A DNA stretch of 56,198 nt, taken from contig JAHDID010000017.1 in NCBI GenBank assembly GCA_020630975.1, forward strand, positions 1 through 56,198. The letters run 5' to 3'. The stretch's first letter is position 1, and the number at the start of each line of letters is the position of its first letter. Positions 1 to 56,198 of this stretch are shown in pieces. The notes beneath the pieces are model-generated. The model worked only from the letters and a program-made list of their open reading frames with translations. It had not been told where the DNA came from and did not search any database. The stretch is from Verrucomicrobiota bacterium. Its GTDB lineage: Bacteria > Verrucomicrobiota > Verrucomicrobiia > Verrucomicrobiales > DEV007. The position numbers and the translations under genes were made by a program.

Positions 1-120
1 GCCTTTCCGACCGTTGCGGGTATTGTACCATTGAGAAAAGCGCTGTTTGACCTCTATCATGTAGAAAGCTGGATCGTGCATGCGTTTGGCATAGCGGGCT
101 AGCTCCTTTTCGAGAGGGAA
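1..120 (-). pseudogene. 5'-truncated IS200/RAYT-type transposase remnant
   Basis: On the minus strand one frame reads LEKELARYAKRMHDPAFY followed by MIEVKQRFSQWYNTRNGRKG and runs off the left edge. This matches the middle of REP-associated tyrosine (Y1, IS200-like) transposases, which carry a 'RMHDLxxFMKxLKQRFSxWYN' stretch before the 'GTLWxxRFKSVLVE' block. An in-frame TAA at 121-123 lies directly upstream and there is no start codon before the conserved part, so the N-terminal half containing the HUH motif is missing or in another frame. It is probably a decayed copy. Whether the C-terminal part is intact cannot be seen because it lies outside the window. Confidence 0.65.
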
Positions 121-197
121 TTAACGAAGACAAGCATTATAATCTGCCTGTCCCAAAAACTTCAGTCGCAAAACCTTAATAGGGATTTCAGGAGATC

Positions 198-632
198 TCA
201 AACCTCGGTCTCCTGCTGTGCGCTGCGGGGATGATGGTGGCGATAGTATTTGATGCATAGGGGTAAGATCCAACAGACATTGATGAGTGCAGCTAACACA
301 CCAAAGGGACCTCCTAGTAGGCAGAGCAATGGCATGCTGGCGATGTACCAGTAGTTCTTTTTGGAATAGTAGTCGTGCTCGACGATCGCACACCTGCACT
401 GCATAGCGCCATGCACGCAGAGATAGATCGCTAGTGGGATACCGATAAAAATCAGCAGGCCGAAAATGACCGAACCATACAGACTGAAACCGATAATCTG
501 CACCGCTGGTAAAGCTGCGAAGCCTAAAATCGACATGATACAGCCTTTCCTGACGCATTCTGCGCCTAGGACACTCTGGTCTGAGGGATTGTCAGCCGTC
601 AGATCTGCCTGTGGTGTAGCATAAGGGTCCAT
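198..632 (-). CDS. small polytopic membrane protein with NPYxxP-like N-terminus
   Basis: Encodes 144 aa. The start chosen is the ATG giving MDPYATPQADL, four codons inside a longer frame that begins with TTG. The 'xPYATP' opening is common in short membrane proteins of Planctomycetota and Verrucomicrobiota. Three to four hydrophobic segments follow (about residues 32-50, 53-72 and 95-125), then a basic HHH-containing tail. No catalytic motif is visible and the function is unknown. It is read toward the transposase remnant and is divergent from the protease gene at 746. An overlapping 145-codon frame on the same strand was rejected because this frame has the membrane-protein composition. Confidence 0.6.
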   Translation of the reverse strand: MDPYATPQADLTADNPSDQSVLGAECVRKGCIMSILGFAALPAVQIIGFSLYGSVIFGLLIFIGIPLAIYLCVHGAMQCRCAIVEHDYYSKKNYWYIASMPLLCLLGGPFGVLAALINVCWILPLCIKYYRHHHPRSAQQETEV

Positions 633-745
633 AGAGCTGTTCAAACTATCGCTTAGCGGTGGGTGTGCAACGGAAATGAGCCACGTCAGGCCCTGATGGT
701 GGGTTTGCTTTAGGCCTGCATTGCTGCCATGGTCGTAGGGTTGTG

Positions 746-3004
746 ATGAAACTGTCTCTGTCCATCTGCTTGATCGCTCTGCTCGTTATCGTCGTATCTG
801 CGGAGGACAAGAGCGCCAGCCCCTCTTATTTTCAGCCTGGGCAGATCGAACAGCTCACTCAACAGGTGAAACCAGCCGTCGTCACTGTGCGTCAGATCGG
901 TCGCGATGGCGATCGGCGGGGAGTGGGCTCGGGCTTCGTGATCGATGCCGAGAAGCGTCTGGTCGCTACCAATCTACATGTGATCGGCGAGGGGCGCCCT
1001 GTGGAGGTGGAGTTCACCGATGGCGAAGTCTACCGAGTGCAGTCGGTGCATTCTTGGGACGCTAAAATCGACATGGCAGTCCTGCAGATCGACTCTGGAG
1101 ACAGGCAGCTCCAAGCGCTGGAGATCGGGGACTCCAAACAGCTAAAACAGGGCCAATTGATCGTGGGCTTTGGTGCCCCGATGGGGCTTAAATTCAGTGT
1201 GGTATCTGGAGTGGTCTCGGCTATTCGCAAACTAGATGAGGATTTTCTCGATGAAGATGAGATGTTGAACATCCCGATGATTCAGTTGGCGATGCCGATC
1301 GAGCAGGGCAATAGTGGGGGGCCTGTGGTGAATCTGAATGGTGAGGTGATGGGGATCGTGGCGTTAAAACACCGTATCCAAGCGAACCTTGGCTTTGCTG
1401 TGCCGAGTGCTGAGCTGACTGCCATATTGGAGAAACCCAACACCGTAGCGATGTCTCGCTGGGTGACGATAGGTGCTCTCGATCCGCGCCAGTGGACGAT
1501 ACTCATGAATGGCGATTGGACTCAGCGAGGCGGGACGCTGATGGCTAGTAATCCTGGTTCCGGCTTCGGCGGGCGCACGCTGTGTCTATCGGAGCAAAAG
1601 ATCCCGAGCGACGGAGCCTACGAGATAGCTGTACGTGTGCGGCTGGATGATGAGTCGGGGGCAGCGGGGATCGCATTCGGTTCTGACGGGGCAGATAGAC
1701 ATTATGGATTTTACCCAAGTGGTGGGCAGCTGCGCTTGACTCGTTTCGATGGGCCCGATGTGTATAGCTGGAACATCCTCGAGCAATTGCCAGTAGATGC
1801 CTACTTACCCGGCGAGTGGAACCGGCTGCGGGTCCGTATAGACGGCGATCTGATCACAGGCTATGTCAATGGAGTGGAAGTGCTATCTCTCGACGACGGA
1901 GCCATCACCAATGGCGGCAAGGTTGGTTTGTGTAAGTTTCGGCAAACAAATGCGGAGTTTCGCGAGTTTCGCTTGGGTAGTGATTTGCAGGCGCCAATGC
2001 TGACCGATGAGATGCGCACCGCATTCGACACGGTAATAGATGGCTACTTAGCCGAGGGAGATTCGAGTCTATCTCTCGACTCGCTAGTCGAGACTGGCGA
2101 TGCCCAGGCGCTCGGCTATCTAGAAGAAAAGGCCGCAGCCTACGAAGAGATGGCCGAGAAAATGCGCCAACTCAAATCTCAACTGCACCAGCGACGTGTC
2201 GCCGACGAGCTTCAGGCGGCTATCGCCGGGGCAGGGGATGCGAGTGATATCGATTTGTTTGAGGTCGCGCTGCAGATCGCTCGTATCGACGATCCAAGTT
2301 TAGACCTGTCTCATTATCGTTCGGTGTTTGAGCGTCTGGTAGCCGATAGCAAAGACTACGTAGGCGATGTAAAGGGCAAGGCTGCGGTACGCAAACTGCG
2401 AGACTTCCTATTTAGAGAAAGTGGTTTCCATGGTAGTCGACAGGAGTATTACCACCACGCCAATAGCTACATTAATCACGTCTTAGATGATCGTGAGGGC
2501 TTACCCATCACGCTGAGCATTCTCTACATCGAGATTGCTAGGCGTCTCGATATATCTGGCATCTATGGCGTGGCTTTGCCTGGACAGTTTCTAGTAGGTT
2601 TTCGGCAGGATCCTAATCAGCCGCTTCTGCTGCTCGACGTATTTGACAGTGGCCAGGAGTTGACTCAGCTAGAGGCAGAGCGTCTTGCCGCGAGTTTTGG
2701 TTACTTCGCTGATGAATCCGTATTTGAACCATCTCCGCCTCTGGATATCGCTAAGCGTATGTTGCGCAATCTGATCGGTATCGAGCTTGATAAGTTGCAG
2801 AACCCGCCTGGAGCGCTCGGGTATCTTGATTTGATGTTGGCGATAGATCCTGAGTCTGCTCAGCAGCGGTTCCAGAGAGCCCTAGTGCTGGTGCAGACGA
2901 AACAGTTCGAAGCCGCCAAACGAGATCTCGATTGGCTACTGGATAGTCGGCCACCAGGGATAAATTACCAAAGATTGGAGATGTTCCGCAGCCGGCTACC
3001 TTAG
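746..3004 (+). CDS. secreted HtrA-like serine protease fused to LamG-like and SirB1-like domains
   Basis: About 752 aa. A GTG lies three bases before the ATG used here. A signal peptide (residues 1-19) is followed by a trypsin-like S1C protease domain with a full triad: His in TNLHVI (about residue 78), Asp in KIDMAVLQ (109) and Ser in QGNSGGPV (190). Residues 240-410 look like a DUF1080/LamG beta-sandwich (SDGADRHYGFY, VRIDGDLITGYVNGVEV). Residues 490-680 match the SirB1/transglutaminase-like family (YINHVLDDREGLPITLSILYIE in the family's typical order), and the end resembles a TPR pair. No PDZ domain was seen, unlike DegP. It probably acts in the periplasm on misfolded or cell-wall-associated proteins; the role of the SirB1 part is unknown. 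It converges with the gene at 3006-3626, with one base between stop codons. Confidence 0.85.
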   Translation: MKLSLSICLIALLVIVVSAEDKSASPSYFQPGQIEQLTQQVKPAVVTVRQIGRDGDRRGVGSGFVIDAEKRLVATNLHVIGEGRPVEVEFTDGEVYRVQSVHSWDAKIDMAVLQIDSGDRQLQALEIGDSKQLKQGQLIVGFGAPMGLKFSVVSGVVSAIRKLDEDFLDEDEMLNIPMIQLAMPIEQGNSGGPVVNLNGEVMGIVALKHRIQANLGFAVPSAELTAILEKPNTVAMSRWVTIGALDPRQWTILMNGDWTQRGGTLMASNPGSGFGGRTLCLSEQKIPSDGAYEIAVRVRLDDESGAAGIAFGSDGADRHYGFYPSGGQLRLTRFDGPDVYSWNILEQLPVDAYLPGEWNRLRVRIDGDLITGYVNGVEVLSLDDGAITNGGKVGLCKFRQTNAEFREFRLGSDLQAPMLTDEMRTAFDTVIDGYLAEGDSSLSLDSLVETGDAQALGYLEEKAAAYEEMAEKMRQLKSQLHQRRVADELQAAIAGAGDASDIDLFEVALQIARIDDPSLDLSHYRSVFERLVADSKDYVGDVKGKAAVRKLRDFLFRESGFHGSRQEYYHHANSYINHVLDDREGLPITLSILYIEIARRLDISGIYGVALPGQFLVGFRQDPNQPLLLLDVFDSGQELTQLEAERLAASFGYFADESVFEPSPPLDIAKRMLRNLIGIELDKLQNPPGALGYLDLMLAIDPESAQQRFQRALVLVQTKQFEAAKRDLDWLLDSRPPGINYQRLEMFRSRLP

Positions 3005-3005
3005 A

Positions 3006-3626
3006 CTATTCATCATCGTCGTCTTCCGACTCGTCATCCTCATCTTCCTCCAGTAGGTAGTGCATTTCTTCCTCGATTCGTTCTCCGGCAGATTCCTCAA
3101 TTTCTTTTAGCTCCGCTTTCAGACCTTCGAGATCATCGGTCATGAGTTTGATCTCCATGAGTATTGATTGCTTCTCGTGTTCGAGTTGTTCCTTCACCTT
3201 CGATTTTAGTTGGGCTTTGATTGCCGTGCTAGACTTATCATCATCGACCGATTCGAAGTACTGGTGAGTCAGTTGATCGATCTCGAGAGCCAGTCGGATA
3301 CCTTTGAGGAATAAATCTGCTACCTGCTGCCCGTCGTGATGGAGGAGTAGGTGGTATTCGTTAGCCTCTTCTTGGGCTCGCTCGAGCACTTCTTGGTAGC
3401 TTTCTTCGCCTTCTTCCTGGCGGACTTGCTCCATTAGTGTGATGGCGATGGGTAGCTTTCTCCGACAAAAGATCAACGTATCCTCTGCGCTTAGATCGGG
3501 TTCGTACTCGGCCTCTTCAGCATCTTCCCAGTCTTCATCGTCGTCTTCAGCCCAGCTAGGGAGGCCGATGAACAGAGGAAACAGGAGTGCAATTAGTAGG
3601 GGCAAGTAGGGTGGTATGACTTTCAT
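3006..3626 (-). CDS. exported acidic coiled-coil protein, unknown function
   Basis: 206 aa. A signal peptide ends at ...LPSWA|EDDDED (about residue 26). The mature protein is very acidic at both ends (EDDDEDWEDAEEAEYE and EEDEDDESEDDDDE) and has heptad-like helices at about residues 130-195 (KVKEQLEHEKQSILMEIKLM...). I do not recognise the family. It is the third gene of a tight minus-strand run after the sigma and anti-sigma genes (12-bp gap), so it is probably co-transcribed with them and may be a target or periplasmic partner of that system. Acidic ends of this kind could bind divalent cations or basic proteins, which is speculation. Confidence 0.7.
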   Translation of the reverse strand: MKVIPPYLPLLIALLFPLFIGLPSWAEDDDEDWEDAEEAEYEPDLSAEDTLIFCRRKLPIAITLMEQVRQEEGEESYQEVLERAQEEANEYHLLLHHDGQQVADLFLKGIRLALEIDQLTHQYFESVDDDKSSTAIKAQLKSKVKEQLEHEKQSILMEIKLMTDDLEGLKAELKEIEESAGERIEEEMHYLLEEDEDDESEDDDDE

Positions 3627-3638
3627 GGTTAAATTGAT

Positions 3639-4139
3639 TTAGGTTCTTCGCTTAGTCTTTTTGAACTGATTCCGACGATCGCGAGACTCACGTAGTGTGG
3701 AAAAACGGCGATCATCACTGGCGAACAGACGCTGCGAGAGAGCACGCTTTGTAGGCGTGGCCTCGGGCGCGTCGATCTCGACCACCGATGGCATCGAGGG
3801 AGTGCTCAGTTGCTCGGGATCGCTGCTAGACAGCCAGATACCGATAGCCACTGCGGCAGCTATGCCCGAGCCGACTAGTAATGCTGGCAATCGGGATGGG
3901 CGTTTGGGCCGCTGTCTAGCTAGGCGTCGCCGAGCCGTGAGATCCTCAGCTAGGATATCGTCTAGTACGGAGATGGGTGGTGTGGGTGTCGACTGCTCAG
4001 GAACACTTGCCCGCAGAGCCTCCAGCTCGGCTAAATACTGCTGGGCAGCCTCATCGTGCTCGATAGCTCGCTCGACTGCCCAGGCTTCTCCAGGGTCGAG
4101 TTCTCCGCTCCAGTATAGTAGTAATTTTTCTTCGTCCAT
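3639..4139 (-). CDS. probable anti-sigma factor, single-pass membrane protein
   Basis: 166 aa. The N-terminus (MDEEKLLLYWSGELDPGEAWAVERAIEHDEAAQQYLAEL) has the helical 'YLxGEL...xxxEahlxxc' shape of anti-sigma N-terminal domains, but no zinc-coordinating HxxxCxxC is present. One transmembrane helix lies at about residues 86-105 (LPALLVGSGIAAAVAIGIWL), followed by a short, basic, Arg-rich exported tail ending in KKTKRRT. It starts 4 bp after the stop of the ECF sigma gene, the usual layout for a cognate pair. It would hold the sigma factor at the membrane until an envelope signal arrives. Confidence 0.75.
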   Translation of the reverse strand: MDEEKLLLYWSGELDPGEAWAVERAIEHDEAAQQYLAELEALRASVPEQSTPTPPISVLDDILAEDLTARRRLARQRPKRPSRLPALLVGSGIAAAVAIGIWLSSSDPEQLSTPSMPSVVEIDAPEATPTKRALSQRLFASDDRRFSTLRESRDRRNQFKKTKRRT

Positions 4140-4143
4140 AGGG

Positions 4144-4686
4144 TTATCCAGTGGCTTGTAGTTGAGCTTTGAGGTGTTGTTTGGCGCGGCTCATTCGAGC
4201 CAATATCGTACCCAGTGGGCAGTCGGTGATCAGGGCGATTTCTTTGAATGATAGGTCGGCCTGGAAGCGCAGCATCACCACCTCGCGCTCGTGGTCGGAT
4301 AGAGAGGATATGGCCTCGTGCAGTTCTTGGTGGCGCTCCTGTTTCATCAGTTGGTGGTCGGGTGTGTCGTTCTCGCTGCAGATGCTATCTTGGGACTCGG
4401 TCGGGTCGAGGTAGACCACCTTCTTGCGGCGGCGAATTTGATCGAGAGCCACATTGTGCCCGATCCGGTAGAGCCAGCTTTTGAAATGGGACTCCTCTCG
4501 ATACCGAGGTAGGGCTTCCAGGGCCTTCCTCAAAGTATCTTGCAAAGCATCTTCGCTGTCTTGGTCGCTCTTGAGCATCTGCCAGAGATATCGGTATAAG
4601 TTCTTTTCATGCGGCGCGAGTAGCTCTCGAGCTGCATGGACATCGCCATCGTGGAGATATTGGTCTATGAGTGTCTTTTCGTTCAC
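4144..4686 (-). CDS. ECF-type RNA polymerase sigma factor
   Basis: 180 aa from a GTG start; no ATG is available upstream of the conserved region. Sigma-70 region 2 spans about residues 25-90 (LYRYLWQMLKSDQDSEDALQDTLRKALEAL, then HFKSWLYRIGHNVALDQIRRRKK). Region 4 spans about 120-172 (LSDHEREVVMLRFQADLSFKEIALITDCPLGTILARMSRAKQHL). There is no region 1 or 3, as expected for an ECF factor. It is followed by a probable anti-sigma gene and an acidic exported protein. The upstream region is shared with the divergent DUF1800 gene and contains a 9-bp inverted repeat, so autoregulation and control of the neighbouring operon are both plausible. Confidence 0.9.
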   Translation of the reverse strand: MNEKTLIDQYLHDGDVHAARELLAPHEKNLYRYLWQMLKSDQDSEDALQDTLRKALEALPRYREESHFKSWLYRIGHNVALDQIRRRKKVVYLDPTESQDSICSENDTPDHQLMKQERHQELHEAISSLSDHEREVVMLRFQADLSFKEIALITDCPLGTILARMSRAKQHLKAQLQATG

Positions 4687-4727
4687 AAGCGGTGGTAAGT
4701 CTGTGGCACTAACTGGCAGCTAGCGAG

Positions 4728-4789
4728 TTTATTGCAAGAAAATGCAAAAAAGAGCGAATTGATCAGTTTTTCGGATTTTATGCAATAAA
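4728..4789. promoter_or_regulatory. divergent intergenic region with 9-bp inverted repeat
   Basis: TTTATTGCA (4728-4736) and its exact reverse complement TGCAATAAA (4781-4789) flank 44 bases between the divergent sigma-factor and DUF1800 genes. A further TGCAA lies at 4743-4747. The spacing suits two operator half-sites joined by looping, or the arms of a leader. Which gene it serves cannot be told from sequence. Confidence 0.35.
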
Positions 4790-4825
4790 GCTGAGGGCAT
4801 GGCGTTGGTGCGGCCAATAACAATC

Positions 4826-6709
4826 ATGAACCGCTACACCGCCACTATCCTAGTCCTGACACTCCTTTCTTCCCTGCTCCATGCGGCCTCTCTGGAGATA
4901 CGCATCGTCAGCCTCGACTGGGTCGAGCTAAAGGTGACCACCACCGCTACCGCAGCCCAGACACAGGTCCAGCAGTCGACTGATCTGGAGACATGGACGC
5001 ACTTCGCCACCATCTCTGGTAGCAACGTCACACAAACCTATCAGATACCGACGACTCAAAACCGGATGTACTTCCGCGCCGAGGGAGGGCAGGCTCTGCC
5101 GACTCTCCCTGAGGCGTCTAGATTCCTGACTCAAGCCACCCTCGGGGCCAACTACGAGACCATCGAGCGAGTGGCTCAGATCGGGTACGACGCCTGGATC
5201 ACCGAGCAGATCGCTCTGCCACCCAGCCTGCATCTGCCGCGCAATCAGTCTCTCCAAGTCATCGAGCAAATCGGCGAAGAGCAGCTGATCTTGAGCCCGT
5301 TTATCACCTCGTGGTGGGATCGCGCGATGTATGCCCCAGATGTGCTACGCCAGCGTGTGGCGTTTGCGCTTAGCGAGATATTCGTCGTGTCTTTCAAAGG
5401 CTCCGACATCCTAGAAGATAACCAACCCGCACTGGCTAACTACTACGACATCCTGATGAACGGCTCTTTCGGGAACTTTCGTCAGATGCTCTACGAGGTA
5501 TCGACCAGTGCGGTGATGGGGCACTTCCTAAGCCACGCAGGCAATCGCCGATCCGATCCTACTACCAATCGATTTCCCGATGAGAACTACGCTAGGGAAG
5601 TGATGCAGCTATTCACCATTGGCCTCTATGAGCTGAATCAGGACGGCACTCGGAAGAAAGATCAAAGTGGCAACGATATACCTACCTACACCAATGCTCA
5701 GATCACTGAGTTCGCCAAGATCTTTACCGGTATGACCTACAATTCTGGGGCAGGCGAACCGATTCTCGACGAGCAGGAGTTCATCGAGGCTGTCGAGGAC
5801 AATCTGACCCTACCGATGGCTCGCTACGGCCCGATGCATGAGCCAGGCATCAAGACGCTACTCAATGGTGCGACTACCGACGGCGGAGCGACTCTGGCTG
5901 GTCTGGAGAAAGATCTGAATGCAGCGATCGATAACTTATTTCAACACCCCAATGTGGGTCCTTTCATTGGTCGTCTGTTGATTCAGCGGTTGGTCAAATC
6001 CAACCCCAGTCCTGCCTATATCAGTCGGGTGGCAGCAGTATTTGTCAACAATGGCCAAGGCGTACGCGGCGATATGAGCGCGGTGGTCAGAGCGATCCTC
6101 ATGGACGAGGAGGCCCGCAGTATGGTGGTAGCGATCAATGATCCGACCCATGGCATGCTGCGCGAGCCATTGGTCCGTTTCGCCCACATGGCGCGAGCCT
6201 TCGACATGACCACTACGGCAGGCAATTTTAAACAGTTCTTCCCATTTGCGGTCGAGTCTCTCGGTATGGCACCGCTGCAATCGCCGAGTGTGTTTAATTT
6301 CTTCCTACCCGATCACCAGCCTCTCGGACCGATCGCCCAGGCCGGTCTGGTAGCTCCAGAGTTTCAGATCACTAATGCGACCACCACTATCAGCACGATC
6401 AATATGTGGGGTAGCGAAACGATTGGCGGATTTGGTGTGGGTTTTGAGACCGACTCCGAAGTGCCAGGCCAGCCCGAGACTCGCGTCGATTTGACCGATG
6501 AGATCGCACTGGTGAATGCCAATAACATCAGCGGCCTAGTCGATCGCCTCGATATCTTGCTCACCCGAGGGACTTTATCGACGCAGGCACGGCAGATCAT
6601 CATGAACTCTCTGACCAGTGCGAGTGCTACAGATTTCGACGCCAACGATACCGTGCGCTATGCCCTGTACCTGTTCGCCAATACGGCTGAATTCAACGTG
6701 CTCAAATAA
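4826..6709 (+). CDS. DUF1800 family exported protein
   Basis: About 627 aa. The ATG at 4826 is preferred to the frame start at 4799 because it opens directly into a signal peptide (MNRYTATILVLTLLSSLLHA). Residues 30-85 form a short beta-rich domain. The DUF1800 body begins at about 95 with SRFLTQATLGANYETI and contains RQRVAFALSEIF, FPDENYAREVMQLFTIGLYELN and LMDEEARS, all typical of the family. DUF1800 and DUF1501 proteins are encoded side by side in many Verrucomicrobiota and Planctomycetota, where they are exported; their biochemical role is unknown. The next gene, 27 bp downstream, is the DUF1501 partner. Confidence 0.88.
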   Translation: MNRYTATILVLTLLSSLLHAASLEIRIVSLDWVELKVTTTATAAQTQVQQSTDLETWTHFATISGSNVTQTYQIPTTQNRMYFRAEGGQALPTLPEASRFLTQATLGANYETIERVAQIGYDAWITEQIALPPSLHLPRNQSLQVIEQIGEEQLILSPFITSWWDRAMYAPDVLRQRVAFALSEIFVVSFKGSDILEDNQPALANYYDILMNGSFGNFRQMLYEVSTSAVMGHFLSHAGNRRSDPTTNRFPDENYAREVMQLFTIGLYELNQDGTRKKDQSGNDIPTYTNAQITEFAKIFTGMTYNSGAGEPILDEQEFIEAVEDNLTLPMARYGPMHEPGIKTLLNGATTDGGATLAGLEKDLNAAIDNLFQHPNVGPFIGRLLIQRLVKSNPSPAYISRVAAVFVNNGQGVRGDMSAVVRAILMDEEARSMVVAINDPTHGMLREPLVRFAHMARAFDMTTTAGNFKQFFPFAVESLGMAPLQSPSVFNFFLPDHQPLGPIAQAGLVAPEFQITNATTTISTINMWGSETIGGFGVGFETDSEVPGQPETRVDLTDEIALVNANNISGLVDRLDILLTRGTLSTQARQIIMNSLTSASATDFDANDTVRYALYLFANTAEFNVLK

Positions 6710-6736
6710 ACCATCACTTCACCACAATCGATAACC

Positions 6737-8146
6737 ATGACGACTGCTACTGATAATCCACTTAGTTCCCGACGCCGATTCCTAGGCCAAGCTGCCTGTT
6801 CCGCGATCAGCGCCACTCCGGTCCTGTCGACGCTGCTCAATCTGAAGATGACTGGCAATGTCGCCGCGCAATCATCGGACCCCGATGATTACAAGGCTCT
6901 GGTGTGCCTATTTCTAGCAGGCGGAAATGACTCCTTCAATATGCTAGTGCCTAGCGGCACCTCAGAGTATGCCGACTACCGATCCGCTCGGTCCGATTTA
7001 GCACTGGCGCGCGAGACACTACTACCGCTGGCCGGCACCCATAATAACAAAACACTCGGTCTGCACCCCGGCATGACCGAGACCAAGTCCCTATACGATG
7101 CGGGGAATCTCGCTTTTGTGACCAATGTCGGCACACTAGTCGAGCCTACCAATCTCACCCAGTATCAAAACCAATCGGTGCGTCTGCCTGTGGGGCTTTT
7201 CTCCCACTCCGATCAGATCGCGCACTGGCAGACCAGTGTGCCGGACACTCGATCGGGGCTCGGCTGGGGTGGACGCATGGCAGATATCCTGCAAAGCGGC
7301 AATAGCAACCAGCGGATCTCGATGAATATCTCACTATCGGGCACCAATACCTTTCAATCCGGTAGCCAGACGGTGAGCTACGAGATATCGCCCTCTGGCA
7401 ATGGAGCTCAGGTACTGACACCCTATACCGACAATGACAATCCTACTGTATCGAATCTATCGACGACGGCGATCAATAGCCTGATGGATGTGAACTACCA
7501 AAACCTATTTCAGCAGACTTTCGCCCAGCGCAATAAAGATGCCATCGCTGCAGGGCAGGAGTTTTCCTTGGCTATCGCTGGTACCTCGCCACTGGCTGCG
7601 ACCTTTCAGGCCAATCAAGTGTCTCAATCCTTTCAGATGGTCGCCAAGACAATCGCCGCCAGACAGGCACTGGGTATGCGCAGACAGACCTTCTTCATCA
7701 TGTTTGGAGGCTGGGATCATCACGATGAAGTGCTCATTGCCCAGGGTGGGATGCTGCCGATCGTGAGCAAGGGGATCAGCGAATTCACTGCTGCTATGAC
7801 CGAGCTAGGTATCGGCGACAAGGTGACCACCTTCACCGCCTCTGACTTCGGTCGGACTCTCACCTCCAACGGCGAGGGTAGCGACCACGCTTGGGGTGGC
7901 AACCACATCGTAGCTGGAGGCGCGGTAAAAGGCGGAGCCGTCTATGGAGCCTATCCCGACCTGGGGCTGGGAAATAGTCTAGATACCGGCAGGGGTCGCT
8001 TGATCCCGACACTGTCGACCGACGAGTACTTCGCCGAATTGGCCCAGTGGTTTGGCGTGTCGAATGCCGATTTGACCACCGTATTCCCCAACTTGAGTCG
8101 GTTTTATAGCGTAGGCGCTCAGCGGCCAATTGGATTTATGGGTTAG
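6737..8146 (+). CDS. DUF1501 family protein with Tat signal
   Basis: 469 aa. The N-terminus has a twin-arginine motif (SSRRRFLGQAACSAISA, residues 10-26), so it is probably exported folded. DUF1501 features are FLAGGNDSFNMLVP (about 58-71), LGLHPGMTE, FATNVGTL-like VTNVGTLVEP, FGGWDHHDEV (about 323-332), ASDFGRTLTSNGEGSDHAWGGNHIVAGGAV and VYGAYPDL. The fold belongs to the alkaline phosphatase/sulfatase-like superfamily. It forms an operon-like pair with the upstream DUF1800 gene. No substrate can be deduced. Confidence 0.9.
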   Translation: MTTATDNPLSSRRRFLGQAACSAISATPVLSTLLNLKMTGNVAAQSSDPDDYKALVCLFLAGGNDSFNMLVPSGTSEYADYRSARSDLALARETLLPLAGTHNNKTLGLHPGMTETKSLYDAGNLAFVTNVGTLVEPTNLTQYQNQSVRLPVGLFSHSDQIAHWQTSVPDTRSGLGWGGRMADILQSGNSNQRISMNISLSGTNTFQSGSQTVSYEISPSGNGAQVLTPYTDNDNPTVSNLSTTAINSLMDVNYQNLFQQTFAQRNKDAIAAGQEFSLAIAGTSPLAATFQANQVSQSFQMVAKTIAARQALGMRRQTFFIMFGGWDHHDEVLIAQGGMLPIVSKGISEFTAAMTELGIGDKVTTFTASDFGRTLTSNGEGSDHAWGGNHIVAGGAVKGGAVYGAYPDLGLGNSLDTGRGRLIPTLSTDEYFAELAQWFGVSNADLTTVFPNLSRFYSVGAQRPIGFMG

Positions 8147-8167
8147 GTGTGGAACATTAGTGGCTCG

Positions 8168-9391
8168 ATGAAAGCGCTCTCTATTGTCTCTACATTTTTG
8201 CTCCTGTTCTCCACTCAGGCTGAACTACCGGATAAGTACAACGAAGCGCTAGTCCCTGCCTATGAGCTGCCAGAGGTGCTGATCAAAGAGAATGGCGAGC
8301 GTGTGGAGGATGCGCTAGCATGGTCTGACAGACGCGCAGAGCTGCTGCAGTTGTTTGCCGAGCACATGCATGGGCACGTGCCAGCAGGGGTGAGCAATGA
8401 GATCTTTCCCAAAGTGAGAAAGCAGGTCGACTTTCTCGATGGTAGAGCCACGCTGCGCGAGGTGCGCGTACACTTCGTAGAGCCGGATGGTCCGTTCATG
8501 GATTTGCTGGTGATTCTGCCAGCAGGAGAGGGGCCGCACCCCTTGTTTTTGGGGTTTAACTTTGGTGGCAATCACACCATCCACCCGAGCAGAGACATCT
8601 CGCTGACGGAGAGTTGGGTGAAAAAGATCAGATGGATGCCGGAGGGCGCGGTAGTCGACCACCGTGCCACTGATCTAGGGCGTGGGTGTTGTCACCGCTG
8701 GCCAGTGGAGGATATGATCGACAGTGGCATCGGACTGGCTACCGCCTATTATGGCGACGTCGATCCCGACTTCGACGATGGTTTTAAAAACGGTGTGCAT
8801 GCCATTTTTGGCCAGCCAAAGAAGAATGAGTGGGGCAGCATCGCCACCTGGGCATGGGCTTTGAGCCGAGCCATGGATTACATCGAGACTGTGCCCGAGT
8901 GCGATAGTGAGAAAGTCGCTGTTTTTGGGCACTCTCGTCTGGGGAAAACCGCTCTATGGGCTGGTGCCAATGACACCCGATTTGCCATGGTGATCTCGAA
9001 CAATTCTGGCTCGGGTGGTGCAGCTCTTACCCGCCGGCGTTTTGGCGAGCGGCTGCAGGATGGCAATACCATGTTTCCCTATTGGTTCAGTAAGCGCTTT
9101 CACGACTATAATGAAAAAGAGGACACGCTACCGATCGATCAGCACCAGCTGCTGGCTTTGATCGCGCCACGCTGTCTGCATATCGCCTCTGCCTCTGAAG
9201 ATCTCTGGGCAGATCCCAAAGGGGAGTACCTTTCGGCTTACCACGCCGCCCCAGTCTACGAATTACTCGGTAAACAGGGCCTTGGTAAAGAAGTGCGGTA
9301 TCACAAACGCCACGGCAAGCACGATGTGATGCCCTTTGATTGGCAGCAGTTTATCAATACGTTTCAGAGCGAAGTGATCTTTGCCGACTAA
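8168..9391 (+). CDS. CE15-like glucuronoyl esterase / exported alpha-beta hydrolase
   Basis: 407 aa. The ATG at 8168 is chosen because it begins a clean signal peptide (MKALSIVSTFLLLFSTQAE). A GTG-initiated extension would abut the DUF1501 stop. The nucleophile elbow is GHSRLGKTALW with Ser at about 256, followed by the SNNSGSGGAALTRRRFGE block characteristic of bacterial carbohydrate esterase family 15; the catalytic His is probably in HGKHDV (about 385). CE15 enzymes cleave ester bonds between glucuronic acid and lignin alcohols or related polysaccharide esters. Its place directly after DUF1800/DUF1501 suggests co-transcription. Its stop codon abuts the stop of the convergent gene with no base between. 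Confidence 0.82.
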   Translation: MKALSIVSTFLLLFSTQAELPDKYNEALVPAYELPEVLIKENGERVEDALAWSDRRAELLQLFAEHMHGHVPAGVSNEIFPKVRKQVDFLDGRATLREVRVHFVEPDGPFMDLLVILPAGEGPHPLFLGFNFGGNHTIHPSRDISLTESWVKKIRWMPEGAVVDHRATDLGRGCCHRWPVEDMIDSGIGLATAYYGDVDPDFDDGFKNGVHAIFGQPKKNEWGSIATWAWALSRAMDYIETVPECDSEKVAVFGHSRLGKTALWAGANDTRFAMVISNNSGSGGAALTRRRFGERLQDGNTMFPYWFSKRFHDYNEKEDTLPIDQHQLLALIAPRCLHIASASEDLWADPKGEYLSAYHAAPVYELLGKQGLGKEVRYHKRHGKHDVMPFDWQQFINTFQSEVIFAD

Positions 9392-10681
9392 CTACTGGGC
9401 CTTTGGCTTACCTTTGAGCTGGGCGCCTACTTCTGTCACCAAGCTGGCCGGGAAGGTCCAGAATTGACTGTCTGGCTCGCGCACGAGGTCTCGCTCCAGC
9501 GGAGGGACACCGCGCATGAAGCTATCGATATCGCGACTGATGATCGGATTGCGATGAAAGTAGCTATGCCCGAGCGGATCCCGATCGAGTTTGTTGGTGC
9601 TGGTCACATCGATCATTTGGATCGTCGATTCGGAGGAAAGCACCTCGTCCTCCCAAGTCGTCGTCTCGGTCGAAGCTTTTCCCAGACGTGTGGCATCGAA
9701 GAGGAAGCTGGATAGCTGAAGGGCTTTGTCTTTCTGAGACGTGTAGACTGCCACTCGGTGCGTGGTGTCGTGAAAACGATCAAATACGGCATTCACGAAG
9801 GTCTGGAGATCCATGTCTGGAGCCGCGAGTGCTACCGAGCTTATTTTGTACTTCTGTTGCAGTTCTTCAGGCGATAAGCCTCTGTCGGCTAGGCGTAATT
9901 CCCGCAGCGCATTGACCACGATCGGGTTGCCCGCACTATGGGCGAGGATGTTGATCTGTTGAGCATCGGTCTCATCCGCTAGGATTTTGACCATGTTTCG
10001 AAAATGGCGCGTGCTGTAGATGGCATTACCTTTATCGATGAGGTAGCCGGACAAGCGACCTTCCGAAGGCCAGTCGAAGCTGATGACAGCCCCATCGCGA
10101 GCCTTGAAATGTGAGATTTCAGCGGCCAGTTCCGTATTTTTGATGAACTGGGTATTGTAGCCATGCACATAGATCGTGATCTGCTTCGACACGCTCTTTG
10201 CCAGTTCCCGATTGATGGCAGCTATCCAGGGGTGATCGGAGCGATCGCCGTCGTCGGCTAGGAGTCCTGCATAATGGCCCTGCGCCTGGAAACGCTCGAC
10301 ATCGCGAAGCTCGAATCTGGTGACACCGTCTCTGCCATTTTCTCTCAAGGTGTCAGAAATGATGTCCTTTTTGGACTGCCCATTGCTTCCTACAGCCACT
10401 TGGCCGATGGCAAGCTGTGGCGCTGGGCCATCGACTCGAGAGTCGCCAAAAGGGTCAGGTCCTTTGGCCTTAGGGTCTACATTGCGGCTGCTGACGATGA
10501 AGACTGGTATGGTCTCAGAATGATCCACATGGTGTAGCCGCTCAGCATGCGGAGTCTGGTGGTAATCCACCGGAGTCGGAGCCAGTCGAGTACGACCAGC
10601 CTTGGGGTTGGCACACTGAGTCAAAAAGGTGATGCAAATCACCGCATTGGCCAGTGCGATAAACCTCTTAGCTCCCTTCAT
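9392..10681 (-). CDS. DUF900-type alpha/beta hydrolase, putative lipoprotein
   Basis: About 429 aa from the ATG giving MKGAKRFIALANAVICITFLTQC; a longer frame adds ten unlikely residues. The N-terminus looks like a lipoprotein signal, although Gln directly before Cys departs from the usual Gly/Ala/Ser. The hydrolase core has ITIYVHGYNTQF (oxyanion strand), VISFDWPSEG and the nucleophile motif LAHSAGNPI (G/A-H-S-x-G), as in DUF900 esterase-like proteins. Substrate is unknown. Upstream are two palindromes that may control it. Confidence 0.8.
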   Translation of the reverse strand: MKGAKRFIALANAVICITFLTQCANPKAGRTRLAPTPVDYHQTPHAERLHHVDHSETIPVFIVSSRNVDPKAKGPDPFGDSRVDGPAPQLAIGQVAVGSNGQSKKDIISDTLRENGRDGVTRFELRDVERFQAQGHYAGLLADDGDRSDHPWIAAINRELAKSVSKQITIYVHGYNTQFIKNTELAAEISHFKARDGAVISFDWPSEGRLSGYLIDKGNAIYSTRHFRNMVKILADETDAQQINILAHSAGNPIVVNALRELRLADRGLSPEELQQKYKISSVALAAPDMDLQTFVNAVFDRFHDTTHRVAVYTSQKDKALQLSSFLFDATRLGKASTETTTWEDEVLSSESTIQMIDVTSTNKLDRDPLGHSYFHRNPIISRDIDSFMRGVPPLERDLVREPDSQFWTFPASLVTEVGAQLKGKPKAQ

Positions 10682-10712
10682 TTCACCGAAACAAAAGGCA
10701 CCTAAGCACAAG

Positions 10713-10754
10713 ATTTTCTGAATGTGTCAGAAAATTTAAGTTTTCTTAGAAAAC
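10713..10754. promoter_or_regulatory. two adjacent palindromes sharing TTTTCT half-sites
   Basis: ATTTTCTGA (10713-10721), five bases, TCAGAAAAT (10727-10735) is a perfect 9-bp inverted repeat. It is followed by GTTTTCT-T-AGAAAAC (10740-10754), a second perfect palindrome. Both lie in the 97-bp gap between the GYF gene stop and the DUF900 gene start. The shared TTTTCT/AGAAAA half-sites suggest a tandem operator. A terminator is less likely because the stems are AT-rich and no uridine run follows. Confidence 0.4.
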
Positions 10755-10778
10755 AAGAAGAATGAACTAATGTGAGCT

Positions 10779-11693
10779 TTAAGCCACAACGTCAGGGGCA
10801 ATTGCCAGATGATTGATGCCTCGGCACATCTGATAGTGCATGAAGGGCATCAAAATGGGTAAAAATACGAGTGTAACGACGCATGCTGCAATGAAAAAAC
10901 CTTGGCTAACGTTGGGGTAGCTCACAGAGGTAGACAGGCTTTTTTTGGTGTTATAATGGCCCGCCCAACCACAATAAACGATGAAAAAACCCACGAGGTT
11001 AACAATAGGACAGAGAAATAGAAAGACGGCAGCCACTGGACCCATATTTACAGTAGGAACGTCCTGTATGTATTTCCAGCCGCGATAGACGTAGACGGCC
11101 TGAAGATAAACCGGCCAAAAGATAACTGCTAGTATCAGAAGGGGAAAAAACGTCAGAATCCCAGTACTTACATTGTCAGGATCTAAATTCAAAGAAGAGG
11201 CAATCTCTCTCAGTTTTTCTTGTATGTCCGCCACCTGCTGCTGCGCTTCTGTGGTAGTAGCTTGAATCCCTACACCCTCGATCGGATCTCCAAAAGCGTT
11301 GATTGCTATAATAACCCCGATAAAAATTAACGGTAAAGCTATAAATATGCTGATAAACGAGAATAGAAGCAGCGCAAAACTAGCGCCTTTTCGGGCCTCT
11401 GTTCTTGTTTTGGTCCGAGTTACCAGTTTCCGACTCGGACTGGATCTGACGACTCTTGGTTGAGGTTGCGTCTGAACCGCTGTTGTTTGAGGTTGGGTGG
11501 CTTGCGGGAATATGCCCTGAAATTCGACAAAACTGTTTAAGGTAAGCCAATCAGCCATACCAGCTGTCCATACCGTATCTGTTGGCTGCACCTGCTGGCT
11601 TCGCGCCATAGTCAGCAACTGACTGCCAGTATAGGGGCCGTACGACGCGCCCGCCCTAGTCAGGTTGTAACTCGCATTAGGATCTAAATTCAT
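10779..11693 (-). CDS. GYF_2-domain membrane protein
   Basis: 304 aa from the ATG giving MNLDPNASYNLTRAG. Residues 8-55 (YNLTRAGASYGPYTGSQLLTMARSQQVQPTDTVWTAGMADW) match the GYF_2 domain often fused to membrane proteins in this phylum. A basic linker with KLVTRTKTRTEARK precedes four to five transmembrane helices (about 105-130, 185-205, 225-250 and 262-290). The membrane part resembles DUF4190/DUF4234-like proteins. A peptide-binding or scaffolding role is inferred only from the GYF domain. It runs in the same direction as the large gene upstream, with a 49-bp gap. Confidence 0.7.
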   Translation of the reverse strand: MNLDPNASYNLTRAGASYGPYTGSQLLTMARSQQVQPTDTVWTAGMADWLTLNSFVEFQGIFPQATQPQTTAVQTQPQPRVVRSSPSRKLVTRTKTRTEARKGASFALLLFSFISIFIALPLIFIGVIIAINAFGDPIEGVGIQATTTEAQQQVADIQEKLREIASSLNLDPDNVSTGILTFFPLLILAVIFWPVYLQAVYVYRGWKYIQDVPTVNMGPVAAVFLFLCPIVNLVGFFIVYCGWAGHYNTKKSLSTSVSYPNVSQGFFIAACVVTLVFLPILMPFMHYQMCRGINHLAIAPDVVA

Positions 11694-11742
11694 TTGTTGG
11701 CGGCGATCATAGAAACAGATCGCGACCCAATCAAACAAATTT

Positions 11743-14700
11743 CTACTTCGCTACGATCTCTCCGAGCATGGTCATATCGTGCCCAGGGAAGGTGCAGACA
11801 AATGGGTACTTACCTGGCTTTTCTAGGGTGAATTCGATCATGTCTTCTTCGCCTGCATTGAGCATCTTGGTGGCGGCTATGATGTCGCTGTGCTCGGGTA
11901 GCCAGCCTTTGGCGAAGCCTTCGGCTCCTAGGGCCACTGCAGCGGCAGCGATTTCTTTGTTTTTGCCGGGCTGTGTCACCACTAGATTGTGCGCCATCTT
12001 ATCTGGATTGTGCAGGATCAATGTGATCTTCTTGCCTACAGGCACGGTCAGAGTCGCCTTGTCGAACTTTAGCTTACCTTCTAGAGCCGTCACCTCCACT
12101 TGGGTGGGGTCGGGTTTGGCTTGCTTTGGTATTTCTAGCTTTAGCCTCCGCGCAGCGGCTTTGGCTTGATTGGCCACCCCGCCGTTTTCATCAAACACGG
12201 CTGCCAGAATTCTCTCTTTGAGCTGAGTCTGCCGAGCATCACCCGCTGCCTTTAGCAGAACGATTTTCTGCGCCGGATCGGTCCAGGCCTTGTCGAGGGC
12301 GGCTTGGGTCATCTCGATCGACTCTGGGGAGCCGGTCTTGCGATAAGCGAGCTCGGTGACCGCCATCGCAGCCCAATACCCCTCGGGTGAGGAAGGCTGG
12401 CTGTGCAGCAACTGCTCTAAAGCGGTGTGATGATTCTCCAGTTTGCGCTCCTTGAGGAAGGTCTGGCGGGTGGTCTCCAGCTCCTTGCGCGCACCCGATG
12501 CATTTTTCAGAGTATTGAGAGCCGCTAGTGAGCCGCTCAGCGCATCGGTGCTGTCGCTAGCCATCAGTATCTTCACCGCATTCATCAGCGCATTAGGTGA
12601 ACTGGCTGGATCTTTGGCGCAGTTTACCACGATTGGCAGGGCTTTAGCGGGCACATCGGGGCTGCTGGCCAGCTGCCCCACCACTGCAGCAGATTGACTG
12701 CTATCGGCCAAGGCCAGTTCGATCATTCTATCGAGAGCATCATTCGCTGGGATCCGGTTTTTACTGAGCTTTGATAAGGTGAAACTGGCCTCCTCATCAT
12801 TTGCCGTGGTCAAAATCTTGCGCAGCTCAGTGAGAATACGATCGGACTGGTCCCAGGTGGTCAGTGTGTAGTAGGGCCCTCGCGTGTCTGGGCGTGTGCC
12901 CCAGGAGTCGCCAGTCCACTCATCTTCGATGTGATAGAGGCGAGCTAGGGTCGAGATCAGAGGTCGGCGTTTGTCGAGAGTGGTCTCTGTGGCGAGGCGA
13001 GTCAGGAGACTATCGACGACTTCCACTTTGTGGATACGCATCAGTGCCCAGGCGGCTGCCTTTCGAGTGTCGCTATCGTCAGAGCCGATGTACTCGAGTG
13101 CGGCCTCGTGAGCTCCCATCTGCGCTAGAGCACGGTAGGTGGTGTGGCGGATCACCACATCGGCGGAGGCGAGATGTTGGGCGATATCGCCTGCATGGGC
13201 TTGCAGATCCTGCTGCACAGTGAAGAAGATCGACTCCATAATCGCCCGTGAATCGGTCTGGCTGTAGATGCGTGTCAGCAGTGCTTTTGCCGTATCATCG
13301 CCCGCAGGGATGTGCACATCGGCCAATGCGCGAATGACAAAGGGCATCAAATCTGACGCGATCTCTAAGCCTGCGATGTGAGTGAAAGCCCCATCAATAT
13401 CGCCCTGGGTTAGGGTGAAGACAGCAGCGATGCGATCGGCTAAGTCATACTCGGTATCCTGAATCATCACGCTCAGCTCATCGATGGCACGATCCTCGAG
13501 AGGGCCGCGCCGGAGTAGGGCGCGCTGTGCTGCTAGGGTGCGGATGTGAGATGGGGAGTCGAGAGCCTCGATCAGCTCGCTAGGGCTCATAGCTGCGAAG
13601 TCGGGCAGGGCCTCGGGCTGGTAGCCACTTGGCGTCACTCGAGCGATGTAGCCCTGATCTGGTCCTGCCCAAGCGAAATTACCAGGTCCTTTCCAGGATG
13701 ACTGGTAGACGGCGGACATCCCGTCGACTGTAGCATCTGTCGGCTTGGTCATTTTGATGAAAACCTCTGGGGCAGCAGTCTCTTTGTAAGTGCCTCCAGC
13801 CACTTCTACATCATGCCGGTAGGAGCCGGTGCGGCCCCAGTCTACAGTGTAGGGGGCGTCGTTCCATTTGTCTGGGAAACCCGGCTCATGGATGTAGACA
13901 CCGCCGCAGCCAGATCCACCACCATAGTCGGCGAGAGGCGCGATCGTCTCTTTATCGAAGTTTTTGTAGAGTCTAGGGTAGCCGTGGTCTGCCAGTGGCG
14001 TCAGGTGATGAAAGCGCACATCCCAGCCACCGCCGTCGTTGGTATTATCTCGGGAGAAAAGATCGAGGCGCGGCGACATCGGTGTGGCCAGGATATTTCG
14101 GGTGCCGGTGGAGTAGAGCTCTAGCCCAGTGCCGTCGGGGCGGAAGCGCAGCACACCACCACCACGGTGCTCTAGTTTGGTACCATCTGCCCCAGTCGCC
14201 TCCATGAAGCCGAAGTCGCCGCCAGCCACATAGATCCAGCCATCGATACCCATCTCCAGACCATTGGTGGTGTGGTCTGCGGGACGATCCTCAAATCCAA
14301 AGGCAATGTCGGAAATCAGACGCTGAGACTCCTCCGCCACACCATCGTGATCGCGATCATAGAATACTGAGATGTGCGGAGGGTGCAGCAGGTAGAGACG
14401 ATCGTGGTCCCATATGAGCCCGCGAGGGGAGTCGATATCGCGGATGAAAGGGATGACTTCGTCGGCACGGCCATCAGCATCCGTATCGCGCAAGCGCAGC
14501 ACTCGGCCACGACCTGGCTCTCGGCCTAGCGAGCCATTGCCATCGGAGGAGACGTAGAGATCTCCATTGGGCGCGGCACCGACGTAGACTGGGTAATTGG
14601 CCATCTGCCAGGGCGCAAAGAGCGACACATCGAAGCCCTCGGGCACCTTCACATCTTTGAGGATGGCTGCTTCCTCTGCGGGCTCTAGCTTTACGGCTTT

Positions 14701-16095
14701 TGCGGGGATGTTGCCAGCTGTCTTGTAGGGATCGACGATGGGTTGAGTCACAACGATCGTCTTATCACCTACTGGATGTAGTTTTAGCGGTTTACCATCG
14801 GCACCTTTCAGCTGCATTTCGCGGATGGCGGGCCACATGCCTTTTTCCTGCTTTAGCAGCGTTACCCTGAGGAATTTCGTGTTTTCAGCTTTGAACTGAT
14901 CTGTGGTATCGGATTTTCTGAGATTGGTCGAGCCGTCGTAGGCTAGGTCCCAAGCTTTGCCATCTGTAGAGGATTCGATTTTATACTGGTACCATTGGTT
15001 ACCGATCTCCCATTTGATGTTTGATTCGGTGATGGTAGTTGGCTTGTCGAATTCTAGCTGCAACCACGAGGGATAAGAGCCGTCCTTCGCCGTCCAACGA
15101 GTGCTCCCTGTGCCATCGATGGCATGCCAAGGGAAATGGCCTGGAGGGTTTTGCACTGAAGCGGCAGTGAGTGTGGTGGGAATGCTATCCTTATCTGGAT
15201 TGACTTTAGGCAGGCCTGCCGCGGCCGCTTTCTTGGGATCTGGGTTGGCAGGGATCTCAGTGATCAGATTTGAGCCGGTGTAGGGCTGCAGATAGGCGTC
15301 GGTGAGATTGTTGGTGGTCCAGAGCAGACCGCGAGTGACCAGATCCAGATACTTCGGATCTTTCACCACATCGGTGTAGTGCCCTAGGCTGGTGGAAAAA
15401 GAGCGGGCACCCTGTTTGGTATTGGTCCAGGCGACGATGGCGACATCAGTCTGCTTTTGACCACCCTTGTCATAAGTCTGAGTGCCCATGGCGAGGGGCT
15501 CGGCATCGTAGACATCTTCATTGTTGTAGAGCTCGTCCTTTTCGATATGCCAGTCGGCGGAGATCGGCGCAGTGATCGGGTGCTCTTTGTTGGTAAACTG
15601 CACATCGATCGGCTTGTGCGGACCGTGGCGAGTCGACTTCAGGCCGATGTGCTTGTGCCAACGCTCGCTCTTGCTGCGAAATGAGTGCATCGCACAGTGC
15701 AGATGAACGGATGGCACGGTCTGGTGAGCTGCGAGGATGTTATCGAGGATCTTTTCGTCACGATTGCCAGCCGCACATTCGTCGTGGATGACCACATCGT
15801 AACCTGCTGCCCAGTCAGGGTCGCTAAACATGGGGAAGGGAGGATTGACCGACTTGTCACGCGTCCAGATCACGTCGACTCGGACATTGGCCCGCTCTTG
15901 GATGCCTTTGTAAAGGACCTCGTGTTGACCGACGTAGTCATGGCAGCAGCCTCCAGCGATCAAAAGAGCTTTCAGAGGTCGGCTATTCGCTTTGGTCTCT
16001 GAGCCGCTATTTTGCGCGATACCTAGGTAAGACACCAGTGCGATCAGAGCTGAAACTACCAAAATCAGAGGCAGGATAGGTTTGCGATTTCTCAT
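11743..16095 (-). CDS. ThuA / discoidin / PVC-type dehydrogenase / HEAT / azurin multidomain protein
   Basis: 1450 aa from MRNRKPILPLILV, an N-terminal signal or anchor. Domains in order: ThuA-like (about 43-270; LLIAGGCCHDY, VPSVHLHCAMHSFR, SLGHYTD); F5/8-type discoidin (about 310-430); six-bladed beta-propeller of the PVC-type membrane-bound dehydrogenase family (about 485-820; VPEGFDVSLFA, GRVLRLRDTDADGRAD, TTNGLEMGIDGWIYVA); HEAT repeats (about 830-1290); and a C-terminal azurin-like cupredoxin (about 1340-1450) with a His in MAHNLVV and Cys/His/Met in VCTFPGHDMTM as likely type-1 copper ligands. I saw no CxxCH haem motif, which these propeller proteins often carry; the copper domain may be the redox carrier. 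Substrate is probably a sugar or sugar derivative. Large PVC proteins with this order occur in Verrucomicrobiota. Confidence 0.88.
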   Translation of the reverse strand: MRNRKPILPLILVVSALIALVSYLGIAQNSGSETKANSRPLKALLIAGGCCHDYVGQHEVLYKGIQERANVRVDVIWTRDKSVNPPFPMFSDPDWAAGYDVVIHDECAAGNRDEKILDNILAAHQTVPSVHLHCAMHSFRSKSERWHKHIGLKSTRHGPHKPIDVQFTNKEHPITAPISADWHIEKDELYNNEDVYDAEPLAMGTQTYDKGGQKQTDVAIVAWTNTKQGARSFSTSLGHYTDVVKDPKYLDLVTRGLLWTTNNLTDAYLQPYTGSNLITEIPANPDPKKAAAAGLPKVNPDKDSIPTTLTAASVQNPPGHFPWHAIDGTGSTRWTAKDGSYPSWLQLEFDKPTTITESNIKWEIGNQWYQYKIESSTDGKAWDLAYDGSTNLRKSDTTDQFKAENTKFLRVTLLKQEKGMWPAIREMQLKGADGKPLKLHPVGDKTIVVTQPIVDPYKTAGNIPAKAVKLEPAEEAAILKDVKVPEGFDVSLFAPWQMANYPVYVGAAPNGDLYVSSDGNGSLGREPGRGRVLRLRDTDADGRADEVIPFIRDIDSPRGLIWDHDRLYLLHPPHISVFYDRDHDGVAEESQRLISDIAFGFEDRPADHTTNGLEMGIDGWIYVAGGDFGFMEATGADGTKLEHRGGGVLRFRPDGTGLELYSTGTRNILATPMSPRLDLFSRDNTNDGGGWDVRFHHLTPLADHGYPRLYKNFDKETIAPLADYGGGSGCGGVYIHEPGFPDKWNDAPYTVDWGRTGSYRHDVEVAGGTYKETAAPEVFIKMTKPTDATVDGMSAVYQSSWKGPGNFAWAGPDQGYIARVTPSGYQPEALPDFAAMSPSELIEALDSPSHIRTLAAQRALLRRGPLEDRAIDELSVMIQDTEYDLADRIAAVFTLTQGDIDGAFTHIAGLEIASDLMPFVIRALADVHIPAGDDTAKALLTRIYSQTDSRAIMESIFFTVQQDLQAHAGDIAQHLASADVVIRHTTYRALAQMGAHEAALEYIGSDDSDTRKAAAWALMRIHKVEVVDSLLTRLATETTLDKRRPLISTLARLYHIEDEWTGDSWGTRPDTRGPYYTLTTWDQSDRILTELRKILTTANDEEASFTLSKLSKNRIPANDALDRMIELALADSSQSAAVVGQLASSPDVPAKALPIVVNCAKDPASSPNALMNAVKILMASDSTDALSGSLAALNTLKNASGARKELETTRQTFLKERKLENHHTALEQLLHSQPSSPEGYWAAMAVTELAYRKTGSPESIEMTQAALDKAWTDPAQKIVLLKAAGDARQTQLKERILAAVFDENGGVANQAKAAARRLKLEIPKQAKPDPTQVEVTALEGKLKFDKATLTVPVGKKITLILHNPDKMAHNLVVTQPGKNKEIAAAAVALGAEGFAKGWLPEHSDIIAATKMLNAGEEDMIEFTLEKPGKYPFVCTFPGHDMTMLGEIVAK

Positions 16096-16125
16096 CGGCA
16101 GCACCTTGCTATGAGAGGCAACTTT

Positions 16126-16216
16126 GTCTAGGCGGTTTAACAGGCCTAAATCAGCTCTATTTTGATGAAAATTAGGATGTAAAACCGGCCTGTTTACGAG
16201 CGTCTAGGGCGGTTTA
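16126..16216. promoter_or_regulatory. divergent promoter region with direct and inverted repeats
   Basis: GTCTAGGCGGTTTA (16126-16139) recurs as GTCTAGGGCGGTTTA (16202-16216), 76 bases away. Between them AACAGGCC (16139-16146) and GGCCTGTT (16187-16194) form a perfect 8-bp inverted repeat. The block sits between the divergent 1450-aa PVC gene and the UGA-containing HMA gene, so it probably holds operators for one or both. No convincing -35/-10 pair was identified. Confidence 0.4.
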
Positions 16217-16248
16217 CTTTTGTCTTGGGATGTGTTTTGATCTTTGAG

Positions 16249-16686
16249 ATGCAACTCCTCGACCAATCATTTCGTTTCACTTTGGTTCTTGTCTGGTTTC
16301 TGGCAGTTTCAGGTATCGTCATAGCTGAGGAAAAACAAGCCAACCCCAAGCGGACACCATTTCAGGCTGAGCTCGGAGATGTGATCTACCTCTCGGCGAT
16401 GACCGGGGTGAAATGAACGGGGTGCAGAAAGAAAGTCCGTGCGGCTTTCTCGACATTGGCAGGCTACAAATCCATGAAGATCGCATCTCGCGATGATGGC
16501 ACCCAGAAAGTGACGCTACTCACCGATGGCAGTGAGCCGCTCTCTCAAGACCAAGCCATCGCCGCGCTGGGAGATCGTGCCCAGCGCTACACTGTGGTCA
16601 CATGGGTGGTGGGCAAGCCACTGGGTCCCTATGGCGTATCGCAGGCAAATAAGCGCCGCAACGCCGAAGCACAGGAATCGAAGTGA
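16249..16686 (+). CDS. exported HMA-domain protein, predicted selenoprotein (in-frame UGA in UxxC)
   Basis: A continuous reading frame interrupted by one TGA at 16414-16416; read through, it gives 145 aa. ATG 16249 opens a signal peptide (MQLLDQSFRFTLVLVWFLAVSGIVIA). The mature part has the beta-alpha-beta-beta-alpha-beta pattern of an HMA domain: strand VIYLSAMT, then GVK-U-TGCRKKVRAAFSTLAGYK, strand QKVTLLTDG, helix LSQDQAIAALGD, strand YTVVTW. The TGA falls exactly on the first cysteine of the metal-binding CxxC (Sec56-Thr-Gly-Cys59), and codon choice and protein character are unchanged on both sides. A bSECIS-like hairpin follows at 16430-16450. Sec insertion is therefore the favoured reading; a Cys-to-stop nonsense mutation (TGC or TGT to TGA) is the alternative. 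No sel genes lie in the window. The role is probably periplasmic binding of a soft metal or a redox function. Confidence 0.72.
16430..16450 (+). promoter_or_regulatory. candidate bacterial SECIS hairpin
   Basis: AGAAAGTC (16430-16437) pairs with GGCTTTCT (16443-16450): eight pairs including one G-U, closing a 5-nt loop CGUGC. The loop begins 21 nt after the UGA (16414-16416) and has G as its second base. Known bSECIS elements have a small apical loop with a G among the first two bases, about 16-37 nt after the UGA, so this fits. It lies inside the coding frame, as bacterial SECIS elements do. Confidence 0.6.
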
Positions 16687-16746
16687 GCGTTTGAATTGTA
16701 GAGTGTTGAAAAACGTTTAGACGGCGCTTACTGAACGCTCAGTTCA

Positions 16747-17196
16747 ATGGCGAAAGAAGAACTCATAGCCGAAATTGAAGCCGCATTCGATCGGACATCT
16801 CCGCGAGGATTGCGCATTACGATTGACTCGGGTATGGGTGATTACCCAGAGGTGCGCAACCATTTTCACCATCGGGATTGGTGGACTTGTGACGCCTCAT
16901 ATCTGAAACAACAGGACGGGGCATTCACTTTCATGACCGATGAAGCCCGAGTTTACTTCACTCCAGCATTCATGATTGCGAGTCTTCGAGACCCTATCAC
17001 GGCTGATACAGTTCCAGACGACTTCGTTGGGAATCTAAAGGAGGATTTGTTGAAGTATTACAGTCCAGTCCAACTTCAAACGATAAGAAGGTTCATTGAG
17101 TTTCATTTTACCGACGAGCCATGGAACGATCCAAACTGGCGAGAGCAGCATGCGCTGGTAGAACGGATCGAACAAACAGGTGGGGGGAAGGTGTGA
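16747..17196 (+). CDS. DUF6714-like cytoplasmic protein
   Basis: 149 aa beginning MAKEELIAEIEAAFDRTSPRG, with no signal peptide. The middle section (WWTCDASYLKQQDGAFTFMTDEARVYFTPAFMIASL) and the later SPVQLQTIRRFIEFHF resemble the DUF6714 family, whose members have an aromatic 'aFxFhtpeaxRyylPayml' block; the function of that family is unknown. It follows the HMA gene by 60 bp, and TGAAC-GCTCA-GTTCA (16732-16746) lies directly before the start codon, where it could affect initiation. A perfect 14-bp palindrome follows the gene at 17222. Confidence 0.6.
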   Translation: MAKEELIAEIEAAFDRTSPRGLRITIDSGMGDYPEVRNHFHHRDWWTCDASYLKQQDGAFTFMTDEARVYFTPAFMIASLRDPITADTVPDDFVGNLKEDLLKYYSPVQLQTIRRFIEFHFTDEPWNDPNWREQHALVERIEQTGGGKV

Positions 17197-17221
17197 AGTG
17201 GTCCAGACCCGAAGCGCCGAG

Positions 17222-17235
17222 GTTGAGAACTCAAC
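17222..17235. repeat. 14-bp palindrome after the DUF6714-like gene
   Basis: GTTGAG-AA-CTCAAC is a perfect inverted repeat 25 bp past the stop codon, in a 134-bp gap between convergent genes. It could be the tip of a terminator for either strand, but there is no uridine run and the stem is only 6 bp. Confidence 0.3.
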
Positions 17236-17330
17236 TATACCATCCTGCGAGTTGTCGTTAGCTCGGTAACAAAGATAGCGTGAGGGAGTGGAAAAGTTTA
17301 GCCCACTCCACCACTCGGCTTTATACCCAA

Positions 17331-18266
17331 TCACTGACCCTTGTGATAGGTTTTTGACACTTCGTAGCTGTTTTCTAGCCAGTTCCATAGAATCACTTTT
17401 CCATCTTTCACTTTGACACGGAGTCCAAAGGTAAACTCATTGGTTTTCTGATTGGAATGGGTAGTCAGACCCGTCATTTTGCCAAAAAAGGCAGCGGTGT
17501 CACCTTTTGCGAGGGTGTCTTCGGTCTTCCACTCGAGTGTCTTAAAATTCTCACCAAATTTCGGAAAAAAATCGCTCAAGATAACCTGTTTGCCTACCCA
17601 TGGCCCGATCCATGGCATTGATTTATCACCCTCGTTTTGCCAGACCATGTCATCGTGCATCAGGTTCTTCATTGCCTCCATGTTTCCGCTGCTCATAGCA
17701 TTCATGTAGGCACTAGCTATCTTCATAGTCATCTCACCTTCCGTTGGTGATGAGGTTGCCGGAGTTTCCGGTTTCAGTTGCCGCATGGCTGTAGCCCAGT
17801 CCTCCACATGATGGGTCTCGATGATTCGACCATCTTTAATAGTGTGCATGTCGATGGTCACGATGTTGAACGATTTAGTTCCATTTGTTGGCATCCCCAT
17901 GAAGTCGCCGTTGGGTGTGCCTGAAGCTACACTCCGAACCGTATAGACATCTCCATCTCGAGTCACTTGTTGGGGAGCCCACTTGAGGTCTGGGACAATT
18001 TTCCAAAAGAATTCCAGTTGTTGTGATAGCTGCGCAGCGTTTTTGGTGCCTTTGGTTGCATAGGATTGATATCCCTCAGCTAGCAAAGAGGATAACACCG
18101 CAGTAGGACGGCAGTCTTCATTTACGGTTAAAGCGTGGTGATAGAATGAATCAATCGCAGCTCTATTTTTAGCAATCTCTTCCGTGGATGCAGTGGTGTT
18201 TGGCTCCGCGTTGCACATTGTTAATATGACGGCGGTAAACAGACTTCCTATAATTGAGTTTTTCAT
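17331..18266 (-). CDS. exported tandem SnoaL-like (NTF2-fold) protein
   Basis: 311 aa with a signal peptide (MKNSIIGSLFTAVILTMCNA). Two NTF2-superfamily domains are visible. Residues 35-160 are SnoaL/polyketide-cyclase-like (IDSFYHHALTVNEDC, GDVYTVRSVASGTPNGDFMGMPTNGTKSFNIVTIDMHTIKDGRIIETHHVEDW). Residues 180-305 are a second SnoaL-like unit (MTMKIASAYMNAMSSGNMEAMKNLMHDDMVW, LRVKVKDGKVILWNWLENSYEVSKTY). Proteins of this fold bind small hydrophobic molecules or isomerise them; no active residues could be assigned. A divergent AraC-type regulator starts 183 bp away and may control it. Confidence 0.75.
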   Translation of the reverse strand: MKNSIIGSLFTAVILTMCNAEPNTTASTEEIAKNRAAIDSFYHHALTVNEDCRPTAVLSSLLAEGYQSYATKGTKNAAQLSQQLEFFWKIVPDLKWAPQQVTRDGDVYTVRSVASGTPNGDFMGMPTNGTKSFNIVTIDMHTIKDGRIIETHHVEDWATAMRQLKPETPATSSPTEGEMTMKIASAYMNAMSSGNMEAMKNLMHDDMVWQNEGDKSMPWIGPWVGKQVILSDFFPKFGENFKTLEWKTEDTLAKGDTAAFFGKMTGLTTHSNQKTNEFTFGLRVKVKDGKVILWNWLENSYEVSKTYHKGQ

Positions 18267-18449
18267 GAGTTAGTAGGCCTTTTGTTGAGGCGCAGCAAAA
18301 CTATCAGCGGTTCAGTTCGAGGATCAAGACGATGTAGAGATCCGAAATGGGCAATGCATGATCAAAAACGGTCTCTTTCGCCAAAGGCTTGATTTATCGA
18401 GGTTTATTGCCATTGTTAGGGCCATTTCGTTTCTCAACTTGCAACGGGT

Positions 18450-19292
18450 ATGCAGTCTATCGATTTTAATCATTCTAAAGGCGTTGTGACTCCTGTCGAT
18501 GTGGTATCGTTGTCGGAGATTCGTCAAAGGCGGGTGATTCACGATAGCTTTGCTCCTACGCTGGTTCGGTTTTATTACTTACAAATTGTCACTGAGGGGC
18601 AGGGTTATCATTGGATCGATTTTGATCGATATTCTGTGGATAGGGGTGATATCTTTTTCGTTAGGGAAAACCAAATTCATGCTCTTGATCGAGAATCTTC
18701 TCACGAGGCTAAGCTATTAGTTTTTCGAGCGGAGAGTTTGCCATTCGAATCGCTTCGATTTTTAGGCATGAATTTGAGGCAACCGTTTTCTCTGTCAGAG
18801 GGAGATTTCTCACATTTTGCGGGTTTGGTGGAGATGATAGAGCGTGTCCTCACCGGCGACGGTTACTCTGTGGAGCGAAACTCGACAGTATACCTGCTGC
18901 AGAGCTTCGTGGAGGGGCTTAAGGGAGTACTGCCAGAGTGTGTCAGTGAGATTGGTGACTCACAGTCCGCTGAGGATTTGGTTTTTCGGTTTGAAGACTT
19001 GCTATTGCAGCAGAAAGGGAAATCGCAATTGGGGGATTACCTCGATGTGCTGAAGATCTCTCAGAAGACCCTCTATCGCGCCTGTATCAAAGTACGGGGA
19101 GTTAGCCCCAAGGTGATATTGGATAAGTTTCTTATTTTTCGGGCCAAGCGAAAACTCATCCTCGAGCAAGAAACAGTAGAATCTTTGGCTATAGACTTAG
19201 GGTTCTCGGAATCAACAAATTTTGTGAAATTCTTCAAACGCGTCACAGGTGAGACGCCTGATGACTTTCGCCAAAAGTATATCAACAGCTAG
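18450..19292 (+). CDS. AraC-family transcriptional regulator
   Basis: 280 aa. The N-terminal half (about 20-150) has the cupin-like sensor pattern (YYLQIVTEGQGYHWIDFDRYSVDRGDIFFVRENQIHAL). The C-terminal about 90 residues form the double helix-turn-helix (LGDYLDVLKISQKTLYRACIKVRGVSPKVILDKFLIFRAKRKLILEQETVESLAIDLGFSESTNFVKFFKRVTGETPDDFRQ), matching the AraC signature. It is divergent from the SnoaL-like gene, so that gene is the first candidate target. The intergenic region has a near-palindrome of TTTTG...CAAAA near 18280-18298. Confidence 0.9.
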   Translation: MQSIDFNHSKGVVTPVDVVSLSEIRQRRVIHDSFAPTLVRFYYLQIVTEGQGYHWIDFDRYSVDRGDIFFVRENQIHALDRESSHEAKLLVFRAESLPFESLRFLGMNLRQPFSLSEGDFSHFAGLVEMIERVLTGDGYSVERNSTVYLLQSFVEGLKGVLPECVSEIGDSQSAEDLVFRFEDLLLQQKGKSQLGDYLDVLKISQKTLYRACIKVRGVSPKVILDKFLIFRAKRKLILEQETVESLAIDLGFSESTNFVKFFKRVTGETPDDFRQKYINS

Positions 19293-19318
19293 AATTACCG
19301 ATCAAAGCCGTTTGGGTA

Positions 19319-19355
19319 ATTGTACCCTATTGAGTCAAAATTGTACCCTATTGAA
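19319..19355 (+). repeat. 21-bp tandem repeat dimer, copy 1
   Basis: Two units begin attgtaccctattga, at 19319 and 19340 (period 21). The block lies between the AraC stop and the stop codon of the convergent TAXI gene. The same dimer occurs at 26714 and 41151, always on the plus strand. It is not palindromic. Confidence 0.8.
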
Positions 19356-19357
19356 TT

Positions 19358-20671
19358 TTAGCCTTTCGATTGGTTCAGCTTATCGAGCTCGGCTTCGCAC
19401 TGGTCCAGTAGGTGCTGGAGAATGCGAAAGGCGGTATCGGCATTGAGTTGCTCATTGGCGAGTTGCTGAAAAGCCTCGTGGCGGATGGCTTTTATCTCGA
19501 GACTGATGGCTTCTAGCTGCTCTTGATCAAGCTGATCTGGGGCTTGCAGTCTTTCTAGGTTTTCATCGACTCGTAGGTAGTAGTCGTCGATCCGGTCTTT
19601 TTGCCGCTGTTCTACCCACTTACGAGCGGCCCGAAATAGACCGTATAGCGCAATCAATAGCGATAGGAGAAACGCGAGCATCTCGGCATAACGGATAATA
19701 AAGCCCGGCTCATCTCTGCTGAAATATTGGCGCGCGCCCTCGTGAATCGGAAAGGATATGGTGGCAGTGGAAAATTCCTCCGACATCTGCGCAATCGCAG
19801 GTTCGCGCCGAATCAAATCGGCTCGGTGGGTGAAAAGCACCTCTGTGATCGGCTTGATGAGACGAGGGGACACATCTCGGTGGGCGACTAGTAGGGTCTG
19901 TATCGCCAAGGTAGGGGTAGGGGATGAGGGAGCGGCTCCATAGGAATAAGGTGGCAAATCGATAGTACGACAAAATGGGTAGGCTAATACGAAGCCCTCT
20001 AGAGCCTGCAGCTCGGTGGATGGCAGAGTAAGAAACTCTAAGTCACTGGCATGCTCGGAGGCGAACAAATCGATGATCGCTGGTGCGCGAAATCCTAACA
20101 TCAGAATCAGAGCATCAGTTTCTCCTGTGGTGAGCTGCTGCAGGCCATCGCTCACCGACAGTTGGTGAACTGTCGTGTCTTTGAGTTGGAAGTATTTGAG
20201 CAAAGCCTGGACGACGGGCAAAGACCCGCTGCCATAGAGCCCTGTGGTGACAGTTTTGCCGGAGAGATCACGCAGGCCTGTGATCTGGGCTTCTTTTCTG
20301 ACCAGAATGTGGAGGTAATCGCTGTGCAGCGGGGCTATCGTGCGTAGTGCCGCCGTGCCAGGTATGTCATTCTGCACGAGAGCTAGCTGTGCCGCGCCAG
20401 ATTCGATCAGATTGACATTCTCGACACTGCCGGCGGTCGGCTGTAACTGCACGGAGACGTCGGGTAGCTCTTTCTCGATGATGGAGTGAAACTCGTCTGC
20501 CAACTCCACATAGACACCCCCATCCTGCCCAGATGCGAAGACGAGGTGAGCACCCGGATGGTGCCAACGGTAGCGCAGCGTCACTACGCATATGATACTG
20601 ATGAGTATCACTACCATCAGCAAGAGGTAGCGATAGTGTTGTTGGTTGGTTAAGCGTGATTTAATCGGCAC
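19358..20671 (-). CDS. TAXI-family TRAP-type solute-binding protein, membrane anchored
   Basis: 437 aa. An N-terminal transmembrane helix (about 15-33) precedes a TAXI domain (about 42-325): LVFASGQDGGVYVELADEF, LQPTAGSVENVNLIESGAAQLALVQND, LRDLSGKTVTTGLYGSGSLPVV. A second membrane helix follows (about 333-355, MLAFLLSLLIALYGLFRAARKW) and then a charged coiled coil to the end. TAXI proteins normally feed glutamate-like or other acids to a TRAP 4TM-12TM permease, but no permease gene is nearby. The protein may instead act as a membrane-tethered sensor or serve a permease elsewhere. Confidence 0.8.
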   Translation of the reverse strand: MPIKSRLTNQQHYRYLLLMVVILISIICVVTLRYRWHHPGAHLVFASGQDGGVYVELADEFHSIIEKELPDVSVQLQPTAGSVENVNLIESGAAQLALVQNDIPGTAALRTIAPLHSDYLHILVRKEAQITGLRDLSGKTVTTGLYGSGSLPVVQALLKYFQLKDTTVHQLSVSDGLQQLTTGETDALILMLGFRAPAIIDLFASEHASDLEFLTLPSTELQALEGFVLAYPFCRTIDLPPYSYGAAPSSPTPTLAIQTLLVAHRDVSPRLIKPITEVLFTHRADLIRREPAIAQMSEEFSTATISFPIHEGARQYFSRDEPGFIIRYAEMLAFLLSLLIALYGLFRAARKWVEQRQKDRIDDYYLRVDENLERLQAPDQLDQEQLEAISLEIKAIRHEAFQQLANEQLNADTAFRILQHLLDQCEAELDKLNQSKG

Positions 20672-20727
20672 CCCGCCACTTTGGGGGACATTCTCGGCCT
20701 ATCCAACTGCAAAATCAGCCCGGTTTT

Positions 20728-21186
20728 CTAAATGGAAATCCAGCTGACGTAAGCCACAGGTTTATCGGCCTCGATACCGAAGCTCATCTCCACTAGGCCG
20801 CCATTATCCAGATCGATGCTTTGATCTTCGCGCTCTGCTAGAGTCGAGAGCTGCCACCAGTCCTTTTCTTGGGCAAATTCCATCTGCATCTTAGCCTCCT
20901 TGCCACTGCTGAAGATCGCGTTCTTCCGGAACTCCGAGACCTTATCTGGAGCGATTCTGATTTTCGCAGAGCGCGCCTGGTCGACAGCAGCACCGAGTTT
21001 GATGTATCCGACCCCGACACTGCCTGAAGGAAAATTGATACCAGTCTCTGTCGATATGGTCGATAGCAGTTCGCCATCGAATGCCTCCTCTGTGTGGACC
21101 GTATCTTTCGGTACTAGCTTGGTTTTGCAGGCTGTGATGCCTAGGCTGCAGGAGATGAGTAAGATGAAGATTCCGGGGGCTTTCAT
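20728..21186 (-). CDS. putative lipoprotein, unknown function
   Basis: 152 aa from the ATG giving MKAPGIFILLISCSLGITACKTKL, a good lipoprotein signal (ITAC, Cys about 20). The longer frame upstream overlaps the pilin gene and has no signal, so it was not used. The mature domain has alternating strands (GSVGVGYIKLGAAVDQARSAKIRIAPDK, KEAKMQMEFAQEKDWWQLSTLAERE, GLVEMSFGIEADKPVAYVSWISI). I do not recognise the family. It follows the pilin-like gene by 43 bp on the same strand and may be co-transcribed with it. Confidence 0.65.
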   Translation of the reverse strand: MKAPGIFILLISCSLGITACKTKLVPKDTVHTEEAFDGELLSTISTETGINFPSGSVGVGYIKLGAAVDQARSAKIRIAPDKVSEFRKNAIFSSGKEAKMQMEFAQEKDWWQLSTLAEREDQSIDLDNGGLVEMSFGIEADKPVAYVSWISI

Positions 21187-21229
21187 AAAGAGAAGTATTG
21201 TGTCGGAAAGGAGAAGAGACTGAACCACA

Positions 21230-22237
21230 TCAGTCCACTGAAATATCGCCAAGTGAGACAGCTCCAACATCAACCGCACGCACTTGAATATCATCTCGCA
21301 GCAGGGTGCCGATGCCGCCGTGTGGCGAGTCCGAGCTAAACTCGACTCTGAAGTTCTCCCCAGCTTTGAGCACCACATTCTCCACCACATCCTGCCAGCC
21401 TTTGCGCAGGTGATGATTGTCGTATTTGATCTCGTGAGTGGTGCCCTGATCGCCGATGATGTTCAGGTTCAATCGATTGGTGCTGAGGCGGTCTGCGTAG
21501 CCGAAGTCAACACTGATCACCTGCATCTCAGAGCTGCTCGCTGCATCGAAAGTCTTAGACATGGTATCCCAGGTGTCGTGGTTAGTCTCGATCTTATGCC
21601 CATCTAAATAGCGAGATGCCCAACGATCGTTGAGGACCTCTAGTTTACCCTTGGTCGTCGACCAGCCGTTGTAATCTTTCAGTGTGAACCACGTGCCAGC
21701 ATTGCGCAGAACGTTGCCGGGGATCTCCATGGACTCTTTCAGGGAGAGTTGGTTTTTCGTCAGATTCACCCCTCGTGCCGCTGCCACTACATTGGGATTG
21801 CCAGTCACCACACTCTGCCACTCCTCCTGGGTCGAGGCAGTTGGGACATCGATGTATTCACCCGTACCTTCGGGCACATAGGCGAGTACATCACCTTCCA
21901 TGGTCAGATAGCCAGAGGCTCCCTTTCGGTCTTTAAAAGATATTTTGGGCACCCCGAAGAATGATCCTTCGAAAAGACCCTCCTCGGCAGTCCGACCTAC
22001 GATGACATTGGCCATGGACTCGCGCAGGTCGGCACCTTGGAAATTCAAACCCGCTGCCATACCTGCTGCGTAGACCGAGGCGATATTTTGAGCGTTTCGC
22101 CGATCTTTGGCGTCGTGAGCTGTCTGGTTGATTTTACCAATACTCGGAACTGCGATAGCTGCGATCGTGCCAATCACAGCAATCACCACAAGCATTTCAA
22201 CCAGGCTGAATGCCTTGCAACTCGGGGGATTTTTCAT
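21230..22237 (-). CDS. type IV pilin-like protein with C-terminal beta domain
   Basis: 335 aa. The ATG at 22237 gives MKNPPSCKAFSLVEMLVVIAVIGTIAAIAVPSI: a class III (prepilin peptidase) leader with A|F cleavage, Glu at +5 and a hydrophobic helix. Residues 35-125 share a pattern with the pilin-like genes at 28331 and 46252 (a NAQxI helix, 'AAG..F', 'G..FGVP', 'A..YL......L.Y.P'). The last about 180 residues form a beta-rich domain (EMQVISVDFGYADRLSTNRLNLNIIG, GENFRVEFSSDSPHGGIGTLLRDDIQVRAV) resembling carbohydrate-binding sandwiches. It is probably a minor pseudopilin or surface-displayed adhesin processed by a prepilin peptidase encoded elsewhere. A sigma-70-like promoter lies very close to the start. 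Confidence 0.78.
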   Translation of the reverse strand: MKNPPSCKAFSLVEMLVVIAVIGTIAAIAVPSIGKINQTAHDAKDRRNAQNIASVYAAGMAAGLNFQGADLRESMANVIVGRTAEEGLFEGSFFGVPKISFKDRKGASGYLTMEGDVLAYVPEGTGEYIDVPTASTQEEWQSVVTGNPNVVAAARGVNLTKNQLSLKESMEIPGNVLRNAGTWFTLKDYNGWSTTKGKLEVLNDRWASRYLDGHKIETNHDTWDTMSKTFDAASSSEMQVISVDFGYADRLSTNRLNLNIIGDQGTTHEIKYDNHHLRKGWQDVVENVVLKAGENFRVEFSSDSPHGGIGTLLRDDIQVRAVDVGAVSLGDISVD

Positions 22238-22244
22238 TATGAAA

Positions 22245-22272
22245 ATTATAACATTTAAGTAAATGGAATCAA
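22245..22272 (-). promoter_or_regulatory. sigma-70-like promoter of pilin-like gene, possibly leaderless
   Basis: Reading the minus strand: TTGATT (22272-22267), 16-base spacer, TATAAT (22250-22245, exact consensus). The -10 ends seven bases before the ATG of the pilin-like gene, so transcription would begin at or next to the start codon. No Shine-Dalgarno sequence could then be transcribed. Confidence 0.5.
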
Positions 22273-22325
22273 GAGCTTTCCAAATCCTGAACATCAGGTT
22301 TGTTTTTACTGGGTAATGCGGTTTG

Positions 22326-24407
22326 ATGTCTCAAACATTTCACATGCCCGAAAATTCAAGAAATCTTATAGAGCCAGCCAGAATCGAACTCGATGTCGCG
22401 GTGCTGGGTGGTGGATTTGCCGGAGTCTACTGTGGTAAACAGCTCTGCAAAGAGCAGAAGAAATTACCAGGAGACCATGGCTGTGGCATCGTAAGTGAAC
22501 TGAACTACATGGTGTTTCAGCCAATGTTGGCTGAAGTCGCCGGAGCATCACTGCCTCCACAGCATGTGATCAATCCCATTCGTAGACTATGCCGTGGTCT
22601 GAGAGTGATCAAAGGCAAGGTCGATCGCATAGATCTCGACAATAAAGAGGTTTTCATCGATACGGGGTCTTTCTCCGCAGGGGTTAGATTGGGGTTCAAT
22701 CATCTCGTCGTCGGCTTGGGGGCAGAGATCGATTTGAGCCGTGTGCCAGGTATGCCTGAGCACGCGCTACTGATGCAGAATGTCGGTGACGCCATGATCC
22801 TGCGCGCTACGATCATCTCACGGATCGAGGAGGCCAATGTGGAAAGCCGAGACGATGTTCGCCGCAGGCTTCTGACTTTTGTGATCGTAGGCGGCGGCTA
22901 TTCCGGAGTCGAGACGGCAGGCGAAGTGCTCGATATGCTGCACCAAACCGCAAAGTACTACCAAGGTATCAAGAAAGAGGAGATCCGCGTGATCTTAGTC
23001 CACAGTCGCGATCGGATACTCAATACACTAAGCGCCGATCTGGGCGAGTATGCTGGTGAGAAATTGCGCAAAAGGGGGCTCGAACTACGCCTCTGCGATC
23101 GGGTAAAGGCTGTGACCGCTACCAAGGTGTATCTGACGTCTGGTGAGTCGATCGAGACCACTACGGTGGTGTCGACCGTGGGAACGGCGCCCAATTTCGT
23201 GATCCGGAAGATGTGCGACCATTATGGGATCGAGCACGACCGCTACCGTATCCAGACCGATGAGTACATGCGCGTGCCGGGCTACGATTTCCTATGGAGT
23301 GCAGGCGACTGCGCAGCGGTGCCTCTAGCAGGCGGTGACGAGGGTGAGACCTGCCCTCAGAATGCTCAGTTTGCTATGCGACAGGGACAGCTTTTGGCGA
23401 AAAACATCTCTCAACAGATCCGTGGTGGTGAGTTGAAACCCTTCGCTTTCAAAGGGCTCGGAGAGCTGGCATCGATCGGGCACCGCACGGCTGTGGCCAA
23501 TGTGATGGGCATCAAGATCGAGGGCATCCTAGCCTGGTGGATGTGGCGGACGATTTATCTGTCTAAACTGCCGGGATTCGACCGCAAGGTGCGCGTGATG
23601 ATCGAGTGGACACTCGACCTATTTTTCCCACGCGACATTAATCTGCTCAATCCCCGTTATTCCAAAGTCTTTCAGCAAGTCCATCTGGAGGCAGGTGATC
23701 GACTGTTCTCTCCAGGAGAGCCCGCCTTTTCTCTCTATGTGGTCAAGGAGGGCTGTATCGAGCTAAAAGATACTGAGGGGCGTGTGGTGCGGACCATTGA
23801 GCCTGGTGATTTCTTTGGCGAGCGAGCATTAGTGCACCAGTCCGGGTATCTGTACGAGGCCGAGTCGCCCGTCGAGACCAAGCTGCTATCCATCACAGGC
23901 GGAGTCATCGTGCCGTTTTTGCAAGCCAGTCGCAGGCTCAGACGGGTATTGGCTAAGACCACTGCCCAGCTTTCTCCCGATGCAGAGACCGCGACTCTGC
24001 GGTCAAAGCTAAATCCTCAACTGCTGGAGAAAAAACTCAGCGAGGTGATGCTGACCGATATCGCTACGATGCGCACTGGTCAGACCGTGGCAGACGCGCT
24101 GGCCTTATTCCGCGAACGTCGATTTACCACCTATCCGATTGTCAATGATTCTGGCCAGCTCATGGGAGTGTTTGGGCGGGAGGATTTCTTCGACTTTCTC
24201 AAGCGAGACGATGTCGGCAATGACTCTCCTGTCGATGATATCGAGCAAATGCACCTACCGACCTGTTTAGATGAGCAGACCGTCAATCAAGCGCTCGAGC
24301 AGATGGTCCGCGCTGGCCGCTACAAGTGTCTCGTATTGGATGATCAGGATAAATTACTAGGTATTGTGACTGTTCTGGATCTATTCGGAGATGCGCAAAC
24401 CCAATAA
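22326..24407 (+). CDS. NDH-2 type NADH dehydrogenase fused to cNMP-binding and CBS domains
   Basis: 693 aa. Residues 20-425 are a type II NADH:quinone oxidoreductase: FAD-binding [17 protein letters not shown]-binding [40 protein letters not shown], and the C-terminal membrane-associated [16 protein letters not shown]. Residues 440-545 are a cyclic-nucleotide-binding domain ([40 protein letters not shown]). Residues 570-690 hold a CBS pair ([63 protein letters not shown]). NDH-2 enzymes pass electrons from NADH to quinone without pumping protons; here activity may respond to cyclic or adenine nucleotides. It may share a transcript with the SEC-C gene 17 bp downstream. Confidence 0.9.
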
Positions 24408-24424
24408 CTAATTCGTTTTTTACT

Positions 24425-26008
24425 ATGCCCACTTTCGCTGATTCACCTGAGACGTTAAAAGCTCAACTAAAAGATTGTCCCTGCTCTGATGATATACCAC
24501 CTCGACTGAGGGAGGATATCGATCCTCAGGATGAGAAAATCTTGCAGGAGTGCTTCTTCCAAAGAAATGAGAACCCAAAGCAGTCGGTTGCGAAGCTTAA
24601 GAAACTTGCGCAGAAATACCCTAAATCTGCGCATATACAAAGCGAGCTTTTATCGCTGTTGCACGAGATCGGCGATACAGAAGCAAGTGAGCAGGTATTG
24701 GCTGAGTTGATCGAGAATTGCCCGACCTATGTATTCGCCTATACCGAAAAGGTCGCCCAACTCATCGATGATCGGCGGTACGATGAAGTGCCCCAGTGGT
24801 TAGGTGAGTCGCTATGTTTGCAAAAGCGAGTGCCAGAGGTCGATGTCTTTCATCCAGCGGAGTTTGGTGCTTACTACAGCATGGTCGCTCACTACCACCT
24901 GACGTGTGATCGACCTGAGCTCGCACAAACGATAGCCGATGAGCTTGAGGACCGATTTGGCAAAGAGAATCCAGATGTAGAATCGCTGCTGCAAGCATTG
25001 AATTTCTACTCCGCCCAAAAAGACTTCAAAAAGGCGAATGAGACCGCTATCCACACGGTAGTCGAGCCGCGTGCTCCACTACCAGAAGTAGTGCCAGAGC
25101 CCGACTACCAACATCCTGCCGAAATGCAGATGCTGATGGCCGCAGATGTGGTGCTAAATGCCAGTGAGCTGAATCAGCTGTTAAGTCTGCCGCCGAGCAG
25201 TCTGATAGACGATCTGGAGAAAATACTGCGCCATGTGATCGACTACGGTAGTCAATATGAGAGCAATGCCGACCGCCCTGCGTTCTTTGTTGCCCACGCC
25301 TTGTTTCTCCTTGGCGAGTTGGATGCCAAATCCTCTCTGCCTACTGTCTTAGATTTTCTGTCTCTAGAGGCAGATGTGATCCACTTTTGGCTGCTAACGG
25401 CTTATGAACAAGATATCTGGGTGCCTCTCCACCGATTGGTGGATGGTCAGTTTGATAAAGCCACCGCTTGGATGCAGCAGGCAGGCATCTCGGGGCTAGG
25501 CAAGGCTCTGCTCGTAGGTGCGATAGGTAGAATCGCCGATGTCGATCCTGACCGCAGGCAGGAGATACTATCCTGGCTGGGAGATCAGATGGAGTTTATG
25601 GCGGCTTCGCCGGTAGCGGACAATATTGCAGATACTCAGGTCGCTTCGGAGCTGATTTGGACAGCAGGAGAACTCGGTGCTACAGAACTAGAGGCCAGTT
25701 GTATCAAACTCGCACAAACAGGCCTCGCCAACGAATTTATGGTAGGCGACGTGGAGATGATCAAAGAAGACCTGGCCACGAAAGTGCTAGAAGATGAGTC
25801 TCAGTCTGTGCCAAACCTTTCGGAGCTTTACGAAACCATCGCTGCAGACCTCCAACCCAGCACTGAAGAGCCTGACTCTGCGATGGATCCCTTTCTGCAC
25901 GGAGCTGTCAGCGAAAACGCCCCCTATGTAAAGTCGACTCCAGATATAGGCCGCAATGATCCATGCCCCTGTGGCAGTGGTAAGAAGTACAAAAAATGCT
26001 GCTCATGA
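24425..26008 (+). CDS. TPR-like / DUF1186 protein with C-terminal SEC-C zinc motif
   Basis: 527 aa, no signal peptide. Residues 30-215 are helical and TPR-like ([48 protein letters not shown]). Residues 235-460 fit DUF1186 ([79 protein letters not shown]). The end, [18 protein letters not shown], is a full SEC-C zinc-binding motif with four zinc ligands (CxC...CC). SEC-C domains occur in SecA and in many proteins that bind ribosomes or other partners. The precise function is unknown. It converges with the HAD gene. Confidence 0.85.
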
Positions 26009-26016
26009 TGCAGCAT

Positions 26017-26700
26017 TTAAACCAAGCGATTTAGGATGGCAGATCTGGCCTCGGTCAAACTGGCGTAGATGCCATCCGTCAGTTGCTCCATCTCTGGTGT
26101 TGGCGGCAGTTGGTCCGGAATCATCATAGATGGGATACCTGCAGCTGATGCCGCGCGGATGCCGTTGTAGGAATCTTCCAGAACGAGACAGTCACTTGCC
26201 GTGAGCCCCAGTCTCTCGAGAGCTAGTAGAAACACATCGGGTGCTGGCTTTGCCTCGGCTACCTCGCACCCAGATGAGATATGGACAAAGTAATCTTCCA
26301 GCTTCGCCAAGCGTAGCTTGCGAGGAGCGATCTCGAGCTCGGAAGAGGTGGCGACACAGCAGGGGATATTTCGCTCGCGAAGTGCTTCTAGCACCTCGAC
26401 CACACCTGGCATCACATCGATGCCGTGGCGCATAAAGTGCGAAAAATAAATATCATCGACTCTTTCGAGAAATTCTTCCTTACGCAAATCCCGCCCCCAT
26501 AGCTCGCCCAGCTGGTCGAGACAGGCATTCACATGGCAGCCGATCAGACTATCCATCGTCTCATCGGTGAGCTCTTCGCCAATCATGTCGGCACCGCGCT
26601 GCCACGCGACCTTGGCAGGTCTCTCAGTGTCGATCAAAAGACCGTCCATGTCGAAAATCACGGCGCGAGTGGTGGTGGTGGATGGAGAGCTGGCACTCAT
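26017..26700 (-). CDS. HAD-superfamily phosphatase (beta-phosphoglucomutase-like)
   Basis: 227 aa. Motif I is FDMDGLLIDTE (Asp17, Asp19), the variant with DTE typical of subfamily IA members such as beta-phosphoglucomutase and yniC/gph-like sugar phosphatases. A helical cap follows (about 25-95), then motif II CCVATSSE, motif III Lys in APRKLRLAK, and motif IV VLEDSYNGIRAASAAG. It is probably a sugar-phosphate phosphatase or phosphatase of damaged metabolites; a mutase role would need the full cap specificity loop. A copy of the 21-bp repeat dimer lies 13 bp before its start codon. Confidence 0.88.
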   Translation of the reverse strand: MSASSPSTTTTRAVIFDMDGLLIDTERPAKVAWQRGADMIGEELTDETMDSLIGCHVNACLDQLGELWGRDLRKEEFLERVDDIYFSHFMRHGIDVMPGVVEVLEALRERNIPCCVATSSELEIAPRKLRLAKLEDYFVHISSGCEVAEAKPAPDVFLLALERLGLTASDCLVLEDSYNGIRAASAAGIPSMMIPDQLPPTPEMEQLTDGIYASLTEARSAILNRLV

Positions 26701-26713
26701 GAGGAAAAAGAGG

Positions 26714-26750
26714 ATTGTACCCTATTTAATAGAAATTGTACCCTATTGAA
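26714..26750 (+). repeat. 21-bp tandem repeat dimer, copy 2
   Basis: Units begin at 26714 (attgtaccctatttaatagaa, degenerate in its second half) and 26735 (attgtaccctattga). It fills much of the divergent gap between the HAD and sulfatase genes: 13 bp before the HAD start on one side and 42 bp before the sulfatase start on the other. Confidence 0.8.
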
Positions 26751-26792
26751 ATGTGCCAGTTGCAGAGTCTACGGGCGCATTGATCGTGCCCG

Positions 26793-28250
26793 ATGCGCGT
26801 TTTTTCACGAATCCTGTTTTGCCTTGGTCTTTGCCTTTGTAACACTGGTGTTTCTAGGGCAGCCGAAGATCAGGTGCGGCCCAATATCGTGGTGCTGATC
26901 GGAGATGATATTGACCGAAATTCGCTCGGCACCTGGGGAGGCGAGATCAAGACTCCGCATCTAGACCAGCTCGCGGCAGATGGTCTGAGGCTGGATCGGG
27001 TCTATGCCAATGTGGCGATGTGCGCCCCGTTTCGGCAGGAGCTTTACAGCGGGCGTGTGTGCTGGCGCACACGGGCGATTCCGAACCACTCGCGCTCGGT
27101 GGAAGGCACGCAGAGTATTCCGCATTACCTACGGCCACTTGGCTATCAGGTAGGACTGGCTGGCAAAAGCCATGTCGGGCCGCAGAGTGCTTATCCTTTC
27201 GACAAGCTAGGGGGCGATATGGATAAGAAGCTGGATAACAACGCCCTACTCCTGGAGAAAGCTACCGCCTATGCGACCGCTGCTCGCGACGAGCAAAAGC
27301 CTTTCTGCATCTACATCGCAGCGAACGATGGCCACGGCCCCTACACGACGGGAGATCCGTCTCAGTATGACGCCTCTGCGCTCACAGTCCCTGATGACGC
27401 GATCGATACCAAAGAGTACCGAGCTGAGCTGGTCGCTCACTACGCCGAGGTGACCAATCTAGATAAACTTCTCGGCGATGTGCGCGCCATGCTGAAACGA
27501 GAAGGGCTGGCGGATAACACACTGGTCATGTATTGCTCCGAGCAGGGTAGTGCTTTTCCTTTCGGAAAATGGACCTGCTACGACGATGGGCTCAGCTCAG
27601 GTGTGGTCATGGCTCTACCCGGTCTGATCCCTGCTGGAGAGGTGTGCGATGAGATCTGCTGGATGGCCGATTTCACTCCCACATTTATCGAAGCTGCTGG
27701 AGGGAGTGTCGATCCTGCGGATTTCGATGGTCGCAGTCAGTGGCAGAACTTCACCAATCCTAACGAGAGCCAGGCCATCCACGAGTATGCTTATGGAGCC
27801 TTCACCAACTGCAACATCATCGACAATCGCGATCGTATTTTCCCCATTCGTAGCATCCGCGATAGCCGCTACAGCTTGATCTGGTGTCCTCTCGGTGGCG
27901 GCGAAGACATCACGTCCAACACCACGCTCACCAAAGCACTGGTTATGCTCGATGGCACCCCTGCCAAGCAACCCAACACGGCCTCGTCGTGGGTACGAAA
28001 AATGCAGGCTGTTGGTCGTCCTCGACAGGAAAAGCTGGTAAACCGTCTGCACCAGCGGCCGGAATGGGCACTCTACGATCGGCAGACTGATCCGCACGAG
28101 CTGAAAAACTTAATCGACGATGCTGATAGCGCAGAGGTGGCCGATCGATTGAAAAATGCTCTGAGTGCGTGGCTGGAGAAATGGGGCGATGCGGATCCGG
28201 TAGCGACGGAAAAGAGCTTTGTGAAGGGGGTTGAGAAAAGGCAAAAATAG
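26793..28250 (+). CDS. exported formylglycine-dependent sulfatase
   Basis: 485 aa with signal peptide (MRVFSRILFCLGLCLCNTGVSRA). Sulfatase features: PNIVVLIGDDIDRNSLGTWGG (metal-binding Asp38-Asp39), the modification site CAPFRQELYSGR with Cys77 for conversion to formylglycine, LGYQVGLAGKSHVG, and MYCSEQGSAFPFGKW near the second metal site. The CxPxR core is present, but the fourth position is Phe where Ser, Thr or Ala is usual. PVC bacteria use such enzymes to desulfate algal or host polysaccharides. The maturation enzyme is not in the window. Confidence 0.9.
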   Translation: MRVFSRILFCLGLCLCNTGVSRAAEDQVRPNIVVLIGDDIDRNSLGTWGGEIKTPHLDQLAADGLRLDRVYANVAMCAPFRQELYSGRVCWRTRAIPNHSRSVEGTQSIPHYLRPLGYQVGLAGKSHVGPQSAYPFDKLGGDMDKKLDNNALLLEKATAYATAARDEQKPFCIYIAANDGHGPYTTGDPSQYDASALTVPDDAIDTKEYRAELVAHYAEVTNLDKLLGDVRAMLKREGLADNTLVMYCSEQGSAFPFGKWTCYDDGLSSGVVMALPGLIPAGEVCDEICWMADFTPTFIEAAGGSVDPADFDGRSQWQNFTNPNESQAIHEYAYGAFTNCNIIDNRDRIFPIRSIRDSRYSLIWCPLGGGEDITSNTTLTKALVMLDGTPAKQPNTASSWVRKMQAVGRPRQEKLVNRLHQRPEWALYDRQTDPHELKNLIDDADSAEVADRLKNALSAWLEKWGDADPVATEKSFVKGVEKRQK

Positions 28251-28330
28251 GAACCTTAGTAATAAAAATTTACCAAAACATAATTTATCGAATTTGTCAT
28301 TCTTGTGAAATATATTAATTTTATGGACTT

Positions 28331-31300
28331 ATGCACCCTAAGTCCAAAAAACAGAGCGCCTTTTCTTTGGTCGAGATAGTCGTGGTGGTTGCAGTTCTCT
28401 TCATCATCGCTTCAATCGCCATCCCTCATATTACTAAAACGTTCAGAGAGGCCCGAATCTCGACGGCCCAGCTGAATGCCCAGCGAATTTCGTCAGTTTC
28501 TGGAGCTGCAGATGCAGCTGGTGTTATTTTCAACACGGATGGAGATCTAAAGAACACTATTAAGAGGATCATTGCTGGAAGTCAGAACCTCCCAGCAGGT
28601 GAACAAGGTGTTCTGGCTGACACCAATTTCCACGTTCCGTTCCTTAACGACAAACAGATTGATGATGCGATTCCGTATCTTGGGTTCGACAAGTATGGGG
28701 TCCTCAGGTATTTGCCAGATCAGTCGCCGATAAATGTTGGTCTACCCGGCTCCACCGGAGGGAGTAGTTTTTCAAGTTCGGCCACAGCAGTCGGATCTGG
28801 TGGTGGATCGGTGATTTCACCACCTAGCAGCCGCCCTGATTCTCCTTTTTACCCTCCCACTTTAAGTAGCTCGAGCGCCAGTGGTAGTTCTTCATCAGGC
28901 CTGACATCAGCCAGTGGTGGTTCTGGTTTTACTACTAGCGGTGGCTTCACGGGGGCAAGTGCCTCTGGAGGCGCAGCTTCTGGCTTATCTTCTAGCGGGG
29001 GCACATGGCCAGGCTCTAGTAGCGCCTCAGCCAGCTCCATGACCTCTTCGACTGGCGGTTCTGGTCACGTTGGAACAGGAGGCACAAGCGCCTCTGGTAG
29101 TGGTGGGCAAGGCTCTTCTTCAGGCCTTGCATCTACTGGTGGGCATGTGGGAACAGGAGGCAGCACTGCATCAGGCAGCGGTGGGCAAGGTTCATCTACA
29201 GGCTGGACTGGCGGATCTTCTTCGGGAGGAAGCGCGATTTCGGGAAATAGTAGCGGATCTAGTTCGACGGCTACAGGGCAAGCCTCATCTAGTGGCGGAA
29301 GCTCTTCGGGGACTTCTGGTTCGGGGAGTGCAGGTGGCTCAGGTGCGGGAGGACCGGCCAACTCAGCACCGATTCCAGAGCCTGACTTTTACGAAAAAAA
29401 GAGAGGGTATTCGGGATTGCTAGATGTCTTGATCAACGACTCTGACCCAGATGGCGACCGACTATCAATTTCGAGTCTAACAAAACCTATTTATGGTGAG
29501 GTCTCAATTCAGAACAATCAAATTTACTATGAATCAAAGACCAATGCTGGGTTTGATGCGTTTACCTACCGCCTTTCAGACGGGAAACTAAAGTCCGAAT
29601 TTGTGCCTGTGAATATAAGCTTCAAACCCAATAGCCCCCCAGCTGCTGAAGACGATGAAGGCACTTTTAGTCGAGATGTGTTGCAACCTGTAGATCTACT
29701 TTCGAATGATACCGATGAAGATGGCGATAACTTGGTCGTAACACACCTCTTTAATGGCGAAGAATGGATAGGAGTCGATGGTGGTGCCACTACCACGTTG
29801 ACGGTCAGTAATGGAGAGTTGACTCTCGCAAATGGAAAACTCTCATTCTCGCCAGGGGTAAATGATGGAACAAATAATGGTGACAACAGTAATGATAACT
29901 CAATCAACAATGGTCAAAAATCGATAGAGGTTATTCGAGAGGATAATGTGAATTGGACCGACCACAGAATCTCAGATACTTGGTATAGCCAGTTCAATCC
30001 CAATGCTGAACAGTACGATAGCCGTGCGCTGCGATTCATAGGATACAAGGGCAAAAGGTTATTAAATAACGAATTAAGGATTAATGTCACGTTTGGTGGC
30101 GCTTTTGACGACTCACTGGCATTGGATTTAGGGGGCGATGGCACGATAGATTGGGCGGTCACTCAAGGGGATGGCCATAATACACCGGGACTGAAAGGTG
30201 GAGGCTACAAACCGTGGGAGGATGCCAGCCCAATGAAGATGAGCGTGAAGGTGGGGCAGTCAGGCACTAGGGCGGTTGCTTCTTACAAAGGTCACCGAAT
30301 CTATCCGGGCTGGGCCGGTCGGCCTCGAGCAGGAAGCGACTTAGGAGGTGGATTCGAATGGGTGTGGTACAAGTCCTTACAAGACTTAGGTTTTAACGCT
30401 GATGGCTCGATACCTTCAGACGATTTCACGATGAAGCCCATACGCATAGGAACTCTTAACGATTCTGGGGCTGGAGGGCATGGGTTGTCGTTTGAGATCA
30501 CCCCTGAATTTGGTGATTCTGAATGGGAGGGTATTATAGATCAGACGCCACAAGAGCTAGATCCTATCACATTTAAGTACCGGGTGAATGATGGGAATGA
30601 TGGTGAAGGAGAAGCCAGTGTCACTTTTCGTGAAAACCGGCGGCCGCTACCTGACCCTGATCACATCAGTGTCGCGCCTGGTGAGACTTCGTCTGTAGAC
30701 CTATTGACGAATGATTCTGACCCAGATGGAGATAGTTTACTAATTACCCATATTCACGATGGTGATAAGTGGGTAGCAATCACTAATGGTTCCACGCTGT
30801 CAATTGCTCAAGGTGAAGGAAAGTTGATTGGAAGTGAGTTTTCATTCACGGCATCTTCAACTCTCTCGCCTATTGATGTGAGCGAGGTCGAAGTCATTCG
30901 TGCAGACAACATACCTTGGTCTGATCCTAGAATATCCGATACCAATTACTACGGAACCGATAAAGAGAGGTATGATACAAGAACTTTAAAATTCGTTGGA
31001 ATGAAAGGGCGCCGATTGAAAGGTGGAGTCTTAAAATTCTCAGTTGATTTCGCAGGGACGTTTGATGATTCTGTGGCCATGGATCTCGATGGCGATGGTG
31101 GTATCGACTATGCTGTCACCCAAGGAGACGCTCACACAACCGAAGGCCTAAAGGGTGGGGGATACGCCCCATGGAAGGATGCTGGTCCGATGAAATTTGA
31201 GGTGGAAGTTGGCCTAGAGGAAACCTCTGTTGTCGCAAGCTACAATGGAATTCGTATTTTCCCTGGAAATGCAGGTCCAACCGAATCAGGCGGCAATCTC

Positions 31301-31558
31301 GGTGGAGGTTTCGACTGGGCACGTTACATGAATCTGAAAACACTAGGATTTAATGCCGATGGAACGATTCCTTCTGATGAGTTCACCATGAAGGGAATCC
31401 GAGTCGGAAATTTGAACGATTCAGGGTCATCACATCACGGCATGTCTTTCGAAATCGAATCTGGATCTGAGAGCTTCGTCGAACCTACGATTCTGAAGTA
31501 TCGAGTATCAGATGGAAAGGGAGGAACCGCTGAAGCAGAGATTTCAATAAAGATTTGA
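28331..31558 (+). CDS. giant type IV pilin-like adhesin
   Basis: 1075 aa. Residues 1-35 form a prepilin leader and helix (MHPKSKKQSAFSLVEIVVVVAVLFIIASIAIPHI; A|F cleavage, Glu+5). Residues 36-138 match the core of the other two pilin-like proteins here. Residues about 139-345 are a Ser/Gly-rich stalk with a 26-residue tandem repeat. Residues 346-433 and 434-530 are Ig/cadherin-like units with NDSDPDGDRL and NDTDEDGDNL calcium-type loops. Then a unit of about 200 residues (VIREDNVNWTDHRISDTWY... to GHGLSFEI), another Ig-like unit with NDSDPDGDSL (about 770-850), and a second copy of the 200-residue unit (VIRADNIPWSDPRISDTNY... to HHGMSFEIE). Ordinary pilins are 120-200 aa. It is probably a long cell-surface or pilus-tip adhesin; the ligand is unknown. 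Confidence 0.85.
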   Translation: MHPKSKKQSAFSLVEIVVVVAVLFIIASIAIPHITKTFREARISTAQLNAQRISSVSGAADAAGVIFNTDGDLKNTIKRIIAGSQNLPAGEQGVLADTNFHVPFLNDKQIDDAIPYLGFDKYGVLRYLPDQSPINVGLPGSTGGSSFSSSATAVGSGGGSVISPPSSRPDSPFYPPTLSSSSASGSSSSGLTSASGGSGFTTSGGFTGASASGGAASGLSSSGGTWPGSSSASASSMTSSTGGSGHVGTGGTSASGSGGQGSSSGLASTGGHVGTGGSTASGSGGQGSSTGWTGGSSSGGSAISGNSSGSSSTATGQASSSGGSSSGTSGSGSAGGSGAGGPANSAPIPEPDFYEKKRGYSGLLDVLINDSDPDGDRLSISSLTKPIYGEVSIQNNQIYYESKTNAGFDAFTYRLSDGKLKSEFVPVNISFKPNSPPAAEDDEGTFSRDVLQPVDLLSNDTDEDGDNLVVTHLFNGEEWIGVDGGATTTLTVSNGELTLANGKLSFSPGVNDGTNNGDNSNDNSINNGQKSIEVIREDNVNWTDHRISDTWYSQFNPNAEQYDSRALRFIGYKGKRLLNNELRINVTFGGAFDDSLALDLGGDGTIDWAVTQGDGHNTPGLKGGGYKPWEDASPMKMSVKVGQSGTRAVASYKGHRIYPGWAGRPRAGSDLGGGFEWVWYKSLQDLGFNADGSIPSDDFTMKPIRIGTLNDSGAGGHGLSFEITPEFGDSEWEGIIDQTPQELDPITFKYRVNDGNDGEGEASVTFRENRRPLPDPDHISVAPGETSSVDLLTNDSDPDGDSLLITHIHDGDKWVAITNGSTLSIAQGEGKLIGSEFSFTASSTLSPIDVSEVEVIRADNIPWSDPRISDTNYYGTDKERYDTRTLKFVGMKGRRLKGGVLKFSVDFAGTFDDSVAMDLDGDGGIDYAVTQGDAHTTEGLKGGGYAPWKDAGPMKFEVEVGLEETSVVASYNGIRIFPGNAGPTESGGNLGGGFDWARYMNLKTLGFNADGTIPSDEFTMKGIRVGNLNDSGSSHHGMSFEIESGSESFVEPTILKYRVSDGKGGTAEAEISIKI
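29063..29218 (+). repeat. 78-bp tandem repeat in the stalk region of the pilin-adhesin
   Basis: Two in-frame copies with period 78 bp (from 29063 and 29141) encode a 26-residue unit starting GHVGTGG and containing ASGSGGQGSS. Nearby sequence is also Ser/Gly-rich but less regular. Such a repeat could change length by slippage and alter stalk length. Confidence 0.7.
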
Positions 31559-31559
31559 T

Positions 31560-31994
31560 CTAATCAGCCACCCCTGCGTTTTTGAAGATTTCCAAGACTG
31601 CCTGACCATCGAATCCTGCTCCTTTCTGAGGCGGTAGGAAGGTCAGCCTCTCACCATCACCAAAGGTGATTTCGATACGGTTGGGGTTGAGCACCTTGAG
31701 GAACTCTACTGTCTTTATGTCACTGAGAGGTATGTTTATCTGGTGATCTCTTTTCGTGATCTGTAGAACTTCATTTTGTAAGACCACCCGATCAGCGAGG
31801 GGGTGGATTAAGGCTAGGTGGGCTATGACGTAAATTACGATACACAAAACCACCAAGACGATCGAGATCGCTAGGGCTTCAGACACACCTAAGGACAAGG
31901 GTATGGGAATGAGACAAACCAAGATCACAATCACTGGTAGCCAGACTTTGTAGAGCCGTGTGGCTTTCTCTGCGTTGAGTTGTTTTTCTTCCAT
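31560..31994 (-). CDS. two-TM protein with PH-like C-terminal domain
   Basis: 144 aa. Two adjacent transmembrane helices (about 18-38 and 40-62) are followed by a small beta domain (VVLQNEVLQITKRDHQINIPLSDIKTVEFLKVLNPNRIEITFGDGERLTFLPP) that resembles bacterial PH-like membrane proteins. It lies 3 bp after the stop of another membrane protein on the same strand, which follows a DUF2089 regulator, so the three form a likely operon. Its stop codon is next to that of the convergent pilin-adhesin. Function unknown. Confidence 0.65.
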   Translation of the reverse strand: MEEKQLNAEKATRLYKVWLPVIVILVCLIPIPLSLGVSEALAISIVLVVLCIVIYVIAHLALIHPLADRVVLQNEVLQITKRDHQINIPLSDIKTVEFLKVLNPNRIEITFGDGERLTFLPPQKGAGFDGQAVLEIFKNAGVAD

Positions 31995-31997
31995 GTG

Positions 31998-32552
31998 CTA
32001 AATCAATTTGAATAGGAACCAAATGGCGATCTTCGAGAGGACTTCCGCGATCATCAATCCCACCACAAATGTCGCTATCGCTTTTCCACCACTAAAGTCG
32101 CAAGAGATGCGGAATGACTTCCAGGCCAGAGCGACGAACCAAACCAAACTCAGCAGGGCGATCAGTATCGCCACCGTGTAGGCTATCACATCAGGCACTG
32201 GTATCGACGGTAGCTGGGTAGGATTTTGCGCCCACTTCATCAGCGCAGAGTTGCAGCGATCTATCCCAGGCAAAAGAAATGCTATAGCCGCAAACAGCAT
32301 CGGCCAGCGAGCTAGAGCCTGCGTGCCAAACAAGTCGATCGCACGAAAGGGACGAGGTGCCAGCATTAGCGCGGCCAACCACAGAACCAACGCTAGCGCG
32401 AGCCAATCAATGACGCCTTCTGCGAGAAAGATCCACCACGGCGCTACGAAGCCAGTGTGCAAATCCAATACCCCATCGAAATGAGTGTCGGATAAGGAAC
32501 CGATGACGCCGCTCACTCCAATAAATCCGAGCCCCAACACCAGTGCCCACAA
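31998..32552 (-). CDS. polytopic membrane protein (Yip1-like), possibly frameshifted at 5' end
   Basis: The open frame gives 184 aa from a TTG with no Shine-Dalgarno. Five hydrophobic segments are seen (about 2-20, 38-66, 84-98, 120-146 and 160-180), a layout like Yip1-family proteins. The first residues already lie inside a membrane helix (WALVLGLGFIGVSG), so an N-terminal piece seems to be missing. An ATG overlapping the DUF2089 stop (ATGA at 32640) is in a different frame, and a third frame across 32560-32638 reads like a natural N-terminus (WRRHKPIFGKEVALEPFPL). A recent frameshift or sequencing error is likely. It is flanked tightly by DUF2089 and the PH-like gene. Confidence 0.6.
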   Translation of the reverse strand: MWALVLGLGFIGVSGVIGSLSDTHFDGVLDLHTGFVAPWWIFLAEGVIDWLALALVLWLAALMLAPRPFRAIDLFGTQALARWPMLFAAIAFLLPGIDRCNSALMKWAQNPTQLPSIPVPDVIAYTVAILIALLSLVWFVALAWKSFRISCDFSGGKAIATFVVGLMIAEVLSKIAIWFLFKLI

Positions 32553-32636
32553 GGCCAGCTGTGTAGTGGAAAGGGCTCCAGAGCCACTTCTTTACCGAAA
32601 ATCGGCTTATGTCTGCGCCATTGGATATCGTTCGGC

Positions 32637-32918
32637 TCATCTCTCTGTGTCGGGCTTGTCGATTTGAAGCTGATCGATGATGGCATTCAAGCGATTGCGC
32701 ACCGTCGGGTAACTGACCCCTAGGATCGAGGCCATCTCCTTCAGGCTGCCACTCGAGAGGATAAAGCTCTGCACAAACTCCTGATCACTAGGATCGAGCA
32801 AATGAAGCGAAGTGAGTCCGTAAGAGCCGGATACTTCTGTGCCGCACGCCTCGCAGGCCAGCGATCTGACCGCCAGCTGGGCTGTGCAACTTGGGCAACA
32901 TGTGGGAATCTTATTCAA
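32637..32918 (-). CDS. DUF2089 zinc-ribbon / HTH regulator
   Basis: 93 aa. An N-terminal zinc ribbon (CCPSCTAQL...LACEACGTE) is followed by a sigma-region-4/HTH-like part (LDPSDQEFVQSFILSSGSLKEMASILGVSYPTVRNRLNAIIDQL), the standard DUF2089 arrangement. These small proteins are predicted transcription regulators, often encoded next to membrane proteins they control. Its stop overlaps an ATG (ATGA), which indicates translational coupling to a downstream membrane protein gene. The upstream region has a TGTTTAC/GTAAACA inverted repeat. Confidence 0.85.
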   Translation of the reverse strand: MNKIPTCCPSCTAQLAVRSLACEACGTEVSGSYGLTSLHLLDPSDQEFVQSFILSSGSLKEMASILGVSYPTVRNRLNAIIDQLQIDKPDTER

Positions 32919-32930
32919 TTTATTTAGTTC

Positions 32931-32961
32931 TGTTTACACAATGTTTAGAAATCTGTAAACA
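32931..32961. promoter_or_regulatory. inverted repeat in DUF2089 divergent promoter region
   Basis: TGTTTAC (32931-32937), 17 bases, GTAAACA (32955-32961), in a very AT-rich 132-bp gap between the divergent DUF2089 gene and the gene at 33051. Symmetry and position suit an operator bound by a dimer, perhaps the DUF2089 protein itself. Related TTTAC and TTTAA strings surround it. Confidence 0.4.
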
Positions 32962-33050
32962 ATATTTAAACAATTCTCTATTTTATTTAGAGCCCTGAGC
33001 AATTCAGCGTGATTTATTGTAATAATCATAAATTACATTAAAGTTGAATT

Positions 33051-34460
33051 ATGCAGAATTCAGACGCCGATATGCGCCCGGAAGCGCACGTTGTGAAGCC
33101 GTTTTTGTTCCGTTGGCGGTGGTATATCGGTATCCTTGGAGTCTTATTATTGGCTTTTATCGTTGATGATCTGCGAGGTCGAGCTGCATGGCGGAGCTAC
33201 CATCAAGATTGGTCTGATGTGGGCGTGCACCTCTCGCTCGAGCCAGAGCATCAGCGAAAAGTCCGAGCTGCGGATGACTTCTGGCAATCAAAGCTGATCA
33301 GTCAGATCGAAGTCCGGTCTCCAGGTTTCGACCGAGACATTGCCAATGTGTTTCGGGGAGAGTATCGCAGTGGCACGATAGTGAAAACAGCATGTGACTG
33401 GACCGCTGGTGTTTTGTCCGAATTGAATCCACCAGAGTCTGTCGAGAGCTTTCGAGCAGAGGACATGACTCATGAAGCTTTTTTTACCCAACTGGCCAAA
33501 GACTGCGCTCGGTCTGATGTCGGACACTTTGTGTATGATGTGCCGAATATCCGCGGCATCAATGATGCTGCGCGTATTGCGGGTGATCGAGCCATCGGTC
33601 ATATTCGCGCTGGAGACTCCCAGCGAGCAGTCAGGGACTTGGTGGCATTCATCCACTTCGCTGATCACATACAAAGTGTAGGGCTCGTCGGTGTGCTGGT
33701 AGATGTGGCCATATGCGATATTTTGCGCCCAGCTATCTACGAAGTCGTCGGCAGTGGGCGGCTCGACGACGCGCAACTACAAGAGCTGCAAACCGCACTG
33801 AAAGAGGTGAAGATCTGTACCGATTTCTCAAAAGTAGGATTGAGTGAGATGAGTTGGATGACTCGTAGCTTTTCCGAAGACTCCATTCACGCAGCGATGC
33901 TGGAGGCGTATTTTTTCGGATCCACACCGTGGTATACCGCGCTAAAGGATGATCCAATCACGGCTGTGATGATGATCGGATCCCAGGGACACCATCTGCA
34001 AGGCATGTTAGATTATTACGAGATGTGGCATCCGGTCACATCCGACCGAGGTAGCGTACCCGCTGAGCTGACGATTGAGCAGGCCGACCGACTTGAGGCG
34101 TGGAAGCCAAGTCTACGGGTAAAAACATCGTTAGCCTTGATGGCTAAACCCAATATGGGCCGAATTTGTGAGAAGACACTAGCCACGCAGCAGTTCTTCG
34201 ATCTCGCTCAGGTAGCTTGTGCGCTGGAGCGTTCCTATCTGGCTGAGGGGGCTTACCCCATAAAATTGGAAGAACTGTCGCCATCGCACCTCACAGATAT
34301 CCCGAAGGATCGGTTTTCAGCAGCAGCTGAGTCGATCCGGTACAACCCACCTAAGAATGGAGATGGCTACCAACTGGCGGCTAATGGCACTGATCGGAAG
34401 CCAGATGCCGCCAATCCGCTCCAAGATATCGTTTGGAAATCGCCAAGAATAGCACCGTGA
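33051..34460 (+). CDS. single-pass membrane protein, unknown function
   Basis: 469 aa. A short basic cytoplasmic tail is followed by one transmembrane helix (about 22-40, WRWYIGILGVLLLAFIVDD) and a large, mostly helical extracytoplasmic part. The C-terminal part (ACALERSYLAEGAYPIKLEELSPSHLTDIPKDRF...IRYNPPKNGDGYQLAANGTDRKPD) follows a pattern common in uncharacterised Planctomycetota and Verrucomicrobiota proteins, 'ALERYRLAxGxYPxxLdeL.P..l..iP.D', which resembles the C-terminal part of type II secretion pseudopilins of the GspG type. No catalytic motif was found. Confidence 0.65.
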   Translation: MQNSDADMRPEAHVVKPFLFRWRWYIGILGVLLLAFIVDDLRGRAAWRSYHQDWSDVGVHLSLEPEHQRKVRAADDFWQSKLISQIEVRSPGFDRDIANVFRGEYRSGTIVKTACDWTAGVLSELNPPESVESFRAEDMTHEAFFTQLAKDCARSDVGHFVYDVPNIRGINDAARIAGDRAIGHIRAGDSQRAVRDLVAFIHFADHIQSVGLVGVLVDVAICDILRPAIYEVVGSGRLDDAQLQELQTALKEVKICTDFSKVGLSEMSWMTRSFSEDSIHAAMLEAYFFGSTPWYTALKDDPITAVMMIGSQGHHLQGMLDYYEMWHPVTSDRGSVPAELTIEQADRLEAWKPSLRVKTSLALMAKPNMGRICEKTLATQQFFDLAQVACALERSYLAEGAYPIKLEELSPSHLTDIPKDRFSAAAESIRYNPPKNGDGYQLAANGTDRKPDAANPLQDIVWKSPRIAP

Positions 34461-34473
34461 GCGGTGAAATTTT

Positions 34474-34740
34474 TTACCGGTTGTTCTCAGTCGGCTTGAA
34501 GGTCATCTCGATGCGTAGCCGCTTGGCCCCGGGCTGGTGGTCGATCTCCGGCTCGCGAAACAAGTAATAGCCACGAGCTTCAAAAAATAGAATGCGCTCG
34601 AGGCAGCAGGCTTCGACTTGTGAAAACGGCTCATCCTCGGCAAACCACGGTGTCGTGGCGCGAAGCAAGCGCCCCTCCGAGCAAAATCGCTCGATTAGCT
34701 GGTCTTGGAGGTCTTGAACGATACTGAGTACGGGAGGCAT
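34474..34740 (-). CDS. small hypothetical protein
   Basis: 88 aa, MPPVLSIVQDLQDQLIERFCSEGRLLRATTPW..., no signal peptide or membrane segment. It contains two adjacent cysteines (EACCLER) and ends in a beta-like stretch (KRLRIEMTFKPTENNR). The reading frame fills the gap after the convergent 469-aa gene with few other choices, and its codon use matches its neighbours. Family not recognised. Confidence 0.5.
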   Translation of the reverse strand: MPPVLSIVQDLQDQLIERFCSEGRLLRATTPWFAEDEPFSQVEACCLERILFFEARGYYLFREPEIDHQPGAKRLRIEMTFKPTENNR

Positions 34741-34870
34741 GATAGAAACAGTTTACACTACGGCTGGCTTGGAAATTCGGATTGTTTCTTAAAATTTAAA
34801 GTTTGTGAAGATAATGATGGACTGAATCGACTTGCTGGTGCAAGGGGTCACTAGATATTGCCTCACCCAA

Positions 34871-34944
34871 GGTGTGTCGGTGGCGTATACCAAAGGGCGC
34901 GACGTGAAAAGTCGAGTCTCTCAGGCGTCTACCCGTGACACACC
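34871..34944 (+). ncRNA. structured 5' leader resembling a single glycine-riboswitch aptamer
   Basis: GGTGTGTC (34871-34878) and GACACACC (34937-34944) form a perfect 8-bp closing stem. Inside are CCAAAGGG (34890-34897), a small hairpin CGAC-GTGAAAA-GTCG (34900-34914), and CTCTCAGGC (34918-34926). In the glycine riboswitch the order is closing stem, CCGAAGG, a variable hairpin, then ACUCUCAGGC, so order and spacing agree and the second motif matches exactly. The usual AAAAGGAC after CUCUCAGGC is not present. It lies 33 nt before the desaturase start. A different, unnamed structured RNA is possible. The rest of the 34741-34977 gap holds nothing I recognise. Confidence 0.35.
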
Positions 34945-34977
34945 GAATTCTAATCCACCACTTAACCGCCTCTTCCT

Positions 34978-36408
34978 TTGAGCCTCGATCATAGCCACGA
35001 CCACGATGCAGCGGCTGCGCTGCGTCGCGACCCTGATGTGAAACGCGAACTGCGTCAGCACCTCAAAACGGACAATTTCACCAACTTCCGCCACATTGGC
35101 TTCGCCTACTTCATCGCGCTGCTGACCACAGGTGGAGCGATCGCCTTCTTTGAGTTTCGTGCCGATTGGGGCCTGAGCCTGTGGTGGGGTATCCCGGTAT
35201 TTTTGATCGTGCTGGTGCTCAATGGTGGCACTCAGCACCAGTTCGCCGGCGCTGGTCACGAGGCTGTGCACCACACGCTTTTTAAAAATCGAAAGCTCAA
35301 TGAGTTGGCGTCCGACTTTCTGTGCATGTTCCCGATCATGACGTCGACTTACCAGTTCCGTCTGTATCACCTGGCACATCACCAGTTCGTCAATGATCCC
35401 GAGCGCGACCCTGATTTCTCTCTGCTCTCCGAGAGTGGTCATATGCTTGAGTTTCCGACAGAGAAGAAGAATTTCATCAAGATGATGCTCCGGCAGTTGC
35501 TCGTGGCTGATCTGATCCGCTATCTGATCACACGCATCAAGTTCAACACCGTGGGCACCCATTCGCAGAGCCCCTACAAGATGTCGGACGGCAAGAGCAG
35601 CGCCACCGCCTCGCGCATCGGAGTGGCAGTGTTTCTATTTTTGATCGCGTCGCTGATCATCTGCCAGAAATTCGCTGTGCCAGCGCTGCTGATGGTGGGT
35701 ATCAATGTCGCTGGCTGGGTGATCGCGGCTGTGGTGCTGGCGTTTCTACCGGAGGGCTGCTACGAGCGGGCTCGTATCAAGCCAGTGTTTCACCCGAAAT
35801 TTCTATTCATCGCTCAGACCGCATTTTACACCGCGCTACTCTCGACGCTGGGCTACATCCAGATGACGACATCGCTGATGGCGCTGCGTTATTTCTCGCT
35901 GTTCTGGTATATCCCGATGGCGACTACGTTCCCATTTTTCATGATTTTGCGCCAAGTCATACAGCACGGCAATGCGGATCGCGGCTGGCTGACGAATACC
36001 CGAGTGTTTCGCATGGATTGGCTGGTGCGCTACACAGTGTTTCCCTTTGGTATGGACTACCATCTGCCGCATCACATGTATGCGACCATCCCACACTACC
36101 GTCTCAAGCCGTTTCATGAGTTTCTCATGACCAAGCCAGACTACCGGGAAAATTGCCAAATCGTCGACAACTACATCGTGCCAGACGGTGTGGCAGCCCA
36201 GCGAAATCCCACTGTAGTCGAAGTGCTCGGTCCTGAATATGCCAGCGTGGAGCAGAAAGAAATCCACATCGACGACACCGTGCTGGATGACTGGGAGGTC
36301 GAAGAAAAGGACATGATCCTCAAAGCCGGCCGTCCGCTGAGAGTCGAGCCATCGACAAGCGATGAGACTGCTGACGAGCCGCCCACATCAGGCAGCGAGG
36401 CGGCGTAG
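34978..36408 (+). CDS. membrane fatty-acid desaturase
   Basis: 476 aa from a TTG start (no ATG upstream of the conserved part, no clear ribosome site). Three histidine boxes of the di-iron desaturase family are visible: GHEAVHH (about 93-99), HLAHHQF (about 131-137) and HLPHHMY (about 361-367), with hydrophobic segments at about 42-62, 69-83, 215-260 and 275-320. The enzyme would insert a double bond into an acyl lipid at the cytoplasmic membrane or act on a related lipid such as a carotenoid. The acidic C-terminal tail after about residue 420 is variable. The leader at 34871 may regulate it. Confidence 0.85.
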   Translation: MSLDHSHDHDAAAALRRDPDVKRELRQHLKTDNFTNFRHIGFAYFIALLTTGGAIAFFEFRADWGLSLWWGIPVFLIVLVLNGGTQHQFAGAGHEAVHHTLFKNRKLNELASDFLCMFPIMTSTYQFRLYHLAHHQFVNDPERDPDFSLLSESGHMLEFPTEKKNFIKMMLRQLLVADLIRYLITRIKFNTVGTHSQSPYKMSDGKSSATASRIGVAVFLFLIASLIICQKFAVPALLMVGINVAGWVIAAVVLAFLPEGCYERARIKPVFHPKFLFIAQTAFYTALLSTLGYIQMTTSLMALRYFSLFWYIPMATTFPFFMILRQVIQHGNADRGWLTNTRVFRMDWLVRYTVFPFGMDYHLPHHMYATIPHYRLKPFHEFLMTKPDYRENCQIVDNYIVPDGVAAQRNPTVVEVLGPEYASVEQKEIHIDDTVLDDWEVEEKDMILKAGRPLRVEPSTSDETADEPPTSGSEAA

Positions 36409-36486
36409 AGGCGTAGATTCACGACTGGTATCGACAGGCGTTTTGTGTCAGGGTGTTAGGGCAGGTTAGCGCCTGCCCGACATTTT

Positions 36487-38142
36487 ATGGCCAGCCTCCC
36501 CAGATTGTTCATTCTTTTAGCAGTATGCGGCCTGCATTGGCCCATCACGCTACTCGCTCAGGGTGATCACGCCGACAGCCGGGAAGATCATTGGCGAAAA
36601 TCCGGCGCTGTTGCAGAAGATCTCGCTCAGTTGCTGGGCAAACCGAATGACTATCCTGAAGAGCGGCGTAGCTACTTGCTGCTGCTTTCCGAGACCGCTT
36701 ATAAGAAGAACCGTTATCAGCCTCTGTGGCATGAGCCAGCGAGCTTTGATTGGCAGCCGATATACTCGTGGCTCTCCAGCCATGGCTTTTCCACCCAAAG
36801 CCTAGTGACCAGTCTGACAGTGGACCAAGAGGCGCTTCGTCTGTCGGAGGAGATCGCTCCGGCCGATCTGTTGAGCACGCTGCATCTGGCGGAGATCGCC
36901 ATGCTGGTGAAACGAGGCCCCATCTCGATGCACCAGCATTGGCAGCACTGGGAGTATGGAGACAGTCCGGGTGAAGGCAATACTCGCGAGCAGATCTCTT
37001 CACTACGCGCTACCTTTGCTGAAATGATAAGGCAGCCATCAGCCTCGATGACCGAGGAGTTGGAGGCTCGATTTGCCCCGCAGAACTGGGTGTACCGCTC
37101 TTTGCTGCGCCACCTGCCAGAGCGCGCCCGATCTAACGCTTTGCGTGAAATCGAATTCCCGCCCGTCCTGCGGGTAGGCGATTCCTTTGCGGGGGCTAAA
37201 AGTCTAGCCGAATACCTAGTCAGCCAAGGGCACCTCAGCGAGCCTGTAAGCGATGCGATAGGGGGGCGGTATGAATCAACGCTAGAGGAGGGGATCAAAG
37301 CTTTTCAAAAAGCTAGCGGCACCAAGCCCGATGGGATCATCGGTCCGCAGACTGTCGCTCTGCTGCGTGGCGAGACTGCTGAGGTCGATTCGAAAAAGCT
37401 AAAGATCAATCTGCACCGTGCCCGCTGGCTGCCTAATGACCTGGGGCGACGTTACTTGCTCGCCAATATACCTTCGGGAGAGATCTATGCGATGGGCGAG
37501 CACGACACTCTCGAGCGGCGGATGCGTATTGTATTCGGTGCACCTAGCGAGGATCGCCAGACCCCATTCTTTCGCGACGAGATGCGCACGGTGATATTTT
37601 GCCCCTACTGGATGCTGCCCAATACCATAGCAGTGAATGAATACCTACCCAGTATCCGGCGAGATATGGGCTACCTCGGTCGGAATGGCTACAAGATCGT
37701 CGACTATCTTGGTAGGATTTACGATAATACCAAAGAGCACCTCGATATGGTAGAAAATGCCGAACTCTACCTCCGCCAGGAAGGCGGCTCCACCAATGCC
37801 TTGGGTAGGGTGAAATTTCTGTTCCCCAACCCCCACTACATCTACTTTCACGACACGCCTGAGAAACAGTTTTTCGATCGCGACTGGCGCGCCTACAGCC
37901 ATGGCTGTGTGCGACTGCAAAAACCGGCCGAAATGGCCAACTGGGTCCTAAACGGCCAAGGGAAATGGAATAGTAAGGAAATCAATAAAGCGATCTGGGG
38001 AAATAAAAAGACCGAAGTCAGCCTCTATCGCACCATCCCTGTCTATATCACTTATTTCACCTTACTTCCGGAACCGACCAGGCGGACGTCGATTGGTTGG
38101 CATACGGATTATTATGAGTTGGATATGGAGGCAAACCGCTAA
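36487..38142 (+). CDS. murein L,D-transpeptidase (YcbB/LdtD-like)
   Basis: 551 aa with signal peptide (MASLPRLFILLAVCGLHWPITLLAQG). A helical N-terminal region is followed by a peptidoglycan-binding domain (about 258-297; YESTLEEGIKAFQKASGTKPDGIIGPQTVALL) and the YkuD catalytic domain (about 320-520). The catalytic motif is HGCVR in YSHGCVRLQKPAEMANWVL (Cys about 474), preceded by YFHDTPEKQFF. The length and domain order fit the large YcbB-type enzymes that make 3-3 cross-links, not the short ErfK type. It acts in the periplasm. The next gene starts 3 bp after its stop. Confidence 0.9.
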   Translation: MASLPRLFILLAVCGLHWPITLLAQGDHADSREDHWRKSGAVAEDLAQLLGKPNDYPEERRSYLLLLSETAYKKNRYQPLWHEPASFDWQPIYSWLSSHGFSTQSLVTSLTVDQEALRLSEEIAPADLLSTLHLAEIAMLVKRGPISMHQHWQHWEYGDSPGEGNTREQISSLRATFAEMIRQPSASMTEELEARFAPQNWVYRSLLRHLPERARSNALREIEFPPVLRVGDSFAGAKSLAEYLVSQGHLSEPVSDAIGGRYESTLEEGIKAFQKASGTKPDGIIGPQTVALLRGETAEVDSKKLKINLHRARWLPNDLGRRYLLANIPSGEIYAMGEHDTLERRMRIVFGAPSEDRQTPFFRDEMRTVIFCPYWMLPNTIAVNEYLPSIRRDMGYLGRNGYKIVDYLGRIYDNTKEHLDMVENAELYLRQEGGSTNALGRVKFLFPNPHYIYFHDTPEKQFFDRDWRAYSHGCVRLQKPAEMANWVLNGQGKWNSKEINKAIWGNKKTEVSLYRTIPVYITYFTLLPEPTRRTSIGWHTDYYELDMEANR

Positions 38143-38145
38143 GTA

Positions 38146-38787
38146 ATGGTTAGGGTTTTCCAGGTTGCTCTGCTTCTCGTAGGAATCTACCTCTGTTTCC
38201 TTGTCTTCACAGGTTATAAAGTAGACACTAGTACAAGCCTCAGTTTTGCTCAGCAACTTGCGATGGATACAAGGGAAAGCTCAGAGCGTTTCGTCTACGA
38301 AGGACTGCCTCATCAGTCTTTCGAAACAGACTTTCTAGAAAAGGAACTGAAACGATCTGATATCATCAAATTGGGAGACTTTCATTTTTACACTCCAAAA
38401 ATCCAACTAAATGAAGAGCATTGGGGTAGTATAAGGAAAATTCTCACCAAAAATAGAAGTTTCGAGCCAGTTGTCGGCGCAAAGCTCTGCGGGCCCTTTC
38501 ACCCTGATTATGCGATTGAATGGGTTTCAAATGGGCAGACACATTGGGTGCAGTTGTGTTTCGGCTGTGGCGATGTATCTACATCGAGAGGTAATTATGT
38601 ATGGTTACAGTCAGATGCTGAAAATGACCTAGTCGAGATATTGAAGGCTTATGATCTTAAACGACCCACGAAGGATGAGATCAGGAAAGAGCGCAAACTC
38701 CGTGAATTTGAGGAAATGTTGGAAGGTCTTCCTGATGAGGTTAAACAAAAAGTGATGAAAGAATTTATCAACTCACTGACCCCATGA
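38146..38787 (+). CDS. exported or membrane-anchored protein of unknown function
   Basis: 213 aa. One N-terminal hydrophobic helix (about 5-23) may be a signal anchor. The middle has a conserved-looking pair of motifs, KLCGPFHPDYAIEW and VQLCFGCGDV, seen in many short hypothetical proteins of PVC bacteria, with three cysteines that could bind metal or form disulfides. The C-terminus is a charged helix (DEIRKERKLREFEEMLEGLPDEVKQKVMKEF). It lies between the L,D-transpeptidase (3 bp) and a small membrane protein (ATGA overlap), so the three are probably one operon. Confidence 0.65.
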   Translation: MVRVFQVALLLVGIYLCFLVFTGYKVDTSTSLSFAQQLAMDTRESSERFVYEGLPHQSFETDFLEKELKRSDIIKLGDFHFYTPKIQLNEEHWGSIRKILTKNRSFEPVVGAKLCGPFHPDYAIEWVSNGQTHWVQLCFGCGDVSTSRGNYVWLQSDAENDLVEILKAYDLKRPTKDEIRKERKLREFEEMLEGLPDEVKQKVMKEFINSLTP

Positions 38788-39044
38788 AAAGAAACCCTAA
38801 TCCTTCAGTCATCGCCCTCTGGTCCCTGCTTTGGCGCTCGGTGGTCTACTTCCCCGTGGGTATTCTGTGCGCCTGCATGTATTGCATTTTCTGCGCTGCA
38901 CTATTTGTAGCCCCACTTTTAGCCATATTTCATGCGTGGCTGGGGCTCTGGCTTGAGGCAGGGCTTTACACCAGCGTCTGTCTGGTGGCATGGCTAGGGA
39001 AGCGATTCGTATCTGCCAGTCACAGGTCAAAACCTAGAAAATAA
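38784..39044 (+). CDS. small membrane protein
   Basis: 86 aa with two or three hydrophobic segments (about 14-38, 42-58, 60-72) and basic ends (MKRNPNPS..., ...[10 protein letters not shown]). It starts at an ATGA overlap with the preceding gene, which indicates coupled translation. No family recognised. Confidence 0.55.
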
Positions 39045-39115
39045 GCCTCAAGATTGAGGGGATTCTCTTGGTAAATGAGTCGCGAAAGTCTGGTGCTCAA
39101 GGTATCTTAACAGTC

Positions 39116-40915
39116 ATGCCTGCCAAAGCTCCTACTAAGCACCAGCGACTCCTTGAGTGGGTCGACTCTATCACCACGCTCTGCAATCCGTCTAACGTCG
39201 AGTGGTGCGACGGCTCCGACGAGGAGTGGTCTCGGCTCACGGATCTGCTCGTGGAGCAGGGGACTTTTACGAGACTAAACCCCGAGAAGCGTCCTAACAG
39301 CTTTCTGGCCTGCTCAGATCCTGGTGATGTCGCCCGTGTCGAGGGCTGCACCTACATTTGCTCGCAGCGCGAAGTGGACGCTGGGCCGACTAATAACTGG
39401 GCGAAGCCCAGCGAGATGCGCACGACGCTGAACGGTCTCTTTGATGGCTGCATGGCTGGACGCACGATGTATGTCATCCCATTCTGCATGGGGCCGATCG
39501 ACTCGCCCCACTCCATCATCGGTGTCGAGATCTCGGACTCTGCCTATGTGGCGGTAAACATGAAGATAATGACCCGCATGGGTAGCGCTGTGCTCGACCG
39601 CCTGGGCGATGAGGGCGAGTACGTGCCCTGTCTGCACTCGGTGGGACAGCCGCTGAGTGAGGGCGATACCGATGTCTCGTGGCCGTGCAATGACACGAAG
39701 TACATCGTCCATTTTCCCGACACCAGCGAGATCATGAGCTACGGCAGCGGCTACGGGGGCAATGCTCTGCTCGGCAAAAAGTGTCTAGCGCTGCGTATCG
39801 CCAGTGTGCGGGCTCGCGACGAGGGCTGGATGGCAGAGCACATGCTCATCTCGGGTGTGGAGACGGCTGATGGGGAGAAAACCTATGTGGCGGCTGCTTT
39901 CCCAAGTGCCTGCGGCAAAACCAACTTCGCCATGCTGATCCCGCCAACGCCCTATCAGGAGGCAGGCTGGAAGGTAACCACCATCGGTGATGATATCGCT
40001 TGGCTACGCCCTGGAGACGATGGGCGTCTGTATGCGATGAATCCCGAGGCAGGCTACTTCGGAGTCGCACCTGGCACCAACTACGAGTCGAATCCCAATG
40101 CCATGGACTCGATGAAGGAGAATGCCATTTTCACCAATGTGGCGCTGACAGCCGATGGTGACGTGTGGTGGGAAGGCATGACAGAAGAGGCGCCCGATGG
40201 ACTCACCGACTGGCGCGGCAATGCGTGGACCGCCGACAGTGAGACACCTGCCGCTCATCCGAATAGCCGCTTTACCGCTCCGGCAGCACAGTGCCCAGCG
40301 ATCGATCCCGAATGGGAAAACCCAGAAGGCGTACCGATCGAGGCGATCATCTTCGGTGGGCGGCGCGCTACCACGATGCCGCTGGTCTATCAGGCTTTCA
40401 ACTGGGTGCACGGTGTGTTTCTGGGTGCCAATCTCGGCTCCGAGGGCACTGCAGCAGCCGAGGGTGCCATCGGCAAGATCCGGCACGATCCTTTCGCGAT
40501 GCTGCCTTTCTGCGGCTACAACATGGGGGATTACTTCGCGCACTGGCTGTGGATGGGCAAACGCATCACTCATCTGCCTCGCATCTTTCACGTGAATTGG
40601 TTCCGCAAAGATGAGGACGGAAAATTCCTCTGGCCAGGATTTCGCGAAAATATGCGCGTGCTGCAGTGGATCGTAGATCGCTGTCACGGCCGTGGCAAAG
40701 GCCACGAGACTCGTATGGGCTGGATGCCACACTATGATGAGCTGAACTGGGATGGGCTAGATTTCTCACAAGAGCAGTTCGACAAGCTGATGCACATCGA
40801 TCAGGGAGAGTTGCGCCAGGAGCTGCTCAGCGAGGAGGACCTGTACCTCGATCTCTACGATCACTTGCCCAAAGAGCTGATTTTTCAGAAAGAATTGCTC
40901 GCTGGCAGGATGTAG
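39116..40915 (+). CDS. pckG: phosphoenolpyruvate carboxykinase (GTP)
   Basis: 599 aa from ATG 39116 ([15 protein letters not shown]); the frame extends 16 codons upstream without homology-like sequence. It has the GTP-dependent PEPCK signature: substrate region [26 protein letters not shown]-loop FPSACGKTN (about 263-271), metal region [36 protein letters not shown], and [20 protein letters not shown]. Length matches the family. It catalyses oxaloacetate + GTP to PEP + GDP + CO2, the first committed step of gluconeogenesis. A hairpin follows at 40961. Confidence 0.97.
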
Positions 40916-40960
40916 AGCGGATTCGTCTTTGACCTGACCGCTGTCGTAAGTATAGATAAC

Positions 40961-40982
40961 CGACTCCTCGATATTGGAGTCG
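40961..40982 (+). terminator. hairpin after pckG, possible terminator
   Basis: CGACTCC (40961-40967), loop TCGATATT, GGAGTCG (40976-40982): a perfect 7-bp stem 45 bp past the pckG stop. The sequence after it lacks a strong uridine run, so it may be a weak terminator or a leader hairpin for the microprotein at 41011. Confidence 0.4.
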
Positions 40983-41010
40983 AGTGTCTACCCTTTAGCT
41001 GCTTTCTTCC

Positions 41011-41121
41011 ATGGATCCTGATCTGTTATACATCTTCATCCTTTTCGGCTCGATGACTGTCATCGGTCTCATTCTCTTGCGTTTCGGTGATTTCACCGGC
41101 AAGAAGCACGACGACGAGTAG
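41011..41121 (+). CDS. 36-aa single-pass membrane microprotein
   Basis: ATG to TAG encodes MDPDLLYIFILFGSMTVIGL followed by ILLRFGDFTGKKHDDE. It has one transmembrane helix (about 5-23) and a short charged tail with positives next to the membrane, a normal layout for a real small membrane protein. It lies between the pckG hairpin and the repeat dimer before the phosphodiesterase gene. No family is recognised. A chance hydrophobic frame cannot be excluded at this length. Confidence 0.45.
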   Translation: MDPDLLYIFILFGSMTVIGLILLRFGDFTGKKHDDE

Positions 41122-41150
41122 GACGGCATCTCAGCAGGTGCAATTTGCGG

Positions 41151-41187
41151 ATTGTACCCTATTGAGTCAAAATTGTACCCTATTGAA
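41151..41187 (+). repeat. 21-bp tandem repeat dimer, copy 3
   Basis: Units at 41151 and 41172. Identical to copy 1 at 19319 over the full dimer (37 of 37 positions). It ends 13 bp before the ATG of the phosphodiesterase gene, so it would lie in or overlap that gene's ribosome-binding region or promoter. Confidence 0.85.
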
Positions 41188-41200
41188 TCCGTGTAGAAAC

Positions 41201-41998
41201 ATGGCTCTGAGAGCTATTTTGCTGTGCAGTGGCTTGATCCTTATCATGACTGAGGCGCTCTCTAGTGATACCTCTGGCATATCGATGGTCATCGCACACC
41301 GTGGTGCGAGCGCGGATGCTCCGGAGAACACGACAGCTGCGATACGCCTAGCTGGTGAGCAGGGCTGCGAGGTGATCGAGTTCGATGTGCGCACGACTAG
41401 TGATGGTGAGCTGTTTTTATTTCACGACGCTCAGCTGAAGCGCCTCTGCGCTCAGGAGGGGATATTTGAAAAGCTCACTGCTCAACAAGCTCGGCAATTG
41501 GATGTGGGCTCGTGGTTTGGTGAAAGCTTCAGTCAAGAGCGTCCGATCGATTTGAAAGAAGCGATCGCTCTGTGCCATAAGTATGGTGCCATCCCACTGA
41601 TCGAGCGCAAATCAGGCACACCAGAGCAGTATGCCGAGATTTTGAAAAAGGCGGATGTCATTGATGATGTGATCGTTCAGGCCTTTGATTGGGATTTTCT
41701 CAAGGGCTTGAGGAAACAATTGCCCCAGCTGCGCATAGGAGCGCTGGGCAGCAAGGCGCTGAGCAAACACGAAAAGCATCTGACTCAACTTGAGTGGAAG
41801 CCTGATTGGATCGGGTGGAAAGCCACAGATCTGGATAGGCGTGATGTCGATTGGATGAAGGCAAATGGCTTCAAAGTCGCCACTTGGACGGTGAATGATC
41901 CCGCGCTCGCAGCGAAATTAATCTCCTGGAAAGTCGATCGAATCATCACCGATAAGCCGCTGATGATAGCCGCAAAACTCGCTGAGGATCCCCGATAA
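41201..41998 (+). CDS. exported glycerophosphodiester phosphodiesterase
   Basis: 265 aa from ATG 41201, which gives a signal peptide (MALRAILLCSGLILIMTEALS); the longer frame runs back through the repeat dimer and was not used. GDPD features: AHRGASADAPENT (His33, Arg34), EVIEFDVRTTSDGELFLFHD (Glu60, Asp62, His75), IPLIERKSG, and the C-terminal VATWTVNDP...VDRIITDKP. The enzyme hydrolyses glycerophosphodiesters to glycerol 3-phosphate and an alcohol, here probably in the periplasm for phosphate or glycerol scavenging. An AT-rich palindrome begins 4 bp after the stop. Confidence 0.92.
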   Translation: MALRAILLCSGLILIMTEALSSDTSGISMVIAHRGASADAPENTTAAIRLAGEQGCEVIEFDVRTTSDGELFLFHDAQLKRLCAQEGIFEKLTAQQARQLDVGSWFGESFSQERPIDLKEAIALCHKYGAIPLIERKSGTPEQYAEILKKADVIDDVIVQAFDWDFLKGLRKQLPQLRIGALGSKALSKHEKHLTQLEWKPDWIGWKATDLDRRDVDWMKANGFKVATWTVNDPALAAKLISWKVDRIITDKPLMIAAKLAEDPR

Positions 41999-42001
41999 CC
42001 C

Positions 42002-42024
42002 ATATGTAATTTTACATTACATAT
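42002..42024. repeat. AT-rich palindrome after the phosphodiesterase gene
   Basis: ATATGTAAT (42002-42010), TTTAC, ATTACATAT (42016-42024) is a perfect 9-bp inverted repeat starting four bases after the stop codon. It contains an overlapping second palindrome, ATGTAA-TT-TTACAT (42004-42017), so three half-sites are arranged in a row. It is AT-only except for G and C in TGTA/TACA, unlike a typical terminator. Confidence 0.45.
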
Positions 42025-42336
42025 ATTGTAGGAAGTTATAAACTCAGGGTGAATCCATCTGATTTATGGGTACAAGGTGCCTTCTTGAGGGCGCTTGGTG
42101 AGAATTTTCTTCGCCTGTGTCGGAGTGTCCTATGGTCACGTGTTAATTTCCGGTATAGCTGCTTGGACTGATTATCGAACAGCGCTCTGTTTAAATTGGT
42201 AATCAATCACTTAGGACGATACGAACGGGTACTGAGCACTATTGTGCTAGCAAGCCCCTCTCCCCTCCCTAATCACAAGTGTTACACCCTTTAAGGTAGA
42301 TTTTTATTGTTTATCGATAAAAAAATACTTTCCAAG
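42025..42336 (+). other. 312-bp stretch without a gene, contains strong hairpins
   Basis: No convincing frame on either strand. It contains ACAAGGTGCC (42072-42081) paired with GGCGCTTGGT (42090-42099), a 10-pair stem with one mismatch and an 8-nt loop; a perfect AGCAC-TATT-GTGCT hairpin near 42234-42247; and a pyrimidine-rich tract near 42256-42270. It could hold the phosphodiesterase 3' end plus the promoter and leader of the DUF2975-like gene, or an unrecognised small RNA. Confidence 0.3.
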
Positions 42337-43107
42337 ATGAAGTTTTTATCGAACTATAGATCTATGGAGGAGAATTCGCTAAAACATCAAAAGAAAGTGA
42401 AGTTAATGGGAACGATCATTCTGGTGCTGTCGATCTTGTCAGCGGTTGGGATGTTATTCCTGCTTCTGGTATCAGGCGTCGCCTATTCGACAATTGGCGA
42501 CGAACTCGACATCAAAGGTGTGTTTAATGAAGCGGCTGAGTTCGCTGAAGATGTCAGTGCTATCGACGTAGCGGATACGGCTGAGGTGTTGAGCGAATCT
42601 GAATCGATCCTGAAAGATTTAAATGATGAGGGATTAGCTGCCGAAAAACGAGAATTGGAGGTGGCATCTCGGGAGCTGAAGGAGGCGCAAAAGGAGTTGG
42701 ACGAGGCTCTTACCGAATTAAAGGAGGAAATGGAAGGTCTGCCCACCACTCCTTTAGATCTGAAATCAATATTCTACGGTTGTTTGGTGGCCTCCATCCT
42801 GACGTTGATTATCTCTGTGTTTCTATTCATGATCGGACGCTCATGGCGCAGGCTCGAGCCCTTTTCCAAAGGCGTGATATTCGGTGTCCGTGGGCTTGGC
42901 ATCACCTTTCTCGCTCAGTCGCTATTGAGTTTCTTCTGGCCGCTGCCGGATGAAGATGGTGATGCTATGGTGCAGATGTTAAATTCCACTTTTTACCTAA
43001 ATCTCAGCTTTGCCCCATTGTTCTCTCTTGGCCTGCTGCTGCTCACCTTAAGCTGGGTGATCGAGCATGGTCAGAAGCTGGAAGAGGTGGATAAATTAAC
43101 CGTTTAG
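42337..43107 (+). CDS. DUF2975-like membrane protein
   Basis: About 256 aa (start uncertain: ATG 42337 or 42364). One membrane helix (about 29-55) is followed by a 90-residue charged helical segment (LKDLNDEGLAAEKRELEVASRELKEAQKELDEALTELKEEME), then three helices (about 150-172, 188-205, 222-245). The closing motif SLGLLLLTLSWVIEHGQKLEEVDKLTV matches the end of DUF2975 proteins (...VFEEGxxLqeExxLTV). The partner gene 31 bp downstream is a small YozG-type HTH, the usual neighbour of DUF2975. The pair is thought to be a membrane-linked regulator; the signal is unknown. The long coiled coil after the first helix is unusual for the family. Confidence 0.72.
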   Translation: MKFLSNYRSMEENSLKHQKKVKLMGTIILVLSILSAVGMLFLLLVSGVAYSTIGDELDIKGVFNEAAEFAEDVSAIDVADTAEVLSESESILKDLNDEGLAAEKRELEVASRELKEAQKELDEALTELKEEMEGLPTTPLDLKSIFYGCLVASILTLIISVFLFMIGRSWRRLEPFSKGVIFGVRGLGITFLAQSLLSFFWPLPDEDGDAMVQMLNSTFYLNLSFAPLFSLGLLLLTLSWVIEHGQKLEEVDKLTV

Positions 43108-43138
43108 TGGCAACTCCAACCCCAAATCGTACAATCTC

Positions 43139-43360
43139 ATGTCTATCATAGTTAATTTGGATGTGATGCTCGCCCGCCGAAAGACCAGGCTCAACGACTT
43201 GGCTGAAGCGGTGGGTATCACCCCCCAAAACCTCTCCGTCCTGAAAACGGGTAAAGCCAAGGCTATTCGATTTTCGACTCTCGAAGCAATCTGCGAGTAT
43301 CTCGAGTGTCAGCCAGGAGAATTGCTCGAGTATCAGAAAGATGAGGACGCCGAAGAATAG
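43139..43360 (+). CDS. small YozG-like HTH (XRE-type) regulator
   Basis: 73 aa, MSIIVNLDVMLARRKTRLNDLAEAVGITPQNLSVLKTGKAKAIRFSTLEAICEYLECQPGELLEY. This is the Cro/CI-type domain of the YozG family, whose usual hallmark is 'NLSxLKtGKAKAIRFsTLeaIC..L.CQPGdlLey', all of which is present. It is encoded just downstream of its DUF2975-like membrane partner and probably represses or autoregulates this pair. Confidence 0.9.
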   Translation: MSIIVNLDVMLARRKTRLNDLAEAVGITPQNLSVLKTGKAKAIRFSTLEAICEYLECQPGELLEYQKDEDAEE

Positions 43361-43517
43361 CGCTGTTGGGGGCTGAATTTTTCATCTAATAGACTAAATT
43401 TCCAGCCGTTAGTCAGTTTGGTGATGTTGTGCCTGCCTGTTATCAGCATTGCCCCTTGTAATCGCTGCGATTTTACGACACGTTCGTGCGTCGATTTGCC
43501 AAACTCTCTACACTCTC

Positions 43518-44648
43518 ATGAAAACGACATTTCTGTGCTTCTCGCTGATAACCGTCCTAGTTGGCTCCAGCAGCCAATCCCATGCTCAGGGGCTGTTCCA
43601 AAAGCTCAAAAAACAACCTAACCGCGTGTTGAGCGAGCAGGAAGTCGCTGATCGCGAGGGTGTCGGATCGACTGCTTTTCGCAAGGCAGAGGGTCTCGAG
43701 CAGTCTGGAAAGGTCAGCAAGGCGATCGATACCTACAAATCAATCGCTAAGAGCTACCCCAACACCACTGTCGGCGCAGAGAGCCAATACCGAGTGGCGA
43801 TGCTCTACGATAAGCAAGGCAATGGCAAAAGGGCTTACGACGAGTACAAGACGCTAATCAACAAGTACCGGAGCACCAGCCACTTTCAGCAAGCTATCGA
43901 GCGACAATTCGCCATCGCAGAAAGCCTGAAAACATCGGATAAAAAAGGTATCTTTGGCATCGGTGCAGCCGTGCAACCCTCGGATCTCAAGGCCATGTAT
44001 GAGCAAATCGCTGAATCGGCCCCCTACTCCATCTACGCACCAAAATCGCTAATGGCGATCGGCGATCTCGATGCCAAGGACGGCATGACAGCCAGCGCTG
44101 TGCGCAAGTATCAGGCCGTGGTCGACAACTACCGCAACACCACCTTTGCCAAAGATGCTCAATACGCCATCTACAAGCTGCGCGGTGAGTCTGCAGAAAA
44201 TTCCAACAGCCCATCCGATGACCGAGCTCAGGTCGACGCAGGACTGGATTTCGTGTCTCAGAATCCCAATGATGCCCGCGCTAACGAGGTGAAAGCAGGC
44301 CTGGAGCGCATCGAGGAGCGCAGCCTGGATAAGATGTACAAAACTGGCCAGTTTTACGAAAAGAGCGGCAATCACAAATCGGCCATCGTCTACTACCGCG
44401 AGATCGCTAAGAAGCCGAACTCGCCACACTACAACGACGCCATCGCACGGATCAATAATCTGGAGCGCATTTTGGCTGGTGAGGCAGTGGAGGAGAAAGC
44501 TTCAAAATTCGGCACATTGCCCACGCTTCCGAAAATCGAAGCTCCCAAGCTAAGATTTGGCAAAAAAGAAGAGGTCGTCCCCTTGCCTGCCGAGGATGCA
44601 ACCGCCGCCGCTACGGAGGCCGCTACCGAGGTGGTCGACAGTCTTTAG
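43518..44648 (+). CDS. exported TPR protein, BamD/YbgF-like
   Basis: About 376 aa from ATG 43518, which gives a signal peptide (MKTTFLCFSLITVLVGSSSQSHAQG). TPR-type units follow: AFRKAEGLEQSGKVSKAIDTYKSIAKSYPNTTVGAESQYRVAMLYDKQGNGKRAYDEYKTLINKYRSTSHFQQAIERQFAIAE, later YSIYAPKSLMAIGDLDAKDGMTASAVRKYQAVVDNYRNTTFAKDAQYAIYKL and QFYEKSGNHKSAIVYYREIAKKPNSPHYNDAIARI. This pattern is that of BamD outer-membrane assembly lipoproteins, but no lipobox cysteine is evident. The C-terminus is Ala/Glu/Thr-rich. Its neighbour is LptE-like, so a role in outer-membrane biogenesis is likely. Confidence 0.78.
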   Translation: MKTTFLCFSLITVLVGSSSQSHAQGLFQKLKKQPNRVLSEQEVADREGVGSTAFRKAEGLEQSGKVSKAIDTYKSIAKSYPNTTVGAESQYRVAMLYDKQGNGKRAYDEYKTLINKYRSTSHFQQAIERQFAIAESLKTSDKKGIFGIGAAVQPSDLKAMYEQIAESAPYSIYAPKSLMAIGDLDAKDGMTASAVRKYQAVVDNYRNTTFAKDAQYAIYKLRGESAENSNSPSDDRAQVDAGLDFVSQNPNDARANEVKAGLERIEERSLDKMYKTGQFYEKSGNHKSAIVYYREIAKKPNSPHYNDAIARINNLERILAGEAVEEKASKFGTLPTLPKIEAPKLRFGKKEEVVPLPAEDATAAATEAATEVVDSL

Positions 44649-44653
44649 GAAAA

Positions 44654-44667
44654 GTACCCTGTTGAGT
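44654..44667 (+). repeat. degenerate half-copy of the 21-bp repeat
   Basis: gtaccctgttgagt, six bases after the BamD-like stop, differs from the dispersed repeat unit at one position out of 14. Only one unit is present, so this may be chance or a relic. Confidence 0.3.
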
Positions 44668-44682
44668 GTGATTTCCTGCAGA

Positions 44683-44737
44683 TAGCGGCTTGTATTTTCT
44701 GGTAAATTTGATTATAGAAGATCGGTGCAAGCCGCTA
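44683..44737 (+). promoter_or_regulatory. 10-bp inverted repeat in the lptE-like leader
   Basis: TAGCGGCTTG (44683-44692) and CAAGCCGCTA (44728-44737) are perfect reverse complements, 35 bases apart, with the second arm 8 bases before the ATG at 44746. In RNA this could form a stable stem next to the ribosome-binding region; in DNA it could be a pair of operator sites. Confidence 0.45.
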
Positions 44738-44745
44738 ATTCGCAG

Positions 44746-45360
44746 ATGAACGCTCTCTTCACTCGCCTACTCTTGGCCATAGCAGTCCTTTTAGGGACTC
44801 TGGGCTGCGCAGACTACCAACTCGGCGCAGTGAAACCGTCCGCCTATGGAGGTGTCGACAATGTTTTTGTTCCACCGTTTAAGAACAACACTCAAGAGCC
44901 GCGCCTGTCTGCTCTCGTCGCCAATGCTGTGATCAAGCAAATGCAGGTAGACGGCACTTACCAGATCTCCGAGAGGCATTCTGCCGATGCGATCCTACGT
45001 GGCTCCATCGACCGGATCTACAAGCGCCAGCTGCGTGGCCAGCGTATCGATACTCTCAGCTCCCGCGAGCTGGGGCTTTCTCTGTATGTCCGCTGGCATC
45101 TGGAGGATCCCAAGACAGGTCAGCGTATCACTAACTTCGAAGTCCAGACCGAGATCGAGGGTGTGGAGGAAACTTCTGCCCTTGAGAATCCCGACCCATC
45201 AGATTCCGAGTCGGCCACACGCGTGGTGCCAGGCTTGGTCATTGGAAACACCATCCAAGCAGTGGACAACAGCTTCCAGGTCGGCGAGCGCAATGCTATC
45301 GCTGCAGCTGCTGAAGACGCTGCTAAAAAGCTGGTTTCTCAGATGAGCGAGGGCTGGTAG
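44746..45360 (+). CDS. lptE: LptE-like outer-membrane lipoprotein
   Basis: 204 aa from MNALFTRLLLAIAVLLGTLGCADYQLG; the lipobox is LGTLGC with Cys about 21. The body (VDNVFVPPFKNNTQEPRLSALVANAVIKQMQVDGTYQISERHSADAILRGSI...RELGLSLYVRWHLEDPKTGQRI) fits the LptE/LPS-assembly lipoprotein family, with a 'fxNxTxePxLexxlTxAl..xl..dgr..v...adAvl.G.I' pattern. LptE partners LptD in placing lipopolysaccharide in the outer leaflet. No LptD is in the window. The gene follows the BamD-like gene on the same strand. Other secretin-type or periplasmic lipoproteins of similar pattern are possible. Confidence 0.75.
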   Translation: MNALFTRLLLAIAVLLGTLGCADYQLGAVKPSAYGGVDNVFVPPFKNNTQEPRLSALVANAVIKQMQVDGTYQISERHSADAILRGSIDRIYKRQLRGQRIDTLSSRELGLSLYVRWHLEDPKTGQRITNFEVQTEIEGVEETSALENPDPSDSESATRVVPGLVIGNTIQAVDNSFQVGERNAIAAAAEDAAKKLVSQMSEGW

Positions 45361-45419
45361 TCTTCTCTTTTGGGGCTGAGCTATACAACTGCCGGTCTTA
45401 ACTACTCCGTCTTTGCAGC

Positions 45420-46136
45420 ATGACTCGAGAGCCCATCGTGCAGCTGGTCTGTTGCCCGATAGGAAATTTAGCCGATATCACTTATCGGGCTGTCAAAGTG
45501 CTAGAGACGGCAGACATCGTCGCCTGCGAGGACACTCGCCACTCTCGACAATTGCTTAATCACTATCAGATCAGTCCAGGTGAGTTGATAGCTCTCCACG
45601 AGCACAACGAGCAGAAGCGCGCTGTTGAGCTGATTGAGCGGATCTCATCTTCTGGCGAAGCTCTAGCCTTTCTATCCGATGCCGGTAGCCCCTCGATCTC
45701 TGATCCTGGGTATCGCCTGGTGCAGGCCGCTATCGATGCAGGAGTGAAAGTCGAGGTAATCCCTGGCCCCTCGGCCGTCTCGACTGCGCTAGTGGGCTCA
45801 GGGCTGCCCCCTGATCAATTCACTTTCATCGGCTTTCTCCCAGTGAAGTCGGGCCGACGAGAGAAAGAGCTACAACAAGCGATCGATCGCGAAGGCACTA
45901 CTATCGCATTTGAGTCGCCACATCGCATCCTCAAGACCCTAGCCGTCCTGCAAGACATCGCACCCGAGCACCAGCTCTGCGTCGCGCGGGAACTGACCAA
46001 GAAGTTCGAGACCTATCACCGCGGGACTGCGGCAGAACTACTCAGTGAGCTAGGTGAAGGCACCGTAAAAGGCGAAATCACGATCGTAATCGGGGGCACC
46101 ACCCGAAAGATGCGCCGCGAGAAAAAGCAGCACTAA
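45420..46136 (+). CDS. rsmI: 16S rRNA (cytidine(1402)-2'-O)-methyltransferase
   Basis: 238 aa, close to the usual length minus a variable C-terminal extension. Tetrapyrrole-methylase fold motifs are clear: VCCPIGNLADITYRAVKVLETADIVACEDTRHSRQLLNHY, ALAFLSDAGSPSISDPGYRLVQAAIDAGVKVEVIPGPSAVSTALVGSGLPPDQFTFIGFLP, IAFESPHRILKTL, VARELTKKFETYHRGTAAELL and VKGEITIVIGG. RsmI methylates the ribose of C1402 in 16S rRNA using S-adenosylmethionine. It is cytoplasmic and usually expressed constitutively. Confidence 0.97.
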   Translation: MTREPIVQLVCCPIGNLADITYRAVKVLETADIVACEDTRHSRQLLNHYQISPGELIALHEHNEQKRAVELIERISSSGEALAFLSDAGSPSISDPGYRLVQAAIDAGVKVEVIPGPSAVSTALVGSGLPPDQFTFIGFLPVKSGRREKELQQAIDREGTTIAFESPHRILKTLAVLQDIAPEHQLCVARELTKKFETYHRGTAAELLSELGEGTVKGEITIVIGGTTRKMRREKKQH

Positions 46137-46167
46137 GCGCACTGCTTGCTCATATTTGAGATTTTTA

Positions 46168-46214
46168 TTGAAAAATAGAATCGCTCTTGTTATAATTTCA
46201 GAATATATTATAAC
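46168..46214 (+). promoter_or_regulatory. strong sigma-70-like promoter overlapped by an inverted repeat
   Basis: TTGAAA (46168-46173), 17-base spacer, TATAAT (46191-46196). The -10 is part of GTTATAAT (46189-46196), which is repeated in reverse as ATTATAAC (46207-46214), ten bases apart, covering the expected transcription start. A protein bound to this palindrome would block the promoter. GTTATAATTT also occurs at the promoter of the pilin-like gene at 22237. Confidence 0.55.
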
Positions 46215-46251
46215 AGCTAAAACGGATCAGGATTGATACCGTTAAAAGCAT

Positions 46252-46674
46252 ATCAGAAACCGTTCTAATAATTCACTCGCTCATTCAGGATTTTCGTTGG
46301 TCGAAATGCTCGTCGTCATCGCTGTGATTGGCATCATAGCTGCGATCGCTGTGCCCCATATCAGTTCAATTTCCCAAACCTCTCACGAGGCGAAAAACAA
46401 AAGGAATGCTCAGGAAATCGTAAAGATCGTCAATGCTGCTTCGGTAGCTGGTCATGACTTCCTCCTCGATACTTCCGCTACGAACAATCACAATAGCGAT
46501 CAATGGGTCTATCTGATCATCGATAAGGTGGTCCGGGGAAAAGTCATCGATGATCCTAGTAGCATCTTTGTCGGCTCCTACTTTGGTCTACCAGGTCTTG
46601 AGGACCATCAAAAAGAGGGCGCTCGAAAGTACCTGAAAGTCCATGCTGGTATGCTGGTCTACGAGGAGTCGTAA
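46252..46674 (+). CDS. short type IV pilin-like protein with non-standard start, possibly a pseudogene
   Basis: The frame is open from 46246 (after a TAA) to the TAA at 46672-46674. It encodes IRNRSNNSLAHSGFSLVEML then VVIAVIGIIAAIAVPHISSI: a class III leader with G|F cleavage and Glu+5, then the shared core of the pilin-like genes at 21230 and 28331 (KNKRNAQEIVKIVNAASVAGHDF, IFVGSYFGLPGL, ARKYLKVHAGMLVYEES), about 140 aa in all. There is no ATG, GTG or TTG before the FSLVE motif in this frame. Either ATC (46252) is the start, or a one-base indel near AAACC (46257-46261) split off a leader beginning TTG at 46233, or the gene is decayed. The first internal TTG (46297) would remove the processing site. 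A strong promoter lies upstream. Confidence 0.6.
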   Translation: MRNRSNNSLAHSGFSLVEMLVVIAVIGIIAAIAVPHISSISQTSHEAKNKRNAQEIVKIVNAASVAGHDFLLDTSATNNHNSDQWVYLIIDKVVRGKVIDDPSSIFVGSYFGLPGLEDHQKEGARKYLKVHAGMLVYEES

Positions 46675-46761
46675 ATAGCGCCCTGCTCCGCCTTAGCTAC
46701 ACAGACTTTTGAGGATTACTACGATTTTTTAGCAGATCCTGGAGGCTGTTTGGGCTTTCCA

Positions 46762-49659
46762 TCACCGGTATTCGAACTGGACAGTGGCCTGTGTGTCCTT
46801 ATCGGAAACAGCTCGCACCCAATAGGCACTGAACCCCTCGGGAAAAACATGCTGAAGCGTCTCGCCGGGTTCCAACTCAAATGTCTGGTAAGGTATCCAA
46901 AGATCAGTGCCGTCGATATCGACTTCCAGAGATAGGCTGACACGATCTGCCGCCGTCAGCGCTACTGTCTTCGCATCGTAACCAGTCATCAGATACCGGT
47001 CCGAGGGCACTCCAGCTTTCACCGCGGACTCCAGCCACGGTCCGCCTTCTCCGCGAGGCTTACCGAGTTTCCACAGATCATCTACTACACCTGCCCAGAC
47101 GGCAGCCTCGCCATCAGCACTGCGAAAGATATGATCGCTAGCTGTGGTGACATCGACTCCGGTGAAAAACAGCAGACCCGCGTGAGAGCAGAAATCATGG
47201 ATTGCCAGATGATGCGTGGCTATGGGGCGGATTTTGGCGAAACCCTGAGCATTTCGCGCGGGCAGCTCGTAGAAAGTACCGCCTACATTTAGTAGATCGC
47301 GTTCTGTAGCCACTTCTCGACAAACTCGGTCGATGGCGAAACTGGCACTGTAATCGATCTCGATAGGCTCTGCGAAAGCCGCAATCTCATAGATCCTAAA
47401 GTGCCCTGTATTGCGGCTAATGATTGATAGCTTGTCCGTGGAAACTGGCTCCTTTAGGGTCAGACGGAATTCGCCATTGGCATTTTCAGCGACCTCACAC
47501 AGAGATTTGCGCTCTCCACTGCTAGTCTGGTAGGCGATCTCAAAATCTTTAGCCACGTATGCGGCCTCGCCTTTCCATCCCGTCACAACCCAGATTTCTC
47601 CTACCGTTTTCGATTCTCCAAAGTCGATCTCTATCCAATTCTCGATGTCGTCTGCCGCCGAGATCCAGCGTTTGGCATCGTCGTGGATGACGCCATCGAC
47701 CACATACTGAGGCTGATAGTCCGCATGTTGAGAGCTGGTGGTCACTTTTGCGCTGCGAGTCAGACTACTGGCGAGATAGTCCTCAAGAGGCTTGGTAGGG
47801 CTCAGATCGTCGGTATGCCCGGGAGTATTGCCTCTCGGTAAGCGGTAGCGTTTACCATCCTCCTCAAAGATAATTGATGCTGCATCTTGGCGATAACTAC
47901 GAGCAGGCTGAGCCACAGCCTCGACCAGGGCAAGCCCAGGCTGAGATGACTCGACTTTATGGAACTCCATGTCGTGCCCGATCTCGTAATATCCCAAGTC
48001 ACTGGTCACTAGACCCAATTGATCAAAAGCGAGGCTACGCATCATCCCATCTGTCTGAAAATCCGAGCTGGCTGGCTCCAACCCGGCAAATAGGGCGTCA
48101 TTCTCGACGCCTCGCTGGTCACGATCGCGATAGTGGAAATGAGCTGTGACGTTCTTCACGTCGCTATCCACTGGCGATAGACGAATCCATTCTCCGGAGG
48201 TCGAGGGGGCGAACTGGTAGTGATACCCAGATTTGGGAGCGACAGTGATTGTATCAAGTTTCGACCATTGCCCATTGCCTGATGCATCGATTGAGATTTG
48301 AAAGGTGATAGGTGTCTCTGACTCATGGTAAAGCGATAGCTGTCGATAGTCAAAACCGGCGAAGAGGTAGGCATCGCTCTGTTGATTCTGATCGACATCC
48401 TCTCTCAGCCACACTGAGCCACGCCCTATGGCTGGTCCCAGCTCATTCAACGTCTCCGGTTCGACAAACCACAGATTCGAGTTCGATTGCTTTGGCGCTC
48501 CATGGTGTGCTTTGAAAGAGCGCGTATTGAGAAACTCTTTTTGCGCAGAGTCATCACAGCCCAAGACAATTTTGTCGTTCCAACGGCAGAAATCGCCAAT
48601 TACTTTCAGGTAATTCGATCGCGGCCGGATACCCGCGCTATTGCCCACCGAGAAAGTCGAAGGGAATCGCCAAAATGTGCCGTGCATGGTAGCTAACAGG
48701 TCGTTCTCGCCGATCTCACGGATTCTCGGCCACTCGGTATTCCAACCATGCGCACCATCATAGCTGTGGCTACCTTTGGGCAGTCGATAGTAACTCCATT
48801 GCTTGTCTTCTAAGAGGCCTAGCACGACAGATTTGGCATCCCAGCCCATCGCCCACACAGGGTCAGTCTCAGGCCTCGGATTGCCATAAATACCACCTGG
48901 ACCAGTCGCTTCGGTAAACTGATTGCGTCTGACCAACCGCCAATCGCCTTCGCCAAACCACTGCGCCAAGACGCCTGAAGTCGTGGTTGGATCTTTCATC
49001 GCTTGGCCCGATTTCTCACCATTGTTAGTGTAGACTAGGTGGCCCTGCCCAGAATAAAGCCCTTTGCCATGGTAGCCGGGTAAGCTGGATGAAATTCCTT
49101 CTCCCTGTTTCGTGTGCCCATCACGGATATGGCAGGTCACTTCCAGGGTATCCACATCCACTTCATAGAGCCCCTCTTCCATCGTTGCGTAATACACCTT
49201 GTTGGTTGGATCAGTCATGTGCCTGGCATTACCGGTCAGGCGACCTAACATCTTAGAGGGAGGGATTACTCGGATTTTCTTTTCAGAATCGATCAGATAG
49301 GGGCCGATGAGCAGTTGATTCGATTCGCGGTGAATCATGCGATTAGCAGGTGTACCACCTACGCTTCCTGAAAAAATCGTCTGTTTCAGATCTGGACTGA
49401 TCTGGTAGAGCTTATCCGAAGATCCCTTAGGGGAATGCGGCGCATAGGTGATAGCCCACAAGTCGCTCTGCCAAGGCACCACTGCACCAGTGCCACACTC
49501 GCCCTCTTGGTTGTACATGCTCAAGCTAGGATACACACCAGAGATCTGAATCGGCTCATCTGCGGATGCCTCCCTCAAGCCTGAGTAGACGCCCGGACAG
49601 ATCAGGAGCACCAAGAATAAGAGCTTTAGGCGAGTGCTAGAGGAAGAGTAGGTGGTCAT
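46762..49659 (-). CDS. large exported protein with a discoidin domain
   Basis: 965 aa from ATG 49659, which gives a signal peptide (MTTYSSSSTRLKLLFLVLLICPGVYS). The first about 330 residues look like a beta-propeller (repeated LWAITYAPHS, KVYYATMEEGLYEVDVDTLEV, LLATMHGTFWRFPS). Residues about 636-745 are an F5/8-type discoidin domain (HADYQPQYVVDGVIHDDAKRWISAADDIENWIEIDFGESKTVGEIWVVTG), a carbohydrate- or surface-binding module. A further propeller-like or beta region follows to the C-terminus. It probably binds or acts on a polysaccharide. No catalytic residues could be assigned. A promoter-like region and signal peptide support the chosen start. Confidence 0.75.
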   Translation of the reverse strand: MTTYSSSSTRLKLLFLVLLICPGVYSGLREASADEPIQISGVYPSLSMYNQEGECGTGAVVPWQSDLWAITYAPHSPKGSSDKLYQISPDLKQTIFSGSVGGTPANRMIHRESNQLLIGPYLIDSEKKIRVIPPSKMLGRLTGNARHMTDPTNKVYYATMEEGLYEVDVDTLEVTCHIRDGHTKQGEGISSSLPGYHGKGLYSGQGHLVYTNNGEKSGQAMKDPTTTSGVLAQWFGEGDWRLVRRNQFTEATGPGGIYGNPRPETDPVWAMGWDAKSVVLGLLEDKQWSYYRLPKGSHSYDGAHGWNTEWPRIREIGENDLLATMHGTFWRFPSTFSVGNSAGIRPRSNYLKVIGDFCRWNDKIVLGCDDSAQKEFLNTRSFKAHHGAPKQSNSNLWFVEPETLNELGPAIGRGSVWLREDVDQNQQSDAYLFAGFDYRQLSLYHESETPITFQISIDASGNGQWSKLDTITVAPKSGYHYQFAPSTSGEWIRLSPVDSDVKNVTAHFHYRDRDQRGVENDALFAGLEPASSDFQTDGMMRSLAFDQLGLVTSDLGYYEIGHDMEFHKVESSQPGLALVEAVAQPARSYRQDAASIIFEEDGKRYRLPRGNTPGHTDDLSPTKPLEDYLASSLTRSAKVTTSSQHADYQPQYVVDGVIHDDAKRWISAADDIENWIEIDFGESKTVGEIWVVTGWKGEAAYVAKDFEIAYQTSSGERKSLCEVAENANGEFRLTLKEPVSTDKLSIISRNTGHFRIYEIAAFAEPIEIDYSASFAIDRVCREVATERDLLNVGGTFYELPARNAQGFAKIRPIATHHLAIHDFCSHAGLLFFTGVDVTTASDHIFRSADGEAAVWAGVVDDLWKLGKPRGEGGPWLESAVKAGVPSDRYLMTGYDAKTVALTAADRVSLSLEVDIDGTDLWIPYQTFELEPGETLQHVFPEGFSAYWVRAVSDKDTQATVQFEYR

Positions 49660-49749
49660 AGTTAACAAAACAGGGCCGTCTGTTTTCAGATAAATGAGCA
49701 TTCGAAGCGTTTTGTATAGGCTGGGATGACAGAAAACCTAGAGTTGTTT

Positions 49750-50883
49750 CTATCGCCCGATGGCTTCGTAGCCTTCTAGCCGCCAATTTTCCGTTAACAC
49801 CTTCCGCTCCTCCGAACCACTATCGGGCACAAACCACACCTCGATGCGCGCACCGTAGTGTTTGCCAGGTTTGCCCTCATAGATACCCGCTTCAAAGCTC
49901 GAGTGAAACATAGCGGTCGTATCGGTGGACCACCCCGCAATCTCCGAATTAGCTAACTCTAGATTCCTAGTCGACAGTTGAGTTCCTTCAGAGATTTCGA
50001 AAGCTTTCAAGTAATAGTGCCCCAGTTCCCCAGGATTTCCCCATAGGTGAACACGGTAGCGACCTGCTGAGCCAGTGATCTCTAGGCGCGTAGGGGCGTC
50101 TCCCTCCTCGCGAGGATTGATCGCATGGGGCGGCAGCAGTTTCATCATGTCTCCATCATCGTTGGCAGCAGCCATTAACGCGCTGAATTCCACCTCCAGC
50201 TCCCGTATCGCGGCCTTAGTCAGTCGGCGCTCCTGAGCTTCGGACTGCTCAAACAACTCCACTACGGAACCAGCCTCGCCCCAGCTTACCTGACTCTCAT
50301 AGAGGTGATTGCCATCAGTCAATCTGACGCTAGCTGATTGCCCAGCAGTCAGCTTCTGCACCTTTCTTAGCATAGGGCTACCAGAAAGACCGATACAGGT
50401 GCGAAATTGAAATTTCTCTGGGTATTTCCCACCAAACGAAGACAGGTAGCCATTGCGACTCTTCTCCCAGGTTCCCCATGTCAGCCAGCGCTTTATGGCG
50501 AACTCTTGGTGACCCACTGAGTGTAGCCACCAGCCAGGGTGACAGGCTAGATACTGCCGTAGGAGCGCTGGGTGCTTCTCACTCATTTCTGCTAGTGATG
50601 GGATGCTTGGAGTGATCGTAACATCCGCTGTGCCAGCGGTCTCGAATGAAGAGATCAGTCTCTCGTGGTAGGCATCTAGTTTACCCTCCTGATCGGCTTC
50701 CATAGCGAAGCTACGTGCGGGTTTCAGCTCTTTTAGCACGATCTCGGCGGGTAGCAGGGACGCCTCTGGTAGATCGAGCTGGTAGTTGTAGGATTCTTCG
50801 GATGGGGAGCAGCAGCACAATAGAGCGCTCAACGCCATGAGACTGCTTGTCTGTATGAATGGGAATAGGTGTTTCATCATCAT
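49750..50883 (-). CDS. exported lipoprotein, unknown function
   Basis: About 377 aa; one of three consecutive ATGs (50883, 50880, 50877) starts it. The N-terminus (MKHLFPFIQTSSLMALSALLCCCSPS) looks like a lipoprotein signal with Cys near 24-26. The body is mixed alpha/beta with several tryptophans (HPGWWLHSVGHQEFAIKRWLTWGTWEK) and a C-terminal beta region (YRVHLWGNPGELGHYYLKAFEISEG, KHYGARIEVWFVPDSGSEERKVL). I do not recognise the family. It shares strand with the VWA genes upstream (60-bp gap) but has its own signal. Confidence 0.6.
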   Translation of the reverse strand: MMMKHLFPFIQTSSLMALSALLCCCSPSEESYNYQLDLPEASLLPAEIVLKELKPARSFAMEADQEGKLDAYHERLISSFETAGTADVTITPSIPSLAEMSEKHPALLRQYLACHPGWWLHSVGHQEFAIKRWLTWGTWEKSRNGYLSSFGGKYPEKFQFRTCIGLSGSPMLRKVQKLTAGQSASVRLTDGNHLYESQVSWGEAGSVVELFEQSEAQERRLTKAAIRELEVEFSALMAAANDDGDMMKLLPPHAINPREEGDAPTRLEITGSAGRYRVHLWGNPGELGHYYLKAFEISEGTQLSTRNLELANSEIAGWSTDTTAMFHSSFEAGIYEGKPGKHYGARIEVWFVPDSGSEERKVLTENWRLEGYEAIGR

Positions 50884-50943
50884 GAGAAACCCTGCCAAAA
50901 CAACAAGAACAGGGTGAGAACGTAGTGTGAATTCTAAGTGAAA

Positions 50944-53148
50944 TCACACAGCACCCACTGCTTTCCGACCGATCCAAAAAATCGTCAGCAGCAGGATGAT
51001 TACACCGATCCACGCTGGGTGCGCCCAGATTCGCAGGCGGCGTTCGATGGGCTCGGGCTCTGGTAGCGCTGCGATCTCGGCGATGATTTTCCCGACATCC
51101 AATTCTTCAATGATCTTGCCTCGGCTGATGGAGGCGATCTCCTCGAGCACATCGTAGCGGGCAGGCTGGCCGATGCGCTCGCGTACCGAGCCTTGCACGT
51201 TGATCGGAGTCTCGAGTGTGGCACCATTCTCAGCACAGGTCATCAGCATCTGGTAGGTGCCGGGTTCCTCCGGAGTGAAACTCGCGGAGAAAAGCCCCCA
51301 CTGGTCCTCACCACCAGGCTGCAGACGGATCGAGCTGATCTTGCCCGATGGTGCTTGCGCCTGCACGATGACTTTTGCAGTGCGTAGAGGCTCGCCACCG
51401 ATACTGAATACATTGGCATTCAAGGTCAGGATATCTCCCGTCTGAGGGCGGTCTGGCGAGTAGAACAGACGCATCGTCTCGCCGCTGGTCATATTCCTCT
51501 GATAAGCCATCCATCGAGCCACTTGCCCCCAAAACCGGTAATGGTATTTGTCCTCCACACCTTTGCGCCAGCGCCATGCACCATCGGTGCCCATGAACAG
51601 AATCTTGCCCGTACCGTAGGTTTTGGTGACGATCAGTGGGATGCGTCCGTAGCGGTTGGTTTCGGAGCTGTGAGTCGCGAGCACCTCGGAGCCCGCCTTG
51701 GCCCTCGCCACACCGGCAAACCACTGAAAACCCGGCAGCGAGCTCCACACATCGCTATTCGCGCCATCGCTATCTTCTAGTCTCGTCAATAGGCTGCGTA
51801 GACCGATATCAGTCAGCTCGAACTGCCCAGGAGTCGCCGAGCCCCAGCCCCGGGGCTGAGCGTTATCGAGTACCACAGGCAGCAGATCTGCCAACTCAGT
51901 CTCCATCAACTGATGCTGATAGCCCCGAAAACCAGGCAGAAACACCATGCCTGCCGCCTGGTTGGCGACGTGGTCGCGCATGGCGGTGCACTGCTCACTA
52001 CTGAGCATCAGATCGCTCAGCCCGACATCGCCCAAAAAGATCACATCAAACTGGGTCAACACATCGGGCTCGGGAAATGCCTCCAAATAACCTCGGCCTG
52101 CACCGAGATTTTTGATGGAAGGGTGAAACAACAGGCACTGCACCTCCACCCCAGGGTCTCGCTCTAGAGCATTGCGCAAGTAACGGTACTCCCAACGCGG
52201 GAAAGACTCGATCAAGAGAACCTTCAGCGATTCCTCTCGGATCACCATAGGCGCGGTGATGCTGTTGTTTTTATCATCCCGTTCGGCGCCATTGAGCGGT
52301 ACTGTCAGGGTCAGCTGGATTTCGCCTGCATCTTGAGGTTTCCACAGGATATGATCGCTGACCTTTCCCATAGCAGGCACCGTCACTTCGTGGCTGAGTT
52401 TCTCGCCGCTGTCGGTGACGACCTCGATCGTGGTGCTGTAGTCGGTGGGTAGGGAGCTAGAGATAGAGAAGGGTAGTCGGACCGCTTTTTCGACGATGGC
52501 AAAGGTCGGCACATCGAAACTGGCCAGCTCGATATCTGGCAAGCGCTCCCTACTACCGATCGGCAGAGCAAAAACAGGGGTGTCGCGCATGCGCAGCTTG
52601 GTAGCGGCTTGTGCCGGGCTTTCACCGATATTCCAATCGCCATCAGATATCAGCACCACACCTTTCAGGCTGGACTGTTGCTCGAGTAGTTTGTCGAGAG
52701 CTCCATTCAGGTCGGTGGCTGATTTTGCCTGGGTCTCCGACGAGGAAAAAGTCTCCATGAGCAGTTCGATTTTTTCATCGAGACTCCCCCACCCCTCATC
52801 CTCTGCGAGCCTCTGCGCCACAGCAGTACGGGTCAGTGCAGGAGAGAGACGATCTGCCGGATCGACGACATCGGCAGTATCCATGCTAGCAGACACATCG
52901 GTCAAAACCGCCAGTGTCGGCACCTCGTCTGGCTCAAAGATCTCGCGCCACTCCGGTTGATTGATCGATATCGCGACAAAGACCAAAATGAGTACACGCA
53001 GCAGCTCCAGCCAGCCCACGCCCGCAGCGTAGCCACTCCGGCGCCAGGTGATGATACCAAGGACAACAGCACACAACACCACCGCTACGCTGAAACATAT
53101 GGTCAGCGGAGTCGGAGTAAATGTCAGCTCACTGGTGGTCGCAGTCAC
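50944..53148 (-). CDS. VWA-domain membrane protein with ThuA/GATase-like part
   Basis: 734 aa from GTG, overlapping the BatA-like gene by GTGA. Two N-terminal membrane helices (about 15-35 and 44-62) precede a von Willebrand A domain with MIDAS motif DVSAS (Asp84-Ser86-Ser88) and VVLISDGDWN. The middle (about 300-520) has VLLIESFPRWEYRYLRNALERDPGVEVQCLLF and DVIFLGDV, a class I glutamine-amidotransferase-like fold often found in these proteins; no catalytic Cys triad was identified. A beta-rich region and a C-terminal helix (about 705-727) follow. VWA/BatA pairs are usually encoded with MoxR ATPases and DUF58 proteins, which are not in the window here. Confidence 0.8.
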   Translation of the reverse strand: MTATTSELTFTPTPLTICFSVAVVLCAVVLGIITWRRSGYAAGVGWLELLRVLILVFVAISINQPEWREIFEPDEVPTLAVLTDVSASMDTADVVDPADRLSPALTRTAVAQRLAEDEGWGSLDEKIELLMETFSSSETQAKSATDLNGALDKLLEQQSSLKGVVLISDGDWNIGESPAQAATKLRMRDTPVFALPIGSRERLPDIELASFDVPTFAIVEKAVRLPFSISSSLPTDYSTTIEVVTDSGEKLSHEVTVPAMGKVSDHILWKPQDAGEIQLTLTVPLNGAERDDKNNSITAPMVIREESLKVLLIESFPRWEYRYLRNALERDPGVEVQCLLFHPSIKNLGAGRGYLEAFPEPDVLTQFDVIFLGDVGLSDLMLSSEQCTAMRDHVANQAAGMVFLPGFRGYQHQLMETELADLLPVVLDNAQPRGWGSATPGQFELTDIGLRSLLTRLEDSDGANSDVWSSLPGFQWFAGVARAKAGSEVLATHSSETNRYGRIPLIVTKTYGTGKILFMGTDGAWRWRKGVEDKYHYRFWGQVARWMAYQRNMTSGETMRLFYSPDRPQTGDILTLNANVFSIGGEPLRTAKVIVQAQAPSGKISSIRLQPGGEDQWGLFSASFTPEEPGTYQMLMTCAENGATLETPINVQGSVRERIGQPARYDVLEEIASISRGKIIEELDVGKIIAEIAALPEPEPIERRLRIWAHPAWIGVIILLLTIFWIGRKAVGAV

Positions 53149-55181
53149 GTCGTACTAGAAAGTGTGGTTTGGCTTTGGGAATCGGAATCTGGCTCAGGTT
53201 TTGGCGGCAGGCATAGTAGCGCTTCGAGCACTAGGGCTATCGCCATCGTGATCAGGAATGCTCGCCAGATCTCCGAGGCGAGCGAAGACCGATTATCGAC
53301 GCGATCTTCGATGATCCGGTACTCAAGTCCAGAAAAAAGGCCTGCTATCACGTCTGCATCGATCGTGCGCAGATCATCCTCGGTAGCTGGTCGGTTCAGC
53401 GCCAACCAACGGTCCGCAGCGCGAAACGCACCACCCTGTAGCTCTCCAGAGCTATTCAGTGCGGTGGACACGGGTGTCCAGCCACCGCCACTCACCGGTT
53501 TTGGCAGACTACTCATACCGGCATCTCGCTGCTGAGCATTGCCTAGCGCCTCGGCGCCCTCGGCTAGGGCTCGATGCAGCATCGCAAAGAAAGCCACACC
53601 ATCGCTGGCTAGCGAGGAGTGACTACTGCGAGGTAGAGTCGCCCAGATATAGCAGGCCCCGCGCTGCTGAGCTGTGATCAACTTGGACACCACAGGCGTC
53701 TCGTCCGCGAGTTTGAGGAAAGGCTGGCTCTCTCCGGCATATCGCTGCACCTGATACAGCTGTGTCTTACCCAGTGGCAATGGATTGCCATTTTGGGTAT
53801 TGGCGAGCAGTCCAGAATCGGTGCGCCACCAGCCAATCTCGAGTGGCGAATCTGCAGTAGCCCGCAGCACGCCCTCTTGCCATTGAAAGCCCAGAAAAGA
53901 CTCTGCTGTGGAGACAGCTGCTGGTGGCAGCAAAATTAGACTGCGACCCGACTCCAAGTACTGCTGCATGAGCGCGTGCTCGGGATCGTCCTCGCCAGGT
54001 AGATCGGCATGCCAGACCAAGAGAGCCGTCTCATCCCAGGGCACTTCGGCACTTTGCGAGACGGGTAGGATATCGGCCTGATAGCTCTTGCCGGTCTGCA
54101 CTGGAGCGGCCGCGGCAGCACGCATGGCATTAGCGGTAAGACTGTCGTCCGAGACGATCACAGTGCGGTAGGTGGGCGCTTCATCAAAGACAAAGAAAAA
54201 GCTATTGTCACGGACATTGCTATCGGCAGGCAGATCGATACGCCCCCAGCCAGTCGGCTCAGATGTCCCTAAGTCGATCGTGTGTCCCTGGATCTGCCAC
54301 TGCTGCCCTTTTACCTCCATATCGGTGGCTGTGCGCGCACCATTGATCGTGAGCTCCACAGGAACGGTCACTGAGTCGTCGATATCGACTGGGCCTCCTG
54401 TTATGGATAAATCCATCACCAGCTCCACCGTCTCAGGACTGCGCCGGCGGCTCAGATTACTCACTGATATGGCCAGATTGTCCTCCGCCTGTGCTGGGTA
54501 ATTGAGGAGGAAAAAATTCACGCCTTCCACCTCGGAAAAGGCTGCTCTCAGAGATGCCCATTGACCACTAGCCGCCTGCCAATCGGTGGCTCGGAGATCG
54601 GATGCCAGCCAGACATCGGTGCGCCCGATCTGCTCCTGCGACAGGTAATCCAGCGCTCGCTGGAGCATGGCTGGTATATTGGCAGCCGTATCGGTGGCCT
54701 CTGTCTGGGGCAGATCTAATAAGTCTTGGGGTTTCTCGAGTTCTACCGCCTCCAGCTCGGCGCTTTCGATCAGCACCAGTCGGCTACTGCGAGCCGTCTT
54801 GTCGAGCATGTCGGCTAGCTTTTCTAGGGCTGTGGTTCGTTTGGAAAGCCCAGTTTCGAGATTTTGTTGCTCCATACTGGCAGAGCGATCGAGCAGCACC
54901 AGCACCGTATCCACCTCGCCACCTGCGGTGAGGGCCAGCCAGCCTGAGGCCAGAGGACGCGCGGCCGCCAAGATCAGAGCGACCACTGCCAGCACTCGCA
55001 TGGTGAGGATCAGGATCTGGCGCAGCTGTGCGATGCCCTTGGTCATCTTCTTGGCATCGAGCAGGAACATCATAGCCGCCCAACGTACGGTGCGATGACG
55101 GTTCTGATTGATCAGATGGATGATGATCGGCAGTAGCGCCAGAGGCAGCGCGTAGAGCAGTGGGCTTTGCAAAAAATTCAT
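53145..55181 (-). CDS. BatA-like VWA-domain membrane protein
   Basis: 678 aa from ATG 55181. The N-terminus is the BatA domain (MNFLQSPLLYALPLALLPII then IHLINQNRHRTVRWAAMMFLLDA), a helix (about 57-78), then a VWA domain with DRSAS (Asp98-Ser100-Ser102) as MIDAS. A long extracytoplasmic region with beta-rich parts (VELVMDLSITGGPVDIDDSVTVPVELTING) precedes a C-terminal helix (about 640-660). It forms an overlapping pair with the next VWA gene, so the two are probably co-expressed and may work as a membrane complex involved in envelope stress or aerotolerance, as BatA-type proteins are proposed to be. Confidence 0.85.
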   Translation of the reverse strand: MNFLQSPLLYALPLALLPIIIHLINQNRHRTVRWAAMMFLLDAKKMTKGIAQLRQILILTMRVLAVVALILAAARPLASGWLALTAGGEVDTVLVLLDRSASMEQQNLETGLSKRTTALEKLADMLDKTARSSRLVLIESAELEAVELEKPQDLLDLPQTEATDTAANIPAMLQRALDYLSQEQIGRTDVWLASDLRATDWQAASGQWASLRAAFSEVEGVNFFLLNYPAQAEDNLAISVSNLSRRRSPETVELVMDLSITGGPVDIDDSVTVPVELTINGARTATDMEVKGQQWQIQGHTIDLGTSEPTGWGRIDLPADSNVRDNSFFFVFDEAPTYRTVIVSDDSLTANAMRAAAAAPVQTGKSYQADILPVSQSAEVPWDETALLVWHADLPGEDDPEHALMQQYLESGRSLILLPPAAVSTAESFLGFQWQEGVLRATADSPLEIGWWRTDSGLLANTQNGNPLPLGKTQLYQVQRYAGESQPFLKLADETPVVSKLITAQQRGACYIWATLPRSSHSSLASDGVAFFAMLHRALAEGAEALGNAQQRDAGMSSLPKPVSGGGWTPVSTALNSSGELQGGAFRAADRWLALNRPATEDDLRTIDADVIAGLFSGLEYRIIEDRVDNRSSLASEIWRAFLITMAIALVLEALLCLPPKPEPDSDSQSQTTLSSTT

Positions 55182-55407
55182 CGACTGGACTGTCTGCTGC
55201 CTGCCTATGCCGAGTACTCCTCGCCACACCGGCTATCCGAGCCGCCTCACAGCTCTATTGAGTAGCCCGAAAACGAGCATTTTCCCAGCAGTTTTTGCTG
55301 ATGAATAGAGCAGTAGAAAATCCAGTGGATGTGTTTGTATAGGGGGTGGGAAGCAGACGCAGTTGATTCTATTGACCTCATCTGCAACTTTCTGCGATAC
55401 TGGAGAC

Positions 55408-56198
55408 ATGCGTAAATTCTTCTCCCTCACCCTTGTTGTAGTCGCCTTGGGGATATCGATCGAGCCAGTTTGTGGGCAGGAGCCGCATTCTCCTAAAGTT
55501 CGAAAGCTCAAGCACATGGGCACCGAGTATTGGGTCTACCGGCTCGAGCCACAGTCTGAGGGGCTGCAGTTATGGTTGTCCGAACAGCGAAATCAGCCCA
55601 ATAAATTCTCTTCGGTGTACCAAAGGGCGCAGAAGTCGGGCAAAAAGCTAAAATTCGCCATGAATGCCGGGATCTATGAGCCGGGCTTCATTCCTAGCGG
55701 ACTGCACATCAATGCCGGTAAAACGGTAGTGAAGCTGAATCGGGATGTTTATCAGAAACCTCATCCTGATGCGCTGACGCCCAACTTCTTTCTCGCGCCA
55801 AACGGGGTGTTCTACCAGCTCGAAGATGGCAGCTGTGGCATCATCGAGACAGAGGCTTATCACAAAGCCAAACTCCGTCCCCAGCTCGCCACACAAAGTG
55901 GTCCGCTGCTTTTGGATGCCGGAGTGATTCATCCGGCATTGAGCCCCAAAGGCACTAGCAAGCGGTCTCGAAACGGAGTGGGCATCACCAAGGCTGGAGT
56001 GGTCTATTTCGTCTGCTCGATAGATGATACTGCCAAAGGGCGCACCAATCTGCACAACTTCACCACGTGCTTCCGCGATGCGCTCGGTTGCCATAGCGCC
56101 CTCTATTTCGATGGTGATATCTCGCAGATCTATATCGATGGGAAAACCGCCGTACCTGAACGCGACACCAATTGGTTCGCTGGTATTCTGGTGATCAC
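55408..56198 (+). CDS. phosphodiester glycosidase (NAGPA/DUF2233-like), cut by window edge
   Basis: The ATG at 55408 (GGAG at 55402-55405) opens a signal peptide (MRKFFSLTLVVVALGISIEPVCG); 263 codons are visible before the right edge. Family blocks: LKFAMNAGIYEPGFIPSGLHI, NFFLAPNGVFYQL, ATQSGPLLLDAGVIHPALSPKGTSKRSRNGVGITKAGVVYFVCSID, and ALYFDGDISQIYI. These match the NAGPA domain of phosphodiester glycosidases (uncovering-enzyme-like), which cleave sugar-phosphodiester bonds; bacterial members are often exported. Only the last strand seems to be missing. It is divergent from the BatA-like gene by 226 bp, in which I saw no clear sites. Confidence 0.82.
   Translation, partial: MRKFFSLTLVVVALGISIEPVCGQEPHSPKVRKLKHMGTEYWVYRLEPQSEGLQLWLSEQRNQPNKFSSVYQRAQKSGKKLKFAMNAGIYEPGFIPSGLHINAGKTVVKLNRDVYQKPHPDALTPNFFLAPNGVFYQLEDGSCGIIETEAYHKAKLRPQLATQSGPLLLDAGVIHPALSPKGTSKRSRNGVGITKAGVVYFVCSIDDTAKGRTNLHNFTTCFRDALGCHSALYFDGDISQIYIDGKTAVPERDTNWFAGILVI

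Follow-up and report, generated by a model that had tools for sequence, protein, structure and literature searches.

Heavy-metal-associated (HMA) domains bind soft metals through a CxxC motif, the first cysteine of which is the more exposed ligand, and the UxxC motif of a P-type ATPase selenoprotein is located in its HMA domain. Selenocysteine (Sec)-containing HMA proteins are already known from the families NF041115 (UxxU_metal_bind) and NF045683 (MerT_CopZ_Se, a MerT/CopZ fusion-like heavy metal transport selenoprotein). Parts of a 2026 review (PMC13188914) describe a UxxU motif with two Sec in the known NF041115 family, a putative mercuric reductase, and list in a table a P-type ATPase selenoprotein with a UxxC motif; a GOS table in part of PMC2398784 lists two Sec sequences under 'MerP'. 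No exported stand-alone HMA family with UxxC appears among the best-ranked titles and abstract openings of the open-licence literature searched, or in the examined parts of the review's Table 1 (PMC13188914).

In the window, the whole analysed stretch of 56,198 nucleotides from a Verrucomicrobiota bacterium, a gene has been identified for a predicted small protein that is probably exported and has a single HMA domain. SelB and tRNA-Sec would read the in-frame UGA of this gene as selenocysteine, guided by a short hairpin that lies within the coding sequence shortly after the UGA (Table 1). Its likeness to NF041115 is the HMA-like metal-binding domain with Sec, and 11 of 19 scanned family members match that model weakly; however, the motif there is UxxU and not UxxC, and the window protein reaches 14.8 bits against a cut-off of 95. 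NF045683 resembles it by name, through a CopZ-like (HMA) part, which is fused to a MerT-like part there, whereas the window gene encodes a stand-alone domain; three of the 19 family members match (best E 0.00045), two paralogues of the own genome score 18.9 and 15.4 bits against a cut-off of 375, and the window copy gives no match at E <= 1. As judged from its sequence, the window protein is thus far below the cut-offs of both families. With the P-type ATPase selenoprotein the UxxC is held in common, but the ATPase part has no counterpart in the window gene. The periplasmic mercury-binding MerP (TIGR02052) shares the exported single HMA domain and the position of the CxxC, with Cys in MerP where the window gene would have Sec; 14 of the 19 members match this model weakly (paralogues with 28.5, 23.8 and 31 bits and L047 with 20.1, all against a cut-off of 92.55), and the window copy does not match.

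Table 1. Position of the window gene, its parts and related loci (G000, own genome; G000:C, contig of the own genome)
Feature	Locus or contig	Position	Strand	Remarks
Probably exported HMA-domain selenoprotein gene	window	16249..16686	+	145 aa read through; stop TGA 16684-16686
Probable signal peptide MQLLDQSFRFTLVLVWFLAVSGIVIA	window	16249..16326	+	by-eye judgement; model helix 7-19; family N-termini alike
HMA-like domain, beta-alpha-beta-beta-alpha-beta, residues 44-120	window	16378..16608	+	AlphaFold model; profile match to PDB HMA domains
In-frame TGA as predicted Sec codon, first position of UxxC	window	16414..16416	+	frame reading and family alignment
Conserved second Cys (TGC) of UxxC	window	16423..16425	+	frame reading and family alignment
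Predicted SECIS hairpin AGAAAGTC-CGTGC-GGCTTTCT	window	16430..16450	+	loop 21 nt past TGA; core stem 16433-16437/16443-16447
Two-domain tandem HMA gene, two predicted Sec codons (GVTUGGC twice)	L100, G000:C79	7087-7488	-	divergent from mnmH
TGA-type HMA copy with long C-terminal extension	L013, G000:C126	1252-1806	-	
Lipoprotein-like HMA gene, GMK-U-GSSC (UxxxC)	L184, G000:C79	TGA 6554-6556	+	with hairpin
Two-domain HMA gene, four in-frame TGAs	L185, G000:C31	6657-7229	+	TGAs at 6717, 6762, 6849, 7047
Selenium island	L097	529-11615		order: phosphonate-type ABC ATPase, selenate-binding (putative), SelA, SelD, SenB-like, SenA-like, ArsS, NifS-like, MnmH, HMA-U
ZnuA-cluster loci	L082, L084, L085, L087, L088, L090, L091			

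The window gene and its HMA domain

The original prediction of a single TGA in an otherwise continuous frame has been confirmed, as the TGA is the sole internal stop of the gene, which reads DVIYLSAMTGVK-U-TGCRKKVRAAFSTLAGYK and contains MTGVK-U-TGC-RKKVRAAF with the predicted Sec as residue 56; a TTG at 16225 is a possible alternative start. A plain ORF list without read-through holds two ORFs, 16225-16416 and 16456-16686, and in this mechanical list the frame does split in two, as had been foreseen for automatic annotation. The placement of the TGA at the first Cys of an HMA CxxC stands (GVK-U-TGC); the wording of the motif, GMxUxxC, had to be changed to GVxUxxC. Upstream of the TGA, the window copy and 49 TGA-type relatives from its GTDB family are identical at 68, 65 and 37% of codon positions 1, 2 and 3 (539 codon comparisons), and downstream of the hairpin at 51, 61 and 31% (mean over 48 relatives, one with N dropped); in the six codons directly after the hairpin, compared ungapped, the phase is weaker, with 41, 40 and 32%. 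By these codon positions the frame is constrained at the protein level on both sides of the TGA, and the claimed continuity of protein character across it is borne out, more weakly in those six codons. Furthermore, N-termini throughout the family are signal-peptide-like by by-eye judgement, which supports the signal peptide proposed initially and makes export of the window gene product likely.

The assignment to the HMA domains holds for the family. Pfam HMA (PF00403) scores above its cut-off for three paralogues (45.5 and 33.9 bits, and 36.3 bits for the Cys paralogue), and at E <= 0.01 it matches 15 of the 19 scanned family members and leaves four without a match; the window copy itself, with 16.8 bits, lies below the cut-off of 24.8. 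An AlphaFold model built with a 46-row alignment (pTM 0.59, mean pLDDT 77.5 overall, 86-97 in the ten-residue blocks from 41 to 120) has strands at 45-52, 73-80, 86-92 and 115-122 and helices at 57-67 and 100-112, which is the strand-helix-strand-strand-helix-strand order of HMA, and residue 56, the predicted Sec, directly precedes the helix 57-67. Foldseek returned one match at E <= 0.001, a rice HMA-domain complex (8b2r_A), and alone cannot single out HMA because other ferredoxin-like folds are mixed among the further HMA matches; more specific is the profile search of the PDB, which gave ATP7B, mercuric reductase, CopA, CopZ and MerP. An HMA fold of the window protein, as modelled, is highly probable.

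Hairpin and decoding machinery

Across 58 distinct TGA sequences, 98.3% of the cells are paired in the stem columns 20-24/30-34, counted from the TGA, and 20 cells are changed on both sides, with a covariation score of 0.268; none of these three values was reached in any of 500 shuffles. Double changes in 3 pairs were reached by 43 of 500 shuffles, and 7 additional pair types by 4. Slid controls for the stem are paired at 24-46%, RNAalifold finds the same stem, and exceptions consist of U-U at columns 23/31 in four distinct sequences and a missing pair 20/34 in one; the window stem has A-U at columns 21/33, where C-G stands in most. Pairing drops to 42% of the cells in the ten nearest Cys homologues, a share that 496 of 500 shuffles reach, and to 35% in 33 Cys homologues. 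Equally, where the +8 codon encodes Ser it is AGT in 34 of 34 TGA domains, and neighbouring ORFs of >= 300 aa use AGT for 11.7% of their serines. The window hairpin is about as stable as its shuffles (z 0.07; 97 of 200 shuffles as stable), and since folding z-scores are uninformative, covariation and the Cys-homologue controls were relied on instead.

The bSECIS model, as given in part of PMC13188914, has a loop of 3-9 nt, a stem of 4-16 bp, a G in the first two loop positions, a distance of 16-37 nt from the UGA and an MFE <= -7.5 kcal/mol. The window hairpin lies within all of these ranges, with a loop of 5 nt (CGUGC), a stem of 8 bp, a distance of 21 nt and -9.5 kcal/mol over 45 nt; of five folded relatives, L086 (-8.9 kcal/mol) is within the energy limit and L011 (-7.0), L013 (-6.8), L045 (-7.2) and L078 (-3.4) are outside it. 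A search of 15800-17300 with Rfam gave no match. A scan of both strands of the 56 kb window for a TGA with a family-type hairpin and open frames on both sides found one site, the window gene, and a scan of the same type over 60 other loci recovered the majority of the family members, missed those with a U-U stem and added ten sites that do not belong to the family; the scan is partly circular, since its loop patterns come from the family itself.

A search of the own genome (G000; 7.14 Mb, 158 contigs) for selA, selB, selC and selD had been proposed along with the prediction, and all four are present. Matches to the Sec machinery below the cut-off are common in 14 control genomes, and therefore only cut-offs count. 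Above the curated cut-offs are selA (522 bits), selD (301 bits) and selB (272.6 bits, 296.5 with a neighbour stretch), and a tRNA-Sec reaches 58.6 bits against a cut-off of 47, the only one of 15 matches above it, with the ARAGORN anticodon tca; it lies on another contig than the window, in which a tRNA search found none. The SelD of the genome is Cys-type (HCGGCGSK) and fused to an oxidoreductase. In five relatives (L092-L095, L097) SelD is Sec-type, with CAGUASK or CGGUASK and a TGA, as read upstream of the SelD ORFs, so that the case for Sec decoding in the lineage extends beyond the HMA genes. Within the GTDB family, selA occurs in 42 of the 44 genomes with a TGA-type HMA gene vs 7 of the 30 others (Fisher p 5.6e-11, from a hand count and by a test that ignores shared ancestry), the 42 being composed of 40 above the cut-off and partial matches in G421 and G451; a convincing selA was not found in G432 and G434 (59% and 53% complete), an 18.9-bit match in G432 being counted as absent. 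On this sequence evidence, the UGA of the window gene is almost certainly decoded as selenocysteine.

Distribution of the family and a second motif type

Three further HMA domains with a TGA at the identical codon are encoded by the own genome, a tandem pair in one gene (C79) and a single domain that carries a C-terminal extension (C126); contig C5 encodes a Cys paralogue. Of the 74 genomes of the GTDB family, 59 match at E <= 1e-4 and 44 have a TGA-bearing match; among the 386 genomes of the order, Verrucomicrobiales, 142 give a match at E <= 1e-8; and in a sample of the phylum 8 of 387 match at E <= 1e-10, which are the own genome and seven from its order, or 9 of 387 at E <= 1e-5 with a narrower model. 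The GTDB-family search yielded 84 distinct domain hits, 50 of TGA type (44 genomes), 33 of Cys type and one weak hit without the motif (L037), and 20 regions from 19 genomes of the order, chosen mostly for a reported stop inside the match, yielded 21 hits, 12 of TGA type (11 genomes) and 9 of Cys type. Altogether, 62 TGA domains from 55 genomes and 42 Cys domains are found among 105 hits, so that homologues align either TGA or Cys at the UGA codon, as the prediction had implied; the Cys three codons past the TGA is kept in all TGA-type hits, and the decay that might have spoken for broken genes is not seen, with no in-domain stop other than the TGA among the 105 hits. A tree of the 62 U and 42 C rows (104 in total, without L037) requires three U/C changes, and its deep forks, resting on 81 columns, are weak. 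The window copy forms a long branch with <= 46% identity to any other row, has no close orthologue among the tree rows and is grouped, unsurely, with a clade of Cys paralogues. In G580, a divergent second TGA copy (GVTUGNC; L169 2163-2207, minus strand) stands beside a normal copy and keeps the stem, with G-C at columns 21/33.

A search of the own genome with NF041115 brought up two more TGA-bearing HMA genes (38.4, 37.7 and 29.7 bits, cut-off 95), the lipoprotein-like L184 and the two-domain L185. The domain motifs of L185, GMK-U-GVGC and GMK-U-GNSC, are both UxxxC, and two further TGAs are located in a Lys-rich linker between a signal-like N-terminus and the first domain, past which the first possible start codon (ATG, GTG or TTG) is an ATG that precedes the third TGA by two codons. 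SECIS-like hairpins with GTC loops stand downstream of all four TGAs, with stems of 4, 7, 8 and 8 bp; by criteria chosen after the gene was seen, such hairpins follow 32 of 17,805 TGA triplets in background DNA, true cases included. TGA-bearing homologues of L184 are found in G455, G411 (two) and G394, the last over only 42 residues, after which the frame departs; G418 and an own-genome copy (C93) have no stop, and overall a match occurs in 5 of the 74 genomes. Selenoproteins overwhelmingly contain a single Sec, and a small group contains two or three, according to part of the 2026 review (PMC13188914); a four-Sec gene, if true, would go beyond that. Tentatively, the lineage may have built a set of exported HMA selenoproteins, in the own genome at least five genes with two motif types (UxxC and UxxxC) and nine UGA codons, four of them in one gene, which might work together outside the cytoplasm to trap or pass on a soft metal or selenium through their selenols.

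Gene neighbourhood and the role of the protein

Neighbourhoods were compared in 38 chosen context loci, in which clusters were named from one member each and family libraries were searched with 19 of the 370 neighbour ORFs. ORFs of the MnmH cluster are present in 14 of the 38 loci, all in genus g1 (14 of its 17 contexts) and all divergent from the HMA-U gene, and in none of the contexts of other genera; NifS-cluster ORFs occur in 15 of the 38 and SelD and SelA clusters in five each. In the island at L097, the putative selenate-binding protein TIGR04553, SelA, SelD, ArsS and MnmH are above their cut-offs, and the NifS-type desulfurase (426.7 vs 530.75), SenB (294.7 vs 300) and SenA (410 vs 420) are below; Pfam finds no domain in two conserved neighbour ORFs of this locus (12203-15511 and 15521-16540). 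In genus g202, a ZnuA-cluster gene, one member of which was scanned with Pfam, is located directly upstream of the HMA-U gene on the same strand in seven loci. None of these selenium or ZnuA-type genes is found around the window copy, the divergent neighbour of which (11743-16104, minus strand) encodes a large ThuA/DUF7133/F5-F8 type C protein with a C-terminal plastocyanin/azurin-like Cu domain, and the 19 scanned neighbour ORFs include none named as a mer gene or a P-type ATPase. Judged by annotation, the neighbourhood suggests selenium in one genus and a Zn-type binding protein in another, without proving either.

An exported HMA protein with the UGA read as Sec is overall the best explanation of the window gene, and the sequence evidence gives it strong credence. 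A Cys codon turned into TGA by mutation or mis-call, which would make the gene a pseudogene or an assembly error, requires only one substitution from TGC or TGT, and the window copy is without a close orthologue for direct confirmation; nevertheless this origin is very improbable, as the TGA recurs in 61 other domains in 55 genomes including its own, is the single stop in a frame with codon-phase conservation on either side, and is followed by the covarying hairpin, which the window copy has retained, so that a decayed gene was rejected. Chance read-through was equally rejected, on the codon phase on both sides and the three domains with a TGA at the same codon in the genome. A UGA read as Trp or Cys through a reassigned code or a suppressor found nothing in its favour, deserves hardly any credence and was rejected, since the homologues examined align Cys and not Trp, selABCD and tRNA-Sec are present, Cys homologues do not keep the hairpin, and TGA is likewise the stop of both the window gene and the next ORF (16747-17196).

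With the UGA read as Sec, a selenol would stand in place of the thiol of the first metal ligand, and the extracytoplasmic Sec domain would therefore bind a soft ion or electrophile more tightly, or react faster, than a Cys domain, candidate ligands being Cu(I), Hg(II), Ag(I) or reduced selenium species. That soft-metal or selenium binding is the main job of the protein falls somewhat short of an even chance. Extracytoplasmic thiol/selenol redox by selenenylsulfide exchange, and not metal binding, would agree with UxxC as a common redox motif of selenoproteins (part of PMC13188914) and with ZnuA in one genus as the sole metal transporter named among the scanned neighbour ORFs, but appears unlikely for a fold that is HMA-type, not thioredoxin-type, with Cu-ATPase domains, mercuric reductase, CopZ and MerP leading the PDB profile matches. 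A selenium carrier or sensor, the selenol of which would bind selenide or selenite species for uptake or supply, would explain the place beside mnmH and other selenium genes, as seen in the divergent mnmH of genus g1, in the L097 island with its NifS-like, SelD, SelA and putative selenate-binding genes, and in the own genome, where mnmH still adjoins the two-domain copy L100; such a role is nonetheless rather doubtful, given the other genera, with ZnuA instead of mnmH in the g202 loci, and the Cys relatives that persist (L163, L164, L166-L168, L179-L181). Selenium or soft-metal handling seems likelier than general thiol redox, because the gene family adjoins selenium genes in its genus.

The window gene adds a selenoprotein family, so far from one Verrucomicrobiota order, that is split in two by a plain ORF list. 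The occurrence of U or C at one codon of the same fold in relatives represents a natural Sec/Cys swap, which makes Sec as a metal ligand outside catalysis testable. Furthermore, the adjacency to mnmH and, in some genomes, to selD, selA and selenoneine-like genes offers a handle on the steps of selenium supply.
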